Part shown: positions 1 to 64,000 of the stretch, one piece after another | How the letters are laid out: the number at the start of each line of letters is the position of its first letter | Numbering within the stretch: the first letter of the stretch is position 1 | NCBI RefSeq assembly: GCF_001375535.1 | Contig: NZ_LN831197.1 | Coordinates: 4,543,156-4,607,155, forward strand | DNA from: Bacillus niameyensis | GTDB taxonomy: Bacteria > Bacillota > Bacilli > Bacillales > Bacillaceae_C | Direction of reading: 5' to 3' | DNA length: 64,000 nucleotides | Notes under the pieces: model-generated | The model's input: the letters and a program-made list of their open reading frames with translations, nothing else | Told to the model about the DNA's origin: nothing | Database searches by the model: none | Translations under genes and position numbers: made by a program

Positions 1-11
1 GAGGAATCAAT

Positions 12-626
12 TTGAACATTTTAAAAGACGCAGAAAAGAAGCAAGGATACAATCTATTGTTTGATGGTGAAACGCTAAATGGTTGGGCGGCAACAAGTCA
101 TCCAGAAGGTTGGCTGGCACAAGATGGGCTGATCATTTGTAAAGGTGAATCGAGTGGTTATTTGTATACAACTGATCAATTTGAAGATTTTGTATTGGAA
201 CTAGAGTATCGGACAGCACCTGGAACGAATAGCGGAGTCTTTTTTAGATGGACAGATCTTGAGGATCCTGTAAATACTGGTCTTGAGATGCAAATTTGGG
301 ACACTTTCGATCAGGAAGAAATGGTCAAAAATAGCTCAGGTGCGCTCTACGATCTAGTTGCTCCTTCTTCGAATGTAGTTCGGAAGGCTGGAGAATGGAA
401 TCAAGTGATCATTAAATGTGAGCGAAATTTGATCCAACTGACTTTAAACGGCAAGATGGTTGTGGAAGCAGATATTGACGAATGGACTGTTGCTGGAAAA
501 AATCCGGATGGAACAGAAAATAAGTTTATATATGCTTGGAGTGAACGTCCGCGTCTAGGTCATATCGGACTGCAAGATCATGGTGGCTATGCGGAATTCC
601 GTAATATTAAACTATTAAAGCTCTAA
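12..626 (+). CDS. DUF1080 (3-keto-disaccharide hydrolase-like) protein
   Basis: A 204-residue protein beginning at TTG, with GAGGA at positions 1-5 seven bases upstream. The N-terminus has the family hallmark LFDGETLNGW (residues 16-25), followed by GVFFRW (75-80) and GLEMQIWD (90-97) and a C-terminal GHIGLQDHGG that matches the concanavalin-like sandwich of DUF1080. Members of this family act on 3-keto-glycosides, as hydrolases or as eliminase/hydratases, together with Gfo/Idh/MocA sugar dehydrogenases. No signal peptide is visible, so it is probably cytoplasmic. It sits at the left edge and may be the last gene of a sugar operon lying outside the window. The family call is firm; the reaction is inferred. 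Confidence 0.85.
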   Translation: MNILKDAEKKQGYNLLFDGETLNGWAATSHPEGWLAQDGLIICKGESSGYLYTTDQFEDFVLELEYRTAPGTNSGVFFRWTDLEDPVNTGLEMQIWDTFDQEEMVKNSSGALYDLVAPSSNVVRKAGEWNQVIIKCERNLIQLTLNGKMVVEADIDEWTVAGKNPDGTENKFIYAWSERPRLGHIGLQDHGGYAEFRNIKLLKL

Positions 627-635
627 GTTCTAAAA

Positions 636-670
636 GAAATCTCCCTATTCTTACATGGAGGGGAGATTTC
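636..670 (+). terminator. Hairpin after the DUF1080 gene
   Basis: A perfect 10-bp inverted repeat, GAAATCTCCC (636-645) and GGGAGATTTC (661-670), lies ten bases after the stop codon. There is no good T-run behind it, so termination efficiency is uncertain. Confidence 0.6.
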
Positions 671-721
671 AGTTACAGAAGATACCGTCAAAAATTGCAT
701 TTTGAAAGGAAGAGTAATAAC

Positions 722-1516
722 GTGGAATTACCAAAGCAATTACAACCATATGCAGACTCTCTAGCAAATACGAAAAAGCCATGTTTGAACATTAAAGGGA
801 AAATAGCGAATACAACTCCATTACAAAGTAAGTTTGCTGGACAACCGTACTGGTTAAAAACTGATCCATATCCAACATCTAAAGATGGGCAACCGCTTCG
901 TTTGCTTGCACAAATAAACTTTAGTGAGATCGGGGAAACCATTCCTGACTATCCAACAGAGGGTATTTTACAGTTTTTTGTAGCAGATGATGATGTGTAT
1001 GGATTAGATTTTGATAATGGGAAGAATCAAGATACATTCCGAATTGTTTATCACGAAAAGATTGAATTGGATTCTTCAAAATGGTTAACTGAACTTCAAG
1101 TTTTCGATGATGAAAACTATTTCCCAATAGAGAAGGAATGCGCCTTATCGTTTGAACGATCAGATGAAATGATGTCATCAGGAGATTATCGTTTTAATGT
1201 TATTACAGGAATCGATCAGTTATTAGAAAGCGGTACAGACGAGGACTATGATGCTTATGATGAAATTATGGAAGCGTACAATGAGATAGCATGTGGCCAA
1301 GGTTCAAAACTAGGCGGGTATCCATTTTTTACACAGGAAGACCCAAGAGCATACGGCAATTACATAGAATGCGATACTTTATTGTTGCAGATCGATACCG
1401 ATAATGATTTGGACATTATGTGGGGAGATTCCGGCGTAGCGAATTTCTTTATTGCCGCGGAAGATTTAAAGAAACGTGATTTTTCTAAAGTTCTTTATAA
1501 TTGGGATTGTTATTAA
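722..1516 (+). CDS. YwqG-like protein (DUF1963)
   Basis: A 264-residue protein starting at GTG 722, chosen because AAAGGAAG lies about nine bases upstream; an in-frame TTG at 695 has no such site. Typical YwqG features are visible: FAGQPYWLKTDPYPTSKDGQ near the N-terminus, LRLLAQINFSEI, a middle ILQFFVADDDVYGLD, and a C-terminal GGYPFFTQEDPR followed by LLLQIDTDNDLDIMWGDSG. The family has no assigned reaction; members are soluble proteins often found near polymorphic toxin loci. It appears monocistronic here. The family assignment is secure, the role unknown. Confidence 0.85.
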   Translation: MELPKQLQPYADSLANTKKPCLNIKGKIANTTPLQSKFAGQPYWLKTDPYPTSKDGQPLRLLAQINFSEIGETIPDYPTEGILQFFVADDDVYGLDFDNGKNQDTFRIVYHEKIELDSSKWLTELQVFDDENYFPIEKECALSFERSDEMMSSGDYRFNVITGIDQLLESGTDEDYDAYDEIMEAYNEIACGQGSKLGGYPFFTQEDPRAYGNYIECDTLLLQIDTDNDLDIMWGDSGVANFFIAAEDLKKRDFSKVLYNWDCY

Positions 1517-1835
1517 GATGAAAAAGTGAACTAGCAAAAATCAATACATATTTTAAAAGACAAATAAAAATCTCTTTTTAATGATTCAACAAAGGGAAAT
1601 GATCAAAGCAATTATTAAAAGGGAATCAAACTAGGTTAACTAGGGATTTTTTTAAAGTAAGAGAAATTAAAATAAACTGGTACTACGCGAATAAGGCGAG
1701 TTGCCAGTTTTTTTGAATTTTAAAATCGCTAAGTTATTAACTCTCATTCATAGAAATCTAACTGTATTTGGGAAATTGAGGCATTAAATAATGTACGTAA
1801 ACTAGTAGGGAGAAGCTCACAATCGTTATGATTCT
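1517..1835 (+). other. Gene-free stretch, AT-rich
   Basis: No open frame with a ribosome binding site was seen on either strand. The stretch contains the hairpin described separately at 1674-1714 and ends at the promoter of the next operon. Nothing else stands out. Confidence 0.5.
1674..1714 (+). terminator. Rho-independent terminator
   Basis: AAACTGG (1674-1680) pairs with CCAGTTT (1704-1710) and runs directly into TTTT. It is 158 bases after the YwqG-like stop codon and upstream of the next operon promoter, insulating the two. Confidence 0.55.
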
Positions 1836-1864
1836 TTAACAAGTTATTAAACATGATATATAAT
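1836..1864 (+). promoter_or_regulatory. Sigma-A promoter of the protease/Wadjet operon
   Basis: TTAACA (1836-1841) and TATAAT (1859-1864) are separated by 17 bases, close to the vegetative consensus. Transcription would start near 1871, 24 bases before the ATG of the first gene. No equally good promoter followed by a usable leader was seen before jetD. Confidence 0.65.
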
Positions 1865-1894
1865 AGAGAGAAAGGATACGTGGAGGTGGTAACG

Positions 1895-2158
1895 ATGAAA
1901 TGGGAACAGGTTCGTCATCAATATCCAGAACAGTGGGTGCTTGTTGAAGCAATATCAGCTTACTCTGCAAAATCCACTCGCCATTTCAACGAGCTATCCG
2001 TCATTTCAAATTTTACTGAATCGACTGTTGCGTGGAAAGAATATAAAAAACTACATCTAGCTAACCCCTCAAAGGAATACTACATTTTCCATACAGATCA
2101 TGAAACTATTGAAGTAAAGGAGCAGAAATTTATTGGCGTTAGGAGGCGACTTCAATAA
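1895..2158 (+). CDS. Small protein paired with the retropepsin gene
   Basis: An 87-residue acidic-to-neutral protein starting at ATG 1895 with GGAGGTGG eight to ten bases upstream. An in-frame ATG at 1853 lies upstream of the mapped promoter start and is rejected. The sequence contains WEQVRHQYPEQWVLVEAI at the N-terminus and a conserved-looking SKEYYIFHTDHETIEVKE near the end. I recognise it only as the small unnamed partner that commonly precedes a stand-alone retropepsin in Bacillus relatives. Its stop codon overlaps the apparent start of the protease gene, which implies coupled translation. No function can be assigned; a substrate, inhibitor or adaptor of the protease are all possible. 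Confidence 0.7.
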   Translation: MKWEQVRHQYPEQWVLVEAISAYSAKSTRHFNELSVISNFTESTVAWKEYKKLHLANPSKEYYIFHTDHETIEVKEQKFIGVRRRLQ

Positions 2159-2541
2159 AAATAAAAATACAGGATGGGTTGCCAATCGTTTCAGTACTCC
2201 TTACGTTCAAAGGGAGAAAGATTCGACTTGATGACGTACTTTTAGACACCGGGTGCTCAACCACAATTTTTGATACGGATGAAGTCGAAGAAGTTGGACT
2301 TATTATAGATCGAAAAAACGGAAAACCAAGAAGAATGTATGGAGTAGGTGGAGAAAGCGAACTATGCTATGAGCAGATCGTAAAAGAATTACAAATTGAT
2401 CATTTTGCACTAGACTCTTTTCTAATCCAATTAGGTATAACGAAGGAAACCTATGGATTTAATGGCATTCTCGGAGTAGATTTTATGATTAAAACCGGAC
2501 TAATAGTGGATTTCAATGAAAAAAAGGCGTATTGGAAATAA
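2155..2541 (+). CDS. Single-domain retropepsin-like aspartic protease
   Basis: A 128-residue protein with the aspartic protease signature LLDTGCSTT (catalytic Asp31, numbering from the proposed start) and a C-terminal hydrophobic-hydrophobic-Gly element in GILGVDFM. Retropepsins of this size act as homodimers, each chain giving one Asp. The reading frame is open to position 2143, and AGGAGG (2141-2146) lies eight bases before an ATA codon at 2155 that overlaps the upstream stop. Starting there gives IKIKIQDGLPIVSV, which restores the usual first strand; the first conventional start, TTG 2179, has no ribosome binding site and would shorten that strand. The gene is followed after 32 bases by jetD, so it is probably co-transcribed with the Wadjet genes. 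Substrate unknown. Confidence 0.8.
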   Translation: MKIKIQDGLPIVSVLLTFKGRKIRLDDVLLDTGCSTTIFDTDEVEEVGLIIDRKNGKPRRMYGVGGESELCYEQIVKELQIDHFALDSFLIQLGITKETYGFNGILGVDFMIKTGLIVDFNEKKAYWK

Positions 2542-2573
2542 AAAAGAATGATTTTATTATATAGGTGATTCTA

Positions 2574-3782
2574 TTGAACACAAAAGAATTTATAGAGAGA
2601 TATATTTGTAAAGTTGGGGAAACGGTTGATCAAATTAGTCATAATGAGTGGCAAATTCAAAAATGGACGGCAAGAACTTTTAAAACGCTGGGCAATGTTC
2701 TAGCTGCTGAACATTATGACATGTTACCAACTAAAGAATTGATTAAGTTAAAGCTGAAACCAAATTCTCGTAGAAGTTCATTATCCTTACAAAAGAAAAT
2801 AATAGACGAGGCATTACACAAGGGATGGATTATCCAAGAAATCCGTTTTAAGAAAGATGGCAGGACACCCCTGTCTTCGGTATATCGCATGGGTCCTGGT
2901 TTATATGAATATGAAAGACTCAAGGAGGAGGAAGCTAATTCAGAGGATCGGGAGCTTAAACAAATTTTAAAAGCTGAAGTGGTAAAATTAGAAGGCATTC
3001 TTCCAGCTGATTTTCTCAATGAAATTATAGAATTTGCTAATGAAAATGCTGATTCAGAATCATGGGGTAAAGAAAGAGTTCGAAGGTTTTGCCATTTTTT
3101 AATAGGTTATCTTCAGTTAAGAAGAGAAAAATCGAGGATAGAATTTAAAGAAATTGGAGCTACGTATTATAAAAAAGTGGGTGGTTCGAAAGCTTTTGAT
3201 TCTTATCGGGCATTTTTTATTACACGAATGGAAAAGTGGCAAAATGCCCCAGTCAATGAGTTAGGGATTATAAGTATCGGCTCGATTGTATCCGTACTTT
3301 TTACAGGGAATTTAAATGGGCGCTTTTCTTGCTATTCTTTGGGAACCGTCCATGCTACGACTGACATTGCCATCGTAGATGAAATGTTTCAGACAGACGC
3401 CAGGTATTTATGGTTAGTAGAAAATCGGGCTGTCTTAACTAGAATGGCTGCTGAAGTTGATTTTCTGGAAAAAACCCAATCTTTTATAATAGGTGTTGAT
3501 GGTCAGATTCGCGGAGCACATCGAAAAATGATTAAACAGCTGTGTACCAACTTATCCGTTCAAAAAATTATCATATGGGTTGATTACGATAAAGCGGGCG
3601 AAATCATTGCGAGAGATATCGTTCAGCTAGTGAAGGGAATCTCTTATTGCATAGTTGGAAATCAAGGAAATTTATTTTCCTCATACGAAGAGTATGTTAA
3701 ATGGTCAACAAATACTCAGCCAGCAGAACAAGAGATGACGTTAGGAGGTCCAGAAGAATGGAAAAAGTGGATAGAGAAATAA
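2574..3782 (+). CDS. jetD: Wadjet subunit JetD, TOPRIM nuclease
   Basis: A 402-residue protein of the DUF2220/JetD (MksG) type. In Wadjet systems this subunit is the endonuclease that cuts closed circular plasmid DNA after the SMC motor has extruded it. The N-terminal two thirds are an arm/winged-helix region; the C-terminal third is a TOPRIM fold with the conserved acidic residue in LVENRAV (Glu283) and the DxD motif in WVDYDKAGE (Asp337, Asp339). The TTG start at 2574 is preferred because AGGTGA lies five bases upstream; GTG 2565 overlaps that site. It overlaps jetA by 25 bases. Here jetD comes first in the operon, whereas the best known systems have it last. I do not assign a Wadjet subtype. 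Confidence 0.85.
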   Translation: MNTKEFIERYICKVGETVDQISHNEWQIQKWTARTFKTLGNVLAAEHYDMLPTKELIKLKLKPNSRRSSLSLQKKIIDEALHKGWIIQEIRFKKDGRTPLSSVYRMGPGLYEYERLKEEEANSEDRELKQILKAEVVKLEGILPADFLNEIIEFANENADSESWGKERVRRFCHFLIGYLQLRREKSRIEFKEIGATYYKKVGGSKAFDSYRAFFITRMEKWQNAPVNELGIISIGSIVSVLFTGNLNGRFSCYSLGTVHATTDIAIVDEMFQTDARYLWLVENRAVLTRMAAEVDFLEKTQSFIIGVDGQIRGAHRKMIKQLCTNLSVQKIIIWVDYDKAGEIIARDIVQLVKGISYCIVGNQGNLFSSYEEYVKWSTNTQPAEQEMTLGGPEEWKKWIEK

Positions 3783-5155
3783 TTTCCATTTTTAAAAGTG
3801 ATCACAATTTACCGCAAATGGCGAGAGCAATGCGAGATATTATCTCTTTAGCTGGCGTAATGAAAGATCTATCAACAGAATCAGTATTTGATTCACCTTT
3901 AGAAATGTTGCGTTTTTTAAGAATTATAGAATTGATTCATGAGGAAGCATACGGTTTAAGTGATCCAATAGATAATGCAGAGACACTTTATTATCGGTAC
4001 CAGTCCCGCTACAAAGATGGAGAGCCACCAACAAAAGCAAGAGTGGATCAAATTGTGAATGTTTTGGCAAAGAACAATTGGGTCAGTAAACAGACACACC
4101 AGATCAAAATGATGAGTGTTGGGAAACGTATGATGGATGCTTTAACAAGGTTAGCTAATGATTCATTGGCGTACTATTTGGAAGATGAAATTGGACGATC
4201 CTTGTTTCAAGCGAGGCGAGACGCGGAAATTAGTGAGGCATATGATGATAAGGGAATATCAGGTGGAAATAGGATTGCTAGTTTAATTCATAATGTTCAG
4301 GGAGCAATTAATCTGTTAAAGGAACGTGAGCTAGAACTGCTTGCTGACCGTAACGCCTTGCCTCAGCTTCAATTAATTCATACGTTAATGGAGGAACTGG
4401 AGGGAAAGCTTCAAGAAAGAATTAATCAATTTCAAACAATAGAAGACAGTCTTGTTCTCAGCAATTTAATGCAAAAGGGGACAGGGGCGCTTGCTGAAGG
4501 GACAAGCTTATCAATTGGAATGATTAATAAATACCTTCAATTTATGAATGTGCAACAAACTCCTCTTAAAACAAAAATTTCTCCGGAATCAGTTCGAGTT
4601 TTTATTGAGAAAATGTTCAATCCCCCTCCTGAATCGGAAATCCCAAATGCCCATCAACTATTTAGTTTTATGGATCAAGGACAGTATAAAGGGGAAGAAA
4701 GAGATGGTATTTGGATACCGGTTAAGTATGCTGCTCCATTATCCTATTTGGATATTGAAAAGGGAATTGACTTTTTGGAAAACTATGAGCCTGTTGTGGC
4801 CGATATTGAAGAAATAACGAACCCTGAATTTCACGAGGAAAATATTGAGGTAGATTCGTTGACAGAATTAGTAGAGGAAGCGGGCTGGCTTCTCACGAAG
4901 GCAAGTATTGATACAGAAAAAGTCGAGAAATATTTGGAACAGAAAAAAGAAGCGGATATGGAGGAAACGATCGTTGAGACGAGTTCCCCTTTATGGGGCG
5001 ATGCGATTCGCCAGCTCTTAGCTATATCAGCACTTGAAGCAAATAAAAAGATTGAAATTCGACCGAAACAAGAAGTGAAGCAATATGAAAAAGAATGGGA
5101 GTGGATCCAAGATGACGACAGAAAATCCAGCATTCGAAGAAGAGAGCATTCATAA
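3758..5155 (+). CDS. jetA: Wadjet subunit JetA (kleisin/MukF-like)
   Basis: A 465-residue, mostly helical, acidic protein. Position between a TOPRIM nuclease and a small winged-helix gene followed by an SMC ATPase identifies it as the kleisin subunit, which bridges the SMC heads and binds JetB. The N-terminus (residues 1-150) is compatible with a winged-helix region and the middle (about 190-260) with a helical bundle, as in MukF; no enzymatic motif is visible. ATG 3758 is chosen because TAGGAGGT lies nine bases upstream; the frame is open further left but without such a site. It overlaps jetD by 25 and jetB by 44 bases, so the four genes are translationally coupled. The assignment rests more on context than on sequence. 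Confidence 0.75.
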   Translation: MEKVDREIISIFKSDHNLPQMARAMRDIISLAGVMKDLSTESVFDSPLEMLRFLRIIELIHEEAYGLSDPIDNAETLYYRYQSRYKDGEPPTKARVDQIVNVLAKNNWVSKQTHQIKMMSVGKRMMDALTRLANDSLAYYLEDEIGRSLFQARRDAEISEAYDDKGISGGNRIASLIHNVQGAINLLKERELELLADRNALPQLQLIHTLMEELEGKLQERINQFQTIEDSLVLSNLMQKGTGALAEGTSLSIGMINKYLQFMNVQQTPLKTKISPESVRVFIEKMFNPPPESEIPNAHQLFSFMDQGQYKGEERDGIWIPVKYAAPLSYLDIEKGIDFLENYEPVVADIEEITNPEFHEENIEVDSLTELVEEAGWLLTKASIDTEKVEKYLEQKKEADMEETIVETSSPLWGDAIRQLLAISALEANKKIEIRPKQEVKQYEKEWEWIQDDDRKSSIRRREHS

Positions 5156-5801
5156 TCAAACTTTAAATAGCCTTCATACCTTGCAAAGTGTCTTAACGGG
5201 CCGGGAAGAACAGACGTTTATGTCGATATTGTTTTCATCAAGTGCAACGATTCGGGCTAACAATTTTGGTCTTTCGCGTAAGGAGATAGAAAAGCTTTTA
5301 GGCGTCACTCGAAATGACCAATACTTTTTTTCCTTTTTATCACGAGTTAACCAGGCTGTTGGCCGTTATTATAGGCTCATATATGACGAACAACGGGATC
5401 AAGTAGTCGTTATGCTACGTGTACCTGCCCGATCAGCACGCCATACTTTATCGGAGGAATCCCTTGCCGTGTTACTCTATATGTTTTATCAACAGGAAGT
5501 GCTAAAGCATGAATATACACTATTGTCCCAATTACTGGAAGCTTTTGGCCATGAAATGTTAAAAGGGGGACGGCGAATCCAGCTAGCCCTTGATTCACTA
5601 AGAAAAATTGGAGCCATTGAACATGATCAATCATCAGATAGAAAAGATTCCTATTGTTTAACAACTATTGGTGTCCATATGTTTTCAGATTCATTTTTAC
5701 GTAGAGTAGTGGAATTCAGTCATTCCAATCAATTGTCGAAAGAAGACGTTATGAAATTTTTCAATCGTTATAATCTTTATGAGCAGGAGGGAATGGTGTG
5801 A
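5112..5801 (+). CDS. jetB: Wadjet subunit JetB (MukE-like)
   Basis: A 229-residue protein with two winged-helix-like segments, the second ending in LALDSLRKIGAIEHD and YCLTTIGVHMFSD. Size, position and fold type match the MukE/JetB subunit that dimerises and binds the kleisin. ATG 5112 has GGGAGTGG seven bases upstream; the earlier in-frame ATG 5085 has no site. The gene lies inside the 3-prime end of jetA by 44 bases, and its stop codon overlaps the GTG start of jetC. No catalytic residues are expected or seen. Confidence 0.75.
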   Translation: MTTENPAFEEESIHNQTLNSLHTLQSVLTGREEQTFMSILFSSSATIRANNFGLSRKEIEKLLGVTRNDQYFFSFLSRVNQAVGRYYRLIYDEQRDQVVVMLRVPARSARHTLSEESLAVLLYMFYQQEVLKHEYTLLSQLLEAFGHEMLKGGRRIQLALDSLRKIGAIEHDQSSDRKDSYCLTTIGVHMFSDSFLRRVVEFSHSNQLSKEDVMKFFNRYNLYEQEGMV

Positions 5802-8800
5802 TTCCATGGCGTTTACAATTTTCGGGTATTCGAGATTACGGTATAGAGGAAATGAATTTGGAAAATGAAAATGACCACATTATGATTACGGGTCCTAATG
5901 GAGCAGGGAAATCCACTATTTCTTTTTGTATGGGAGCGGTTTTGCGTTCAAGCAAAGTTGATATTGAAGGATTGAAATCGCAAAACCTTCCAGAAGATCA
6001 ACCATGGCATGCTCAAATCCGTTTTCTTTTTAAGAATGAAGGATATTCGCGAATTGATGCCCCTTTATATATTGAATTTCGCTTATATTGTGAACAACTT
6101 CCAAAGCAGCCGATCAAACTCCGCTATGAAATCCATGATGGTGATGCAATCGATCAATTAGACCTTCGGCAAACGTTTCGGTCCGGAGATGTAAATAAAA
6201 ACAATTATTCCGCCTATAAACGAGAACTGCAGTTTAAATACAAAATTCATCCCGACTTGTACTATTTGATTTGGTATCAGCAAGAAGTCAATCAATTTGC
6301 TGTAATGGCGCCAGAAGAGCGTTTCCGGATATTTAGTGAAATGCACGGGATTGATAAGATCCAGAAAGATTGGGAAACAAGCCTAGAGGTTGTGAAGGAA
6401 GCCCAAGATTCATTAGCGGTTGCGACTAATCAACAAAAGGCATATGAATTTAATTTAGGAATTGCTAGAAGTGCAAAGGATCGTTATGAAGCGAATAAGA
6501 GGCGGCTGGATGAAAGTGGTTATCTTTATGCATGGACGACGTATAGGCTGCAAAAGAGGGCTAAGCAGGATCAAGTGGAGATGGAGAAGTATATTGAAGA
6601 ACGTGAAATTGAGTTAGACGAGTTTTTTAATAAGCAAGCTGAAAATGAAGGAAGAATCGTCCAAGAGAAAAATGCGAGAAAAGAGTTAGAAGCTCAACAA
6701 AGTCAAAAAGAGGAAGGTCGGGAGCAACTGCTTGAGCGATTAAGTTCTAGCGAAGCTAAACATTCGGAAGTGGAGGAAGAGGTAGATCTGTTGCAAAATG
6801 AGCTAAGTGAGCTAACGGAAGCCTATAAGAAACTATCGTACTCTGAAAAAGAAACTAAAGAGAGATGGCAGCTAGTCCAAGATCAAGCTCAGCAGTTAAA
6901 AGAAAAAGAAAAGAGTTTGCGTGAAAAGGTTACGGAAATGGACGGTGAAATAGAATCCACACGCCAAAAACAATCCGATCTGAAAGCGAAGATTAACCAG
7001 TGGATTGAAAATAGCCAATCTGCAAATGAATTACTTGTACGTTACACATCGAGTTATCAACTAACTGAAAGACTCATCCTACTTGACGATTCTATTCAAT
7101 CGATGAAAGAACAGCGTGAAGAAAAGGATAAACAACTTCGTACTCTTAAAAATGAGTTAGAAATGTTGGCACGAAATCAGATCGAGTCACCACGTCAGCA
7201 TGAAGCAATTAGTGAGTTGAAGAAACGAGGAATCCAAGCGTACTCCTTTCGCTATTTTATTAGAATGATAGACAATACCAATCTGAAAAAGGAATGCTTA
7301 TTTGATACTATTAAATACACGATTTTCTATGATGCTTCTACCTGTCACCCCTTTAATGATTTATATCATGTATCATTAAAAAAACTCATTCCTGACCGAT
7401 CACTAACGGAGTTGCCCCAATTAGGATTAAGAATGCGTGAAGGTCTCTCAAGTGAGGACCAAAATAAAGCTGCCCGTGTTCTATGGTGGATTGAACAATT
7501 TTTTACGAAAGAGACTCCACACATTGAAAATGGTTGGCTAATCGACCCACAAGGAATAAGGGGTCCGCAGGAACATGATACGTATATTTTGAGTAATAAA
7601 GCTCTGGAAGATCGAAAACGGAAACTTGAGCAGCAGATTCATTTATTACAAGAAGAAATTGCATTTTTGGATGAAAAGTGGAAAAAGGACAATGAAACAT
7701 ATCGTATTTGGAACGCCGACGTTCAGAAGGTGAGAGAAGCAGAGGCGTTTTTGTCCACAAAAGCAGAGCAAGATTACAGAATCGAGCAATTGGAACAATT
7801 AAAGATATTGTATAGCCAATTACAAGAAGATAAAACTGAACTCGAGAAAAAAGTACAAGATGCATGGAAAATAAATCATCGGTTGTCTGGCGAGATCAAG
7901 AAACTAGAAGCGGATTTAATAGTATATGAGAAATTCAGTCAGCAATCAGCGAAAATTGAGAGACTTCAAAAACTGGAACAGTCACTAAAAGAGATAAAGA
8001 ATGAAATAAAAGATGTCCGTAGTTCTATAGCAAAATTGGATAATGGGCTAGATGACTTGCAACAAAAACTTAGGGTAAATCAACGGAATATTGATGATTT
8101 AGAGGATGTCCGTATCCAAAACCAACGTTCCATTACACAAACTACCAATCAAAAGCGGGAAAAAGAACAAGAACGAATTACCATGAATAATGTGGCTGCA
8201 GGATATAAAAATGAATTAAACGAACTTCGCCAACTTATTCCCGATCTCGTTGAGGAGGCCATCGTGGATAAGCAATTTGAAGAGTCAAAGTTTGAACTTC
8301 AACATAGACAAAACCAAGCAAAAGTTGAATTTCATACTGCAAGGGATGAAAAAGATATAGATCCAAATGCAGTGGAAAATTTTTATACGATGGAAAAAGA
8401 AGTTCTTCGTAAAAAGGACGAATTGCATGCGGCCAAAAATCTTTTAGAGGAAAACGAAGAACGTGCAAATCAGAATGAAAAGCACTTAGAAACTGCTATT
8501 ACGATGCAGGTTCAAAGAATTCATCTCCTCTTTGAACAGTATATGGGTCTATTCCAGTTTGAGGGCCAGATTAAATATGAGAAACTTTTGGACAAAAAAG
8601 GTCGTCCTGTATTTAAATTGTTTATCTACGTCCGTAAAGAAGGACATCGGGGAAAATTTGAGGATGTAAGTTTGAAAGCAAGGGGAGGTCGTGTCGGGAA
8701 AGGTGTATCTGGAGGAGAAGAGTCTTTAAGCTCGTTATTATTTGCACTTTCTTTACTGCAAAATTTAGAAAATCGTGCTAGTTTTATCGTAATGGATGAA

Positions 8801-8998
8801 TTTGATAGTGCCTTGGATGAAAACCGTAAAGCCAAAGTCTTCCAGCTATATGCGAAAGAACTTCAACGAAAATTAATTATATTATCTCCAAAGGGACATG
8901 AGGATGAGTACTATTATCGATTTTCTAAAGCTTTTATTGTCTCTCATGATCCCAAGGAGCTGAAAAGTAAAGTAAAGGGGATCATGCTTAGCCATTAA
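5798..8998 (+). CDS. jetC: Wadjet subunit JetC, SMC-type ATPase
   Basis: A 1066-residue SMC/MukB-like motor. The Walker A loop is TGPNGAGKST (residues 31-40). Two long coiled-coil arms rich in Glu, Lys and Gln span about 190-470 and 610-930, separated by a globular hinge region around 480-600. The ABC signature VSGGEES is at 970-976 and Walker B FIVMDEFDSALDE at 996-1008. In Wadjet this ATPase extrudes plasmid DNA until JetD cleaves it. GTG 5798 overlaps the jetB stop (GTGA) and has AGGAGGG five bases upstream. It is the last gene; a hairpin follows. All motifs look intact, so the system should be functional. Confidence 0.92.
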   Translation: MIPWRLQFSGIRDYGIEEMNLENENDHIMITGPNGAGKSTISFCMGAVLRSSKVDIEGLKSQNLPEDQPWHAQIRFLFKNEGYSRIDAPLYIEFRLYCEQLPKQPIKLRYEIHDGDAIDQLDLRQTFRSGDVNKNNYSAYKRELQFKYKIHPDLYYLIWYQQEVNQFAVMAPEERFRIFSEMHGIDKIQKDWETSLEVVKEAQDSLAVATNQQKAYEFNLGIARSAKDRYEANKRRLDESGYLYAWTTYRLQKRAKQDQVEMEKYIEEREIELDEFFNKQAENEGRIVQEKNARKELEAQQSQKEEGREQLLERLSSSEAKHSEVEEEVDLLQNELSELTEAYKKLSYSEKETKERWQLVQDQAQQLKEKEKSLREKVTEMDGEIESTRQKQSDLKAKINQWIENSQSANELLVRYTSSYQLTERLILLDDSIQSMKEQREEKDKQLRTLKNELEMLARNQIESPRQHEAISELKKRGIQAYSFRYFIRMIDNTNLKKECLFDTIKYTIFYDASTCHPFNDLYHVSLKKLIPDRSLTELPQLGLRMREGLSSEDQNKAARVLWWIEQFFTKETPHIENGWLIDPQGIRGPQEHDTYILSNKALEDRKRKLEQQIHLLQEEIAFLDEKWKKDNETYRIWNADVQKVREAEAFLSTKAEQDYRIEQLEQLKILYSQLQEDKTELEKKVQDAWKINHRLSGEIKKLEADLIVYEKFSQQSAKIERLQKLEQSLKEIKNEIKDVRSSIAKLDNGLDDLQQKLRVNQRNIDDLEDVRIQNQRSITQTTNQKREKEQERITMNNVAAGYKNELNELRQLIPDLVEEAIVDKQFEESKFELQHRQNQAKVEFHTARDEKDIDPNAVENFYTMEKEVLRKKDELHAAKNLLEENEERANQNEKHLETAITMQVQRIHLLFEQYMGLFQFEGQIKYEKLLDKKGRPVFKLFIYVRKEGHRGKFEDVSLKARGGRVGKGVSGGEESLSSLLFALSLLQNLENRASFIVMDEFDSALDENRKAKVFQLYAKELQRKLIILSPKGHEDEYYYRFSKAFIVSHDPKELKSKVKGIMLSH

Positions 8999-9057
8999 TA
9001 AGCCGGGCAGCAGGTGCTTTAAGTAGATAAAGAGGGGACTCTGGCTCAGTTGTGATA

Positions 9058-9094
9058 AATAACGTGAAATTCGTTAAATGGTCACGTTATTTTG
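9058..9094 (+). terminator. Terminator after jetC
   Basis: AATAACGTGA (9058-9067) pairs exactly with TCACGTTATT (9082-9091) with a 14-base loop, followed by TT. It lies 60 bases after the jetC stop. Confidence 0.6.
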
Positions 9095-9184
9095 CGTGCA
9101 CAGATCTGTATAATGGCGTTATTTCTAAGTTCATTAGAATATGTACTATAATATTGTGTTCTTCAAAACAAATCCAACCAAAAG

Positions 9185-9850
9185 TCAAACTAATAGGGAT
9201 CTTATTTTATAAAATAACCATGCTTTCATGACGGATTCATCAGAACGATGCGTTGCCACTTTATTTAGAAAGTAAAAGTCATCGGGCTCCACTTCGATTT
9301 TTGCGATGGGCTCTATGGCTTCGTCACTAATCCACTCATCGAATTGAATCGTTCCTTGACTTATATGACGAAAGGAGTCTTCTTGTAAAAGATAAATCAT
9401 CCCATTAGTCCAAGGCTCATTTTGGAGTGTTGGTTTTGTTAAGGAGTAAAAGTGAAACGGCTTTTTGCCATTAGCGGAAACCGAACCGTTTCTCATATTT
9501 CCTACTATTTTTTCTTTATTAAAAATCGCGTAGAAAATAGGCCAAATCGGATCTTTTGTTGCAAAAACAGCTGTAGTCCATTTTCCGTTATATAAGGTTT
9601 GTTTGCGCGGTTCAAACGAATCAATATACTTATTATTCGATCCATGCAACACAAAGGATTTTTGTTTCGTCGCATAATAAAGGAACTTATATTTAGGAAT
9701 CGCAAGCTTGTAGTCTATAGTCTTATCAGGTCTTTTTAATGAGTTTTCCAGTAGATTGTTGAATAAGTTCTCTTCCTTTTTACTAATTGTCATTTTGGGC
9801 AGAGGATAGAACAGTATGTGTAAAAGAAGGTTTGTGAATATAGATTTCAA
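9185..9850 (-). CDS. Unrecognised protein, possibly ADP-ribosyltransferase-like
   Basis: A 221-residue protein starting at TTG 9850, where AAGAGGTG lies six bases upstream; a GTG at 9859 overlaps that site. The first 20 residues are hydrophobic (FTNLLLHILFYPLP), perhaps a short anchor. A central run reads FLYYATKQKSFVLHGSN, then FEPRKQTLYNGK, then TAVFATKDPIWPIFYAIFN. This succession, HGS followed by a TAVFATKDP-type strand and helix, resembles the core of ART-like folds, but the catalytic triad cannot be shown by eye. It is transcribed towards jetC and away from ywbE. Family not recognised; function unknown. Confidence 0.6.
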   Translation of the reverse strand: MKSIFTNLLLHILFYPLPKMTISKKEENLFNNLLENSLKRPDKTIDYKLAIPKYKFLYYATKQKSFVLHGSNNKYIDSFEPRKQTLYNGKWTTAVFATKDPIWPIFYAIFNKEKIVGNMRNGSVSANGKKPFHFYSLTKPTLQNEPWTNGMIYLLQEDSFRHISQGTIQFDEWISDEAIEPIAKIEVEPDDFYFLNKVATHRSDESVMKAWLFYKIRSLLV

Positions 9851-9954
9851 TTTTTTCACCTCTTAGTAGTATATATTCTCGGAAAAGGGTAGAATTCCTT
9901 TATTAGGAAGAATTGACAGTGGTGAAAGATGAACAAACGAGGAGATTCGATCAT

Positions 9955-10155
9955 ATGGACGGTAAAAATAGAACAAATATCATGACTGGGCAAACAGTAG
10001 AGATTGTCCTTAAAAAGGATCAAGCAACTGGCAAAGGAACACGTGGAATTGTGAAGGATATTTTAACTAAGTCTCCGTCACATCCTCATGGCATAAAAGT
10101 TCGTCTGCAGGATGGGCAAGTAGGTAGAGTAAAGAGAATTATTTCGCAAGAATAA
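9955..10155 (+). CDS. ywbE: YwbE family protein (DUF2196)
   Basis: A 66-residue basic protein matching YwbE over its whole length: NIMTGQTVEIVLKKDQ, then GTRGIVKDILTKSP, then HPHGIKVRLQDGQVGRVKRI. The fold is expected to be a small SH3-like barrel; the biochemical role is unknown. ATG 9955 is chosen because GAGGAG (9939-9944) lies ten bases upstream and because family members begin at this point; an upstream in-frame start adds 14 unrelated residues. It is monocistronic with its own terminator. Confidence 0.9.
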   Translation: MDGKNRTNIMTGQTVEIVLKKDQATGKGTRGIVKDILTKSPSHPHGIKVRLQDGQVGRVKRIISQE

Positions 10156-10160
10156 ACGGG

Positions 10161-10190
10161 AATCACATAGCTAATATGTGGTTTCTTTTT
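10161..10190 (+). terminator. Terminator after ywbE
   Basis: AATCACATA (10161-10169) pairs with TATGTGGTT (10175-10183) with one G-T or A-G irregularity, followed by TCTTTTTTT. Confidence 0.7.
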
Positions 10191-10276
10191 TTATGCTGAT
10201 TGTTGTAAGGCAAAATCTTAACATTGAAATTTAAAAAGAATAATAAAGATGTTTGTATTATATTCAGAAATTACAA

Positions 10277-10305
10277 TTGATTTCGGAACAACAATAGTGT
10301 ATGAT
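10277..10305 (+). promoter_or_regulatory. Promoter of the padR operon
   Basis: TTGATT (10277-10282) and TATGAT (10300-10305) with a 17-base spacer. It precedes the padR start by about 55 bases. Confidence 0.6.
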
Positions 10306-10307
10306 AC

Positions 10308-10328
10308 ATAGTATAAAACGAATACTGT
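10308..10328. promoter_or_regulatory. Candidate PadR operator
   Basis: ATAGTAT (10308-10314) and ATACTGT (10322-10328) form an imperfect dyad immediately downstream of the -10 element, where binding would block initiation. PadR regulators normally autorepress their own operon, so this is a natural operator candidate. Confidence 0.4.
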
Positions 10329-10360
10329 ATGACAACTAGTAATGGAAATGAGGTGTGTGA

Positions 10361-10705
10361 ATGAGTGATTTATTAAATTCATTAATGACAGAACTTAGGA
10401 GAGGGACGTTGACATTAGCGGTTTTAAGTCAGCTGCGAACTCCGCAATATGGATATTCCCTTGTCCAATTATTGGAGGAAGCAGGTATCACGATTGATCA
10501 AAGTACCTTGTATCCATTGCTTCGCCGCTTGGAAAAACAGGAGTTGGTAACAAGTAATTGGGATACTTCTGAAAGCAGGCCGCGGAAGTATTATGTTGTT
10601 AGTGAATATGGATTAGAGATTTTTTTACAATTGAAAAAAGAATGGATTAAGAATTCGAAGGAGCTTTATAACTTATTGGAGGAGGAAGATAATGAACCTA
10701 ATTGA
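10361..10705 (+). CDS. PadR family transcriptional regulator
   Basis: A 114-residue winged-helix protein. The core is LRRGTLTLAVLSQL, then YGYSLVQLLEEAGI, TLYPLLRRLEKQELV (recognition helix and wing), and SRPRKYYVVSEYGLE, the canonical PadR signature. A short C-terminal helix would mediate dimerisation. AGGTGTG lies before ATG 10361. It overlaps the next gene by 14 bases, the usual arrangement in which the PadR protein controls a HAAS-domain membrane protein. The inducer is unknown. Confidence 0.92.
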   Translation: MSDLLNSLMTELRRGTLTLAVLSQLRTPQYGYSLVQLLEEAGITIDQSTLYPLLRRLEKQELVTSNWDTSESRPRKYYVVSEYGLEIFLQLKKEWIKNSKELYNLLEEEDNEPN

Positions 10706-11690
10706 GATTTATATTCAGGAGGTTACTCGGAGGTTACCTGAAAAAAATCGTGAGGATATTGCACTTGAGTTACAGTCTACGATCGAGGATATGCTTCCAG
10801 ATGAGTACGAGGAAAAGGATGTAAAAACGGTACTAGAAAAGCTGGGAAATCCAGTTTCATTGGCTAATGGTTATCGAGATCGTCCTATGCACCTTATTGG
10901 TCCCCGTTATTTTGATGTGTATGTTTCCTTATTAAAAATGATATTGCCAATAGCTACAATCATCTCATTTATTGCTGTAGTTGCTGAGTTCTTTATTAGT
11001 TATCAAGGTAATGCAGCTGTCATAAATGTGATTCTGGATATTTTTAGTTTTGGGATATGGAGAATTATGGAAGTAGGGATTCAAACATTTTTTTGGTTAA
11101 CAATTGTGTTTGCTATTATTGAAAGAGCAGATAAAGGGAAAGATGAACAGCCGCTTACTTCAAGTTTATCAAAATGGACGCCAGATGATTTGAAAAACAT
11201 TCCGTATATACCTAAGGAAAGAGCTGTTTCAAAGGTTGAAGTATTTGGAAGCTTAACGTGGACGGCCATTTGGGCAACGCTTTATTTTTATGCTAACAAG
11301 CTTGTTGGTGTATATCATGGAGATAAGAATGGACTTGAATTTGTAACTCCAGTTTTTAATCAAGAAGTATTGCTCTCGTTTTGGCCAATCGTTCTATTGG
11401 CAATAGCGGGCGAAATTGGATTAGCTCTTTATATGTTAATCAAAAAACAGTGGTCGAAAAGACTGGCGACATACAGTACGTTACTCCATCTAATTTCAGC
11501 GGTAATCTTTATTGTTATACTCGTAAATCCAAATATATTTAGTGAGGAATTTATTACGTATATGGCTGACTTATTCTCCATAACTACAAAACAATTTACA
11601 ACTTGGCTCGTAAGCGGGGGGATTTTCCTCTATTTAGCATCGGTAGCATATAATATATATGAAGGTTTTCGAAAGTCTAGAGTGCATTAA
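10692..11690 (+). CDS. HAAS-domain membrane protein, PadR partner
   Basis: A 332-residue protein. Residues 1-65 form a soluble helical HAAS-type domain (YIQEVTRRLPEKNREDIALE, then VLEKLGNPVSLANGY), a module that typically follows PadR regulators and precedes membrane segments. About six transmembrane helices follow, near 76-100, 108-135, 180-200, 225-250, 260-280 and 298-320. The ATG overlaps the padR gene and has GGAGGAAG six bases upstream. Role inferred from the module: sensing or permease-associated function at the membrane. Nothing catalytic is visible. Confidence 0.8.
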   Translation: MNLIEIYIQEVTRRLPEKNREDIALELQSTIEDMLPDEYEEKDVKTVLEKLGNPVSLANGYRDRPMHLIGPRYFDVYVSLLKMILPIATIISFIAVVAEFFISYQGNAAVINVILDIFSFGIWRIMEVGIQTFFWLTIVFAIIERADKGKDEQPLTSSLSKWTPDDLKNIPYIPKERAVSKVEVFGSLTWTAIWATLYFYANKLVGVYHGDKNGLEFVTPVFNQEVLLSFWPIVLLAIAGEIGLALYMLIKKQWSKRLATYSTLLHLISAVIFIVILVNPNIFSEEFITYMADLFSITTKQFTTWLVSGGIFLYLASVAYNIYEGFRKSRVH

Positions 11691-11721
11691 TCTGCAGATC
11701 TTGAGCCAAATAATAATTAAT

Positions 11722-11757
11722 AGAATGGGTTCGATGACTGCCCCCATTCTTTTTTTG
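11722..11757 (+). terminator. Terminator after the padR operon
   Basis: AGAATGGG (11722-11729) pairs with CCCATTCT (11743-11750), followed directly by seven T residues. Confidence 0.85.
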
Positions 11758-11935
11758 TCTTCTTGTTTACCTTTCCTCTGTCCCTATTCAACCATTAGTT
11801 GAATAGCTAAATTCTACTAACTGTTGATAGGTTCGTGGTAGGGGATATGCTAACATAACAACCATGAAGGGCTGATGGGTAATGAACTTCCAGACTTATC
11901 CTTCATGAAAAAAATTGGGCACAGGGGGATTGTTT

Positions 11936-13099
11936 ATGCTAGATTCACGTAAGGTTGGTTCTTATATATCTAAACTTCGCAAGGAACAGGATAAGACTCA
12001 AGTAGAGTTGGCAGAAGATTTGAATGTAAGTCATCAGGCTGTATCAAAATGGGAGCGTGGGGAATCACTTCCTGATATTGCGATGTTTCCAAAAATTGCG
12101 CAGTTATTTAGTAAAACGATTGATGAGATATTAAACGGCGGGGAAAACAGTGTACAGCCTAAATTTACACATGCTGGCAGAATCGTTGAGGAAATTTCCA
12201 ATCAAAACACTGAACAGGTCGCGGAAATGATTAATATCGGGGAAGTGAATGTTGAGGAACTAGTGGAGGTTGCTCCTTTAATTAAAGCAAGCACTTTAAG
12301 CAAGGTTTCTGAAAGCATCGACAAGAGTATCTTTGACACTGATCTTATTGAGAAACTTGCTCCATTTCTCGGGACAGAAACATTGGATTCACTCGTCCTT
12401 CAAGTGGAGGAAGGCAATCTGCAATGGGAGAGGGTTACGAAGCTAGTTCCATTCCTTAGCAAAAACGCGCTAGAGCATTTGGTTGATAAAACAATTGAAG
12501 GTTCGATTGATTCACATGAACTTGTAAGAATTGCCCCTTTTCTAGGTCGTGCTCAAGTGGATAAGTTAGTTCGCCAAGTGGAAGAGGGAAACATGAGTTG
12601 GGACGTCGTCCAATCGCTGGCTCCGTTTATAGGTAGTGCGACTATGAATGACCTCGTTAATCAAGTTGTAGAAGGCAAACTTGACGGTAATCGCATCGTG
12701 AGCCTAGCTCCTTTTTTAAGTCGCGAGCAGGTGGATCGATTAGTTTTTCAAGTCGAGAACATAAGCTGGGACATCGTCCAATCGCTAGCCCCTTTTATAG
12801 GTAGAGCAACGATGGATGACCTCGTTAATCAAGTTGTAGAAGGCAAACTTGACGGTGATCGCATCGTTAGTCTAGCTCCTTTTTTAGGTCGTGAGCAGGT
12901 GGATCGATTAGTTCTGCAAGTGGGGAACATAAGCTGGGACATCGTCCAATCGCTAGCTCCTTTTATAGGTAGAGCAACGATGGATGACCTCGTTAATCAA
13001 GTAGTGGAAGGGAAACTTGATAGTGATCGCATCATGAGTCTAGCTCCCTTTTTAGGTCGTGATCAGTTAGAGAGGCTAGTTTACCAAGTGAAAAAGTAG
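11936..13099 (+). CDS. XRE-type HTH protein with tandem helical repeats
   Basis: A 387-residue protein. Residues 5-60 are a classical XRE/Cro helix-turn-helix (ISKLRKEQDKTQVELAEDLN, SHQAVSKWERGESLPD). From about residue 95 onward the protein is built of half-repeats of about 28 residues of the form LAPFLGRxxVDRLVxQV and LAPFIGRATMDDLVNQVVEG, arranged as alternating pairs. The last three pairs are 56 residues each and nearly identical in DNA as well as protein; earlier pairs are 58 residues and diverged. ATG 11936 is chosen because GGGGGAT lies six bases upstream; an in-frame start at 11915 has none. The repeats should form a solenoid that could bind a protein or peptide signal. Target genes unknown. 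Confidence 0.85.
   Translation: MLDSRKVGSYISKLRKEQDKTQVELAEDLNVSHQAVSKWERGESLPDIAMFPKIAQLFSKTIDEILNGGENSVQPKFTHAGRIVEEISNQNTEQVAEMINIGEVNVEELVEVAPLIKASTLSKVSESIDKSIFDTDLIEKLAPFLGTETLDSLVLQVEEGNLQWERVTKLVPFLSKNALEHLVDKTIEGSIDSHELVRIAPFLGRAQVDKLVRQVEEGNMSWDVVQSLAPFIGSATMNDLVNQVVEGKLDGNRIVSLAPFLSREQVDRLVFQVENISWDIVQSLAPFIGRATMDDLVNQVVEGKLDGDRIVSLAPFLGREQVDRLVLQVGNISWDIVQSLAPFIGRATMDDLVNQVVEGKLDSDRIMSLAPFLGRDQLERLVYQVKK
12593..13096 (+). repeat. Three near-identical 168-bp in-gene repeats
   Basis: The phrase ATAAGCTGGGACATCGTCC recurs at 12761 and 12929, with a diverged copy (ATGAGTTGGGACGTCGTCC) at 12593, giving an exact period of 168 bases or 56 codons. Within a unit the DNA is almost identical between the last copies, including third codon positions, which points to recent duplication or gene conversion. 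Confidence 0.9.
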
Positions 13100-13131
13100 A
13101 GCGTGCATCAGGCATAATGCTGGAATTCGGT

Positions 13132-13299
13132 ACAATATTGGGTAACTTTTTCGAGTTGCTAAAATAATCTTCCAAGTTAGGGGGATTATTTTTTAATTGG
13201 ATCACGCAATCATTCGAGATAGGAAGGAGATTTTTTGATTTGATCAAATAATCTCCCGAGTTTAGAGAATAATTTTTCGAGTTGCTAAAATAATCTTTC
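13132..13299. repeat. Degenerate tandem repeat, 21-bp period
   Basis: Seven consecutive units of exactly 21 bases start at 13153, 13174, 13195, 13216, 13237, 13258 and 13279; the first and last differ at one base (GAGTTGCTAAAATAATCTTC / GAGTTGCTAAAATAATCTTT). A consensus GAGTTnnnnnAATAATnTTTC is visible, and 13132-13152 looks like an eroded eighth unit. The region lies between two genes and has no ribosome binding site; because 21 is a multiple of three, it gives a spurious open frame on the minus strand. A second locus with the same period is at 39801-39905. Confidence 0.8.
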
Positions 13300-13310
13300 A
13301 AAAGGACAGA

Positions 13311-13351
13311 AAAAGGCCAGGTTCGAATTAAGGTGCAATCCGAAACCTGGC
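13311..13351 (-). terminator. Terminator of the anti-sigma gene
   Basis: On the minus strand GCCAGGTT pairs with AACCTGGC (13344-13351 with 13316-13323), and the minus-strand RNA then enters a U-rich run opposite the A-run at 13305-13314. It lies 9 bases after the anti-sigma stop. Confidence 0.75.
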
Positions 13352-13359
13352 ATGCTGCC

Positions 13360-14565
13360 TTACATTGTCCACTTATCATTGACTAGTGCGACAAGTTTCC
13401 AATCGCCGTTTTGATTTTCTTCAAAGACTAGGTGGAGGCTGCCCCAATCCATTTGATCATTCTCATCCGAACCAGCTACATAATATTCAACGACTTTAGA
13501 ATTGGGAAAAGTTTCCTTTATATTATTGATTGTCGTGCTACGCTGTATTGGATCATCAATCAGAATTTGATCAGCCAGTTGAAATTCTTTTTCTAAAAGA
13601 ATCTGATCAACGTAATCATTCGAAGAAAGTTCGATTGGCAATCCACTTCCATCATAGTGACCCCACCTAAAGATTTCAACATTATCCAGCAAGGTCTCCA
13701 CCTCTTCTTTTTCAAATATTAGTGCATTTTCTTCGATATGAACATACGGTGAAAACAATAGTCCCTTCTCCTCATGGACATGATCCGCAAGTGATATCAT
13801 ATCCCTTTGATCTAATGCTTGGATAATGTCCTGAGCCAGCGATTGGACAGCATTATCGGGGTTTAGTTGTTTGCTTTCAACTTTATCAACAATCCATTTT
13901 TCATTCTCCCGTTGTAGTTGGTAGGACATTTTCACATGACCAATTAGTAGGTTTTCTTGTTCCTGAATGACTGTATAGATTTTTTTATTCACTTTGTGGA
14001 ATTCAAAGTCAGCCTCTTCATCCAACCATGTAGGTCCCATCTTTGAAATAAGATACAGTTTCTCATTTTGTTCCATGAAGTAAGATTCAACCATACTGAA
14101 AGCCAGATTTTTGGACATTATTTCCTCAAAATGGGTCTGCACCTCTTCCTTTGATGAAAATGATTGAATCAACCCATCTGTATTTGTTTCTGCTTCATTG
14201 ACTAACGTTGTAAACGTCTGTTTGTATACGTGCAAGACTTCTTTCGCTGTTGCTCGGTCTAGCTTAGGTGTCTCTTTTTCTGTAGAATTCTCTATCGGTG
14301 TTTGATTCTGTCCATTCAAACTTTCCTTATTGACATCGGTATTTTCATTCGAGAAAGACATCGCTAAAAACACAATTAAAAAAGCTGTTGCAACACTGGC
14401 TACTCCTGCTATTAACCTTTTCATTCTCTTCATTTTTCCCTCCCATCTTTTATTTTGATCGATCGAATCCATTAACTGTGTATGGATTTTATTCTGTCTT
14501 TCTTCACTCATTCGGTGCTTGGGGAACTTTCGTATGTGCCGTGTCAATTCATTGTCCTTCTTCAA
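13360..14565 (-). CDS. Membrane anti-sigma factor, partner of the ECF sigma
   Basis: A 401-residue protein. Residues 1-48 are a charged cytoplasmic segment (HIRKFPKHRMSEERQNKIHT) that would hold the sigma factor; residues 50-70 form one transmembrane helix (LIAGVASVATAFLIVFLAMS); the rest is an extracytoplasmic domain of about 330 residues. It overlaps the sigma gene by 17 bases, which is the standard sigma/anti-sigma layout. No zinc-binding HxxxCxxC motif is present in the N-terminal part, so it is not a ZAS-type anti-sigma factor. The external domain is not recognised and may sense cell-envelope stress. Confidence 0.75.
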   Translation of the reverse strand: MKKDNELTRHIRKFPKHRMSEERQNKIHTQLMDSIDQNKRWEGKMKRMKRLIAGVASVATAFLIVFLAMSFSNENTDVNKESLNGQNQTPIENSTEKETPKLDRATAKEVLHVYKQTFTTLVNEAETNTDGLIQSFSSKEEVQTHFEEIMSKNLAFSMVESYFMEQNEKLYLISKMGPTWLDEEADFEFHKVNKKIYTVIQEQENLLIGHVKMSYQLQRENEKWIVDKVESKQLNPDNAVQSLAQDIIQALDQRDMISLADHVHEEKGLLFSPYVHIEENALIFEKEEVETLLDNVEIFRWGHYDGSGLPIELSSNDYVDQILLEKEFQLADQILIDDPIQRSTTINNIKETFPNSKVVEYYVAGSDENDQMDWGSLHLVFEENQNGDWKLVALVNDKWTM

Positions 14566-15076
14566 ACCACTTCGACCCCCTTGTGAGCTGCTTCCTAATA
14601 GCTTGAATGGCTCTATGATAATTGGTCCTTACCTTGGTCTCTTTCCATTTTAAAATTTGGGCCGTTTCTGCAATTGAAAAATCTTTTATCGCTCGTAAGA
14701 TTAGCACATCCCGATAGCTCTCAGGCAATTGTTGAATGGTTTGATATAATTCCTGCTGTTCCTCATTTTGCAGAATAAGTTCCTCAGGTGTCTTTCCGTC
14801 ATGGGGATGATCAATAAAGGGTATAAAGTTCGACCAATTTTTCCGTTTTTGTTTTCTGATTTCATCAATCGCCACATGACGGGCAATGCTAAAAATCCAT
14901 GTTTTTGGATTGGCTTGTTTTTTATAGGAGTTCAATCCCTTATAAGCTTTAATGAAAACTTCCTGAACCATATCATCAACATCGACTTTTCCTGTGTAAT
15001 AAACTAAAAAGTTGTATACATCCTGGCTATATTCATCAAACCAATCCGAGATAACTTCGTCTGTATTCGACATCAT
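14549..15076 (-). CDS. ECF-type RNA polymerase sigma factor
   Basis: A 175-residue sigma-70 family protein of the SigX/SigW size class. Region 2 shows VYNFLVYYTGKVDVDDMVQE and KTWIFSIARHVAIDEIRKQK; region 4 shows LPESYRDVLILRAIKDFSI and TAQILKWKETKVRTNYHRAI. The start is ATG 15076, with GGGGGAT five bases upstream; the adjacent ATG is an alternative. Followed immediately by its anti-sigma factor. An ECF-type promoter sits 26-58 bases upstream of the gene, suggesting autoregulation. It most resembles SigX-like factors, but paralogy makes a gene name unsafe. Confidence 0.9.
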   Translation of the reverse strand: MMSNTDEVISDWFDEYSQDVYNFLVYYTGKVDVDDMVQEVFIKAYKGLNSYKKQANPKTWIFSIARHVAIDEIRKQKRKNWSNFIPFIDHPHDGKTPEELILQNEEQQELYQTIQQLPESYRDVLILRAIKDFSIAETAQILKWKETKVRTNYHRAIQAIRKQLTRGSKWFEEGQ

Positions 15077-15108
15077 GAACGATCCCCCGTCTTCATCTTC
15101 ACTAATTA

Positions 15109-15134
15109 GACGTTAAGAATTTTGAAATGTATCA
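15109..15134 (-). promoter_or_regulatory. Candidate autoregulatory ECF promoter
   Basis: On the minus strand TGATAC (15134-15129) and CGTC (15112-15109) are 16 bases apart. Bacillus ECF promoters have a TGAAAC/TGTAAC-like -35 and a CGTC or CGTA -10 at this distance. It would start transcription about 26 bases before the sigma start codon. Confidence 0.5.
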
Positions 15135-15159
15135 CCTGAAATTATTTTATTTCTGAAAG

Positions 15160-15408
15160 AAAAAAACGCACCCGAGTAAGGGTGCGTTAAATACTTGACG
15201 AATATATTGTAACTTGCATTAATTAAAAATCTTAGATAAATTGCCGCGGTTTTATTCTTCATTAAACCTAAACGACGTAAGCCCTACCTCTCATACATCC
15301 TTACGGCTCCGAAGCCGATCCAGTGTGAATAAGTCTTTCTAATAACATAGTAAGAACGCCAAAAAATATTTCATCTATTCAAAGTTTTTCAAGTTCATTC
15401 GATAAGTA
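15160..15408 (-). ncRNA. Candidate structured non-coding RNA
   Basis: On the minus strand a TTGACA (15444-15439) with a TAAATT (15421-15416) 17 bases downstream is followed by about 250 bases without a credible gene, ending in a strong terminator (GGGTGCGTT arms plus eight U). Inside are a UUCG-type hairpin CGGCTTCGGAGCCG (15317-15304), a longer stem GTAAG/CTTAC (15304-15300 with 15281-15277), and GGTTT/AAACC arms (15268-15248). The GC-rich core contrasts with very AT-rich surroundings. I could not match it to a riboswitch or named RNA family. A tiny open frame of 11 codons (MKYFLAFLLCY) occurs near the 5-prime end without a ribosome binding site. Confidence 0.45.
15161..15188 (-). terminator. 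Strong minus-strand terminator
   Basis: AACGCACCC (15165-15173) and GGGTGCGTT (15180-15188) form a perfect 9-bp stem with a six-base loop. The A-run at 15159-15166 gives a U-run on a minus-strand transcript. No protein gene on that strand leads into it, which is the main evidence for the upstream RNA gene. Confidence 0.85.
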
Positions 15409-15444
15409 TCATATTAATTTACCACAAATAAATTTGTATGTCAA

Positions 15445-15860
15445 CCGCTTATTTTTTTACATGAACATTATTATTTCTTCGAAAATAATAGAGATTGTTA
15501 TTCCTATGGTTATCATCCTAAGAGGGTTTAGAAGATAGTGAATATTATAATCATTCTTTAATTTTTGCACTGAATCTATAGTTTGTTAAGTGATCTATAT
15601 ACCTAAGTTTGTTATAATTTACATATAATTCCATCAAGAGTAAATTTTCAGAAACAAACCCCGGAGGGTTAAATAAAGAAATGATAGCAGGGCAATGAAG
15701 TTAATATTGCCACTATTATCCAAATTAAGGAGGAGATAAAACAGGATCTGAAACGACTTCCAATTTGAAAAACATAGCATTATAGCTACTAAGTTAATGG
15801 TGTTCTTGTCATGAAACTACATTGAATGGACTAACAGAAAATCTAAAGAAGAAGGGAATA
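15445..15860 (+). other. Gene-free leader region of the GH85 gene
   Basis: No gene on either strand. It contains an extended -10 element (TG-T-TATAAT, 15610-15618), then a roughly 240-base leader. GGAGGAGA near 15729 looks like a ribosome binding site but is not followed by a start codon. A small hairpin with a TTCG loop lies near 15470. Confidence 0.45.
15610..15618 (+). promoter_or_regulatory. Extended -10 promoter element of GH85
   Basis: TGTTATAAT is a complete extended -10 (TGnTATAAT). No good -35 is seen at 17 bases, which such promoters do not require. Confidence 0.45.
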
Positions 15861-18800
15861 ATGATATACATGCAGAAAAGGCAAATACAAAAGACTTTGT
15901 CGATGCTAGTTGTAATAATGATATTATCTGTAATGATTCCGCTAAGTACGTTAGCAGCAGATTCATTCCCGCTAAAAGGGGATCAGGAGCTAGGAAAAGC
16001 ACAGCCAAACTTTTCTGGGTACAGAATATGGGATGTCCGTGATTGGAGCCCAGAAACAGATCCTTATGCAGAGATGCTTCGTGCTAAAGTACCTTTACAA
16101 AAGCGCAATGAACCGTTTAAACCTACTCAAGCGAATCCAACGCTTGATTCAGATGCACAGATCATGTTGATGCAAGGTGATTATGGCAACTCTTTTTTCG
16201 ATAGTACGATGTATACGAACGAGTTCAGTGAGCATGTTCTAAATTTTTGGCAATACACTGACTACTTTTCACCATGGCACGGGGCTGCTACTGCAAGTAC
16301 ACCGAAATCGTTATATGATCCATTTACTAGTGATTGGCGTTCTCGCGGGTTTGAATTTGGAATTGTAAATATCCCGAACCCTGCCTATACGAATGCTGCA
16401 CATAAAAACGGGGTAATGTCGATAGCTGTTGTCTATTTTGATCCTGCTTTCCGCCCGGGTCAGACTTATGTTGAAATGCTTACACAGGACGAGGATGGAA
16501 GTTTCCCAGTGGCAAAACAATTGGTTGAGATGGCTGAATATTTTGGCTATGATGGGTACTTCCTAAATTCGGAAGAACGATTCCGTGCTGGTACAGATGA
16601 TCAAGAAAAAGTAAAGGAATTCATGGCTTATTTAACGGATCATGGGTTGTATACGCAGTGGTACGATGTGAACAGTACTTTTAATGCGAGTAAAGCGGAG
16701 TGGCTAGGTAACGAAAACCTTGGCACAATTCATGATTCAGTATTTGTAAATTATGGAGGCTTTAATACTAGAAGTAGAGTCGACAGCCAACTTCAATTTG
16801 CAAAAGATAATGGATATGATCCATTCAAACAAATCTTTTTTGGTGTAGAGAACAATCAAGGGAAATTTTCGGGTAATGCCAATATTATTAACACTTATGC
16901 AGAAGGAACGAAAAATCCTCGTGCTAGCATTGCTCTCTTTACTCCATCTGATTATTATCAGAGAGGTGTGGCTGAAGGGATTCAGGATGAAATACGCGAA
17001 TCCAATGGACAGCAGAAACCAATGTTCCAAATTGATGAATATCAATGGATGATTATGGAAAGAGAAAGAATGTTCTTCTCTGGGGTGAAGAGTGATCCTA
17101 CTGATACCGGAAGTCATCCAGGGTTTGCACGGCCTGAAGTAAATGCAACTAATGCAGGCGGGTGGGTTGGAGTTGCGGATTTCACTAGTGAGCGATCTGT
17201 GATCAACGGTACAGTATTTCATAGTAATTTTAATACTGGTCATGGTATGCAATATTTCCACCAAGGTACGGTGGCAACCGATGAAGAATGGACGAATATC
17301 AATATTCAAGATATTTTACCATCTTGGCAGTGGTGGATCGATTCCGAGGGTACGAAACTAAAAGCTGATTTTGACTACGGTGCAAAGTTAGAGCGCAAGA
17401 ATTTGGCTGGAAATCTTCTGGAACAACCATTTGAGACAATTGGTGCTTATAATGGCGGCTCATCTCTAGTAATGTATGGCAGGCTTGATGCAAAGAACAC
17501 CCTGCACCTTTATAAAACAGATCTGCAAGTTAAGTCAGGCTCTAAAGCTTCGCTAACTTTCCAAAAAGCCTCCACAGATGAGGCAGTGATGAAGCTAGGT
17601 CTTATTTTTAAGGATAAGCCAGACGAAATAGTCGAGCTGGATGTGAAAGACAGTGATGTTAAAGGTGATTGGACAACTAGCACGATTTCATTAGCTGGAT
17701 TTGCAGGGAGAGATATTGCAGCCATTTCATTTGTTGTTGAAGGAACCGCAGACCATTATCAAATGAATATTGGTGAATTGAAGATCACTGATGGAGAAAC
17801 GGCAGTTCCTGATCGGCCACAGAATTTCCAAATTAAAAATGCTTTCGATACAAAGGAAATGGTACTAACGTGGGATTTAGCGGACTACAAAGATGTGAAA
17901 CAGTATAATTTGTATGCAACTTTATCAAATGGTAAAGAAGTCTTTTTGGGCGGAATCTACGATGACATCTATTATGTGAAATCTACTTTTGAAAAAGAAA
18001 AAGCAATTGAAATTCAACTAAAGGCAGTTGGACATGATGGTGCCGAAAGTGAGCCGACAATTGTGTCTTACAATTATGAGAATAAACCATCTAACATTGT
18101 GGTAGAAGAGGCTGAGAGTCCGTCTGGTTTAGTCACTCAAAGTGTTTATGATGGTAAAATTAAAGTAAGTTGGGACGTACCTGAAAAAGCCGATTTTGAC
18201 TCTTATGAACTTGCTGTTACGTTGAATAATTTAGAAACGGCTCATCCAGACAATCGAGTATACACTGTTAGTGCTGATAAAAGTGCAACAAGTGCTGTAG
18301 TTGAAGTACCAACGAAAGAGGGTTACGAATATACGCTTTCCATTCGGACGATTAAAGATGGGAAAAAAAGTGATGCCATTTCTTATATAGGCCATACTAA
18401 AGATATATTTGTACCAAAGCCACTTGAGAGCGATATATGGCTGAATGATAGAAATCAGTTAATGTTTAATTCACCATCACCTAAAGACTGGTATTATCTC
18501 AATGTAAAAATGGGCGGTCAAGAAGTTAGAAACTTAAAACGTGGTGCAGATTTATTAAATCGAGGGATAGCTATTCCTCAAAATACTAGTAAGATTGAGA
18601 TGACTTATAATGATTACACGGGTAATGTCTCTGAACCACTTACTCTGTATTATCTTGATGGTAAACTCATACAAACTGATGAGTTGAATACGGAAATTCT
18701 ACTTTCAATCTTAGAAGGCTATCAGGAAGATTTAGACCAAAAAGTTTATCGACAGCTTTCTATTCATTTGATATCTGTTGATCAATTTGAGAAAAAAGGT

Positions 18801-18944
18801 GCAGCGGATAAAGTAGTCAAACATATGGAAAGTTTTACGTTCTTACTAGATCATCAGTTGAAGAACAACTCTATTTCTCAGGAAATGTATGATAGTTTGC
18901 AAACTGTTGCGAATGAACTTATTGAGAAATGGCAAGATGCGTGA
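15861..18944 (+). CDS. Secreted GH85 endo-beta-N-acetylglucosaminidase
   Basis: A 1027-residue exported protein. GH85 enzymes release N-glycans by cutting between the two core GlcNAc residues. A signal peptide is visible (KRQIQKTLSMLVVIMILSVM, cleavage after about TLAA, residue 33). The catalytic barrel follows; YFGYDGYFLNSEE (residues 227-239) carries the family NxE pair, Asn236 and Glu238, used in substrate-assisted catalysis. From about residue 520 there is a galactose-binding-like sandwich, then two fibronectin-III-like segments, and a helical C-terminal tail. No LPxTG anchor is present, so it is released. ATG 15861 has AAGAAGGG five bases upstream; a TTG at 15822 lacks a site. Monocistronic. 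Confidence 0.85.
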   Translation: MIYMQKRQIQKTLSMLVVIMILSVMIPLSTLAADSFPLKGDQELGKAQPNFSGYRIWDVRDWSPETDPYAEMLRAKVPLQKRNEPFKPTQANPTLDSDAQIMLMQGDYGNSFFDSTMYTNEFSEHVLNFWQYTDYFSPWHGAATASTPKSLYDPFTSDWRSRGFEFGIVNIPNPAYTNAAHKNGVMSIAVVYFDPAFRPGQTYVEMLTQDEDGSFPVAKQLVEMAEYFGYDGYFLNSEERFRAGTDDQEKVKEFMAYLTDHGLYTQWYDVNSTFNASKAEWLGNENLGTIHDSVFVNYGGFNTRSRVDSQLQFAKDNGYDPFKQIFFGVENNQGKFSGNANIINTYAEGTKNPRASIALFTPSDYYQRGVAEGIQDEIRESNGQQKPMFQIDEYQWMIMERERMFFSGVKSDPTDTGSHPGFARPEVNATNAGGWVGVADFTSERSVINGTVFHSNFNTGHGMQYFHQGTVATDEEWTNINIQDILPSWQWWIDSEGTKLKADFDYGAKLERKNLAGNLLEQPFETIGAYNGGSSLVMYGRLDAKNTLHLYKTDLQVKSGSKASLTFQKASTDEAVMKLGLIFKDKPDEIVELDVKDSDVKGDWTTSTISLAGFAGRDIAAISFVVEGTADHYQMNIGELKITDGETAVPDRPQNFQIKNAFDTKEMVLTWDLADYKDVKQYNLYATLSNGKEVFLGGIYDDIYYVKSTFEKEKAIEIQLKAVGHDGAESEPTIVSYNYENKPSNIVVEEAESPSGLVTQSVYDGKIKVSWDVPEKADFDSYELAVTLNNLETAHPDNRVYTVSADKSATSAVVEVPTKEGYEYTLSIRTIKDGKKSDAISYIGHTKDIFVPKPLESDIWLNDRNQLMFNSPSPKDWYYLNVKMGGQEVRNLKRGADLLNRGIAIPQNTSKIEMTYNDYTGNVSEPLTLYYLDGKLIQTDELNTEILLSILEGYQEDLDQKVYRQLSIHLISVDQFEKKGAADKVVKHMESFTFLLDHQLKNNSISQEMYDSLQTVANELIEKWQDA

Positions 18945-19036
18945 ATTTGCGAAAATTTGGTAGTTTTATAAGGAAAAACGGTCGTAGAAAAGGCTAATCA
19001 ACAACCAAATAACCTCGAAATACAGTAAAATGTTCA

Positions 19037-19088
19037 AAAAGCAAAGTGCCGGATACCGAAACAATTCATAATTGTTCCAGTATCCGGC
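19037..19088 (-). terminator. Terminator overlapping the phosphotransferase stop
   Basis: GCCGGATAC (19048-19056) and GTATCCGGC (19080-19088) flank a second inner pairing AACAATT/AATTGTT. The stem includes the last codons and stop of the minus-strand gene and is followed by TTTGCTTTTTG on that strand. Confidence 0.75.
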
Positions 19089-19959
19089 GTTTTAATTTCT
19101 CCAAACTTTCTAATTCACTTACTTGACCAATAAAGTTTTGGATAATATCTCCGCCGAAATCATGTATCAATATACCATTAAAACAAATATCGGTAATTTC
19201 ATCTTTGTTATACTGACCGAAGTATCCTTGCATATAAGCTTGATCAAATCGAAATAATTCCAAGGCGACTAAGGCTTCTTCATATATAGGTGGAGCGAGT
19301 ACAGCATCAGCAAAATCAATGATATGTAAATCTAAATTTGGGGTTATTAGTATATTGTCGCCATTTAAATCCCCATGAACAAAAACGGTATCACCGAAAT
19401 GATGAGATTGAATATAGTCCAGTCGCTCTTTTTTGAAACGTTCAGGATATTTTTCCCAACGCTTCTGCCTAATTTGATCGTGAATTACATCGATGTCATT
19501 AAATGGGGGACAAGGTGTATTGAGGGAGTCGGTTAACTTACGCAATTTCTGTCCGATCTTCACTTTTTCAGTAAAACTTAAATCAACCTTATTTATTTCT
19601 GTTCCATTGACGTGCTCTAAAATCATATATGCAAATTCGTAACGGTCTTGTACAGAACCGCTAGCGATAAGTTTTGGTACAGGAACACTAAGTTTGTTAG
19701 CTCGAGCAATAGCAAATGATTCAGTATGAAAATCTGATGTGCTGTCGATGCCAGATTCTTTTGGTGCAAATATTTTTATGACGTAATTCCCGACTTTAAA
19801 TACGGCATTAGTTCCAGGAGTGCAATGCTCGATTTCGCTAAATGGTAGTTTTTCTTTTTTAAATATATACTTGATCAACGGTTCGAAGGTAGGGATGGAT
19901 TGAAATATTCTTCCCCATGAGTCCCAGCCGTTTAATTTTGCAGTGAATAATTCCATCAT
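19066..19959 (-). CDS. Aminoglycoside phosphotransferase (APH) family protein
   Basis: A 297-residue kinase-fold protein. The catalytic loop is VFVHGDLNGDNILI (His-Gly-Asp with Asn four residues later) and the metal-binding Asp lies in LHIIDFADA; the N-lobe has AVFKVGNYVIKIFAP with the ATP-contacting Lys. This family phosphorylates small molecules, including antibiotics, choline and sugars; the substrate cannot be told here. ATG 19959 is preferred because AAGGTGG lies five bases upstream; a GTG at 19992 would place the gene inside the preceding terminator. It is flanked by carbohydrate genes, so a sugar kinase role is as likely as resistance. Confidence 0.8.
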   Translation of the reverse strand: MMELFTAKLNGWDSWGRIFQSIPTFEPLIKYIFKKEKLPFSEIEHCTPGTNAVFKVGNYVIKIFAPKESGIDSTSDFHTESFAIARANKLSVPVPKLIASGSVQDRYEFAYMILEHVNGTEINKVDLSFTEKVKIGQKLRKLTDSLNTPCPPFNDIDVIHDQIRQKRWEKYPERFKKERLDYIQSHHFGDTVFVHGDLNGDNILITPNLDLHIIDFADAVLAPPIYEEALVALELFRFDQAYMQGYFGQYNKDEITDICFNGILIHDFGGDIIQNFIGQVSELESLEKLKRRILEQL

Positions 19960-19988
19960 GCTTTCCACCTTATCGTTTATCTTAAATG

Positions 19989-20020
19989 ACACTGCTAGAA
20001 AAATATTATTCTAGCAGTGT
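19989..20020 (-). terminator. Terminator after the GH43 gene
   Basis: ACACTGCTAGAA (19989-20000) pairs with TTCTAGCAGTGT (20009-20020) over 12 bases with an eight-base loop, 13 bases beyond the GH43 stop on the minus strand, followed by CATTT. Confidence 0.75.
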
Positions 20021-20032
20021 TTAATAGACTTT

Positions 20033-20974
20033 CTATTTACTAAAATTAGAGGAGGGATGTGCTGTTACACCTTCGAATGTTATTTTAACCGGCTTTATGT
20101 AACCCCCTTCATCAAAGTATAGCCGATCGATACAAACTGCACGGTGATTGTGGTTTGTTTCTGTTAAAGGTCTACGATGATAGACGATATACCATTCATC
20201 TTTCTCAGGTATTTGAATCATTCCGTGATGGCCAGCTCCTGTAGCAACATCTGGATCTTGTTGAAGGATTTTCTTTTCCCGCTGAAAAGGCCCCAATGGA
20301 GAAGAGGCAATCGCATAGGCAACGGAATAATTCGGACCTCCCCAACCGCCCTCTGACCACATGAAATAATATTTACCTTCTCTTTTTATCATACAAGGTC
20401 CTTCTATAAATTTATCAGGAGTAATCGATTTGTAGGTAGTTCCATCTTCAAATGTTCCAATACTAATCATATCATCATTAAGCTTTACGACATTACAATG
20501 CCCCCAGCCCCCGTAATATAAATAGGCTTGACCATCATCATCGATAAAAGCATGAGGGTCAATTGGTTGAGCACCATGATAAATTTGATCAACGAGCGGT
20601 TTTCCGAGTGCATCTTTAAAAGGCCCTTCAGGACGATCAGCAACAGCGACACCGATACCGCCTAACTCGTCATTGCTTTGGATATCATTGGCAGCAAAGT
20701 AATAATAGTATTTTCCTTTATGCTCTATTGGCGATGGCGCCCACATTGCCTTATGAGCCCATGATATATCCTTCATTTCCAATATGCGTTCTACCTTATT
20801 CCAAGTTACTAAGTCCTCTGAATAAAAAGCATCAAAAAATGTCTGTTCCTCATACGGAGCTGAATAAGTTGGATAAATCCAATACTTCCCTTCGAAAATT
20901 CTTGCCTCTGGATCAGCATACCATCCGGAAAATAGCGGGTTTCCAGAAGTTTTTGTCTCGTTTCGTAATTTCAT
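20033..20974 (-). CDS. GH43-family glycoside hydrolase
   Basis: A 313-residue five-bladed propeller enzyme. GH43 members are alpha-L-arabinofuranosidases, beta-xylosidases or exo-galactanases. The three catalytic acids are in place: Asp21 in WYADPEA, Asp139 in PIDPHAF, and Glu191 in IEGPCM. There is no signal peptide, so it acts on imported oligosaccharides. ATG 20974 has GGGAGGGA about nine bases upstream; in-frame extension to 21034 lacks a site and starts with non-family sequence. It is divergent from the GntR/LacI regulator, which may control both directions from the shared 169-base region. Confidence 0.88.
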   Translation of the reverse strand: MKLRNETKTSGNPLFSGWYADPEARIFEGKYWIYPTYSAPYEEQTFFDAFYSEDLVTWNKVERILEMKDISWAHKAMWAPSPIEHKGKYYYYFAANDIQSNDELGGIGVAVADRPEGPFKDALGKPLVDQIYHGAQPIDPHAFIDDDGQAYLYYGGWGHCNVVKLNDDMISIGTFEDGTTYKSITPDKFIEGPCMIKREGKYYFMWSEGGWGGPNYSVAYAIASSPLGPFQREKKILQQDPDVATGAGHHGMIQIPEKDEWYIVYHRRPLTETNHNHRAVCIDRLYFDEGGYIKPVKITFEGVTAHPSSNFSK

Positions 20975-21143
20975 AGCATTTTCCCTCCCTTTCATAAAAT
21001 TAATATAGCATGTAATCGGAGAATACAAAAACATTTGGGGGAAAATTTAGTATCTTTGAAAGTTCTTAATTGAAACATTAATCTGCAAATGATATATTAA
21101 ATATGATATTTAAAATAAATGAGCTATATTAGGGGTTTTCAAA

Positions 21144-22307
21144 ATGGTCAATGAAACAAGGGAACCACTTTATTTACAAATTAAAGAGTACTTCAAAGAG
21201 TTAATTACATCTAAAAAGTTATCTGCTCACGATCGAATACCGACAGAACGTGAGATTATGGAAAAATTCGATGTTAGCCGGATAACTGTTACAAATGCTC
21301 TATCGGAATTAGTAAAGGAAGGGTGGATTTACCGAATTGCAGGGAAAGGAAGCTTTGTAGAAGATGGGGTCGAGAATCTATTTGATAGCGTAGCGAATTT
21401 AGATGATAAGGACTTTAAAACTCACTTAATGGATTCTTCAACTAGTTCAAATCCAAAGCGCAAGGTCATTGGGCTTATCATGCCGACCATTGAAGATTTC
21501 TTTGCAGTAAGGTTAATTAATGGTATTTATGGGGTTTTACTCAATACGGAATATACTGTCTCGATCATCCTGACCCACAATTCAAAAGAAAAGGAACAAG
21601 AAGCCATTAGAGAATTTTTACGGATGCAAGTGGCTGGTTTACTCATTTTTCCAATTGATGCCGAAACATATAATGAGGATCTTTTAGAGTTAAAGGTCAG
21701 AAACTTTCCTTTTGTCTTAATTGACCGCTATTTGCCTGGCGTCGAAACAAACTATGTAAGTTCTGATAATACAATGGGAGCCAAATTGGCTGTATCACAT
21801 TTATGGGATTTGGGGCATCGTAATATTGTTATTTGCGCAGATTCACCTGGAACAACGGTTTCTGTAGAAGATCGGATTAAAGGTTATATGGATGCTCTTA
21901 CGGAAAAGGAGGCAATGATTAACCCATCCTTTATTGTAACGGATTTTAAAGTGAGTGGTTCTTCTAATGAAAATGTATTGCCGCTCCAACAGCTAATTGA
22001 AAATAAGGTTGCTACTGCTTTTATTGCGTTAAATGCAAAACTGGGTCTTCATCTTTATAAACTAGCTAAAAGCATGAAACTAAGAGTTCCAGAGGATATA
22101 TCGATTATCTCTTTCGATGATCCTTACTTCGACTCTGATTTAGGTGATTTTACGCATATTTATCAATTCGAACAGCGTATTGGTGAAGAAGCTGCAAATA
22201 TTTTAAATCAATTACTTACAAATCAGCGAAAAAATGAAGGATATAAAAAAATAAATATTGCACCTAAACTTGTTGTGAAAGGAACAACGGGATCTGCCCC
22301 CAAATAA
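21144..22307 (+). CDS. GntR-type regulator with LacI-like sensor domain
   Basis: A 387-residue regulator in the AraR architecture. Residues 5-72 are a GntR winged helix (PLYLQIKEYFKELITSKKLS, IPTEREIMEKFDVSRITVTN, IAGKGSFV). From about residue 100 it continues as a periplasmic-binding-protein fold (VIGLIMPTIEDFFAVRLING, FPFVLIDRYLPG, LGHRNIVI, IISFDDPYF). Such proteins repress sugar genes and release DNA on binding a sugar. It is followed by three glycan genes on the same strand and is divergent from GH43, so both are its likely targets. No intact AraR box was seen. Confidence 0.88.
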   Translation: MVNETREPLYLQIKEYFKELITSKKLSAHDRIPTEREIMEKFDVSRITVTNALSELVKEGWIYRIAGKGSFVEDGVENLFDSVANLDDKDFKTHLMDSSTSSNPKRKVIGLIMPTIEDFFAVRLINGIYGVLLNTEYTVSIILTHNSKEKEQEAIREFLRMQVAGLLIFPIDAETYNEDLLELKVRNFPFVLIDRYLPGVETNYVSSDNTMGAKLAVSHLWDLGHRNIVICADSPGTTVSVEDRIKGYMDALTEKEAMINPSFIVTDFKVSGSSNENVLPLQQLIENKVATAFIALNAKLGLHLYKLAKSMKLRVPEDISIISFDDPYFDSDLGDFTHIYQFEQRIGEEAANILNQLLTNQRKNEGYKKINIAPKLVVKGTTGSAPK

Positions 22308-22375
22308 TCACTAGCGAAGGAGGTGTCCACTATTTATTCCAATCCGAGGTCACACTCGAAATCAGGGAGGATCGA

Positions 22376-24418
22376 ATGTTTCGAAAACCTTTTTTAACGG
22401 TCTTAATATTGTTGTTAATCCCGGTAGCGATCATTATTTATGTAATGAAGGTGGTTAACAGTGAGAAAGTGAAATTTCCCGTTAGTCAAGCTCTGCCAAC
22501 ATTTCCAAAAGCGAAACAGCTAGATGTGCTAGATATCGAAAAAAAATCAGGTGATGAGAAAATTTTGTTTGCAACTTTACAAGGGAACGTAAATAGGGAA
22601 GAACCAAGAATCTATTTAATCGAAAATAAGTTTGAAGAAGGCAAGTATACTTGGTTAAAAGATTTGGAGGTTCCATATACAGTCATGAAAGATCCGTGGG
22701 ATGTCTTATTGAAATATAAGAATGAAGTGGCTGGTATGATTATTTATGATCCGGAAGTGCAGGATACGATTAATGTTGCAACGACGATTGCCGGAGTGAG
22801 GAATGCAGTAGTAGCAAGTCCTTCACTTGCGGAAAAGCTTCAAAAGGAACCATATCAATTGAAAGTTATAGAAGATTTACGTACAAAATTCTCGAATGGT
22901 TTAGATGCCTATCGATGGCAGTTTGAAAACCTTTGGTCTGAAACAACAGATGAAATGTTAATTGGATTAGACCCTGGCAAAAGCATTCCTTTGCCTAATG
23001 ACAATTTTTCCTCCTTTAAGAATCTTATCGTAGCTAAGGAAATAAGAGATGGCTCTAATCGGGATGTGTATGACCTTGATTTATCAGAGTTTCTAGGAAA
23101 GGAAGCTGTCTATCTCCGCTTTCAAGATGCTTTCCCTACGGATGGGTGGGGAGCAGCTATCCATAAAGTAACTGTAAAAGCAGATGGTGAAACGATTAGC
23201 GAGTTTATTCCCGGTACGGCCGAAGAAGATCTCTATTTATATGACAGCGGTGGATCGAGTTCAGATGATCGATTCAATGGGCACCGCTGGGCAGATAACG
23301 GAAACTATTTCATTTATCGATTTATCCCATCCGAGAATACGAAAAAGCTAATTGTTTCAATTGATATGTGGAACCAATATAAGGTGTCTGCCTCTAATAT
23401 TCAACCTGTGTCATCAGATAAAAAGGAACCATATGGATTTTTAAGAGATTATGCTGTTGCAAATCGGGCGATGGTATTTTCGCTTGAATCAAATGTTCCA
23501 GAGGAAAAGGAATTATTCGAGGAAATTTTAAATCAAGTGGAACCGAATACTCCTTATTTAGGCTGGTTCGGAAATGATGTAGCAGGGGAGTTTAGTGGTA
23601 CGGAATTAGTCTCAGCACATGGCGTTTACGTACTCCCAGCTGACTGGTTTAATAATATGACGGTTTTTTCTGGAGTAGAGGGAGAAATCCAAAAACAAGC
23701 TCCTCTGCAAGCTCCTGAATTAGAAAATAAAATTTATATTACTTTTACCCTTGGAGAAGGCGATAACCTTCAATATAACCAACATCATATGAGAATGCTT
23801 TGGGATAATGAGCGGAGGGGCAAAGTACCAATTAATTGGTCTACAACCCCAATTCTCTATGATGCCGCTCCTTCCATACTAGCGTACTATCAAAAAACAG
23901 CAACAGAGAACGATCTTTTAATTGCCGGTCCATCAGGGGCAGGATATATTTATCCAACACCATGGCCTGATGAGACATTCCATATATTTGCTAAGCAAAC
24001 GGGAGAGTATATGGAGAAAACCGGTATGGATATTATTTATGCGTTAAACCGGGTTAACAGTCGTGATCTTCCATTGTCCGAGAAAAAGATCCAAAATTAT
24101 ATTGATCATGTCAACTTAAAAGGGATTTTTCTAGGTTGGGACAATTATACTGAAACAACGATCTTGAATGGACAATTACCACAGTCGATTTTGCTTTCGT
24201 CCAGTAGTGTGAGGGAGGCAAAAGAGGAAATTGCTAAGGCGGCAAGGAAGTGGGATGGGGAGTCACCTTTGTTTATAGCGATGGGAATGTTATCGTGGTC
24301 GATTACCCCGGCAGATATAGAAGTTATTGCAAATTCACTTGGGGAAGAATTTGTCGTTGTCCGTGGTGACCAATATTTTGACCTCGTCCGCCAGGAATAC
24401 GGGTTACAGGCTAAATAA
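22376..24418 (+). CDS. GxGYxYP family putative glycoside hydrolase
   Basis: A 680-residue protein. One N-terminal membrane helix (residues 6-27, PFLTVLILLLIPVAIIIYVM) without a clear cleavage site suggests a membrane-anchored extracytoplasmic enzyme. A jelly-roll-like insert lies around residues 200-340. The C-terminal part contains FTLGEGDNLQYNQHHMR and AGPSGAGYIYPTPWPDE, the defining GxGYxYP motif. The family is predicted to be a polysaccharide-active TIM-barrel enzyme from gene context; no reaction is established. RBS GGGAGGAT precedes ATG 22376. It is second in the regulator-led operon. Confidence 0.85.
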   Translation: MFRKPFLTVLILLLIPVAIIIYVMKVVNSEKVKFPVSQALPTFPKAKQLDVLDIEKKSGDEKILFATLQGNVNREEPRIYLIENKFEEGKYTWLKDLEVPYTVMKDPWDVLLKYKNEVAGMIIYDPEVQDTINVATTIAGVRNAVVASPSLAEKLQKEPYQLKVIEDLRTKFSNGLDAYRWQFENLWSETTDEMLIGLDPGKSIPLPNDNFSSFKNLIVAKEIRDGSNRDVYDLDLSEFLGKEAVYLRFQDAFPTDGWGAAIHKVTVKADGETISEFIPGTAEEDLYLYDSGGSSSDDRFNGHRWADNGNYFIYRFIPSENTKKLIVSIDMWNQYKVSASNIQPVSSDKKEPYGFLRDYAVANRAMVFSLESNVPEEKELFEEILNQVEPNTPYLGWFGNDVAGEFSGTELVSAHGVYVLPADWFNNMTVFSGVEGEIQKQAPLQAPELENKIYITFTLGEGDNLQYNQHHMRMLWDNERRGKVPINWSTTPILYDAAPSILAYYQKTATENDLLIAGPSGAGYIYPTPWPDETFHIFAKQTGEYMEKTGMDIIYALNRVNSRDLPLSEKKIQNYIDHVNLKGIFLGWDNYTETTILNGQLPQSILLSSSSVREAKEEIAKAARKWDGESPLFIAMGMLSWSITPADIEVIANSLGEEFVVVRGDQYFDLVRQEYGLQAK

Positions 24419-24443
24419 CTTTATAGAGTCTAATGAATCTATA

Positions 24444-24474
24444 GGGTGGGAGAGACTTATTTCTCTTCCCACCC
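24444..24474 (+). other. Intercistronic hairpin
   Basis: GGGTGGGAGAG pairs with CTCTTCCCACCC with one bulge, between two genes of the operon and 20 bases before the next start. There is no T-run, so it is more likely an RNA-stability or processing element than a terminator. Confidence 0.5.
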
Positions 24475-24494
24475 TCAGCTAGGAGAGATGAAAA

Positions 24495-26645
24495 ATGCTG
24501 AAAAGAAGCCGTAATGAAGAAAGAACAGGGTTCCAAGAAGTGGAGGCATACAAACCTTCTTATGATTTGCAAACAGATTTTGTTATGGTTTACGGAATTG
24601 ATGATTCGATGCCAGAGCGGATAAAACAGTGGAAAGAGAAAGGCTATGTCGTTCATTTAATGACAGGTGTATCATGGGGTGAATATAAGGAATATTTATA
24701 TGGCGAAGTTGATGGGCGAGAACATTGGGATGAAGCCCAGAAAAATGCGCAAGGAAATCATATTAGCCATGGTGTAGATGTTCCGTATATGGTACCTACC
24801 ATTGCATTTACGAATTTTTTAACAGAAAGAATAAAAATAGCAGTCGACGCAGGTGTTCAGGCCATTCATTTGGAAGAGCCAGAATTTTGGGTAGATGGTG
24901 GATATTCGGAGGCGTTTAAGCGGGAGTGGCAAATCTTCTATAAAGAACCGTGGCAACCGCCTCATGAGTCGGAAGATGCTCAATATCGAGCATCCCAATT
25001 AAAGGCATATTTATATACTCGGACATTAGACCGCTTATGCAGTGAATTGAAGGAATATGCACTTGTCAAGTATAACCGTTTTCTTCGTTTTTACGTACCG
25101 ACCCATAGTCTGATCAATTATACACAATGGCGGATTGTCAGTCCGGAGTCTAAGTTAATTGATTTGCCAGCGGTAGATGGTTATATTGCGCAAATTTGGA
25201 CAGGGACTTCTCGCACGCAAAATGTATATGAGGGAGTTCAAAAAGAGCGGACATTTGAAACGGCTTTTCTGGAGTACGGTATGATGCAGGAACTTGTAAG
25301 CGGTACAGATCGAAGAATGTGGTTTTTACATGACCCAATTGAAGATAATCCAAGATATACATGGTCAGATTATCGGGATAATTACTTTAAAACAGTCGTG
25401 GCTTCGCTTTTACATCCAGATATTGCTCACTATGAAGTTTCACCTTGGCCAAGAAGAATTTTTGAAGGAACTTATCCAAGTGAGGATGGGACTACTCGGG
25501 AAAGAATACCGAACGATTATGCAACAACGCTCCTTACAGTGATGCATACGTTGGGGAACATGGATCAAGCGGATATTCAAGTTTATGGACGTCATGAAAA
25601 GATTGGTGTGCTTGTTGCTGATTCGATGATGTATCAGCGAAAAAATATTAAGTATGAAGGTATGGACACTGAAACTACTACCGCTGAAGAGGAAAGAAGT
25701 CTATTAAACTTTTCCCATTTTTATGGATTAGCTCTGCCGCTTTTAAAGAGGGGACTTTGGGTAAGACCCGTTCAGTTGGACAATGTTCGCCGCTTTTCCA
25801 ATTACTTAAAAGATTATAAGTTATTGATTTTAAGCTATGAATTTTTAAAACCAGAATATCCGGACATCCATAATGCGATCGCACAATGGGTAAAGGAGGG
25901 AGGCATTCTCATCTATGTAGGTGACGACAGTGATCCTTATCATAACGTGAGAGAATGGTGGAATAACGGCAAACAGAAATACGATTCTCCTAGGGAACAT
26001 CTTTTCGAAAGTCTTGGACTTTCCACTGCAACGAAGCAAGGTATTTATGAAATAGGTAAGGGAATTGCGGGTTATTTGACCATATCTCCAGATCAATGTG
26101 CGGAAAGTAAAGTGGATGCGGATGGTTTGAGAGAAATGGTGAAAAATAGTTTAACAATGGCTGATGCTGATTTTGAGTGGGAAGAAAATAATTATTTTAT
26201 GTTGCAAAGAGGGCCTTATCGAGTTGCAGCTGTTCTAGATGAATCCGTCCATGACAATCCGCTTGAACTTGATGGTAGTTTCGTAGATTTATTTGACCCA
26301 GACTTAAGAATTATTCAACAAATCTCGTTGAAGCCAGGTGGTAATGCGTTTTTATATGATCTCGACTATCAGAAGTTTGATAAGGAAGTGGTCGTTATTG
26401 CGGCATCCTCGCGAATAGAAGAACTCGCTCAAAATCGATCAGGCTTTGAGCTGGTTGTGAAAGGCCCTGAAAAGATTCAAGCGGTTGCCAGGGTTTATTG
26501 TCCTAAAAAGCCATTGGCAGCCAAAATTGAAGTTGGACAGCAGAGTGAGCCAATTAAGTGGGAATGGGATGATGAGTCGAAAACAATAATTCTCCATTAT
26601 TCTCATCATTCGGAGGAAAGAACAAAGTTAATCGTTAACTGGTAA
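24495..26645 (+). CDS. Unrecognised 716-aa protein in glycan operon
   Basis: A large cytoplasmic protein without signal peptide or membrane helix. Residues 25-300 read like a TIM barrel, with strand ends DFVMVYGIDDSMPERIKQW, YVVHLMTGVSWGEYKEYLY and AGVQAIHLEEPEFW; the Glu pair in HLEEPEFW (about residues 132-133) and the Asp in FLHDPIEDN are candidate active-site residues. A second part around 420-480 (LLILSYEFLKPEYPD, WVKEGGILIYVGDDSDPY) looks like the GATase-like domain of beta-galactosidase-type enzymes, and the last 200 residues look beta-rich. The layout suggests a glycoside hydrolase, but I do not recognise a family. AGGAGAGA lies nine bases before the ATG. Confidence 0.75.
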   Translation: MLKRSRNEERTGFQEVEAYKPSYDLQTDFVMVYGIDDSMPERIKQWKEKGYVVHLMTGVSWGEYKEYLYGEVDGREHWDEAQKNAQGNHISHGVDVPYMVPTIAFTNFLTERIKIAVDAGVQAIHLEEPEFWVDGGYSEAFKREWQIFYKEPWQPPHESEDAQYRASQLKAYLYTRTLDRLCSELKEYALVKYNRFLRFYVPTHSLINYTQWRIVSPESKLIDLPAVDGYIAQIWTGTSRTQNVYEGVQKERTFETAFLEYGMMQELVSGTDRRMWFLHDPIEDNPRYTWSDYRDNYFKTVVASLLHPDIAHYEVSPWPRRIFEGTYPSEDGTTRERIPNDYATTLLTVMHTLGNMDQADIQVYGRHEKIGVLVADSMMYQRKNIKYEGMDTETTTAEEERSLLNFSHFYGLALPLLKRGLWVRPVQLDNVRRFSNYLKDYKLLILSYEFLKPEYPDIHNAIAQWVKEGGILIYVGDDSDPYHNVREWWNNGKQKYDSPREHLFESLGLSTATKQGIYEIGKGIAGYLTISPDQCAESKVDADGLREMVKNSLTMADADFEWEENNYFMLQRGPYRVAAVLDESVHDNPLELDGSFVDLFDPDLRIIQQISLKPGGNAFLYDLDYQKFDKEVVVIAASSRIEELAQNRSGFELVVKGPEKIQAVARVYCPKKPLAAKIEVGQQSEPIKWEWDDESKTIILHYSHHSEERTKLIVNW

Positions 26646-26675
26646 TCTAGTTTTAAAAATAAATATATAAAAATG

Positions 26676-26700
26676 GGAGAGGGAGAAATCACTCCCCTCC
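26676..26700 (+). other. Intercistronic hairpin
   Basis: GGAG-A-GGGA pairs with TCCC-CTCC between two operon genes, 20 bases before the next start codon, in the same place as the hairpin at 24444-24474. No T-run follows. Confidence 0.4.
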
Positions 26701-26719
26701 GCTAAAGGAGAGAGTTAGT

Positions 26720-28726
26720 ATGCCAGTAAATTTTAGACCCCCATCTGTACCCCTTGTCACTGTTGATCCATACTTCAGTATTTGGTCAGCTGCAGATCAG
26801 TTATATGATGACCATACTCGCCATTGGACAAATAAACGTAACAGTATGGTAGGAATGATCTCCATAGACGGTACTGTAAGGAAATTTATGGGGAAAGTAG
26901 AAATGGCTGAAGATGGACAGTTTGAAGAACCAGCTACAATGGAGCAAACGAGTTTAATAGTTGAACCGCTAACAAGTACATACACATTTGTAGGGGCTGG
27001 TGTAGAACTAGAGGTTCACTTTTTAACACCATTGTTATTAGATGATTTAGATTTATTGTCAAGACCAGCTTCCTATATTACATTTCGCGTGTGTTCCATT
27101 GATGGGCAACCGCATAATGTTAGTATCTACTTTGATGTTTCAGGTGATTGCTGTGTGAATACAGCTGATCAAGCTGTTGTTTGGGAGAGAAAAACGGTTG
27201 GTGAGCATATTGTGTCCATGGCGATAGGAACGAAAGACCAGCCGATTTTAGAAAGAGTTGGCGATGACACGAGAATTGATTGGGGCTATTTTCATGTAGC
27301 TGCACCTGATGCAAGGAAAGTAGAAACTGTTATTCAATCTTATCAAGTTCGCAAGCAGTTTGTAGAAACGAGTCAAATCTCAGGGGACGATGATCATAAT
27401 CAACCACGAACGGTTGTTGAGGATCCTCCAGTAATGGCGACTGTCATTGACTATGGGAATGTGGAAGAAGGTTGGTCATCAAATTATTTAGTTTTAGCCT
27501 ATGATGATATTCATTCTGTTGAATATTTTGGGAAATCACTAGATGCCTACTGGCGTAGAAATGGTTTAACTTTTTCAGAAATGCTCGTTTTAGCTGTAGA
27601 GCAATATGAGGAAATTCAGACAAAGTCGGTTGCGTTTAATGAACAATTGCAAAGAGTCGGCAAAGATACTGGAGGAGAGAAATATAAAGACATTCTGTCA
27701 CTAGCTTATAGACAATCCATTGCTGCTCATAAACTAGTAAGTGATGAAAATGGGGATGTTTTATTTTTATCAAAAGAGAACTTCAGCAATGGCTGTATCG
27801 CAACTGTTGATGTGAGCTATCCATCTATCCCTCTTTATTTATATTATAATCTAGAGCTAGTTAAAGGGATGATGCGGCCGATTTTCCGCTATGCTGCGAG
27901 TGAAGATTGGAAGTTTGACTTTGCCCCCCACGATGTTGGAACATATCCAAAAGCGAATGGGCAAGTATACGGTGAAAATAAATTAGAATTTCAAATGCCG
28001 ATTGAAGAGTGCGGGAATATGCTAATCATGGCTGCCGCTGTTAGTGTCTTTGAAAACGATGCCAACTTCGCCAAAGAACATTGGGATCTTTTAAGTAAAT
28101 GGGCGAACTATTTACTAGAAAATGGACTTGACCCAGAGAATCAATTATGCACAGATGACTTTGCAGGGCATTTAGCACGCAATGCCAACCTATCGATCAA
28201 AGCGATTATCGGAATTGGCGCCTATTCCATTATGTGCAAAATGTTGGCTGAAACCGAGAGTGAGGAGCGGTACTTAAAAGCAGCAAAGGAAATGGCTTCC
28301 AAATGGGAAGAAATGGCACGAGTGGATAATCATTCAAAGTTAACTTTTGATAGTGAATCGGATACTTGGAGCCTGAAATATAATCTCGTATGGGATCGAC
28401 TTTTTAATCTGCACCTATTTCCAGAAGAGCTTGCAGAGAAGGAAGTTCTCTTTTATCAAGAGAAGAGTAATAAGTACGGGACGCCGCTAGATAGCCGAAA
28501 TACGTATACAAAAGCAGATTGGCTCGTTTGGAGTGCGTCAATGGCAGAAGACAAGGATACATTTGAAAAGCTGATTGCGCCATTATGGGACCTTTTAAAT
28601 GAATCGCCGAGTAGAGTGCCATTTACAGATTGGTATGATACGGTTACTGGAAAACAAGTAGGCTTTCAAAACCGTTCTGTAGTTGGAGGCGTATTTATTC
28701 AGTTACTCTATCCTAAAGCGGATTGA
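26720..28726 (+). CDS. Glutaminase A-like (DUF4964/5127/4965/1793) protein
   Basis: A 668-residue protein with the domain order of the GtaA-like family: N-terminal RPPSVPLVTVDPYFSIWS (DUF4964), a beta-sandwich with ASYITFRVCSIDGQPHNVSI (DUF5127-like), then a six-hairpin helical domain with FLSKENFSNGCIATVDVSYP, FAPHDVGTYPKANGQ and GLDPENQLCTDDFAGHLARN (DUF4965/1793-like). The fungal namesake is a glutaminase, but bacterial copies sit in glycan loci and are more plausibly glycoside hydrolases; substrate unknown. No signal peptide. GGAGAGAG precedes ATG 26720. Last gene of the regulator-led operon. Confidence 0.85.
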   Translation: MPVNFRPPSVPLVTVDPYFSIWSAADQLYDDHTRHWTNKRNSMVGMISIDGTVRKFMGKVEMAEDGQFEEPATMEQTSLIVEPLTSTYTFVGAGVELEVHFLTPLLLDDLDLLSRPASYITFRVCSIDGQPHNVSIYFDVSGDCCVNTADQAVVWERKTVGEHIVSMAIGTKDQPILERVGDDTRIDWGYFHVAAPDARKVETVIQSYQVRKQFVETSQISGDDDHNQPRTVVEDPPVMATVIDYGNVEEGWSSNYLVLAYDDIHSVEYFGKSLDAYWRRNGLTFSEMLVLAVEQYEEIQTKSVAFNEQLQRVGKDTGGEKYKDILSLAYRQSIAAHKLVSDENGDVLFLSKENFSNGCIATVDVSYPSIPLYLYYNLELVKGMMRPIFRYAASEDWKFDFAPHDVGTYPKANGQVYGENKLEFQMPIEECGNMLIMAAAVSVFENDANFAKEHWDLLSKWANYLLENGLDPENQLCTDDFAGHLARNANLSIKAIIGIGAYSIMCKMLAETESEERYLKAAKEMASKWEEMARVDNHSKLTFDSESDTWSLKYNLVWDRLFNLHLFPEELAEKEVLFYQEKSNKYGTPLDSRNTYTKADWLVWSASMAEDKDTFEKLIAPLWDLLNESPSRVPFTDWYDTVTGKQVGFQNRSVVGGVFIQLLYPKAD

Positions 28727-28760
28727 CCTTTGCTAAAAGTTTAAGTAGTAATTAACTATA

Positions 28761-28809
28761 CAAATGGAGCCAAAGAATAGGTAGTTTTACCTTTCCTTGG
28801 CTCCATTTG
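28761..28809. terminator. Bidirectional terminator
   Basis: CAAATGGAGCCAA (28761-28773) and TTGGCTCCATTTG (28797-28809) form a 13-bp perfect stem followed by TTTTC, between convergent genes. Confidence 0.85.
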
Positions 28810-28880
28810 TTTTCTATTTTCGATTCATCAGCAGCTAATCAGAACAAAGGAGTTCCAGAACATAGACGTTACAAAAAGCA

Positions 28881-30227
28881 TTACTGAGTAGCCTTAGCCT
28901 CCTGAATTTTAGCTTCTGATTCCTCTTTAATGACGCGGAGATATTCGTTACGATCCATACCAGAAGTCGCATATCTACCTGGATCAAGGTCGACATACCG
29001 ATCCCATGGACTGATTTGCGCTGGCGGAGTCGCAGGTGGATGTTCAAAAATAGTAGCTACATTTGTTTCGTCCGCGAAATCATAGTCTTGGAAAAACTCG
29101 CTAAGTACGGATGTGTCGGTTGTTGAAGGCCCGATGCCTTGACGTGATGCAAAGGTTTGGTATTCACTTTCTGTAAAGAACGCCAATACTTGGAAGGCTG
29201 CATCCTTTTTCTCACTATGCTTATTAATGTGCAATGGAATTATTTGTCCGTCAGGGCGATGACTGACAGCAGGCCCATCATCCCATACAGGAAGTGGAGC
29301 TACGGCTTGAACAAGTGATTCATTATTTTGCCACCAATTGAGCCCCTGTACAAACTCTACTAGCATAGCTGTTGTTTGGTCCTCAACGTAACGAGCTCCG
29401 CTAAAATGATCCTCAACATCTCCATGAGAGGCAATAACCTGATCGAGAAGATCAAAATATTTCGCAATCTCTGGTTGATCTAAATTGACTTCTCCAGTTT
29501 CTGGATCGGTTAAGTTAACAGGAATTTGCTGGAGCGGAACATATGGGTTGGCGAAGTCAAGACCCCGATATTGAACTCCATTTCGTTCCCCAGTCATCTT
29601 TCTTGCCAATTCTAATGCTTCACTCCATGTCATATTGTTCGAAGGATAATCCTGACCAAACAAATCAAAAATATCTTTATTGTAAAACAGAACACGATAA
29701 ATAACTTCATATGGTATGCCTAATAGTCGTCCTTGACTATCACTGCCCCGCATTGCATCTAGAAAAACTGGATTAATATGACTTGTATCATATCCATATT
29801 TTTCAATCATCTCATCTAAATTATAGGCTAGGTCCAAATAGTCAAGGTTTTCCGTCGAGACTTCAAAAAGGATATCTGGGACAATCCCCTGGGCGAACAA
29901 CTCTTCTAGTTCTTCACGTCCCGAACCTGATCGGACATGTTCTACAGTAATATGAGGAAGTGCAGCCTCAATAGGCTCTTTAAAACGAGTATTAAACATC
30001 TCTTCATCCCAATGGACTTGAATAGAAATAGTTACTTCCTCATCTGAAAATTCCATTGCTGGTTCTGGATCATCGTTAGGCTTAGAATCGCCATTTTCAG
30101 AACTCCCATTCCCAGAATTTCCATTGGTATCCACTTTTTCTGTGGGGCCATTAGAACACGCAAATAGTAATAAGCTTAAGCAACTAATCAATATTAAGAG
30201 CGAAAAGGGTTTAGTAAGCGCATTCAT
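28881..30227 (-). CDS. Extracellular solute-binding lipoprotein (sugar ABC importer)
   Basis: A 448-residue family 1 binding protein. The lipoprotein signal is ILISCLSLLLFACS, with the lipobox Cys at residue 24. A Ser/Gly/Asn/Glu linker follows, then VTISIQVHWDEEMFNTRFKE, DILFEVSTENLDYLDLA and LFYNKDIFDLFGQDYPSNNM, typical of the maltodextrin-binding fold. GGAGG lies eight bases before the ATG. No permease or ATPase gene is adjacent, so it must share membrane components encoded elsewhere. It is the last gene on the minus strand here, facing the glycan operon. Confidence 0.85.
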   Translation of the reverse strand: MNALTKPFSLLILISCLSLLLFACSNGPTEKVDTNGNSGNGSSENGDSKPNDDPEPAMEFSDEEVTISIQVHWDEEMFNTRFKEPIEAALPHITVEHVRSGSGREELEELFAQGIVPDILFEVSTENLDYLDLAYNLDEMIEKYGYDTSHINPVFLDAMRGSDSQGRLLGIPYEVIYRVLFYNKDIFDLFGQDYPSNNMTWSEALELARKMTGERNGVQYRGLDFANPYVPLQQIPVNLTDPETGEVNLDQPEIAKYFDLLDQVIASHGDVEDHFSGARYVEDQTTAMLVEFVQGLNWWQNNESLVQAVAPLPVWDDGPAVSHRPDGQIIPLHINKHSEKKDAAFQVLAFFTESEYQTFASRQGIGPSTTDTSVLSEFFQDYDFADETNVATIFEHPPATPPAQISPWDRYVDLDPGRYATSGMDRNEYLRVIKEESEAKIQEAKATQ

Positions 30228-30527
30228 TAACTTTCCTCCTAAGTTTTTGTTAAAAACTTTAATAATCTTTCTAACATCATTGCGAGATTCTTTTGCACCT
30301 GGAGTTTTGATACTTGTATGACCCGACCATAGCTCTTTATTTTGTTTAATCCCTCAACTCCTTTTTATGTATTGCCTTAAAAATTATTCAAATATTTAAA
30401 TTAGGGGAATTATAATAAATATATCCAAAATTGTTATAATAGTCAAGACAATTTGATATGACATTAGATGCATTTATAACAATCTTTTTTGCGGAGAAGA
30501 AGGATAATTTCATCTTGAAAAATAAGT
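30228..30527 (-). other. Leader and promoter region of the binding-protein gene
   Basis: No gene was found on either strand. It holds the promoter at 30418-30446 and a leader of about 180 bases in which I see no conserved riboswitch core. Confidence 0.5.
30418..30446 (-). promoter_or_regulatory. Promoter of the solute-binding protein gene
   Basis: On the minus strand TTGACT (30446-30441) and TATATT (30423-30418) are 17 bases apart, giving a start near 30411 and an unusually long leader of about 180 bases. Confidence 0.6.
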
Positions 30528-30567
30528 AAAACAGGACGGGAAAATCATTATGATTTCCGTCCTGTTT
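30528..30567 (-). terminator. Terminator after the Gfo/Idh/MocA gene
   Basis: AAACAGGACGG (30528-30538) and CCGTCCTGTTT (30557-30567) form an 11-bp stem 45 bases past the minus-strand stop; TTACTTATTTTT follows on that strand. Confidence 0.8.
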
Positions 30568-30611
30568 CGAGTAAAAAAATATATATGATCAAAGAATAGG
30601 ATTCTTTTCAT

Positions 30612-31577
30612 TTATACTAAAGGCTCATATCCGGCTGCTTTGTATATCAATTCTGTCAGATTAACGACTTCTTTAGCAAAATGACCTGGTACTTTAACTT
30701 CGTGTTTTCCTAGAATCGCATCAATAAAGCTTTTATCTTGATTTGTTGCCTTTTCTGGAAGTAGCGGTGTAATTGGCTCAGTTCCTAAACGATGGAGTGT
30801 GACTTTTCCATTATCATAGAAAATACCACCTTTTTCACCACAAAATACATAGGTTTCATGCCAAAAAGGCGCATAACCGACAATGTTTAAACCAGCGATG
30901 ACATTATTTTCAAAGCGAATAGCTGTAAAGGAATCGAGCTCTACTGCTGAATGATGCTTTTCTAATTGTGTCGATACCTCTATCGGAGTTAATCCCGTTG
31001 TCCAGAGTAGCACATCACATATATGACTGCCGGAATCCATTAACATCCCACCCCCTGATAAAGCAGGGTTTTTACGCCATACATTCTCTGATCCATGTCC
31101 CCACTGTTGGTATAAAGAGGCCGTAACTGAAGTTAATCTTCCAATCTCGCCATTTGCGATGGCTTCACGGATATACATAAAGGCGGGTTCAAAATGACGT
31201 TGATACGATACTTGTAACACCTTTCCCAGTTTTTCAGCTGTCTTTATTAATTCCTCCGCTTCTTTTTTTGAGCAGGCCATTGGTTTTTCAATCAATACAT
31301 GGCAACCGTGCTCCATGACGTCCATAGCTTGTCTAAAATGAAGTGTGTGTGGGGAACAAATAATGACTGCATCTAATGAAGGGTGCTTTAGCATATCTGT
31401 GTGATCATCGAACTCAGAAGCCGCTGTTAGTTGATACTTGTTAATAAATCGTTTTCTATTATTTTCATTCGGATCTGTAACCGCCACAATTTCCACATTG
31501 TCTAATACAGCCAAATGATCCCCGTGCAAATTAGAAATCCCGCCAGTTCCAATTATACCAATATGAATTTTCTTCAT
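30612..31577 (-). CDS. Gfo/Idh/MocA family oxidoreductase
   Basis: A 321-residue NAD(P)-dependent sugar or inositol dehydrogenase. The Rossmann loop is IGIIGTGGISNLHGDHLAVL (residues 5-24, GxGGxxxxH), and the family motif VLIEKPMACS (92-101) carries the catalytic-site Lys-Pro. The C-terminal alpha/beta domain contains GGGMLMDSGSHICDVLLW with the conserved Asp and His. It lies 73 bases downstream of an isomerase gene on the same strand, so the two form an operon. The substrate is unknown; such pairs oxidise a sugar hydroxyl so that a partner can isomerise or eliminate the product. Confidence 0.88.
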   Translation of the reverse strand: MKKIHIGIIGTGGISNLHGDHLAVLDNVEIVAVTDPNENNRKRFINKYQLTAASEFDDHTDMLKHPSLDAVIICSPHTLHFRQAMDVMEHGCHVLIEKPMACSKKEAEELIKTAEKLGKVLQVSYQRHFEPAFMYIREAIANGEIGRLTSVTASLYQQWGHGSENVWRKNPALSGGGMLMDSGSHICDVLLWTTGLTPIEVSTQLEKHHSAVELDSFTAIRFENNVIAGLNIVGYAPFWHETYVFCGEKGGIFYDNGKVTLHRLGTEPITPLLPEKATNQDKSFIDAILGKHEVKVPGHFAKEVVNLTELIYKAAGYEPLV

Positions 31578-31650
31578 AATTTACCTCATTCCCCGATTTA
31601 AAATTTGTTTCTATAAAATAGATACAAGCGAAACTCGGAAAAAATGCGAC

Positions 31651-32526
31651 TTATTTAAAATAAAGTGTTAAATGATTTTTAGCTTTCACAATCCCTTGTT
31701 GTTCGGCTTCTAAAGAGCCCCAAAAACGCATATCCTCAAGTTCAATACTAATGGGGCCTTTATATCCAATTTTTTCAAGGCGAACGGCTACCTTGTCCCA
31801 TTCGACATCGCCATGGCCAGGAATCGTATATCGCCATGCCCCTTCAGAAAATCCATATTTCACTCCAAAGCTAGCAGGTAAAGTGCCATATTCATATTGT
31901 TCATCATGTAAAATCTCAGTATCTTTTCCATGGCAATAATTAACACGATCACCAAACTCAGCAAGAACTCGTAAATAATCAATTCCAAGCCGGACTAAAT
32001 GAGACGGGTCATAATTCAGTCCGAAGTGTTTGGATGGAATATGCTCGAACATCGCCCTTAATGTTTCCGGTGTACAGCCAATTGCCGGATATTGCGGAGC
32101 TGGTCCTGGCCAACCTTCTAGGGCAAGATAAAGGCCTTTTTCTTCCGCGTGTTTAATAACCTCAGGAAAGGATTCCTTCCAGATTGAAAAGCTCTTTTCT
32201 CTTGATTGATTCGCATCTTCAGGGATAAGAACTAGAAACAGTACTTTTCCACCTAACTCTGATACTTCCGTCATTTGTTTCGTGATCGACTCGATCGCAT
32301 TTGCGCGTCGCGATTCATCTTCACTAAGCAAAGCCGAAGTGCCTCTCAGGTCAATGGAACCAACTTGAAGCCCCGCATCATGTAAAGTCTTTTTAATACT
32401 TTCGTTATATACAGGAACGTCAACGACATCAAGTCCAATACTTGCCGCCCAATAAGCGACGTTTTCCATTCCTAGCTTGCCAATATGCGGGGGGATCCGC
32501 ATTCCGATTTGAAAACTCATGATCAT
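31651..32526 (-). CDS. Sugar phosphate isomerase/epimerase (AP endonuclease family 2 fold)
   Basis: A 291-residue TIM barrel. Metal-ligand type motifs are visible: LALEGWPGPAPQYP (Glu), LNYDPSHLVRLGID (Asp and His), VNYCHGKDTEI (His), IPGHGDVEWDKV (His) and GPISIELEDMRFWG (Glu). Members include xylose-isomerase-like enzymes, inosose dehydratase, and 3-keto-glycoside lyases. First gene of a two-gene minus-strand operon with the Gfo/Idh/MocA dehydrogenase. The start GAGGTATGATC context places AGGAGGTATG directly before ATG 32526; the next ATG six bases on (32520) has better spacing and may be the true start. Confidence 0.85.
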   Translation of the reverse strand: MIMSFQIGMRIPPHIGKLGMENVAYWAASIGLDVVDVPVYNESIKKTLHDAGLQVGSIDLRGTSALLSEDESRRANAIESITKQMTEVSELGGKVLFLVLIPEDANQSREKSFSIWKESFPEVIKHAEEKGLYLALEGWPGPAPQYPAIGCTPETLRAMFEHIPSKHFGLNYDPSHLVRLGIDYLRVLAEFGDRVNYCHGKDTEILHDEQYEYGTLPASFGVKYGFSEGAWRYTIPGHGDVEWDKVAVRLEKIGYKGPISIELEDMRFWGSLEAEQQGIVKAKNHLTLYFK

Positions 32527-32727
32527 ACCTCCTGTATAAAAGTTCTTGCTACCTTAAAAGATTAGTCCTCTCGTAAACTATTTATGACAGATTTATTTTT
32601 ATTAATATCATTGATATACAAACGGACAGAATCTTTTTGGTCTATCATTATTTATCCTTCATATGATCTATGAGGATATTACTCCAAGAAATGAACAGGA
32701 ATTTTTAATGAAGAGGAGTGATTTTAT

Positions 32728-33780
32728 TTGAGCAATCCGTTACAAGTAGGGTTAATAGGCTATGGATTCGCAGGTAGAACCTTTCATGCTCCAATTATTA
32801 CTTCTGTTCCTAGCTTACACTTAAAAAAAGTGGTAGAGCGAAGGAGCGAACATTCGAAAGAACGGTATCCGTGGGTGGAAGTTGTAAAATCTGTTACTAA
32901 ACTTTATGAGGATCCAACAATTGATTTAATCGTCATCACAACTCTAAGCACACAACATGGCGAATTCGTCCGCGATGCATTGAATGCAGGAAAACATGTC
33001 GTTATTGAGAAACCGTTCACAGCTACGAGTGCAGAGGCAGATGAACTAATCCAGTTGGCGAAAGAGAAAAATAAGGTATTAAGTGTTTTTCATAATCGGC
33101 GCTGGGATGGCGATTTTATGACGCTTCAAGCTATTATTCGAGAGGGACTGCTTGGAGAAATCAAGGAATGCGAGTTCCGTTGGGATCGTTATCATCCGAA
33201 TGCGACGAATCATAATTGGCGTGATCAAGCAGGAAAAGGGGCAGGAGTATTTTATGATTTAGGTGTTCATTTACTTGATCAAGCCGTTCAGCTTTTCGGG
33301 GCTCCTCAAAAAATTAGTGCACATATTCAAAATCAACGTAAAGGTGCCATTGCCCATGATTACTTTGATGTAACGCTTCTATATGAAAACAATTTGAAGG
33401 TCACTCTTAGATCCTCCCCATTTGTTCGAATGGAAAGCCCTCGTTATGTTTTACATGGAGAAAAAGGATCATTCATTAAATTTGGAATCGATCCACAAGA
33501 AAAAGCTTTAATAGCTGGAGAATCTCCTGCCTCGAACAGACAGTGGGGGAGGGAAAGCAAAGAACGCTGGGGAGTTGTCCACACAACAATCGGACAGTTG
33601 AATATTAAGGGGGAAATTGAGACTATTCCTGGGGGCTACCAGCATTACTACCAAAATATATACGACTCTATAATGGGATTCTCCGATTTACTAGTGAAAC
33701 CGGAAGAGGCGAGATTCAATATCTATTTAATTGAACGGGCTTTACAATCCGACAAGGAAGGACGGTTTTTATCTATATGA
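32728..33780 (+). CDS. Gfo/Idh/MocA oxidoreductase, YvaA/IolW-like
   Basis: A 350-residue dehydrogenase. GLIGYGFAGRTFHAPII (residues 8-24) is the NADP-binding loop typical of the YvaA/IolW (scyllo-inositol dehydrogenase) branch; VVIEKPFTATSAEAD (92-106) holds the Lys-Pro motif; GVFYDLGVHLLDQAVQLFG contains the conserved Asp/His pair and YRWDRYHPNATNHNWRDQ-like substrate loop lies just before it. The start is TTG 32728 with GAGGAG about eleven bases upstream. It is divergent from the other dehydrogenase/isomerase operon and directly precedes a second isomerase gene. Substrate specificity is not established. Confidence 0.88.
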   Translation: MSNPLQVGLIGYGFAGRTFHAPIITSVPSLHLKKVVERRSEHSKERYPWVEVVKSVTKLYEDPTIDLIVITTLSTQHGEFVRDALNAGKHVVIEKPFTATSAEADELIQLAKEKNKVLSVFHNRRWDGDFMTLQAIIREGLLGEIKECEFRWDRYHPNATNHNWRDQAGKGAGVFYDLGVHLLDQAVQLFGAPQKISAHIQNQRKGAIAHDYFDVTLLYENNLKVTLRSSPFVRMESPRYVLHGEKGSFIKFGIDPQEKALIAGESPASNRQWGRESKERWGVVHTTIGQLNIKGEIETIPGGYQHYYQNIYDSIMGFSDLLVKPEEARFNIYLIERALQSDKEGRFLSI

Positions 33781-33794
33781 AAGGAGAAAAACCA

Positions 33795-34622
33795 ATGTTT
33801 CCATTTAAGACAGCATTAAATGCCTCAACTTTATTTCCGTTCCAACTTACGATCCTCGAGCAAATTGAAGTGGCAAAGCAAGCTGGATATGACGGAATTG
33901 AACTGTGGATGCGTAATATCGAAGACTTCCTAGCAAATGGAGGAACTGTTCAGGGGATCAAAGCAGCGTTAGAGGAATCTAATCTTTCTTTTATCAATGC
34001 AATAACGTTTTTCAAATGGGCGGATGCAAATAGAGAGATAAAGGAGAACGCTTTGGAACAAGCTGAAAAAGAAATGAGATTATTAAAGTCATTGGGGTGT
34101 ACTGCTATTGCTGCTCCACCGTTTGGAAATGTAGCGGAGGTCCCATTAGAAGATATAGCAAGCGATTTTAATCGACTAGCTGATATTGGTAGAAAGATAG
34201 GAATCGAACCTATTCTAGAATTTTGGGGGAAGGCAGCGAAACTATCGACGTTAAAAGAAGCGCAACTAATTTTAGCAAAAGCTAACAGAGAGTCAAAGGT
34301 TTTAATCGATCCATTCCATATGCATTTGGGTGGGAGCAGCCTTTTTGAAATCAAAAGAATGCATGCAAACGAGATTGGGGTTGTTCATGTCAATGATTAT
34401 CCTGACGATCCATCCAGAGAGAAACTAGAAGATCGTCATCGTGTTTTTCCAGGAGAAGGAATATCCCCAACAAAAGAAATGGCGAACATACTTGCACAGA
34501 TCGAATACAAAGGATTTCTATCATTAGAACTGTTTATTGAAGATTATCAAGGCAAATCAGCATTGGAAGTAGCTCGTTATGGTTTAGAAACAATGAAAAA
34601 AGCTTATACGGTAGATGCTTAA
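33795..34622 (+). CDS. Sugar phosphate isomerase/epimerase (TIM barrel)
   Basis: A 275-residue protein of the AP-endonuclease-2 fold: YDGIELWMRNIEDFL (Glu), IEPILEFWGKAAKL (Glu), VLIDPFHMHLGGS (Asp, His), IGVVHVNDYPDDP (His, Asp), HRVFPGEG and GFLSLELFIEDYQG (Glu), all metal-binding or acid-base positions in the family. ATG 33795 is chosen because AAAGGAGAAAA lies six bases upstream; an ATG at 33777 overlapping the previous stop has no site. It is coupled to the YvaA/IolW-like dehydrogenase and mirrors the minus-strand pair next door. Confidence 0.85.
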   Translation: MFPFKTALNASTLFPFQLTILEQIEVAKQAGYDGIELWMRNIEDFLANGGTVQGIKAALEESNLSFINAITFFKWADANREIKENALEQAEKEMRLLKSLGCTAIAAPPFGNVAEVPLEDIASDFNRLADIGRKIGIEPILEFWGKAAKLSTLKEAQLILAKANRESKVLIDPFHMHLGGSSLFEIKRMHANEIGVVHVNDYPDDPSREKLEDRHRVFPGEGISPTKEMANILAQIEYKGFLSLELFIEDYQGKSALEVARYGLETMKKAYTVDA

Positions 34623-34633
34623 TTCAAAAAAAG

Positions 34634-34657
34634 GTGCCAGGTATCGAAACCTGGCAC
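34634..34657 (-). terminator. Terminator between convergent genes
   Basis: GTGCCAGGT (34634-34642) and ACCTGGCAC (34649-34657), six-base loop. The A-run at 34625-34632 gives seven U on the minus-strand transcript, so it serves the lipoprotein gene best. Confidence 0.85.
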
Positions 34658-34663
34658 TAATGG

Positions 34664-35908
34664 TTAAAACTCGTATTTCATAATAGACGTTTTCAAATGC
34701 TCTTTACGTTGATACTCATAATTTTCTAGTATTAGGAATTGGTTATCGCCTAAATAGTAAGGACCGTACAGATCTCCTTCATAGTCATCTTCCTCATCCT
34801 CATCAGCAAAGATAGAAGTGGAATCCAATAATTCAAGATCATGGCCGATTACATAAATTGTTTCGTCATCAATAGCGTAGAAAGATTCATCATCTATTTG
34901 ATAGATCTCACTCGAATAACTAAAATCGAGTGGTAATACTTTGTCAGTTGCCCCATCATATAACGGTTCGCCACTTTCGATGTCTAATCTCTTTATACCA
35001 TCATCTGAACTGTCTTCAACAAAATAATAGCCCTTTTCAAAATCGATATAAAGGATTTCACTTGATGTATATACAATGTCATAAGGATCTTTTAATTTGG
35101 TCTCGCTATTCAATGGGTTGTTTGTTAATGGAAATATGTTAAAATCGCTTTTCTCATTCGGATTATTTGGATAGATAAAGACAGGACCTATTGAAGAGTT
35201 AACGATGGAACCAAAGTCATTCCGATAATATTCCAATGTATCATTATCGTCATAGTTAAGGGTTTTTTCGAAGACCGCTTTGGCTTCATAATCCTTATCT
35301 ATACCATTCAAAATATCACTTATATCGGTCGTCTCTATAGTCAATTGGATAGATGAGTTTTCACCCTCTTGAACATGGTGGTGCTCATATAAAGTTATGA
35401 GAGTATTATTGATGATTTGCTCATCAACTGAATAATATTCTTCATTTTCTTCCACTAATTTCTTTTGTGTCGGCATGTAGATTTTGCTGTGAATGACAGG
35501 TTTATTCTGTTCGTTAAGTGTAAAGACCTCATATGCTAGGCCCTCTTCCTTATGCCCCCCTGAACCGCTGAAATAATAAAGGGAACCGTCTGGTGATGTT
35601 TTAACAAATGCAATACTTCCAATCCCCCAAGTATAAGGGTCGTCCTCTTCGTATCGGCTCTCTTTATAATAATATAAAGGATCAAAAGTATTTTCTTCAA
35701 TAATAAAATCGGACTTTTCAACATATGGTGTGAAGCCTTTAATTTGTTCTGCTTCAGAAATTACGTCTTCCGTGTCATCGGAATTTTCCTCAGATGTTTC
35801 TGTGTTAGTCTTATCTGCATCCTTATTTGTAACCCCTGCGTTATTATTACTACTACACGCTGCTAAAAATAATAGTATAATAGCAAAAATACTTAGTAAT
35901 TTTCTCAT
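34664..35908 (-). CDS. Unrecognised acidic lipoprotein
   Basis: A 414-residue exported lipoprotein. The signal is MRKLLSIFAIILLFLAACSS with the lipobox Cys at residue 18, followed by an Asn/Thr/Glu/Asp linker to about residue 55. The mature part is very acidic and made of short strand-like segments ending in aromatic/Asp pairs (DGSLYYFSGSGGH, TLYEHHHVQEGE, YFVEDSSDDGIKRLDIESGE, SFYAIDDETIYVIG), which looks like a beta-propeller. ATG 35908 has GGAGGA six bases upstream; a longer frame to 35968 has no site. No enzyme motif; function unknown. Monocistronic. Confidence 0.75.
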   Translation of the reverse strand: MRKLLSIFAIILLFLAACSSNNNAGVTNKDADKTNTETSEENSDDTEDVISEAEQIKGFTPYVEKSDFIIEENTFDPLYYYKESRYEEDDPYTWGIGSIAFVKTSPDGSLYYFSGSGGHKEEGLAYEVFTLNEQNKPVIHSKIYMPTQKKLVEENEEYYSVDEQIINNTLITLYEHHHVQEGENSSIQLTIETTDISDILNGIDKDYEAKAVFEKTLNYDDNDTLEYYRNDFGSIVNSSIGPVFIYPNNPNEKSDFNIFPLTNNPLNSETKLKDPYDIVYTSSEILYIDFEKGYYFVEDSSDDGIKRLDIESGEPLYDGATDKVLPLDFSYSSEIYQIDDESFYAIDDETIYVIGHDLELLDSTSIFADEDEEDDYEGDLYGPYYLGDNQFLILENYEYQRKEHLKTSIMKYEF

Positions 35909-36068
35909 GATGATTCCTCCAAGTTGACTGTATAAGTAGTGAAAGGCTAGGATTTCAAATAATGACATCCTGCCAAATAATTCCTATCTGTAACTATGTT
36001 ACTATAAAATTTTTAAAAATATAAGTAAAAATAACTAGAAGGTCTTAAATTCAACTAGAGAAAAAACA

Positions 36069-36097
36069 CACAACAAGCGATAACAGCTCGTTGTGTA
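36069..36097 (-). terminator. Minus-strand hairpin terminator
   Basis: ACACAACAAGC and GCTCGTTGTGT pair with one mismatch around a seven-base loop, with an A-run to the left (36060-36066). It lies just beyond the DUF2812 remnant on the minus strand and probably terminated the original gene. Confidence 0.55.
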
Positions 36098-36124
36098 TGT
36101 CTATATATAATTAAAATATTGAGT

Positions 36125-36268
36125 TCAGTAAATGTGCTTCCAACCGCTATCTTCGAATAGGGAACTATAATCGATAAAATCTTCATGTTTTTTAAATATT
36201 CTATAATCAATTTTTATGATCACATCTTCAGGCTCAGCTTTGCGAAATTTATAACCGAAGGTGAAAAA
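36125..36268 (-). pseudogene. Remnant of a DUF2812-type gene
   Basis: The minus strand has a 47-codon open stretch with no start codon, bounded upstream by an in-frame stop at 36269-36271. It reads FGYKFRKAEPEDVIIKIDYR and then DYSSLFEDSGWKHIY before the stop. The pattern (aromatic-Phe-x-Lys-x-Glu-Pro-Glu, then hydrophobic-Asp-Tyr, then Leu-x-Glu-Asp-x-Gly-Trp) is that of DUF2812 proteins, which normally run to well over 150 residues beside PadR regulators. The 5-prime part has been replaced by the nadB promoter region. Confidence 0.55.
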
Positions 36269-36313
36269 TTACATAAAATCCTTGTTTTTCACAATAATTT
36301 GTGTAATTATAGT

Positions 36314-36323
36314 TGTCAAGACA
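36314..36323. promoter_or_regulatory. NiaR-like operator upstream of nadB
   Basis: TGTCAAGACA, the core reported for the nicotinate-responsive repressor NiaR (YrxA) of Bacillus, lies 26 bases before the nadB start, in a position to block transcription when NAD precursor is plentiful. Confidence 0.5.
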
Positions 36324-36348
36324 TATGTAAACTTCGGAGGGTTACATC

Positions 36349-37935
36349 ATGAAAGATGATGATGTTGTAATTGTTGGAAGTGGGGTTGCTGCTTTGCGGT
36401 TAGCGACTTTGCTTCGTGACGATTTGAATGTGAGGATTCTGACAAAGTCACGTATGGAGAACGCGAACTCTTATTTAGCTCAAGGTGGAATTGCAGCGGC
36501 AGTAGCAATCGAAGACGATCCGATAAAGCATTTCGCCGATACATTGGAGGCGGGAAGGTACCATCACCATCATTCAGGTCTTGTTCGTGAAATATTGAAC
36601 GAGGCTCCTGAGCTTATCCAAGAGATCTCGACAGATGGGGATATTTTTGATAAAGACGCGAGAGGAAATCTCGTGCTCGGGTTAGAAGGAGCTCATCGTG
36701 AGAAGCGCATTGTTCATAGCGGTGGAGATGCAACGGGAAAAAATTTAATAGAATATTTGATTCATAGTCTCCGAGATCATGTCGAGGTAGAGGAAAATAT
36801 TTTTGCGTATGAGTTAATTGTAGACGAGAAAGAAAATCGTTGTATTGGAGTTAAAGCGAAAAATCAGGATGGAGTAATTCGCCATTTTTATGGAAATTAT
36901 ATCGTATTGGCGACTGGCGGTTGCGGGCAATTGTATTCATTTACTTCCAATGCCGAAACGGTTACAGGAGACGGGATTGCCATGGCTTATTTAGCTGGTG
37001 CCGAGATTGCGGATATGGAATTTATCCAATTTCATCCTACCTTGTTGTATAAAGACGGAAAAGTGAGAGGGTTAATTTCCGAAGCAGTTCGTGGAGAAGG
37101 AGCGATCTTAGTTACAGAAGATGGGACTCCGATTATGGAAGGTGTCCATCCGTTAAAAGATCTTGCGCCAAGACATATTGTTTCTCAGGCAATTTTTGAT
37201 TATAGGGAAAAAGGTCATGAGATTTATTTAGATATCGACTGTATTTCTAATTTCGAGAGGAGATTCCCATCGATTACAGAAATTTGCCAAAAGAATGGTG
37301 TGAATTTAGCGGAAGGAAGAATCCCGGTTATATCTGGGAGCCATTTTTTAATGGGCGGGATCAAAACCGATGGAATCGGGCGTTCTTCCCTAAAAGGATT
37401 ATTTGCGATTGGGGAGGCATCATGTACGGGATTTCATGGTGCTAATCGGTTGGCAAGTAATTCGCTATTAGAAGGTCTTTATCAAGGGAAAAAGCTTTCA
37501 CGATGGATAAACTCTCACGAAAAACTAGGTGCGTTTCCGAGACATGCGCTTCAAGCGGTTGAAGAAAAAACGATCCAGCTTCCCGATATTTCGCTTTTAA
37601 AGGAAACGATGATGAAAAAAGTCGGGATCGTTCGTTCCAAAGAGCTGTTATCAGAGCAAATGGAGTGGCTAGATCAATTGGATGTGATAAATTTCACAAT
37701 CCTTGACGTTTATTCTATTCAAGATCTTACGATGATTTTTATGTATATTAATGCGTATTTGATTACAGAAGCAGCTTTGAAGCGGACAGAAAGCCGAGGT
37801 GGTCATTTTCGAAGTGATTTCCCAAATGAAGATGAATATTGGCGAAAGAAAGTGATCATTCAAAATCGTGAAGGGGGAGTAGTGATAGATGAACAAACTG
37901 AAACTGAGGAAGTTAATGGAGCAGTTTTTTATTGA
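36349..37935 (+). CDS. nadB: L-aspartate oxidase
   Basis: A 528-residue flavoenzyme that oxidises L-aspartate to iminoaspartate, the first step of de novo NAD synthesis. The FAD-binding loop is VVIVGSGVAALRLATLL (residues 6-22); SYLAQGGIAAAV, YIVLATGGCGQLY, QFHPTLLY and GGIKTDGIGRSSLKGLFAIG follow in the order expected for the fumarate reductase/NadB family, including the arginines near APRHIVSQAI. GGAGG precedes the ATG by nine bases. It overlaps nadC by 47 bases. Operon order B-C-A is the Bacillus arrangement. Confidence 0.95.
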   Translation: MKDDDVVIVGSGVAALRLATLLRDDLNVRILTKSRMENANSYLAQGGIAAAVAIEDDPIKHFADTLEAGRYHHHHSGLVREILNEAPELIQEISTDGDIFDKDARGNLVLGLEGAHREKRIVHSGGDATGKNLIEYLIHSLRDHVEVEENIFAYELIVDEKENRCIGVKAKNQDGVIRHFYGNYIVLATGGCGQLYSFTSNAETVTGDGIAMAYLAGAEIADMEFIQFHPTLLYKDGKVRGLISEAVRGEGAILVTEDGTPIMEGVHPLKDLAPRHIVSQAIFDYREKGHEIYLDIDCISNFERRFPSITEICQKNGVNLAEGRIPVISGSHFLMGGIKTDGIGRSSLKGLFAIGEASCTGFHGANRLASNSLLEGLYQGKKLSRWINSHEKLGAFPRHALQAVEEKTIQLPDISLLKETMMKKVGIVRSKELLSEQMEWLDQLDVINFTILDVYSIQDLTMIFMYINAYLITEAALKRTESRGGHFRSDFPNEDEYWRKKVIIQNREGGVVIDEQTETEEVNGAVFY

Positions 37936-38725
37936 AGATATTGGTGAGCAAGATATAACAACAGATTTAATTTTTCCAGATAATACTCATGGGGAAATCG
38001 TCTTTTTATCGAAAGATGAGGGAATATTTTGCGGCGAGGAAATCATTAGGACGGGATTTCAGCTTTTGAATGGTGACGTGGATATTAAGCTGTTCGTTAA
38101 AGACGGTGATAGAATTTCGATAGGAGAGCGTCTTGGCGTAGTTTCTGGGGAGATTTCAACCCTTTTAAAAGGGGAGAGAGTTGTTTTAAATCTTGTACAA
38201 AGGATGAGTGGGATTGCAACTTTGACGCGAAAAGCAGTGGAGTTGTTAAATAGCGATCATACAAGGATATGTGATACGAGAAAAACGACACCTGGTCTGC
38301 GAATGCTAGAAAAATATGCTGTCCGTTGTGGCGGTGGCTATAACCATCGTTTTGGACTTTATGATGGAGTCATGATTAAAGATAATCATATTTCATTTGC
38401 AGGTTCGATAAAGCGGGCTGTTGACCTGATCCATGAACAGTTAGGACATATGGTAAAGGTTGAAGTGGAAACGGAGACAAAAGCGCAGGTGATTGAGGCG
38501 GTAGAAGCGAAAGCGGATGTAATCATGTTTGACAACCGTACACCAGATGAAATAAAGGAATTCATAAAATTAGTGCCTGCTCATATTACGACGGAGGCTT
38601 CAGGCGGGATTACTATGGAAGATTTAGAAAGCTATAGAGATTGTGGCGTTGATTATATTTCACTTGGTTTTTTAACGCATTCCTATAAAGCGTTTGATAT
38701 TAGTGTAAAAGTTGTATTGGAATAA
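37889..38725 (+). CDS. nadC: Nicotinate-nucleotide pyrophosphorylase (carboxylating)
   Basis: A 278-residue quinolinate phosphoribosyltransferase that converts quinolinate and PRPP to nicotinate mononucleotide. Motifs present are IGEQDITTDLIF, NLVQRMSGIATLTR, CDTRKTTPGLRMLEKYAVRC with the substrate-binding Arg/Lys cluster, GGGYNHRFGLYDGVMIKDNH, VEVETETKAQ, and EASGGITMEDLESY. The length is normal. GGGGGAG lies eight bases upstream of ATG 37889, inside the end of nadB, so translation is coupled. Confidence 0.95.
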   Translation: MNKLKLRKLMEQFFIEDIGEQDITTDLIFPDNTHGEIVFLSKDEGIFCGEEIIRTGFQLLNGDVDIKLFVKDGDRISIGERLGVVSGEISTLLKGERVVLNLVQRMSGIATLTRKAVELLNSDHTRICDTRKTTPGLRMLEKYAVRCGGGYNHRFGLYDGVMIKDNHISFAGSIKRAVDLIHEQLGHMVKVEVETETKAQVIEAVEAKADVIMFDNRTPDEIKEFIKLVPAHITTEASGGITMEDLESYRDCGVDYISLGFLTHSYKAFDISVKVVLE

Positions 38726-38740
38726 GGGAGGAGTATGAAA

Positions 38741-39700
38741 ATGATCATGACTGAAACGAAAAATCGCTTAATTGAAGAAATTCAAGAATGGAAGAAAAAG
38801 CGTAATGCCATTTTGCTTGCCCATAACTATCAACTACCGGAAATCCAAGATATTGCAGATGTATTAGGTGATTCTCTTAGTCTAGCTCGGGCAACGCTAG
38901 ATACTTCGGCTGATGTGATTGTTTTCTGTGGTGTTCACTTTATGGCAGAAACGTCAGCAATGCTGAATCCAGAGAAGACTGTTCTTTTGCCAGATCTTGA
39001 AGCAGGCTGTTCTTTAGCGGATTCAATTACAGCGGAACAGCTCCGTGCTTGGAAAGCGGAGCACCCTGATGCTGTAGTCGTTGCTTATGTAAATACAACA
39101 GCTGAAGTGAAAGCAGAGAGTGATTATTGCTGCACTTCGTCTAATGCAGTCGATATTGTACGCTCGATCCCCGAAGATAAAGAGATTTTATTTTTACCAG
39201 ATATGTTTCTTGGTTCCTTTGTGAAAAATCAAACAGGCCGCGAGAATATCCATATTTGGATGGGGGAATGTCATGTGCACGCAGGGATTGCCCCATACCA
39301 AGTAGAAGAAGTGCTAACCAAGCATCCTGAAGCAGATTTACTCGTTCATCCGGAATGTGGTTGCTCGACATCAAGTATGTATTTGAAGTCGGAGGGGGTT
39401 CTTCCTCAAGATAAAACTCATATTTTATCAACTGGGAATATGTTGACGCACTCGAAAAATTCATCAGCTGAGGAATTTATTGTGGCAACGGAAGTGGGCA
39501 TCATTCATCAAATGGAAAAGCAAAATCCTACGAAGCGATTCATCGCTGCAAATCCAGAAGCAGTTTGTCCTTTTATGAAAATGATCACCCTTGAAAAAGT
39601 ACTTGCGGCTCTAAAGGAAAACAAGCATGTCATCACAGTTCCTAAAGAGATTGCGGAACGAGCGAAGCTGTCAATTGATCGGATGGTTTCGATCGGGTAA
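38741..39700 (+). CDS. nadA: Quinolinate synthase A
   Basis: A 319-residue [4Fe-4S] enzyme that condenses iminoaspartate with dihydroxyacetone phosphate to quinolinate. NAILLAHNYQLPEIQDIADV at the N-terminus, FCGVHFMAETSAMLNP, DLEAGCSLADS, HVHAGIA, HPECGCSTSSM, and FIAANPEAVCPFMKMITLE near the end are typical; the three cluster-type cysteines are in the AGCSLAD, HPECGC and VCPFMK segments. Start at ATG 38741 is preferred over 38735 because GGGAGG is eight bases away. Last gene of the operon, followed by a terminator. Confidence 0.95.
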   Translation: MIMTETKNRLIEEIQEWKKKRNAILLAHNYQLPEIQDIADVLGDSLSLARATLDTSADVIVFCGVHFMAETSAMLNPEKTVLLPDLEAGCSLADSITAEQLRAWKAEHPDAVVVAYVNTTAEVKAESDYCCTSSNAVDIVRSIPEDKEILFLPDMFLGSFVKNQTGRENIHIWMGECHVHAGIAPYQVEEVLTKHPEADLLVHPECGCSTSSMYLKSEGVLPQDKTHILSTGNMLTHSKNSSAEEFIVATEVGIIHQMEKQNPTKRFIAANPEAVCPFMKMITLEKVLAALKENKHVITVPKEIAERAKLSIDRMVSIG

Positions 39701-39706
39701 TATAGG

Positions 39707-39733
39707 ACCAGTTCCTAACGGGAGCTGGTTTTT
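39707..39733 (+). terminator. Terminator of nadBCA
   Basis: ACCAG (39707-39711) with CTGGT (39725-39729) extended by TTCC/GGGA pairing inside, followed by TTTTT, seven bases after the nadA stop. Confidence 0.8.
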
Positions 39734-39800
39734 AAATTTATATTGATGAGAAATAACTGTTTCTGTACATTTCAGGTATTCAGATAATCATGTTTAAAAT

Positions 39801-39905
39801 TTAGTTTAAGAATAAACTTCCGAGTTTGGACGACAATTTATTAAATTACAGATTAATCTTTTAAGTTTAGAAAAATACTTTTAGGATTATGGATTAATTT
39901 TTTGA
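39801..39905. repeat. Second 21-bp-period degenerate repeat
   Basis: Units of 21 bases begin at 39801, 39822, 39843, 39864 and 39885. TTAGTTTAAGAATAAACTTC closely parallels the unit GAGTTTAGAGAATAATTTTT at 13258, and GATTATGGATTAATTTTTTG continues the register. This copy is more eroded than the one at 13132-13299 and, like it, sits in a non-coding gap just downstream of a gene. Confidence 0.6.
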
Positions 39906-39956
39906 TCATATCAAGCTCAGAAATCATTCTATTACGAAAGCTTGTTTTAACAAAAC

Positions 39957-39994
39957 GCTAGGTTCCCGCAAGCCCGGAAACCTAGCACCTTTTT
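39957..39994. terminator. Terminator between nadA and the MFS gene
   Basis: GCTAGGTT (39957-39964) pairs with AACCTAGC (39979-39986), followed by ACCTTTTT on the plus strand and GTTTTGTT on the minus strand. It lies just beyond the MFS stop and can act in both directions. Confidence 0.7.
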
Positions 39995-40006
39995 CTAATC
40001 TTATAT

Positions 40007-41377
40007 TCATGCCTCTGTGTGCTGTCTAGCTGGCTCCGAAATCTGTCTAGCTGGCTTCAAGACACGATCAAAACTGCCATATTTCTCTTGAACTGTGAAA
40101 AAAGCAAGAGCTCCGAGCAGGCTAGGAATCGCAAAGGCCATAAATGCCTGTTGTGGTGGCAAGTTTGTCGCTAGCAAAAGCGCAATCATAACAGGTGCTA
40201 AAATTCCCCCGAACCGCCCGACACCAATGGCTATACTAAGCCCAGTTGTTCGAACTTCTCGTGGATAAAATTCGGAAACGTACGGATTCATAAGATTTTG
40301 CGTACCAATTGTACATGCCCCAGTTAACATTACAAGAACATATAATAAGAGTGTATTAGATGTCGAGCTTAATAAAAGAAATGAAAGAGCAGCAACTAAA
40401 AACATCGAAATTAAAACTCTGCGGTGGCCAATTCGTTCAACTAACACTCCTCCGACAATGGATCCAGTAATTTGCCCAAACGAAAGGACAAGATTAAAAG
40501 ATAAACTGGAAGAGATACCATACCCAGATTCATTCATGATTTTTGGAAGCCATGTACCTAAACCAGAGATAACTAACAGGGAGCAAGTCATCGCTAGCCA
40601 AAAGGCTAATGTACTAATAAGTCTTTTATTGGAAAAGACTTGTTTAATAGGCAATTCCTTTTTCTGCATTTCGACGGTGCCAGCTTCAAACTTGTCTGTA
40701 GCTTGATAATTGCCCCTTGGATCCACCTGATTAAGAATCTGAGCTATTTTATCGTTCCGTTTGCGGGCGATATAAAAGCCTAGGGATTCCGGGAACTTTT
40801 TAAGGAAAAAGGGTAACGTTAAAAAGGGGAGTATAGCTATCCAATATAAGAATCGCCATCCAAGGTTTTCCATGAAATATATACCGATTAATGATGCGAC
40901 AATCGCCCCAATGGAAAAGCCGCAATACATTGCTGCAACGGTTAATGCTCGGTTTTTCTTAGGGGAATACTCGACCATTGCCGCAATGAGTGCGGGCATA
41001 ACTCCGCCCAGTCCAAGTGCCGCAATGAAGCGTAAAATTGTAAAAATCAAGACGCTAGGTGCGAAACCGGACAGAAAGGTAAAAACACTAAATAAAAGTA
41101 CACAGATAGCGATAACTTTTTTTCGACCAATTAGATCTGAGAGAGCGCCAAATAAAAATGTACCGATAATCGTACTGATAACCGAGTAACTACTGATGGC
41201 ACCAGCCTCGACATGGCTTATTTGGAAATCCTCCATCATCAGGGGCAAGCCAATTCCGTATAAAGCACTATCAAAGCCATCAAAGGCGATAGCATAGAAA
41301 CACCATAAAAAAACGAGTAATTGAAACTTGTTAAATTTGCTGTTGGCTACAATTTGTGTTGCATGAATTGTTCTCAT
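40007..41377 (-). CDS. MFS transporter, AAHS (aromatic acid/H+ symporter) type
   Basis: A 456-residue, 12-helix permease. The signatures of the AAHS branch are present: CFYAIAFDGFDSALYGIGLP in helix 1 (the DGFD motif) and GALSDLIGRKKVIAICVLLF in loop 2-3 (the G-x3-D-x2-GR-K motif), with VERIGHRRVLISMFL as the repeat in the second half. Relatives import benzoate, hydroxybenzoate or nicotinate. The nadBCA neighbourhood makes a pyridine or aromatic carboxylate a reasonable guess, but the gene is convergent, not co-transcribed. Start ATG 41377 is preferred; an ATG at 41389 directly abuts AAGGAGG. The C-terminus ends in a duplicated EPARQ-type peptide. Confidence 0.85.
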   Translation of the reverse strand: MRTIHATQIVANSKFNKFQLLVFLWCFYAIAFDGFDSALYGIGLPLMMEDFQISHVEAGAISSYSVISTIIGTFLFGALSDLIGRKKVIAICVLLFSVFTFLSGFAPSVLIFTILRFIAALGLGGVMPALIAAMVEYSPKKNRALTVAAMYCGFSIGAIVASLIGIYFMENLGWRFLYWIAILPFLTLPFFLKKFPESLGFYIARKRNDKIAQILNQVDPRGNYQATDKFEAGTVEMQKKELPIKQVFSNKRLISTLAFWLAMTCSLLVISGLGTWLPKIMNESGYGISSSLSFNLVLSFGQITGSIVGGVLVERIGHRRVLISMFLVAALSFLLLSSTSNTLLLYVLVMLTGACTIGTQNLMNPYVSEFYPREVRTTGLSIAIGVGRFGGILAPVMIALLLATNLPPQQAFMAFAIPSLLGALAFFTVQEKYGSFDRVLKPARQISEPARQHTEA

Positions 41378-41560
41378 TAAAGGGTTCATCCTCCTTGATT
41401 TGTTTTGAATATTGGGAAAATAGGAGTTGCACTTTCATTCTCATTCTCCAGAAATTCCCCATCTGCTCCTTACGTATGCCGGCATAAATTGCACAGATGT
41501 TGTTGTTGTAAATGAATCTTACCATGCGTCAACTGACATAGGGTAACTGAAAAAAAGTAT

Positions 41561-41591
41561 CGCTTGCTATAATTAAAAGCTATAGCAAGCG
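41561..41591 (-). terminator. Perfect 11-bp hairpin, minus-strand terminator type
   Basis: CGCTTGCTATA (41561-41571) and TATAGCAAGCG (41581-41591) with an A-run at 41551-41556. It is a second hairpin downstream of ahpF in the minus direction, placed just before the MFS promoter region. Confidence 0.6.
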
Positions 41592-41648
41592 TGGCATAAG
41601 AGACAAATGAAACAATCATTCTTTCTTTTAATCTATTGCAAAAAAAAA

Positions 41649-41674
41649 AGAGGCCACTTTAAAAAGTGACCTCT
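41649..41674 (-). terminator. Terminator of ahpCF
   Basis: AGAGGCCACTTT and AAAGTGACCTCT pair with a single mismatch; the A-run at 41639-41649 gives a long U-run on the minus strand, 12 bases after the ahpF stop. Confidence 0.85.
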
Positions 41675-41685
41675 GAATTATAAAA

Positions 41686-43218
41686 CTATTCACCGCGAAT
41701 CATATAATCGAATGCTCCTAAGGAAGCTGTTGCACCTGATCCCATGGAGATGATGATTTGTTTAAAAGCAGCATCTGTGCAATCACCTGCAGCAAATACT
41801 CCAGGAATGTTAGTGGCTCCCCGCTTGTCAACAAGGATTTCTCCCATGCGATTGCGCTCAACAACGCCATCTAACCATTCAGTATTAGGTACAAGACCGA
41901 TTTGTACAAATACACCTTCTAATTCAACATGCTTTTCTTCTTCTGTTTCGCGATCGATATAAGTTAGACCATTTACTTTATCTGTTCCGGTAATTTCTGT
42001 TGTTTGTGCATTTTTAAGCACTGTTACGTTTGGAAGGCTATAAAGGCGATTTTGAAGCACACTATCAGCTCTTAGTTCAGCTCCAAACTCAAGAACTGTT
42101 ACATGTTTCACAATGCCTGCCAAGTCAATAGCGGCTTCTACTCCAGAATTACCTCCACCAATAACAGCGACGCGTTTGCCAGCAAATAATGGGCCGTCAC
42201 AGTGTGGACAGTAAGCAACACCTTTATTTTTGAACTCTACTTCACCTGGTACACCGACATTTCTCCAGCGGGCACCAGTTGAGATGATGACAGTTTTACT
42301 TTTCAAAACAGCACCATTTTCAAGTTCAATTTCAACTAGCTCATTCTTTTCTAGTCGTGTCGCACGTTGTAAGTTCATTATATCAACGTCATAATCCTTG
42401 ACATGTTCTTCAAGACTTGCGGCGAGCTTAGGTCCTTCAGTACGTTTTACACTAATAAAGTTTTCAATGCCAAGAGTATCCATAATTTGGCCGCCAAAAC
42501 GTTCAGCGACAATTCCTGTGCGAATGCCTTTACGTGCTGCATAAATCGCCGCACTTGCACCGGCAGGGCCACCACCGACAACGAGGACATCGTATGGATC
42601 TTTATTAGCGAATTCGGATGGATCAGATGTACTGCCCATTTTTACTAAAATTTCTTCTAAAGTCATACGGCCACTTTCGAAAAATTCGCCATTAAGGTGA
42701 ACTGTTGGAACAGCCATAATGCCTTTTCCTTCAACTTCATCTTTGAAAGCTGCCCCATCAATCATCGTATGGGTAACATTTGGGTTTAGAACAGCCATGA
42801 TATTTAATGCTTGAACTACGTCAGGGCAGTTGTGGCATGTCAAACTGACATATGTTTCAAAATGGTATTCACCTTGGAGATTCTTAATTTGATCAATGAC
42901 ATTTTGCTCCACTTTAGGAGCTCTGCCGCTAACTTGCAGCAGAGCCAAAACAAGTGAAGTAAATTCATGACCAAGTGGAACGCCAGCAAAAGTAACTCCT
43001 GTGTCTTCGCCAATTCGATTGACACTGAAGCTAGGTGTTCTTTCTAGTTGTGTATGCTCAACTTTAATTCTCGATGACATAGTCGCTAATTCATCGACTA
43101 AGTCGAGCATATCTTGAGATACTTTGTCCGTTCCTGCACTAACCTTAAGAAGTAAGTCGCCCTCTAACATTTGTAGATATTGGGCTAGTTGTGCTTTGAT
43201 GTCAGCATCTAGGATCAT
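41686..43218 (-). CDS. ahpF: Alkyl hydroperoxide reductase subunit F
   Basis: A 510-residue flavin disulfide reductase that passes electrons from NADH to AhpC. The N-terminal thioredoxin-like tandem contains [10 protein letters not shown] with the redox pair Cys128/Cys131. The FAD loop is [20 protein letters not shown], the NADH loop [20 protein letters not shown], and between them [10 protein letters not shown] carries the second redox CxxC. The C-terminal [10 protein letters not shown] motif completes the FAD site. Length is normal for the family. It follows ahpC by 15 bases. Confidence 0.96.
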
Positions 43219-43233
43219 GAATTATCGCGCTCC

Positions 43234-43797
43234 TTAAATTTTTCCTACTAGATCAAGGCTTGGCTTAAGAGTTTCACCAGTTTCTTTCCATTTAGCTGGG
43301 CAAACTTCACCAGGATGGTTACGTACATATTGTGCAGCTTTAATTTTATCAATTAAAGCACTTGCGTCACGACCGATTCCACCCGCATTGATTTCAATTG
43401 CTTGGATTACGCCATCTGGATCAATGATAAACGTACCACGCTCTGCAAGACCAGCTTCTTCATCAAGAATATCGAAAATGCGGCTAACTTTTTGAGAAGG
43501 GTCACCGATCATAATGTATTCGATGGTGCTGATTGCTTCTGAGTGATCATGCCATGCTTTATGTGTAAAATGTGTATCAGTAGAGCAAGAATATACTTCA
43601 ACACCAAGATCTTTCAAAGTAGCGTATTGTTCTTGAAGATCAGCCAATTCTGTTGGACAAACGAATGTAAAGTCTGCAGGATAGAAGCAAACAACACTCC
43701 ACTGTCCTTTGAAATTCTCATCTGTTACTGTGATAAATTCACCATTGTGATAAGCTTCTGCCTTGAATGGTTCTACTTGTTTACCAATAAGTGCCAT
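43234..43797 (-). CDS. ahpC: Alkyl hydroperoxide reductase subunit C (2-Cys peroxiredoxin)
   Basis: A 187-residue typical 2-Cys peroxiredoxin. The peroxidatic Cys47 is in [12 protein letters not shown] and the resolving Cys166 in GEVCPAKWK. It reduces H2O2, organic hydroperoxides and peroxynitrite and is recharged by AhpF, encoded next in the same operon. AGGAGGAAG precedes the ATG. A PerR-like box lies 75 bases upstream, the usual peroxide control of this operon in Bacillus. Confidence 0.97.
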
Positions 43798-43871
43798 AAT
43801 TCATCTTCCTCCTAAATATGATTTGATTTATGTATAGTTTTCCCAAAAGGATGGAAAAACTATCATTCAGA

Positions 43872-43886
43872 TAATAATTATTACAA
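43872..43886 (-). promoter_or_regulatory. PerR-like box of ahpC
   Basis: On the minus strand TTGTAATAATTATTA matches 12 of 14 fixed positions of the PerR consensus TTATAATnATTATAA. A TATAAT -10 lies just upstream at 43905-43900 on the same strand, so the box covers the start of transcription. Confidence 0.6.
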
Positions 43887-43925
43887 CTCAATATTCATTA
43901 TTATATAGTATTATCTGTTTTGCAA

Positions 43926-44302
43926 GTATTTTGCTCTACTTTTTTGATAAAATTCGACTTAAACAGCAAAAAGATATTTCATCTGTGCTAAAAATTAAGT
44001 TTCATTTTATCCAGCATGGTGTAAAACTTTCAATTCGCAGGAAATCCAAGAATTGTAAGTAGAAGATGGAATCCCGACACTAATTGAACGTTCACTTTAT
44101 TTTACCTCAAACCGATCGATCATCCTAGCATCTTCGTAATAAAGGATGTATTTTTTTAGTTACTACTTATTTTGTCTATCTAAAAGGAAGAAGATAAGAA
44201 TATGGCGCTCCATCTGTGAAAGTGATAAAATTACTGCCCCGTTTACTAGAAAACGGTTTATCCAAACTATCAGATTATCACTCATTCTCAATTGGTATTG
44301 TT
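43926..44302. other. Gene-free stretch between ahpC and the GNAT gene
   Basis: No credible gene on either strand. A 34-codon open run on the plus strand near 44198-44310 (APSVKVIKLLPRLLENG) has no start or ribosome binding site and may be an eroded gene end, but I could not place it in a family. Confidence 0.35.
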
Positions 44303-44328
44303 AATTAGTAGAGACCACTCTACTAATT
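44303..44328. promoter_or_regulatory. Perfect 11-bp dyad, repressor operator candidate
   Basis: AATTAGTAGAG (44303-44313), ACCA, CTCTACTAATT (44318-44328). The short spacer and lack of a T-run favour a protein-binding site over a terminator. The core AGAGACCACTCT resembles operators of some TetR-family repressors. Confidence 0.45.
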
Positions 44329-44339
44329 TAGTATAACAT

Positions 44340-44361
44340 ATTTGTGATGGACTTCACAAAT
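44340..44361. promoter_or_regulatory. CRP/FNR-type palindrome TGTGA-N6-TCACA
   Basis: ATTTGTGA (44340-44347), TGGACT, TCACAAAT (44354-44361): a perfect 8-bp dyad with exactly the CRP/FNR core and spacing. It lies 121 bases before the GNAT start. Confidence 0.5.
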
Positions 44362-44482
44362 TAAGAGTTGCATATTCCATATCCCAAAAGATTTATTATG
44401 GAAATAATCGATTGAAAAACTTGGATGGTCATGTATTATGAAAAAAGGTTACCAGTCGAAAAAACAAAAAGTGAGGTTCCGT

Positions 44483-45025
44483 ATGAAAAGTTCTTTTACA
44501 ATTAAAAACAAGCAATTGAATGATGTATATGTGATGGCTCAAGCAGAAATGGAAGATACTGATGAAATTATTTTATTACTACGTGAAACTGCTGAATGGT
44601 TGAGTAGTAAAGGTTCTTCACAGTGGAGTGGACTGTTGACCGGGGATGATTCTCATGATACGGCGGGAGCAATTGAGCGTGGTGATGTTTTTGTTTGTCG
44701 GTATAGGGATGAACTTGCAGGAATGGCGATTTTGATGCGGCAGCCGAGTGAGTGGGATTGCCGCCTTTGGGGAGAAAAGGCGGATTTTGAGGATCAGGCG
44801 ATTTACTTACATCGTTTAGCGATTAGAAGAAAATACGCGAAAACGGGACTTGGTCAAGCGATTTTGCAGTGGTGCGATTCCGGAATCTCTTTTGAAAATA
44901 AACAAATAATCCGTTTGGACTGTGTTGCGGATAATCACCATTTAAATCAATTTTACAAAGCGAACGGGTATAGCTATATCGGAGAGAAGGGTGGATACAG
45001 TCTTTATGAGCGATTAATTAAATGA
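44483..45025 (+). CDS. GNAT family N-acetyltransferase
   Basis: A 180-residue acetyltransferase. The acetyl-CoA site is in the strand-helix IYLHRLAIRRKYAKTGLGQA, where KYAKTGLGQ replaces the usual RxxGxG, followed by RLDCVADNHHLNQFYKANGY, the typical C-terminal strand and helix. Substrate unknown. ATG 44483 is chosen because GTGAGG lies six bases upstream; an ATG at 44438 has no site. Preceded by two perfect dyads and convergent with the FNT gene, whose end it shares through one terminator. Confidence 0.85.
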   Translation: MKSSFTIKNKQLNDVYVMAQAEMEDTDEIILLLRETAEWLSSKGSSQWSGLLTGDDSHDTAGAIERGDVFVCRYRDELAGMAILMRQPSEWDCRLWGEKADFEDQAIYLHRLAIRRKYAKTGLGQAILQWCDSGISFENKQIIRLDCVADNHHLNQFYKANGYSYIGEKGGYSLYERLIK

Positions 45026-45053
45026 GGACGTTATACACGCTCCTCATTTTTTC
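45019..45053 (+). terminator. Terminator embedded in convergent gene ends
   Basis: AAATGAGGA (45020-45028) pairs with TCCTCATTT (45041-45049), followed by TTT. The right arm lies within the last codons of the minus-strand FNT gene and the left arm includes the GNAT stop. Confidence 0.8.
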
Positions 45054-45813
45054 CGTACGCCACCCAATAGAAACTAGCGACAAAAATAGCACCGCCAATG
45101 GCGTTTCCAAGAAAAACAGCGATGAAGTTTTCGAAATATACAAGCCAATTGAATGATCCTGCAAAAATAGCGGCAGGGATGATAAACATATTAGCGACAA
45201 CGTGTTGAAAACCAATTGCTACAAAGGCCATGATAGGGAACCAGATTCCAATTATTTTACCAGCTGTATCTTTTGCCGCGTAAGCAAGCCAAACTGCTAG
45301 ACAGACAAGCCAGTTGGCGCCGATGCCTGAAATGAAGGCGAGATGAAAAGGTTCGTTGATTTTATTTTCAGCAACCGTAATCGTTCGTTCCAAGTAAGGG
45401 CCTGTTTCAGTTAAACCGAGTAAATGGCCGAAAAAATAGGCAACAAAAACGGAACCGATAAAGTTGCTGATCGTAGCTATGATCCAATTTTTGGTAATCT
45501 GCCAAGTGGTAATTTTTCCAGAAAGCTTAGCAAGCGTGACGGCCATCATATTTCCTGTTAGAAGTTCTCCACCTGCAATAATGACAAGAATAAGTCCTAA
45601 AGGAAAGAGACTCGCCCCGATAATCGAAGGCAAGGCTCCCCAAATATGGATTGGAAAGTTAGCGGATACCCGAATATATAATAAAAACCCTAGGGCAATA
45701 TAGGCTCCAGCTAAAAATCCTAAAATCATAGCATTGGAGAAAGGAAGTTTAGCCTTTTTAACGCCTGCGTCCCGAGCCAATTCGATAATTTTTTCCGGGG
45801 AATGAAACGCCAT
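45031..45813 (-). CDS. Formate/nitrite transporter (FNT) family channel
   Basis: A 260-residue membrane protein with about six helices. Family marks are FLAGAYIALGFLLY in helix 1, GGELLTGNMM in the helix 2 break, ISNFIGSVFVAYFF, SGIGANWLVCLAVWLAYAAK (helix 4) and FQHVVANMFIIP with the conserved pore His in the helix 5 break. FNT channels move formate, nitrite, lactate or hydrosulfide. ATG 45813 has GAGGTG seven bases upstream; a longer frame to 45834 overlaps this site. Monocistronic. Confidence 0.9.
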   Translation of the reverse strand: MAFHSPEKIIELARDAGVKKAKLPFSNAMILGFLAGAYIALGFLLYIRVSANFPIHIWGALPSIIGASLFPLGLILVIIAGGELLTGNMMAVTLAKLSGKITTWQITKNWIIATISNFIGSVFVAYFFGHLLGLTETGPYLERTITVAENKINEPFHLAFISGIGANWLVCLAVWLAYAAKDTAGKIIGIWFPIMAFVAIGFQHVVANMFIIPAAIFAGSFNWLVYFENFIAVFLGNAIGGAIFVASFYWVAYGKNEERV

Positions 45814-46047
45814 AAATAATAACACCTCGTTCATTATTAGATCTGCAGCATAATTTTGCGGAATGGGATACTTACTAGTATCGTATGCTGAAGTTGAAGG
45901 GGATAGAATTTTATTAATAATGCCAATCTATCAACATTTTAGACTAGTCATAGGTGGAAGGGAAGGGGAATGTAAAATAGGTTCATAAAATGGCAAAGTA
46001 TTTTAACCGTTTGTGATGCGAATTCTTCTTCCGCTTTCATGAAAAGA

Positions 46048-46071
46048 GGGGCTATCCAAATGGAAAGCCCC
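46048..46071 (-). terminator. Terminator of the ABC/AraC operon
   Basis: GGGGCT (46048-46053) pairs with AGCCCC (46066-46071); on the minus strand TCTTTTC follows, 24 bases beyond the stop of the membrane AraC gene. Confidence 0.65.
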
Positions 46072-46094
46072 GTACTGTCGCATGCTCTTCTTCG

Positions 46095-48278
46095 TTATTC
46101 ACCCTTAATTATTTTATCCCGATATTGTTTTGGTGAGACCCCAGTATATTTTTTAAATGTGCTGGCGAAAGTGGTCGCATTTAAATAGCCTACTTTTTCA
46201 CCAATTTCTGCAATCGTACTGTTTTCTGTTTTTAAATACTCTTTTGCATGGTGAATCCTCGTCTGATGCAGGTACTCGATAAAGTTTACTCCAAATGTCT
46301 TCTTAAAGAATTTAGAGAAATACTTGGAGGATGTATCTGTAATGGATGCCATATGTTCCAAATATAAATTATCCATATAATGAAGTTCGATATATTGCGC
46401 TATAAAGGTACGATCTAATTTACTTGCTTGGGTTTGCCTTGTTTTCTGTGAAATAAACTTAATAATTTGCATAAACGACTTTGTCATTTCATCAAGAGAA
46501 TCCATCGTACTTTTCAAAAAGTCTTTTTCTAATGTATGTAAAACTTGTTCATCATCCGCTTGTAGCGTAAGGTGTCTTTTCGCGAATAATAAAGTGCTTT
46601 GTAATATCGCAATAAATTGGTGACGTTGAATGTTTGCGTCTTTATTCTTATCGATTATATCATTAATAATGACGATCGAATCTTGCTCATTCCCGCTAAA
46701 TATTAAATTTGATAACTTTTCAAGTTGATCCGCTGGAAAATACATATGAGGGTTATATGGAATTGTTTCAGCATCATATATCGGATCTTCGGCGCCGATA
46801 TTTCCATAAATGGAAGCATCGAGAATATCTTGATAGGCTGAATGCAAATGCTCCATCCTAGAATCATACACCTTACTAATAAACGCCTTCATATTAGATT
46901 GCCATTTTTTCCCGACGTGATCGATTAAATGGTGAACGGATTCAAGCAACTGTTCTCGTTCAAAACTGCGATCAACCCCAACTAGTACTAAAAATTCAGT
47001 ATTCGTCGCATGCCAAATCATTTCTTTTCTTCCAAAGTCCTTGATTATAAAGCCCTTACATTTTTCTATAGGTGGCTTATGATCAAATGCTAATTTCATA
47101 AGAATGAATTGACGATTTGAGATAAAGTTTGTGAAAGGGTACGTTGTTTCCCAGCCGTTATCCGTTAAGTGCAATGCGTTAAGAAACCTATTTAATCGCA
47201 ATTCCGATTTCAATGTACCTTCTTGATCTTGAGATGCTTTTAGCTCCTTCGTCAAGCGACTGATTCCTTTATGAATACTGCTCCAATTTGGCTCACCTCC
47301 GATAAGGCTGCTCAGTTTTTGGATTGGTCTAAATAAATACAGACCAAGCAAGAACAATAAAAAGAAAGAGACAACTAAACTCGTGATCGTAATCGTTCGA
47401 TGTCCTTCTGTAATCGAGTCAAGGGCTGTATATTGGATAGGGATTTGATTAATATAAGTGAAGCCATTGTAGTCAGATTTATAGACTACGTATTCATAAG
47501 CTCTATTTGTTAAGATGGTTTCTTCACCTTCATTTAAATATAAACCTTGCACAACATCCCCTAAGTTTAATTTATCTTCGGTGCTTAAAATAACATTATT
47601 GTCATGGTCTAAAATAATGAAGGAGGTTTCATCCATCATTGTTTTCTGATTAACCGTTTCTAGTAAGGCTTCAACATCTAGAAAAATAATAATATTTTTA
47701 GATGAAAATTGGGTATTTCCTGCGATCGTAATTAACTTTTTAGTATGAAAGTTATCGCCGCTAACCTTTATTTTATAATCCGCCGCAGGAAATACTTGGA
47801 ATGGTCTTTCTTCACCGAAAAAGGAGGTCCAAAACATCGAATTTTTTTGTTTACTTTGATACTGCTTATTTAATAATTCGTTTAGATCAATTGTCCCGAC
47901 TGAAGTAACCGCAATATTTGAATTCTCAAAAAACACAACTGCCTCTTCAAGATAATCATGAGAAGAGGAGAGTGTGATGAGCTTATTCATATCTTTATAC
48001 AATAGATAGTTTGAGTAATTCCCCTCATTGTTTAAAGTTCGTGAATCATAGGGCAAAATATCAATTGAATAGATTAAACTATTAATGTCTTTGAAAGAAT
48101 TATCGATGGATTGAATGATACTACTAACGACTAATCGATTATTTTCTTTCATCTGCTCATAAAGTCTCTGAGTGGAGCTTTTCATAAGAAGGTAATTAGT
48201 ACCGAACATAACGATCACTATAGAGAGCAATACAGCAAAAATACGAATAAACCCTATAATAGTGACAAACTTTCTCAT
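46095..48278 (-). CDS. Membrane-bound AraC family regulator (YesN/AraC with sensor domain)
   Basis: A 727-residue one-component regulator. A first transmembrane helix lies at residues 8-28, then an extracytoplasmic Cache-like sensor to about 295, and a second helix at 300-320 (ITSLVVSFFLLFLLGLYLFR). The cytoplasmic part ends in an AraC DNA-binding domain (about 630-725): YIELHYMDNLYLEHMASITD, SSKYFSKFFKKTFGVNFIEY, IAEIGEKVGYLNATTFASTF and YTGVSPKQYRDKI. AGGTGGAG precedes the ATG. As the last gene of the sugar ABC operon it probably senses the imported glycan and activates the locus. Confidence 0.88.
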   Translation of the reverse strand: MRKFVTIIGFIRIFAVLLSIVIVMFGTNYLLMKSSTQRLYEQMKENNRLVVSSIIQSIDNSFKDINSLIYSIDILPYDSRTLNNEGNYSNYLLYKDMNKLITLSSSHDYLEEAVVFFENSNIAVTSVGTIDLNELLNKQYQSKQKNSMFWTSFFGEERPFQVFPAADYKIKVSGDNFHTKKLITIAGNTQFSSKNIIIFLDVEALLETVNQKTMMDETSFIILDHDNNVILSTEDKLNLGDVVQGLYLNEGEETILTNRAYEYVVYKSDYNGFTYINQIPIQYTALDSITEGHRTITITSLVVSFFLLFLLGLYLFRPIQKLSSLIGGEPNWSSIHKGISRLTKELKASQDQEGTLKSELRLNRFLNALHLTDNGWETTYPFTNFISNRQFILMKLAFDHKPPIEKCKGFIIKDFGRKEMIWHATNTEFLVLVGVDRSFEREQLLESVHHLIDHVGKKWQSNMKAFISKVYDSRMEHLHSAYQDILDASIYGNIGAEDPIYDAETIPYNPHMYFPADQLEKLSNLIFSGNEQDSIVIINDIIDKNKDANIQRHQFIAILQSTLLFAKRHLTLQADDEQVLHTLEKDFLKSTMDSLDEMTKSFMQIIKFISQKTRQTQASKLDRTFIAQYIELHYMDNLYLEHMASITDTSSKYFSKFFKKTFGVNFIEYLHQTRIHHAKEYLKTENSTIAEIGEKVGYLNATTFASTFKKYTGVSPKQYRDKIIKGE

Positions 48279-48346
48279 TTACTCCACCTCATTAAACAGA
48301 TCAAACGTCCGAATGTTGTTACTTACTGCATTCGACAAAAATATCA

Positions 48347-49210
48347 TTATCCCTTCTCAGAACCTAACATTACTCCTTTTGCAAAATATTTTTGAGCAAA
48401 TGGATAAATAATGAGAACTGGAATCATGCTTATAAAGATGGTAGCATTTTTCAAGGCTTCAGGTGCTAAAGCTGCTTTATCTATTAAACTTTCATTTTCA
48501 TTATTCGCAAAGATGAGCATATCTCGAAGAACAACTTGAAGTGGATATTTAGCCGAATCATTCAAGTAGATCATCGGTAGAAAATAACTATTCCAATGTC
48601 CCATAAAATAGAAGAGACCAATCGAAGCTAGAGCTGGTTTCGATAGTGGAATCATAATGTTAAACAAAATTCGAAATTCCGATGCCCCATCGATAATGGC
48701 AGACTCTCTTAAGGAGTCAGGCATGTTTTCATAAAAGCTCTTTAGAATAAGTAATTCGACTGTCCAAATCGCGTTTGGAATGACAATGGCCCATATCGTA
48801 TCAATCATACCAAGACTTTGAACGAGAACGTAAGTTGGAATCATACCGCCATTAAAAAACATCGTTAATACGATGGCGAGCATGAAAAACTTTCGTCCGA
48901 AAAAGGTTACTCTTGATAAAGGATAGGCCGCAATCGCTGTCATCATTAAGTTAATAAACGTTCCAAGTCCTGTATAAATTAACGTATTCAGATAGGCTTT
49001 CGGGATTCGATTCTGAGTTAAAATTTCTTTATACGCATCAATATTAAACCCTTTTGGCCACAGCCAAACTTTCCCTTGAACAACTTGACTCGTATCACTG
49101 AATGAAACGGCTATAATGTACACGATGGGGTACAAAATCGCAATTCCCACACCAAGTAAGATAAGTGTATTGAATACGGTAAATATCGTAAATTTCTTTT
49201 CTCCTACCAT
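48347..49210 (-). CDS. Carbohydrate ABC transporter permease (LplC/YtcP-like)
   Basis: A 287-residue inner-membrane permease with six helices. The EAA loop that contacts the ATPase is visible as LRESAIIDGASEFRILFNIM followed by PLSKPALASIGLFYFMGHWN. The C-terminal QKYFAKGVMLGSEKG is characteristic of the LplC/YtcP group. The start overlaps the end of the other permease by 7 bases. No ATPase is encoded nearby; this class uses a shared MsmX-type ATPase. Confidence 0.93.
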   Translation of the reverse strand: MVGEKKFTIFTVFNTLILLGVGIAILYPIVYIIAVSFSDTSQVVQGKVWLWPKGFNIDAYKEILTQNRIPKAYLNTLIYTGLGTFINLMMTAIAAYPLSRVTFFGRKFFMLAIVLTMFFNGGMIPTYVLVQSLGMIDTIWAIVIPNAIWTVELLILKSFYENMPDSLRESAIIDGASEFRILFNIMIPLSKPALASIGLFYFMGHWNSYFLPMIYLNDSAKYPLQVVLRDMLIFANNENESLIDKAALAPEALKNATIFISMIPVLIIYPFAQKYFAKGVMLGSEKG

Positions 49211-50169
49211 AGACTTTTACCTCCAAGCTTTCTACTTACAATATTAGCGACTAATAGCATAATTAAGGCTATAATCCCCTCAAACAAACCTACCGCAGCG
49301 GCATAGCTATAGTTCGCCTGCAATAAACCTTGTCTGTATACATAAGTAGAAAATACGTCGGCAACTTCATATGTCATTGGATTATAAATAAGTAAGATTT
49401 TTTCGTATCCTATTCTGAACATATTTCCCGCATTGATAATAAATAAAATCAAGATAGTAGGCTTTAAACTTGGTAAGGTGATATAACGAATTCTTGCCCA
49501 ACGAGAGGCGCCATCAACTTTCGCTGCTTCATATAATTCAGGTCCAATCCCAGCAATCGCAGCAAGATAAAGAATCGATCCATACCCCATTTGTTGCCAA
49601 ATATCTGATCCAATATAAACGGTACGGAACCATGAAGGCTCAGCTAAAAAATAAATCTTCTCAAAACCGAGTGCAGCGATGATATCGTTAATAATTCCAT
49701 TACCTGGTGATAAAAAATCGATCAACATACTGCTTACGATAACGATAGATAAAAAGGATGGTAAAAAACTAATTGTTTGAATCGATTTTTTAAACCAGAT
49801 CAAGCGCACCTCATTTAAGAGAATGGCAAAAATGATTGGAAATGGAAACCCGATTATTAAGCTGAAAAACCCTAATAAAAGCGTATTCTTAAATAGTTTT
49901 AAAAAATCAGGGCTAGTAAAAAAGGTACGAAAATGTTCAAAACCTACCCATTCACTGCCTAAAATACCAGACCAAACATCATATTCCTTAAAAGCAATGA
50001 TTAAACCGTACATTGGCCCATATCGAAAAATGATAAAAAACAGAATACAAGGGATAAAAAGAATGAGTAGCTGCCTATCTCGTTTTATATGGCGAAGTGC
50101 AGAGACCCAGCGTGATGGCGGTGTGTTATTCACTGGAGCGTTATTAGTCTCTGAAAATGTTTTTTGCAA
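49204..50169 (-). CDS. Carbohydrate ABC transporter permease (LplB/YteP-like)
   Basis: A 321-residue permease with a cytoplasmic N-terminal tail and six membrane helices. DRQLLILFIPCILFFIIFRY and PMYGLIIAFKEYD at the N-terminus and the EAA loop LYEAAKVDGASRWARIRYIT followed by LPSLKPTI are diagnostic. The C-terminus EGIIALIMLLVANIVSRKLG matches the family. AGGAGGAGA precedes the ATG. It forms the heterodimeric channel with the overlapping downstream permease. Confidence 0.94.
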   Translation of the reverse strand: MQKTFSETNNAPVNNTPPSRWVSALRHIKRDRQLLILFIPCILFFIIFRYGPMYGLIIAFKEYDVWSGILGSEWVGFEHFRTFFTSPDFLKLFKNTLLLGFFSLIIGFPFPIIFAILLNEVRLIWFKKSIQTISFLPSFLSIVIVSSMLIDFLSPGNGIINDIIAALGFEKIYFLAEPSWFRTVYIGSDIWQQMGYGSILYLAAIAGIGPELYEAAKVDGASRWARIRYITLPSLKPTILILFIINAGNMFRIGYEKILLIYNPMTYEVADVFSTYVYRQGLLQANYSYAAAVGLFEGIIALIMLLVANIVSRKLGGKSLW

Positions 50170-50190
50170 AGTGGTCTCCTCCTAAAATAG

Positions 50191-50273
50191 TTAGAGGTAT
50201 CCCATGAAGGGCTGGTTTTCCATAACTACCTTGGAATCCCAACCCTTTATGGTTTCGCCTCTACACTAAAGGT
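50191..50273 (-). other. Long intercistronic stem-loop between binding protein and permeases
   Basis: TAGAGG (50191-50196) pairs with CCTCTA (50268-50273), and inside it CATGAAGGG pairs with CCCTTTATG. It follows the binding-protein stop and lies before the first permease. Such structures commonly let most transcripts end or be stabilised after the binding protein, which is needed in excess. Confidence 0.5.
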
Positions 50274-50283
50274 TTATACGATG

Positions 50284-51912
50284 CTATTCAGCGTCATAGC
50301 GTTTTTGAGCTTCGTTATAGATAGCAATAAAATCTTCTGCCTTTAATCGTTTTGCCTCTTCAAGCCATGCATCCCATTCTTTGTCACCATGAGATTTTGT
50401 CATAACGTATTTCGTACTAAATTCGACACCAGCTGTTAAAAGGTTTGGCTGTAATTTTGCTAATGTATCATTTTCTTTATCTGTGAATTTCAAGATCGGA
50501 TCAATTGGCTGCATTTTTCCTTGCATCATATCTTGAGCCTCTTGTTCTTTTTCGGTGTAGTTAAAATAGACACTACGATCATCTGCACGCAGATACATTC
50601 CTTCTACCCACATTCCGTATTTCGTTTCAAGATCTTTAATTCCAACAACTTCTACATCTAAATCAGGATAGATTACATTACCATCTGCATCTAAATCATA
50701 CATTTCATCTTGAATACCGACTGTAATTAATTCAGCGCCTGAAGGGCTAGATAAGTAGTCAAGTAGTTTTAAAGCAACTTCACTTTTATCATTTTTAGTG
50801 ACTGCATGCCCCCAGTTCGCAACTTTATCTAAACTACGAATTGTATTCTCTGGTCCAACCGGGTTACCATATCTCAAATCATAGTCTGGATTTTCTCCTT
50901 TTACTTGCTCATAGAACATATCAAGGCGACCAATCCAGTCAAACGTAACAAATGATTTATCTGTTGTCATTTTCGTTGTCCAAGAAGCATCTGTATCCGT
51001 AATAAATTCTTTATCAAGTAAACCTTCATTGTATAGCTTCTTCATAAAGTCCAACATATCCTTGTGTTTTGGATCTGTAAACTGGAATTTCCAAGTTCCA
51101 TCACCTTCATCATAATAAGCGGGGTATTGGGCGCCAGTGATGCCCCAACCAAATGCCCAGTCTCTAAAAATATATTCGAGAGTTTTGGACGCGTAAGGAG
51201 CAGAATCTGGATAAGCTTCTTTCAATTTTTTTAGAGCTTCGTAGAATTCATCTGTGTTGTTCCAAAGTTCAATTCCTAGCTCGTCGAAAATATCTTTCCG
51301 ATATAAGAATCCATGGTTAACGTCACGGTTTACACCATATATTGGCCAAGTGTACATGTCACCATCATCACTTGAAAAGGATTTCATAACCCAATCATTT
51401 TCTTCAACGTACAACTTCTTATAGTTAGGAAGCTGATCTAAATAGTCATTGATTGCGACTACGGCACCTTTTTTACCAAGCTCGTTAACTTTCGCTACAG
51501 GCAAACCGTGCCAAATGTCAGGTAGTTGTCCAGATGCTACAACCGTATTAAGCTTCTCCTTATATGTTCCCGAAGAATATGCTTGGATTTTAAGCTTAAT
51601 GCCTGTTCTTTTTTCGATTTCCTTAATAATAGCGGAATCTTGCAAATTAGCTTCATCACTAACTAGCATCCAAGTAAGTTCAACTGGTTTGTCTACGATC
51701 GGCAACGTAATTCCGCCAGTGTCTCCGTAATCTGAGGCAGTAGTTTCATCTTCTTTCTCGGCATCATCGCCTGATTTTTCAGGTGTGTTTCCGCTTTCAT
51801 TATTTGGTTCGTTTCCACCGACGCTTGATGAATCATCGGAATTACTACAAGCAGCGAAAATCCCGAACACTAATAATAAGACTAATAAAACTTTTGATAG
51901 TCTTCCAAGCAT
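50284..51912 (-). CDS. Extracellular sugar-binding lipoprotein (LipO/YtcQ-like)
   Basis: A 542-residue family 1 solute-binding protein. Signal VLLVLLLVFGIFAACSN has the lipobox Cys at residue 21, followed by a Ser/Asn/Glu linker. The mature protein has VELTWMLVSDEANLQD, KLKIQAYSSGTYKEKLNTVV, LPDIWHGL, LYRKDIFDELGIELW and AVTKNDKSEVALKLLDYLSS, typical of the large 530-560 residue LipO class that feeds LplB/LplC permeases. Start ATG with GGGGGAG upstream. It has its own promoter and a cre-like site. Confidence 0.92.
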   Translation of the reverse strand: MLGRLSKVLLVLLLVFGIFAACSNSDDSSSVGGNEPNNESGNTPEKSGDDAEKEDETTASDYGDTGGITLPIVDKPVELTWMLVSDEANLQDSAIIKEIEKRTGIKLKIQAYSSGTYKEKLNTVVASGQLPDIWHGLPVAKVNELGKKGAVVAINDYLDQLPNYKKLYVEENDWVMKSFSSDDGDMYTWPIYGVNRDVNHGFLYRKDIFDELGIELWNNTDEFYEALKKLKEAYPDSAPYASKTLEYIFRDWAFGWGITGAQYPAYYDEGDGTWKFQFTDPKHKDMLDFMKKLYNEGLLDKEFITDTDASWTTKMTTDKSFVTFDWIGRLDMFYEQVKGENPDYDLRYGNPVGPENTIRSLDKVANWGHAVTKNDKSEVALKLLDYLSSPSGAELITVGIQDEMYDLDADGNVIYPDLDVEVVGIKDLETKYGMWVEGMYLRADDRSVYFNYTEKEQEAQDMMQGKMQPIDPILKFTDKENDTLAKLQPNLLTAGVEFSTKYVMTKSHGDKEWDAWLEEAKRLKAEDFIAIYNEAQKRYDAE

Positions 51913-52001
51913 TTTTTCTCCCCCTATACATATTATTAGAACTGCTTTTCTTTTTTGCTCCGCTAATTACTAAGTAAAAACTCTAATCAGCAGGCAACCT
52001 T

Positions 52002-52030
52002 ACTATAGGATTCTTTGTAACAATTGTAAA
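52002..52030 (-). promoter_or_regulatory. Promoter of the sugar ABC operon
   Basis: On the minus strand TTTACA (52030-52025) and TATAGT (52007-52002) with a 17-base spacer, about 90 bases upstream of the binding-protein start. Confidence 0.6.
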
Positions 52031-52074
52031 CAAATGGTTTTCACTTCCTCTGTAGGAAAGGAGGGGAGGATAAT

Positions 52075-52088
52075 GGAAAGCGCTTAAA
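52075..52088 (-). promoter_or_regulatory. cre-like site near the sugar ABC promoter
   Basis: TTTAAGCGCTTTCC on the minus strand keeps the AARCG core and matches 12 of 14 positions of the CcpA consensus TGNAARCGNWWWCA. It sits 45 bases upstream of the -35. Confidence 0.4.
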
Positions 52089-52205
52089 AGTCTTTAGTAT
52101 CAACGATAAAATGGGTGGTGGAATTTCGTAAATAGGTAGAAATTTATAAAGTCGATCATTATTTACTTCACAAAAAATGGACAAGTAATATAGAGGGTGA
52201 CAAGG
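52089..52205. other. Rest of the gap upstream of the sugar ABC operon
   Basis: No gene and no further recognisable element is visible here; the flanking parts carry the promoter, the cre-like site and the YesL terminator. Confidence 0.4.
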
Positions 52206-52245
52206 AAAAAACAGCTTTCCGATGTCTATTCGAAAAGCTGTTTTT
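52206..52245 (-). terminator. Terminator after the YesL-like gene
   Basis: AAAAACAGCTTT (52206-52217) and AAAGCTGTTTTT (52234-52245) form a 12-bp stem with built-in U-run, 23 bases past the minus-strand stop. Confidence 0.85.
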
Positions 52246-52267
52246 AGAAAACGATTACATTTTATAG

Positions 52268-52924
52268 TTATTGATTCACTATATTTTCCTGTTGAATGTG
52301 ATTTTTTTCGATTTTATATTTAATTTTTCCGAATGCACGATTTGCCGAAGCCATTATAATAAATGCTGTTGCACTTGCTCCAAAAAAGATAATTAAGCCA
52401 GGCACCATAGTCAATAGTATTCCTGTAAAGAAAAGGCCGACAAGCATGATGATCGTTGATAAAGGGCTAGCAAAGGTGAATAAAAAGCTAAATTTAAAGT
52501 ATTGAAACAGTTTCATCTCATAGCTGACGAATACGGGAAAAAGATAAAGGCACATTAAACTAAATATGAATAAAATGACCATTAAAACGAGTGCAAGTAT
52601 TTGAAAAGTTGCACCTGGTGAAATTAAGATTACCCGATAATCAACGTAAAGGATCAGGGAGATAACTCCAAGTACTAGGCCAAGTAAATTTGCCTTTTTA
52701 AAATCCTTTTTAAAAGATCGCCAGTACGTTTTAAAGATGGGGAGATCTGTCTCACCTTTCATCCATTTGCGCATCACACTGAACAATGCGGTAGTTGATG
52801 GCATAATCCCAAGTACAATGCCCCCTACTCCAATAAACAAAACCCATAGAATATTTACGTAGACAAGTCGGATAACCCAATCACCTAGCTTATAAAGTGC
52901 TCCAATAAACCCTTTCAATTCCAC
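52268..52924 (-). CDS. YesL family membrane protein (DUF624)
   Basis: A 218-residue protein with about five membrane helices. Family marks are YKLGDWVIRLVYVNILWVLF at the N-terminus, GIMPSTTALFSVMRKWMKGE, and FKTYWRSFKKDFKKANLLG. YesL-type proteins are found next to sugar ABC transporters of the LplABC/YtcQ class and are thought to assist them, but no mechanism is known. It lies between the AraC gene and the binding-protein gene on the same strand, consistent with this role. Confidence 0.9.
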   Translation of the reverse strand: MELKGFIGALYKLGDWVIRLVYVNILWVLFIGVGGIVLGIMPSTTALFSVMRKWMKGETDLPIFKTYWRSFKKDFKKANLLGLVLGVISLILYVDYRVILISPGATFQILALVLMVILFIFSLMCLYLFPVFVSYEMKLFQYFKFSFLFTFASPLSTIIMLVGLFFTGILLTMVPGLIIFFGASATAFIIMASANRAFGKIKYKIEKNHIQQENIVNQ

Positions 52925-53033
52925 GGATATTCCCCCAATGTATTAGCAAAGTAGTTAAAAGATTACGCTAATTATAACATAAGCATATGGTGTGGGGAGT
53001 TAATTCTAAATATTCTAATAGGTAGAACTAAGT

Positions 53034-53855
53034 TTAGTCCTCGGATAGATGTGCGGCTCCCCGTGAATTTGCCGAGTCCGCTGTTTTGATCGTTTTTTGA
53101 TATTCTTGAGGAGAGAGAGACATCAGCCTTTTAAACACTCTGCAAAAATAGGATGTATCATAGTATCCTAAGTATTCACTTATACTCGAGATTGCCATAT
53201 TTGAATTTAGTAAGAGGTTACTTGCTTCAAGAATTCGTAATTGATGAAGGTATTGAATGGGTGTTTGGCCTGTAACTTCTTTAAATATGGAAATCGTATA
53301 GTTTGGTGATTTTTGAATTAACTTTGCGAGAGAATCAATTTCAATTGGGCTTCTATAGTGATGAATTATATATTCTTGTATAGTTTGTGCGTACTTAAGT
53401 TTCATTGGCGAAGTTTCGGTTTCTTCTTTTTCGCGAGCGAGCATTCCGATTATTTCTTGTAAAATTCCTAGACAGATATACAGATTGTACTTATTATTCC
53501 CTTTTAGATCTCTGTAAAGATATTCAGCTCGTTGCTTAAAATATTGAAAGTTTCGAGGCTTAATTTTAAAGAATTGCCTTTTATCTAAAAAGGGAATCCC
53601 GATTTCCTTTTCATGATCAATAAATAAAATGGTATATTTTTGATGTAAGGTAAATTGGTAGTTTTCCCCACTTCTAACTGCGGATCTAGGAATATACATT
53701 ATTTCACCTTTATCTAATTCTACTTTTTCATTATCAATCGTGTATTGTACTTTACCTTCCACAACAATTACTAGGACATGATAGAAAATTTTTTCAGTTG
53801 ATGTACCCCAATTTTTAATAAGATTATCGAAATGAACGGATTCAAATGTGAAAAT
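53034..53855 (-). CDS. AraC family transcriptional regulator with cupin domain
   Basis: A 273-residue regulator. The N-terminal cupin is TEKIFYHVLVIVVEGKVQYT followed by ELDKGEIMYIPRSAV; the C-terminal AraC domain (about residues 170-265) has IQEYIIHHYRSPIEIDSLAK, NYTISIFKEVTGQTPIQYLH, ISSISEYLGYYDTSYFCRVF and MSLSPQEYQKTI. The first conventional start, GTG 53762, would cut the cupin in its first strand. The frame stays open upstream to a TAGGAGGGG site (53869-53861), seven bases from an ATT at 53855. I therefore place the start at ATT 53855. It is divergent from the sulfatase gene and probably regulates both sides. Confidence 0.85.
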   Translation of the reverse strand: MFTFESVHFDNLIKNWGTSTEKIFYHVLVIVVEGKVQYTIDNEKVELDKGEIMYIPRSAVRSGENYQFTLHQKYTILFIDHEKEIGIPFLDKRQFFKIKPRNFQYFKQRAEYLYRDLKGNNKYNLYICLGILQEIIGMLAREKEETETSPMKLKYAQTIQEYIIHHYRSPIEIDSLAKLIQKSPNYTISIFKEVTGQTPIQYLHQLRILEASNLLLNSNMAISSISEYLGYYDTSYFCRVFKRLMSLSPQEYQKTIKTADSANSRGAAHLSED

Positions 53856-53869
53856 AATGACCCCTCCTA

Positions 53870-54095
53870 CTATGAATCTTTCACTATTTTGGGCTAATTT
53901 TATAGTGGTTAGTTTTTATACCAAACAAGGCTAAATAAACCGCAACGCTCTTTCTAAAGTAAGCCAAACGCACATAATGTGGTCAATTGTTTTTATTAGA
54001 AGATAGGAATTTTGTTAGGAGCCTAACTTGCACTTCCTTATTTATCACAATATTACGGGATTTACAGTTAATGTAAAGATTTTGATTATATTGTA
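53870..54095. other. Divergent control region, AraC to sulfatase
   Basis: No gene on either strand. The region holds AT-rich promoter-like sequence; firm elements are the dyad at 54096 and the cre site at 54151, listed separately. Confidence 0.4.
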
Positions 54096-54108
54096 CAACG
54101 AATCGTTG
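54096..54108. promoter_or_regulatory. Palindrome in the sulfatase promoter region
   Basis: CAACGAATCGTTG is a 13-base dyad with six-base arms (CAACGA and TCGTTG), just upstream of a weak TTGAAT-N17-TGTTAA promoter. It may bind a local regulator. Confidence 0.35.
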
Positions 54109-54150
54109 AATCGTACATGGACTAATTGTGTTAATTTGTTACGATTTTAG

Positions 54151-54164
54151 TGGAAACGTTATCA
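54151..54164 (+). promoter_or_regulatory. Catabolite-responsive element (cre) of the sulfatase operon
   Basis: TGGAAACGTTATCA fits all 14 positions of the CcpA consensus TGNAARCGNWWWCA. It lies 37 bases upstream of the sulfatase start, downstream of the probable promoter, where CcpA acts as a roadblock when preferred sugars are present. Confidence 0.7.
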
Positions 54165-54200
54165 TGTTAAGCGACATTTTATTTAAGGAGCGTTAGACGT

Positions 54201-55661
54201 ATGAAAGTATTATTTTTAGACTTGGATTCTACTAATCCCAATCATTTAGGATGTTACGGATATCATCGAAATACATCGCCGAATATTGATCGAATAGCTG
54301 AAGAAGGTGTTAGATTTACGAATTACTATACATCGGATGCACCATGTTTTCCTTCGCGCACGGCCTTAATGACAGGAAAGTTTGGAATCCATAATGGCGT
54401 CGTTAATCATGGCGGATCAGCTGCAGATGTTCGCCATGAAGGAGTAAATCGAGGATTTAAAGACAAGCTTGCAACAGAAAGTTTCCCGTCGTTATTTCGT
54501 TCTATGAATATGAAAACAACCTTAATTAGTCCCTTTGCAGAAAGACATTCTGCGTACACATTTTATGCAGGTTTTAACGAAATGCATAATACTGGTCAAA
54601 GCGGCGGAGAGTTGGCAGAGGATGTTACACCAACTGTATTAAATTGGTTGGAACAAAATGCAAATAAAGATGACTGGTTTTTATATGTAAATTATTGGGA
54701 TCCGCATACACCCTACCGAACACCTGAAACTTTTGGGAATCCATTTGAAGGAGAACCACTACCAGTGTGGCTTACTGATGAAATTTTTGAAAAGCATAAG
54801 GAAAAAGTCGGCCCACATAGTGTCCATGAAATTAACATGTTTGATAATAACACATATCCAGAATATCCAAGATATCCTGGTGAGATTAAAAATAAAGATG
54901 ATTTACGGAAAATGATTGATGGGTATGATTGCGGAATCCGCTATATGGATGAGCATGTAGGATATATTTTTAAACAATTAGAAAAACAGGGGTTAATGGA
55001 TGAAGTTATTATTATTATTACCTCAGATCACGGGGAGAACATGGGGGAGTTGGGCATATATGGTGAACATGGAACATCTGACCAAGGAACTTGTCGGATT
55101 CCGATGATTATTCGCTGGCCTGGTTACAAGAAAGGACATGTTGACCATGGTTTGCATTATCATCTTGATTTATTGCCAACAGTTGCTGAGATAGTGGGGA
55201 AGGAGCCGCAAGCTAGTTGGGATGGGCAAAGTTACGCTGACACGATTACGAAGGGTGAAGATACAGGGCGAGATTATCTTGTAGTTTCTCAATGTGCACA
55301 CGTTTGCCAAAGAAGTGTTCGATTTGGTGACTGGTTGTATATTCGAACTTATCATGATGGCTATCATTTATTTAACAAAGAAATGCTTTATAACATTAAG
55401 AATGACCCGCTTGAAACAACGGATTTAGCTGCAGAGCGCTCTGACCTTTGTAGACAAGCCGTCTATTACCTCATGGAATGGCACGATGAAATGATGGGTA
55501 CGATGCCATTTGATATTGACCCACTCTGGACAGTAATGAAAGAGGGTGGACCATTGCACGCAAAAGGACATTTGAAAAAGTATATTGAGAGATTAGAAGA
55601 AACAGGAAGAGGCCATGCAATTCCAGAATTAAAGAGACGTCATCCACAAGAATTGCGTTAA
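54201..55661 (+). CDS. Cysteine-type sulfatase
   Basis: A 486-residue type I sulfatase. VLFLDLDSTNPNHLGCYGY holds the metal-binding Asp pair; APCFPSRTALMTGK (residues 47-60) holds the CxPxR motif whose Cys49 must be converted to formylglycine; VIIIITSDHGENMGE holds the second Asp-His metal pair, and the Lys-His elements GEHGTSDQG follow. No signal peptide is present, so it works in the cytoplasm on imported sulfated sugars. GGAGCG precedes the ATG by nine bases. A maturase gene is not in the window. It is co-directional with a binding protein nine bases downstream and divergent from the AraC regulator. Confidence 0.93.
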   Translation: MKVLFLDLDSTNPNHLGCYGYHRNTSPNIDRIAEEGVRFTNYYTSDAPCFPSRTALMTGKFGIHNGVVNHGGSAADVRHEGVNRGFKDKLATESFPSLFRSMNMKTTLISPFAERHSAYTFYAGFNEMHNTGQSGGELAEDVTPTVLNWLEQNANKDDWFLYVNYWDPHTPYRTPETFGNPFEGEPLPVWLTDEIFEKHKEKVGPHSVHEINMFDNNTYPEYPRYPGEIKNKDDLRKMIDGYDCGIRYMDEHVGYIFKQLEKQGLMDEVIIIITSDHGENMGELGIYGEHGTSDQGTCRIPMIIRWPGYKKGHVDHGLHYHLDLLPTVAEIVGKEPQASWDGQSYADTITKGEDTGRDYLVVSQCAHVCQRSVRFGDWLYIRTYHDGYHLFNKEMLYNIKNDPLETTDLAAERSDLCRQAVYYLMEWHDEMMGTMPFDIDPLWTVMKEGGPLHAKGHLKKYIERLEETGRGHAIPELKRRHPQELR

Positions 55662-55690
55662 AAAACTATATGAAAAGAAGGGAGTACAAA

Positions 55691-57298
55691 ATGAAAAAAA
55701 ATCGAGTGTTTTATATTATATGTATAAGTTTACTCATAATTCTAGCTGCATGTTCAACTAACCCAGCAGGCGGGAAGCAAACGGAAACAGATCAGGAAGC
55801 ACTAGATAAGGTTAAAGAAACAGGGTTTCCGATTGTCGAGAAGAAGATCACATTAAAAATGTTTACATCGAAATCTGGAACTAATACAAATGTTGATTGG
55901 AATGACCTGCTCGTTTGGAACACATATGAAGATATGACGAACGTAAAAATAGATTGGATAGAGCAAGTTTCAATGGATAACTTAGATGAAAAACGGAATT
56001 TAGCTTTATCTACAGGCAGTTTACCAGATGTATTTTATGCCTCCAGTGTATCGAATTTGGATTTGTACAAATATGGTCAACAAGGCATGTTTGTAGAGCT
56101 TAACGATTTGATCGATCAATATGCACCTAATTTGAAAAAATTAATGGATAATGACCCTAACATTAAAAGGGGAATGGTTTTCCCTGACGGAAAGATTTAT
56201 TCGATGCCTGGTGTAAGGGATCCAGAGTTTTTATCTATCCGTCTAGGCGCACGTCCGTGGATCAATCAAAATTATTTAGATGAGCTAGGGATTGAAGCGC
56301 CCGAAACAACAGAAGATTTCTATCAGTTTCTCAAAGCTGTGAAAGATCAAGATTTTGGACATGGTAAGATCATTCCATATGGAGGAGTCAATATTAACGA
56401 TCTATTTGGGTGGCTACGAGGTGCCTTTGGTTTAGGTACTACAGGTGGAACAGGACTTGTCGATAAATCTCCAAATGGAGAAGGATTACGATTTATGCCA
56501 ACATCTGATGCTTATAAAGAGATGTTGACGTATGTTCATAAGCTATATTCTGAAGGACTTATTGAACAAAACATCTTTACGATAGAATGGGCACAGTTTA
56601 TGGCGAATGCTAAAGAAGGAAAATATGCTAGTACAATGTTTTACGATCCAAGTCGAACATTTCAAGGTGTAGAAGGAGAGCATTTTGTAAGTTTAAGTGC
56701 TTTAAAAGGTCCAAACGGAGATCAAATGTACACAAATGTAACATCTCCACTTTTTAATAATGGACAATTTGCAATCACGCAAAATAACCCGAACCCTGCT
56801 GCAACAGTTAGATGGCTTGATTATTTTTACAGTGATGAAGGTGCAAAACTCATGTATATGGGGATTGAAGGCAAGACTTATGAAGAGGAGAACGGTGTAT
56901 ATCAATATGTTGATGAAATTGAAAATGCGGAACATAGAGAAACAGCTATCTCACAATACTTGCCATGGGTAGGAGTGAATCCTCCAGGAATCGTAAAGAA
57001 GGATTTCTTTACTGGGTCTGAGGCTTCCGATGCATCTTTAGAAGCTGCAGCTAAAATTGAGCCATTTATTCCCGAGGAAATATGGTCAACCTTTACTTAC
57101 ACGGAGGATGAAAATAAATTCCTCTCTTCAAATGGTCAAGATATTGAAAAATATGTAACTGAAATGCGTGATAAGTTTATCTCGGGTAATGAGTCTTTGG
57201 ATAAATGGGATCAATACGTGAAAGAAATTGAACAAATGGGTCTTCAAAAGTACATGGAAATACAAGAAAAAGCGTATGACCGTTACCAAGGTAACTAA
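55691..57298 (+). CDS. Extracellular sugar-binding lipoprotein, second copy
   Basis: A 535-residue family 1 solute-binding protein of the LipO class. Signal ICISLLIILAACSTN has the lipobox Cys at residue 22. Mature motifs are ITLKMFTSKSGTNTNVDWND, LPDVFYASSVSNLDLYKYG, MVFPDGKIYSMPGVRDPEF and FYSDEGAKLMYMGIEG. ATG 55691 has AAGGGAG about six bases upstream; an in-frame start at 55670 lacks one. It is paired with the sulfatase without its own permeases, so it probably delivers a sulfated sugar to the permease pair at 48.3-50.2 kb. Confidence 0.9.
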   Translation: MKKNRVFYIICISLLIILAACSTNPAGGKQTETDQEALDKVKETGFPIVEKKITLKMFTSKSGTNTNVDWNDLLVWNTYEDMTNVKIDWIEQVSMDNLDEKRNLALSTGSLPDVFYASSVSNLDLYKYGQQGMFVELNDLIDQYAPNLKKLMDNDPNIKRGMVFPDGKIYSMPGVRDPEFLSIRLGARPWINQNYLDELGIEAPETTEDFYQFLKAVKDQDFGHGKIIPYGGVNINDLFGWLRGAFGLGTTGGTGLVDKSPNGEGLRFMPTSDAYKEMLTYVHKLYSEGLIEQNIFTIEWAQFMANAKEGKYASTMFYDPSRTFQGVEGEHFVSLSALKGPNGDQMYTNVTSPLFNNGQFAITQNNPNPAATVRWLDYFYSDEGAKLMYMGIEGKTYEEENGVYQYVDEIENAEHRETAISQYLPWVGVNPPGIVKKDFFTGSEASDASLEAAAKIEPFIPEEIWSTFTYTEDENKFLSSNGQDIEKYVTEMRDKFISGNESLDKWDQYVKEIEQMGLQKYMEIQEKAYDRYQGN

Positions 57299-57302
57299 AC
57301 GA

Positions 57303-57360
57303 GTAGGGGGGCTGTCCAAAAAGTGGAAGATTACTTTCTTTTTGGGCAACCCTATTTTTT
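57303..57360 (+). terminator. Terminator of the sulfatase operon
   Basis: GTAGGG and CCCTAT close a long stem that includes GTCCAAAAAG paired with CTTTTTGGGC, followed by TTTTTT. Confidence 0.85.
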
Positions 57361-57531
57361 GTTTATGTCCTACAGTATGGATGAAGTCTAATTAGACGCT
57401 ATGCGATTTGCAGAGTCTCGGCCTTCCGCTCCAATGAATTGAATGATTGCATTCTACATATATTCCAAAAACTGCGCAAAAAACTGTCTGATCTTTATGG
57501 CATATGCTATTAATGTTTACTGGAAGTGATT
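57361..57531. other. Gene-free stretch
   Basis: No gene or clear regulatory element seen before the promoter at 57532. Confidence 0.4.
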
Positions 57532-57560
57532 TTTACAGTTAAAAACGTATACTTTATAGT
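57532..57560 (+). promoter_or_regulatory. Promoter of the CBO0543-type gene
   Basis: TTTACA (57532-57537) and TATAGT (57555-57560) with a 17-base spacer; transcription would begin about 50 bases before the start codon. Confidence 0.6.
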
Positions 57561-57618
57561 ATGATTTCTCCCAAACAATAACAAACTTATAAAAGTATGA
57601 ATTTATTGGGGGAAAATT

Positions 57619-58065
57619 ATGATCAATTATTGGATTTTTGGTTTTATATTACCTTGGTTGCTTTTAATTCTATTTTTTCGAGTAAATCTGAAGCTCGTAA
57701 TTATAATGGCTCCTTTTGTTTCAGTAGTTGCCTTTGTATTAAATGAGATAGGATTTAATAATTTTTGGGATTTTATTCCGAGGTTTAAAAATATATCATT
57801 ATCGTCACTACCATTAAACTTAGGCTTATACCCAGTTCTTGGTTGTCTTTTAGTTTATTCACTTCAATTATCTACAAGAAAGCCGGTAGTTTGGATGGTG
57901 TTTTATGGATTAATAACAACTGGAATGGAGTATGTTGCTTTAGTAGCAAAATATATATTCTATTATAATGGCTGGAATATATTCCATACGTTTCTTAGTT
58001 ATTTATTGGCATATATTTTAGTGTTTTTTTATTATAAAGTAATGGTTCGATATGACGTACTATGA
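57619..58065 (+). CDS. CBO0543 family small membrane protein
   Basis: A 148-residue protein with four to five hydrophobic helices (about 4-20, 27-46, 68-84, 92-112, 120-140). NLGLYPVLGCLLVYSLQL and GWNIFHTFLSYLLAYILVFF are typical of the CBO0543 group common in Bacillus and Clostridium, of unknown function. GGGGGAAA lies seven bases before ATG 57619. Monocistronic, with its own promoter. Confidence 0.75.
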   Translation: MINYWIFGFILPWLLLILFFRVNLKLVIIMAPFVSVVAFVLNEIGFNNFWDFIPRFKNISLSSLPLNLGLYPVLGCLLVYSLQLSTRKPVVWMVFYGLITTGMEYVALVAKYIFYYNGWNIFHTFLSYLLAYILVFFYYKVMVRYDVL

Positions 58066-58087
58066 TGTTACAAGTTTGATTACGTAT

Positions 58088-58279
58088 TTAGTTTTGAAAT
58101 TCCGCACAATAATGGTTAACGAGCTCCTCAATTAAATTGTGTTCAGGAAATTCCCCCGAAAACTCAAATTTAATTTCTTCTATAAAAACTCCATCTTTAT
58201 ATACATGAATTGCTCCATCTTGACTAACAACACTATACTCTTGTTCAAAAACGAAACCATTTCGCTCAATTGCACCCAT
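58088..58279 (-). CDS. YbxH family small protein (DUF5370)
   Basis: A 63-residue protein that matches YbxH-type proteins along its whole length: MGAIERNGFVFEQEYSVVSQ, GAIHVYKDGVFIEEI, FSGEFPEHNLIEELVNHYC. ATG 58279 has AAAGGAGAG eight bases upstream; the open frame to 58381 adds 34 residues unrelated to the family. It is convergent with the CBO0543-type gene. Function unknown. Confidence 0.85.
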   Translation of the reverse strand: MGAIERNGFVFEQEYSVVSQDGAIHVYKDGVFIEEIKFEFSGEFPEHNLIEELVNHYCAEFQN

Positions 58280-58581
58280 TTGAACATCTCTCCTTTTTTT
58301 CTTATTGTTACTTATTTGCTGGAAAGTATGTGAGAGAGGGATTAGTTCTACTTTAGTGCAGTACATTGGATGAACATTCATTTCTACGTATTGTTGCTGT
58401 TCTAAATTATGGCTATCATGTTAAAAATCACTATATAATTTTCAAAGTTGGAAACCTTTCTGTTGCTAATTCTCGGAGGCTTAAGCCATAATAGACATAT
58501 CTTTCTTTCTTCGGAAATTTCGAGGGAGAAGGCGTTTTTTATGTAAATTTTAGTTGTTTGTAGTGCAGAGGAGAAAGAAAC
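58280..58581. other. Divergent region between the YbxH-like and MFS genes
   Basis: A TATAAT at 58432-58437 on the plus strand has no convincing -35 partner. No operator or riboswitch was recognised. Confidence 0.4.
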
Positions 58582-59754
58582 ATGAAGAAAACAAACATCA
58601 CACTTGTACTATTATTATCCAATTTATTTATTGCGTTTTTAGGTATAGGTCTCGTCATTCCAGTACTGCCGACATTGATGAATGAGCTGCATATTTCAGG
58701 TTCTGTCGTTGGTTATATGGTTGCAATTTTTGCGATTATGCAATTATTGGCCTCTCCTATAGCGGGACGTTGGACAGATTCGATTGGCCGTAAGAAGATG
58801 ATTGTCAGCGGGTTATTTATTTTTAGTGTATCAGAACTTTTATTTGGGATTGGAAATGATTTATGGGTTTTATTTGTTTCCCGTGCTTTAGGTGGAGTTA
58901 GTGCAGCTTTTATTATGCCTGCTGTTACAGCATTTATTGCTGACATTACGACAATGGAGACACGTTCAAAAGCACTAGGGTATATGTCAGCAGCCATTTC
59001 TACTGGTTTTATCGTCGGACCTGGGATTGGTGGTTTTTTAGCTGGAATCGGAACACGGGTACCGTTCTTTTTTGCCGCAGGTCTCGCTTTAATTGCAGCA
59101 ATATTTTCCATTATTGCCCTTAACGAACCCGAGAGACAGAAAGAAACGGTTTTACAGAACGACAAACTCAAAACAGGCTGGAAACGGATATTTGCGCCAA
59201 TGTATTTTATCGCATTCATCGTCATTTTCATTCTGTCGTTTGGTTTAGCATCCTTTGAGTCGATTTTTAGTTTGTATGTTGATCATAAATTTAGTTTTAC
59301 TCCGACAGATATTGCGATCATCATCACAGGCGGGGGAATTGTTGGCGCGTTTGCCCAGTTAGTATTATTTGATTGGTTTACGAAACACTTTGGTGAAATC
59401 CGTTTAACATTATACTGTTTAATTTTTTCGGCGGTACTTGTTTTTATCATGACCACTGTGAATTCGTATGCTAGTATTCTAATGACTGCCATCTTTATTT
59501 TCGTCGGTTTTGATTTGATACGCCCAGCCGTCACCTCATATTTATCGAAAATTGCTGGAAATGAACAAGGTTTTGTTGGTGGAATGAACTCGATGTTCAC
59601 GAGTATAGGCAATGTCATTGGACCGATTGTAGGTGGGGCGTTATTTGATGTTAACTTGGATTATCCATTCTACTTTGCTGCGGTAGTATTATTGATCGGT
59701 GTTGGACTTTCACTTAAGTGGAAAAAGCCGGGGAGAGAACAAGAGGTTTCATAA
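58582..59754 (+). CDS. MFS multidrug efflux transporter (NorA/Bmr-like)
   Basis: A 390-residue, 12-helix drug:H+ antiporter-type protein. FIAFLGIGLVIPVLPTLMNE in helix 1 (motif D1), GRWTDSIGRKKMIVSGLFIF in loop 2-3 (motif A), and FIVGPGIGGFLAG in helix 5 (antiporter motif C) place it in the DHA1 group with NorA, Bmr and Blt. Real substrates cannot be told. GAGGAGAAAG precedes the ATG. Convergent with katE and closed by a shared terminator. Confidence 0.88.
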   Translation: MKKTNITLVLLLSNLFIAFLGIGLVIPVLPTLMNELHISGSVVGYMVAIFAIMQLLASPIAGRWTDSIGRKKMIVSGLFIFSVSELLFGIGNDLWVLFVSRALGGVSAAFIMPAVTAFIADITTMETRSKALGYMSAAISTGFIVGPGIGGFLAGIGTRVPFFFAAGLALIAAIFSIIALNEPERQKETVLQNDKLKTGWKRIFAPMYFIAFIVIFILSFGLASFESIFSLYVDHKFSFTPTDIAIIITGGGIVGAFAQLVLFDWFTKHFGEIRLTLYCLIFSAVLVFIMTTVNSYASILMTAIFIFVGFDLIRPAVTSYLSKIAGNEQGFVGGMNSMFTSIGNVIGPIVGGALFDVNLDYPFYFAAVVLLIGVGLSLKWKKPGREQEVS

Positions 59755-59830
59755 TTCGGACTATTTTTGAAAAACTGGTTCTTGGAAATAGGTTTGGCGA
59801 AATCATTGAACGAGTCGACAATTTATAAGG

Positions 59831-59864
59831 AATAAAACCGCCAATCATTTTTGGCGGTTTTATT
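59831..59864. terminator. Bidirectional terminator between MFS and katE
   Basis: AATAAAACCGCCAA (59831-59844) and TTGGCGGTTTTATT (59851-59864) form a 14-bp perfect stem with U-runs in either direction. Confidence 0.9.
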
Positions 59865-59923
59865 CGTCAAATAGTAATCTTCTTTTATGCATTAAAATGT
59901 TGATTAAGTATGGACGCTTTAAA

Positions 59924-61984
59924 CTAGGTTCTATTCCAAAAACGTTGCTGTGCAATGGCGGAGACAAAATCTTCTCCAAAGTTTGGATTATTTGCGGCAA
60001 AAACAACACCAGCCAAATTGTTTTTTCCAGATGCTTGGATATATGATTGTCCTGTCGAGGCAACACCAATTGGTTTATAGTGTTGATAAGCTACACGTAC
60101 GAATTCTGTCACATTAGCATTGAATTTTGCTTGATTTTTAGCACTTCCGCCCACAACATAGAGGGAGTCAAGCAGATAAGGACTTGTTGTAAGAAAGGTT
60201 TTATCCACCTTAAGTGTTATACCGTCCGCACCTGTAACAGTACCAAGTGTTTCACTTACGACGACGACAAAAACTCCATACTTTTTTAATGTTTTAAGTA
60301 CGTTTCTTACTTCATTACCATTGAAGCCATTGTCGATCAGTATACCTACTTTTTGCGTGTAGGCGTAACGAGGTGTACTAGCTTGACTAAGAGAAGAATA
60401 ACTTGTAGAGACCGGAACTTGGGTTCCACTTGGACGGTCGACGCCAATATTGTCAGCAACAATATAGGCCAATTCTTGATCGACGTTAACAAGAATATCG
60501 ACAACTTGCTGGCGAACAGACCTTCTTTTTACACTTCCAACTTGATAGCTAAGCCCGTCAATCGTATGTTGTTTTTCAATGGGCGTCAAACTGTTCCAGA
60601 ATATTCGCGGCTGCGAATAGAAATCGTTAAATGATTTGCTTCTGCCTCGTATATCATGACCTTCCACTTTTTGGGGATAATGAGAATAGCCGCCTTCTTC
60701 TGGCGGGGTAGTGTAAGGTGTGTTATTGGCTATTGAATTATTATGATAGTTAACCTGATCAACATCTATTCGATACCTCATATGGCCTTGTCGTTGATTG
60801 TTATGAAAAGGGCAGATTGGTCGATTGATCGGTAAATCTTGAAAGTTAGCACTTCCAAGCCGATGGTATTGTGCAATTTGATAAGCAATTAACCTGCCTT
60901 GCAGGACAGGATCATTGGAAAAGTCAATTCCAGGAACAACATTTGCAGGGTTAAAAGCTACTTGTTCCAATTCGGCAAATTCATTATCTACATTTTTATT
61001 TAATGTCATCTTGCCGATTAGCTGAACAGGGACGACCTCTTCCGGCCAAAACTTTGCGGGATCGAGAAGATCGAAGTCGAATTTAAATTCATCCTCCATT
61101 GCTATTAGCTGGACGCCTAATTCATATTCGGCATACGCACCTCGTTCAATTGCCTCAATAAGATCCCGTCGGTGGAAGTCTGGATCAAGTCCGCCAATTT
61201 TCAGTGCCTCATCTTGAAGTAATGAGTGAACACCGAGCACTGGTTTCCAAACAAACCTGACAAAAGTAGCCTTTCCTTGTTCGTTTACAAATAGATAAGT
61301 ATTAATCGCCCACGATTCCATCATTCGATAACTTCTTAAAATCCCCCGGTCGGACATGATCCACAATACCATATGAAGTGATTCAGGATTATTGGCGACA
61401 TAATCCCAAAAATTGTCATGGGCACCAGAAGCTGTTGGGACGTCTGTGCGCGGCTCGCCTTTATACGCATGGATTACATCTGGAAACTTCATCGCATCTT
61501 GATTAATTAATACTGGCATGGCAATTGTAGTCAAATCGTAATTACCTTCTTCTGTATAAAACTTAACCCCTTTACAGCGTAAATCTCTTGCCGTATCATA
61601 AGACCCTCTACCTCCTTGCACGGTAGAAAAGCGCACAAATACAGGAGTCTTTTTTCCTGCTTCCTGTAAAAACCCAGCCTTTGTAAACTGCTTCATCGAC
61701 TGATAACATTCAAACTCTCCGTGGGCTCCATAACCTCTTGCATGAACAACCCTTTCCGGAATCCTCTCTTTGACAAAATGCGTCATCTTTTCAAAGTAAT
61801 GGAAATCCTCGAGTAATGACGGACCACGCACTCCTGCCTTTAACGTTTCCTCATCATTTGATACTTTTAGCGATTCGTTTGTTGTCATTGGTTTTCCTGT
61901 ATTTTTTACGCGGAACTCATTTAATTGCTCGTTTTTAGCATTTTTCTGAATAGGCTTTTGGTTTCGTGATGATTTCTCATCCAT
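59924..61984 (-). CDS. katE: Large-subunit catalase
   Basis: A 686-residue clade II catalase that dismutates hydrogen peroxide. The distal His81 is in [16 protein letters not shown], the Asn in [14 protein letters not shown] region, and the heme-ligand Tyr in [15 protein letters not shown]. The C-terminal 170 residues ([43 protein letters not shown]) form the flavodoxin-like domain found only in large catalases. The length matches B. subtilis KatE, which is under general-stress control; I could not confirm a sigma-B promoter here. Convergent with the MFS gene. Confidence 0.95.
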
Positions 61985-62136
61985 ATAAGTCCCACCCCTA
62001 TTAATGGAGATTTAAATTTATTAGTTCCATTCATATACCTATGCTATTTTTTTTGGCCTAGACCTATTAAGGCGACATCTGCACACTCATTTCGCGAATT
62101 CATATAGTATTACGACCTATAAAGGAGGTTAGTTAG

Positions 62137-62322
62137 ATGGATAATGAAAGCTTTATTAGAAAAGGTTTACATTTGCAGGGGTTACCAAGCTACGAAAAAG
62201 ATGTCCCATATATTGAAGATATACTGAAGACGATGAAGATAGCCGAAAATTCTCTGCAAGCATATCCCTATTTAAACATGGAAGTTCCGATAATGGTTGT
62301 AGATAAGGAGTTAATGAGATGA
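62137..62322 (+). CDS. Small AtzG/GatC-like partner of the amidase
   Basis: A 61-residue protein directly before the amidase, overlapping it by four bases (ATGA). AAAGGAGG precedes the ATG. The sequence (PYIEDILKTMKIAENSLQAY, YLNMEVPIM) resembles the short helical partners, GatC- or AtzG-like, that stabilise amidase-signature enzymes; the similarity is weak and based mainly on size and position. Confidence 0.6.
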   Translation: MDNESFIRKGLHLQGLPSYEKDVPYIEDILKTMKIAENSLQAYPYLNMEVPIMVVDKELMR

Positions 62323-63713
62323 CTGATATAGCTTTTTGGACCGCAACAGAGCTTGGTCCACTAATTAAATCGAGGCAGTTATCACCAGTAGAATTGACAA
62401 AACACATATTAAACCGTATTGATAAGATTGATTCAATTCTCCGGACGTATATAACTCCACTACCTGAACTTGCCCTTCAACAAGCAAGAGAGGCTGAAGA
62501 TGATATCATGCATGGTAAGTACATCGGACCTCTGCACGGAATTCCAATCGGCATAAAAGATAATTATGTTACGAAAGGTATAAGAACAACTGTCGGATCG
62601 AAGCTTTTTGCTAATTTTATTCCTGAGGAAAGTGCGACAACAGTAAAAAAACTGTTAGGAGCAGGGGCAATAATGTTAGGTAAGCAAAATATGCATGAAC
62701 TCGCAGCTGGTTCAACGGGCACAAATCCATTCTTTGGGACTACCCGCAATCCATGGAATACAGATTACATGCCAGGTGGATCAAGTGGTGGTGGTACTGC
62801 GTCCTTAGCAGATGGTTTAGCGACACTTGCAACTGGGACAGACACATTTGGATCTATTCGATTACCAGCGGCCATGTGTGGAGTATACGGATTAAAGCCA
62901 ACTTATGGTCTTGTTAGTACTTATGGTGTTATTCCATCAGCTTGGTCATTGGATACTGCGGGACCAATGGCGAGATCTGTTTCAGACTTGGCTCTCATGC
63001 TTAATTATATGGCCGGTTTTGATGCAAATGATCCTGCAAGTCTTAAAGTAGCGGTTCCCAATTATACAGAAAATCTTAATAAAGGAATTAGGGGAGTAAA
63101 AATAGGAATTCCTTCGTATTACCTCGAAAGATTGGACTCAGATGTCGAGAAACTTTTTCTACACGCAATTTCAATACTTAGAAGTTTAGGGGCAGAAATA
63201 AAAGAACTTGTTATCCCTGAGTTAGCTATGGCAACATTCGCAGGCTATGCAACTGTAACTGGAGAAGCCTCTGCATTTCATTATGATTGGCTTCAGAAAT
63301 ATCCAAAGGACTACTCGGAGGATATTAGAACTTTCTTTCTAGCAGGGACATTAACGGGTACACCCCAGTATGTCAGAGCACAACAAGCAAGAAGAAAAAT
63401 GGTGAAAGCGTTGGATCAAGTATTTCAAGACGTTGACATCCTAGTCGGCCCGACTATCCCGATTACAACCCCAGCTTTTAGTGATAGTTGGATAGAGCAA
63501 AATTTGGAAGTTGTAAAACGGTGCTTGCCATTTACTTCTCCTATAAACTTAACAGGGTTACCAAGCCTAGCGGTCCCAATGGGTTTAGACAAGCGGGGAC
63601 TTCCTGTTGGTATGCAATTGATTGGCAATCATCTTTCCGAAAAACTTCTATTGCAGATCGGAAGCGCATGGGAAAATAACGAACCATTAACGATGACGTT
63701 ACAGGGGACATGA
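62319..63713 (+). CDS. Amidase-signature family hydrolase
   Basis: A 464-residue amidase. The Ser-cisSer-Lys triad is complete: Lys80 in GIPIGIKDN, Ser155 in MPGGSSGGG, and Ser179 in GTDTFGSIRLPAA. The spacing equals that of GatA. In the last motif Phe177 replaces a Gly that is usual at this place (GTDTGGSIR), which may reshape the active site. Family members hydrolyse amides such as allophanate, indoleacetamide or glutamine; the short partner upstream suggests an AtzE/AtzF-like or GatA-like arrangement but not a tRNA amidotransferase, since gatB is absent. The C-terminus PLTMTLQGT ends normally. Confidence 0.88.
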   Translation: MTDIAFWTATELGPLIKSRQLSPVELTKHILNRIDKIDSILRTYITPLPELALQQAREAEDDIMHGKYIGPLHGIPIGIKDNYVTKGIRTTVGSKLFANFIPEESATTVKKLLGAGAIMLGKQNMHELAAGSTGTNPFFGTTRNPWNTDYMPGGSSGGGTASLADGLATLATGTDTFGSIRLPAAMCGVYGLKPTYGLVSTYGVIPSAWSLDTAGPMARSVSDLALMLNYMAGFDANDPASLKVAVPNYTENLNKGIRGVKIGIPSYYLERLDSDVEKLFLHAISILRSLGAEIKELVIPELAMATFAGYATVTGEASAFHYDWLQKYPKDYSEDIRTFFLAGTLTGTPQYVRAQQARRKMVKALDQVFQDVDILVGPTIPITTPAFSDSWIEQNLEVVKRCLPFTSPINLTGLPSLAVPMGLDKRGLPVGMQLIGNHLSEKLLLQIGSAWENNEPLTMTLQGT

Positions 63714-63746
63714 GGGAGAATAGAGATTTTTTTGGATCATCCAATA

Positions 63747-63787
63747 CAGTCCCCTATTGCGCAGGGGCACACAGGGGACTGATTTTT
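63747..63787 (+). terminator. Terminator between the two amidase genes
   Basis: CAGTCCCCT (63747-63755) pairs with AGGGGACTG (63773-63781), followed by ATTTTTA. It starts 34 bases after the amidase stop. Confidence 0.75.
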
Positions 63788-64000
63788 ACTTATTTATAGC
63801 AAAGCCTAATAACTCTTCTCTTTTTTTATAAAACTCTTTTAAAAAGGTTTGCTCATATGCGTATCCAGCATGCATCAAGATTTTTTCATTATGATTGGCA
63901 GCGGCTAATTGCAGTCCAACAGGTAGTCCATTATTAGCAATTCCACATGGGATTGATAGGGCAGGTTGGCCTGTTAAATCAAAAACAGCTGGAATCCGAA
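63786..64000 (-). CDS. C-terminal part of a second amidase (cut by window edge)
   Basis: On the minus strand 71 codons run from the window edge to TAA at 63788-63786: IPAVFDLTGQPALSIPCG, NGLPVGLQLAAANHNEKILM, then YEQTFLKEFYKKREELL. The run from TGQPALSIPCG through GLPVGLQL is the C-terminal signature of amidases. It is convergent with the amidase at 62319, differs clearly from it in sequence, and lacks the catalytic region within the window. Confidence 0.8.
   Translation of the reverse strand, partial: RIPAVFDLTGQPALSIPCGIANNGLPVGLQLAAANHNEKILMHAGYAYEQTFLKEFYKKREELLGFAINK

Follow-up and report, generated by a model that had tools for sequence, protein, structure and literature searches.

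Gene run and coordinates

The region considered here belongs to a 64-kb window (64,000 nucleotides in all) of the Bacillus niameyensis genome. A candidate promoter is followed by six genes on one strand (Table 1). The gene order, the strands, the overlap of the first two genes and the gap of 32 bases (2542-2573) that separates M08B from the TTG codon at 2574 are all as originally predicted. The last four genes are jetDABC. The presence of JetD3, JetA3, JetB3 and JetC3 in one run makes this a complete type III Wadjet by the PADLOC models, and the order D-A-B-C is that of other complete mapped type III loci. Wadjet is described as cleaving circular plasmids (PMC10586767).

The first two genes had been described as a small unknown gene and a protease gene. 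The pair is indeed present, but it is not unknown: both proteins match, almost end to end, models of the phage defence candidate PDC-M08 of PADLOC-DB (PDLC04400 and PDLC04401-04405), and the two genes lie side by side, as expected for this family. PDC-M08 has candidate status only in PADLOC-DB, and no test or mechanism of it was found in the literature searched. An Rfam search of the region gave no match.

Table 1. Features of the M08-jetDABC region (window coordinates)
Feature	Position	Strand	Comments
Candidate promoter of the M08 pair	1836..1864	+	TTAACA-17-TATAAT, 11/12; -10 region kept before the pair in L099, L100, L116, L118
M08A (PDC-M08A)	1895..2158	+	87 aa; PADLOC 2e-36 over 1-85/86; intact
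M08B (PDC-M08B)	2155..2541	+	single-domain retropepsin; 128 codons counted from ATA 2155; PADLOC 1.6e-47 over 2-122/127
Junction	2542..2562	+	homology to the nearest M08 pair stops at 2540; homology to Lederbergia galactosidilytica Wadjet starts at 2563
jetD (type III, Toprim nuclease)	2574..3782	+	TTG start, identical start in L. galactosidilytica; PADLOC JetD3 3.9e-128
jetA (type III, kleisin)	3701..5155	+	PADLOC JetA3 1.5e-225
jetB (type III, KITE)	5085..5801	+	PADLOC JetB3 9.1e-111; start approximate
jetC (type III, SMC)	5798..8998	+	PADLOC JetC3, E=0

Proteins of the M08 pair

M08B is a retropepsin, with a DTG motif and a single-domain beta fold. Positions D31-T32-G33, G63, G65, G107 and D109 are invariant in 47/47 sequences. 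The structure model (pLDDT 94.4) is matched by Foldseek to the HIV-1 protease (3.6e-5) and to APRc of Rickettsia (2.0e-4), and the sequence profile matches Ddi1 (3.4e-8). The one-domain aspartic protease fold and the DTG triad are thus shared with the HIV-1 protease, the RVP domain of Ddi1 and APRc, the identity in structure matches being about 11-22%. Unlike these retropepsins, M08B is mostly paired with M08A (63 of the 72 fetched places with intact M08B).

The start codon of M08B in the window is altered. In all 27 survey loci with the same M08A/M08B overlap the gene starts with ATG, whereas the window copy has ATA (2155-2157) at the place where its relatives start. The frame is open from 2143, with no ATG, GTG or TTG before 2179, and the earliest canonical start, TTG at 2179, would yield a protein of 120 aa. 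Loss of residues 1-8 would delete strand E4-6 of the model. With ATA as its start codon, M08B is probably translated weakly or as a form eight residues shorter. The gene is still constrained (pN 0.14-0.18, pS 0.76-0.81), and signs of a pseudogene already evolving freely were not found.

The model of M08A has the order alpha-beta-beta-alpha-beta. No PDB structure matched this fold better than E 0.3, and no sequence match was convincing, the best (E 0.027) being to a designed protein. Residues P11, H66 and T67 are invariant in an alignment of 51 sequences; W3 is invariant too, but the choice of rows favoured starts with W at position 3. Since M08A has no recognised DNA-binding fold, classic autoregulation by this protein is unsupported.

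Candidate promoter and shared transcript

The site at 1836-1864 is the best promoter-like match between 1000 and 9500. The scan as a whole produced 16 matches, fewer than the 25.2 in shuffled sequences, and thus the promoter score alone proves little. However, the site is supported by the -10 element TGATATA..T, which is kept at the same position in four relatives. Nothing terminator-like was found between M08B and jetD, and the RNA folds there are not unusual (z -0.27 for 2500-2600, z -1.46 for 2535-2580). Possible separate jetD promoters at 2462-2489 and 2532-2560/2533-2560 score 9/12 only, and the latter would initiate transcription at or within the ribosome-binding site of jetD. On all three points, a consensus promoter before the pair, no terminator and no usable separate promoter before jetD, the original prediction agrees with these results. 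The site at 1836-1864 appears to be the sole good candidate promoter for all six genes. Co-transcription of the M08 pair with jetDABC is likely, as judged from the anatomy of one genome.

Distribution of the M08 pair

In a survey of 397 genomes of the order, M08B was found in 83/397, M08A in 76/397 and JetD3 in 18/397 (all matches with E of at most 1e-3 were counted, and some of those for M08B and JetD3 are weak or partial; one of the five PADLOC models served as the M08B query). Both genes are intact and overlapping or adjoining at 63 distinct loci, as expected of two small genes forming a unit. At seven of these 63, the window included, a same-strand ORF of at least 60 aa lies within 60 bp downstream. 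A long open frame at L132 was considered as a natural M08A-M08B fusion and rejected, as it consists of unrelated sequence ahead of a solo M08B.

The four nearest relatives of the window pair belong to other families. They have their own promoter and no Jet gene within the fetched flanks, in agreement with the earlier remark that the pair also occurs on its own in related bacteria. The identity is 82-85% for M08A and 67-73% for M08B (three aligned), and the homology at the DNA level extends from the -10 region approximately to the M08B stop codon. By these comparisons, the M08 pair is a self-contained, horizontally moving unit. A 42-nt element occurs 20-60 nt 3' of M08B in four relatives; it was not found within the 64-kb window. 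Further M08 remnants are present in the B. niameyensis genome.

Neither window protein had a tblastn match in 50,697 phage records. Among 72,556 plasmid records, M08B had no match and M08A matched two. There is thus no sign of M08 travelling on known plasmids or phages, so far as these records cover Bacillales. Distant matches were found among the PHROG families, namely phrog_21241 'protease' (1.5e-7) and phrog_21859 (6.1e-5).

The neighbours of M08 at 47 loci were compared by PADLOC with genes at least 6.5 kb away (94 near and 85 far proteins). No excess of defence families beside M08 is visible in this comparison, which is weak, as it covers the best 25 of 92 and the best 25 of 64 families and counts families, not proteins. 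Among the near proteins are two reverse transcriptases and two Fic proteins; the far ones include one type IV and one type I restriction gene. By Pfam, the families met most often in genes immediately beside M08 elsewhere (the top 25 of 123) consist mostly of enzymes without a link to defence.

Association with type III Wadjet

The close relative Lederbergia galactosidilytica has the same Wadjet, with 81% DNA identity over 2563-8984, but the DNA upstream of it is unrelated and no M08 match was found in this genome. The window jetD, 32 bases after the protease gene, differs from jetD of other type III loci: none of the 67 others with upstream sequence has a same-strand ORF of at least 80 aa ending at most 100 bp before jetD (ORFs came from a simple gene caller, and the jetD starts in this comparison were extrapolated from alignments). 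Direct fusion of M08 to jetD was seen in the B. niameyensis genome only.

A looser association was observed as well. M08 is present in 5/79 other type III loci, 14 of which are represented by less than 15 kb, against approximately 0.34 expected from the copy number in the same genomes (74 M08A places in 38/78 genomes); the probability of five or more is 3e-5. The excess is about 15-fold over the within-genome expectation, the Poisson and length-based nulls being crude. The outcome that had been set as refuting the original prediction, no enrichment of the pair near jetD, did not arise. Four of the five co-resident M08 lie within approximately 0.3 kb of the jet genes. Their place and orientation differ, and the five loci together show four arrangements. 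On the JetA tree (78 loci plus the window, one locus missing) the six cases, including the window, need five changes. Three of the five loci (L187, L197, L223) have a broken M08B, whereas all five have an intact M08A. As a control, one M08 place was found within 10 kb of hsdR, read by eye in 74 M08-bearing genomes. Two loci were kept outside the 79: G388, where jetD is broken, the fetched stretch shows no JetA, JetB or JetC and pieces of M08 lie approximately 10 kb downstream, and G013, with a jetD remnant and no M08.

The presence in five loci, at variable places and orientations, points to a loose recurrent association and not to a fixed operon. The regular presence at one place expected of a conserved Wadjet accessory gene is not seen. 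M08B is not such a factor, and the original interpretation is supported in part. The co-residence suggests that the same cells profit from both M08 and type III Wadjet, or that the two tend to settle at common sites, and not that they form one complex.

Loss of the partners

Intact M08A without intact M08B was found in 42 fetched places and the reverse in nine; part of the weak fragments from the survey lie outside the fetched set used for these counts. Thus M08B is lost preferentially. Intact M08B lacks an adjacent M08A in at least five loci (L132, L134, L135, L142, L160), and thus M08A is not always needed, contradicting a strict rule of no toxin without antitoxin. In L098 and L158 intact M08B is accompanied by a broken M08A, and L148 is cut by a contig edge. 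Solo M08A copies stay conserved, the mean pN/pS being 0.17 in five solo genes and 0.23 in seven paired ones. Of the two roles initially suggested for the protease, that of a cell-death arm is compatible with the pattern of loss, harm itself being a predicted property, while that of a regulator has no support besides the shared promoter.

Discussion

Type II toxin-antitoxin systems typically consist of two small overlapping genes with the restrainer first, occur in several copies per genome and lose the harmful partner first. M08 resembles them in the small overlapping genes, the presumed restrainer in the first position, the multiple copies and the earlier loss of the presumed harmful partner. 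It differs in that the presumed toxin is a protease and M08A has no recognised DNA-binding fold. To our knowledge, no established toxin-antitoxin class has an effector of the retroviral protease type, and no paper linking toxin-antitoxin systems with retropepsins was found in the literature searched.

The explanation we favour, with modest confidence, is that M08 is an autonomous mobile toxin-antitoxin-like pair that here supplies the promoter of jetD and is not a Wadjet subunit. The two-gene module would move between Bacillales chromosomes. M08A, translated first, most likely restrains M08B, and M08B, presumably a homodimer, would harm the cell, so that the pair would behave as a toxin-antitoxin or abortive-infection unit. 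In this Lederbergia-group genome one module appears to have been attached precisely at the ribosome-binding site of jetD, replacing the leader found at other type III jetD genes. The M08 promoter would now be the sole evident promoter of jetDABC, and M08B would have no part in the Wadjet machine.

It is possible, if on the whole doubtful, that an ordinary mobile pair was inserted before jetD by chance, the joint transcript having no purpose and the protease already decaying. This would agree with the single case of direct fusion, the ATA codon, the other M08 remnants in the same genome and the mainly non-defence enzymes among the commonest listed neighbours elsewhere. However, M08B is still constrained, and the excess of co-residence, which comprises four independent cases apart from the window, has no counterpart at hsdR. 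The recurrent proximity to jet genes and the operon-like arrangement in the window could instead mean that the protease serves Wadjet, cleaving a Jet or plasmid protein or killing the cell when Wadjet fails. We consider this quite unlikely, as no M08 was found in the flanks fetched for 74/79 type III loci, some of these flanks being short. Where M08 is co-resident, it lies at differing places and orientations, and most of these loci have a broken M08B, while all have an intact M08A. In the window, the start of the protease gene is altered.

Very improbable, in our opinion, is a third reading, in which M08A is the useful part, retained for itself, for instance as a sensor or an anti-protease, and M08B is dispensable or harmful. 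The prevalence of intact M08A without its partner and the conservation of solo M08A agree with it; the invariant triad of M08B and its occurrence alone in some lineages do not. It also overlaps the antitoxin reading, from which sequence cannot separate it. Finally, M08 may be an immune module resembling toxin-antitoxin pairs, its effector being a bacterial relative of retroviral proteases, and may be repeatedly recruited by type III Wadjet as a second line, with the protease released when plasmid cutting fails; here it would share one transcript with Wadjet. This reading seems unlikely.

Returning to the favoured autonomous pair, the initial claim is best restated: the locus would represent not a protease acting as a Wadjet accessory, but an independent module that, in one strain, appears to hold the promoter of jetD. 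The survey leads to the prediction that M08B without M08A harms the cell. The recurrent co-residence with one Wadjet type is a reason to ask whether plasmid defence and M08 act in layers. If the toxin-antitoxin reading is true, a widespread bacterial module would have a protease of the retroviral type as its effector.

The gene run and its proteins

Re-analysis confirmed the arrangement described in the original prediction: a promoter-like site, a small gene, an overlapping protease gene and, after 32 bases, jetDABC, all on one strand. The small gene, described there as unknown, is present, but it matches the PADLOC model PDC-M08A. The protease gene matches PDC-M08B, and the pair (M08) is therefore already listed among the phage defence candidates (PDCs). 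These are reported to derive from a guilt-by-embedding approach, with most of the core set still awaiting tests (PMC12988326), and are described as unpublished candidates of Payne et al. (PMC11811056). The literature search returned general remarks on PDCs, with no mention of PDC-M08 by name, and no paper combining "Wadjet" with "aspartic protease".

Features of the window, and placement of M08 in other type III Wadjet loci
Feature	Position	Strand	Basis
Promoter-like site	1836-1864	+	sequence scan
M08A, 87 aa	1895-2158	+	PADLOC model PDC-M08A
M08B, single-domain aspartic protease, overlaps M08A	from 2155, stop at 2541	+	PADLOC model PDC-M08B
jetD (TTG start), jetA, jetB, jetC	2574-8998	+	PADLOC models (type III Wadjet)
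XRE-type regulator-like gene, many 'SLAPFLGREQVDRLV'-type repeat units	11915-13099		translation, by eye
BsrC small RNA	15262-15348		Rfam match, 79.9 bits
M08 in L187	~0.13 kb after jetC		
M08 in L191	~4.2 kb after jetC		
M08 in L197	~0.26 kb before jetD	divergent	
M08 in L223 and L228	~0.3 kb before jetD	same strand	

Both the profile and the AlphaFold model of M08B (pLDDT 94.4) are of the retropepsin type. The active site is conserved: residues D31-T32-G33, G63, G65, G107 and D109 are invariant in all 47 aligned relatives. The top PDB matches in the structure search are HIV-1 protease and Ddi1, with Rickettsia APRc lower in the ranking. M08A is modelled as a small protein of alpha-beta-beta-alpha-beta topology (pLDDT 89.6, with weak confidence at the C-terminus); sequence-profile searches and structure searches with the predicted model found no solved relative. 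Some lineages have M08B-like proteases without M08A (L132, L134, L135, L142, L160).

The join upstream of jetD

The Wadjet genes of the window share 81% DNA homology with the same system of Lederbergia galactosidilytica. This homology begins abruptly at 2563, the jetD ribosome-binding site, and the DNA upstream is unrelated; M08A and M08B searches found no match in the L. galactosidilytica genome. The nearest M08 pairs, all from other families and without a Wadjet in the flanking sequence fetched, are homologous to the window from the -10 region to the M08B stop or before. Thus the join lies within 2541-2562. M08 itself has moved horizontally. Enough upstream sequence was available for 67 other type III loci, and in none of them does a same-strand ORF of at least 80 aa end within 100 bp before jetD; therefore jetD normally has its own leader, which is lost in the window. 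From this loss we infer that M08 and jetDABC would share one transcript.

In all 27 survey loci with the same four-base overlap, the four nearest relatives included, M08B starts with ATG. The window has ATA at this position, with AGGAGG 8 bases before it and the spacing kept. If translation began at the next canonical start, TTG at 2179, the protein would be eight residues shorter and would lack the first strand of the model. Comparison with three relatives shows the rest of the coding sequence to be under constraint (pN 0.14-0.18, pS 0.76-0.81); the codon change is therefore either recent or tolerated. ATA, together with a frameshift, also occurs in L223, one of the five other Wadjet-side M08 copies; its close relative L228 has ATG. 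Synthesis of M08B in the window is likely to be low or altered.

Several observations concern the surroundings of the pair. Window positions 1-2073 are repeated as a perfect 2,073-base copy directly to the left (L257:8083-10155), ending in a single N; these appear to be two contigs whose overlap was not resolved, the left one breaking off within M08A. The same genome carries a solo intact M08A (C6:2748390; L256:9391-9645), as well as fragments from three or more further M08 copies (L086, L087, L269). The four nearest relatives (L099, L100, L116, L118) share a 42-nt element 20-60 nt after M08B, with a core like TCACGGTGA; a search of the 64-kb window and of other loci among L071-L170 did not find it.

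Co-residence with type III Wadjet

Of the 397 genomes of the order surveyed (E 1e-3 or better), 83 have an M08B match, 76 an M08A match and 18 a JetD3 match. M08 is present in five of 79 type III loci. By our own count, covering 78 of the 79 locus-bearing genomes, 38 genomes carry M08A, at 74 places in all; under random spread, with each Wadjet locus taken as 21.4 kb, 0.34 would be expected in Wadjet loci. Therefore five observed has P ~3e-5, and four independent cases P ~4e-4. With the window included, the six cases require five changes on a JetA tree of 78 loci and the window, built by a quick method. As a control, hsdR was found in 45 of 74 M08-bearing genomes and, by eye, once within 10 kb of M08 (G030, ~1.4 kb apart), the expectation by hand estimate being ~0.6. 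No excess of defence genes is visible among immediate M08 neighbours elsewhere, among the matches listed. On the same JetA tree, the type III Wadjet of L225, a record titled Candidatus Paracaedibacteraceae, is placed among Oceanobacillus and Paraliobacillus; this is probably a mis-binned contig.

M08 co-resides with type III Wadjet in excess. Chance adjacency, also considered originally, agrees with the occurrence of the pair alone in relatives, but in the wider locus family co-residence is more frequent than chance would give (5 against 0.34). The results do not support the protease as a Wadjet accessory in the form proposed, given 0/67 loci with a same-strand ORF of that size directly before jetD and M08 in 5/79. 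A fixed association is ruled out, and a loose one remains. A back-up role of M08 for Wadjet is speculative. Each of the five co-resident loci has an intact M08A, and three have a broken M08B.

Loss pattern of the pair

Losses were counted at the M08 places fetched from the order survey and from five further genomes of the genus, leaving out L257, which duplicates the pair of the window. Both genes are intact at 63 places. An intact M08A stands with a broken M08B at 23 places and without M08B at 19 (one at a contig edge), and an intact M08B with a broken M08A at three (one at a contig edge) and without M08A at six. Both genes are broken at six places, and fragments of M08A only or of M08B only remain at eight and ten. 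The loss is biased: with gene length as the sole cause, 42 v 8, the contig-edge case being excluded from the 8, has P ~2e-4, and 42 v 2 has P ~6e-8. One genome has an intact protease with a broken M08A (L098) and also an intact pair (L114) 98% identical to it (628/641 bases). By our own reading L167 also lacks the M08B start, which leaves five solo M08B genes.

Such a bias would be expected if the protease were harmful and its partner protective, and M08A would be the protein that restrains M08B; a strict rule of this kind is at odds with the solo M08B genes. What PDC-M08 itself probably is stands out as the most interesting result.
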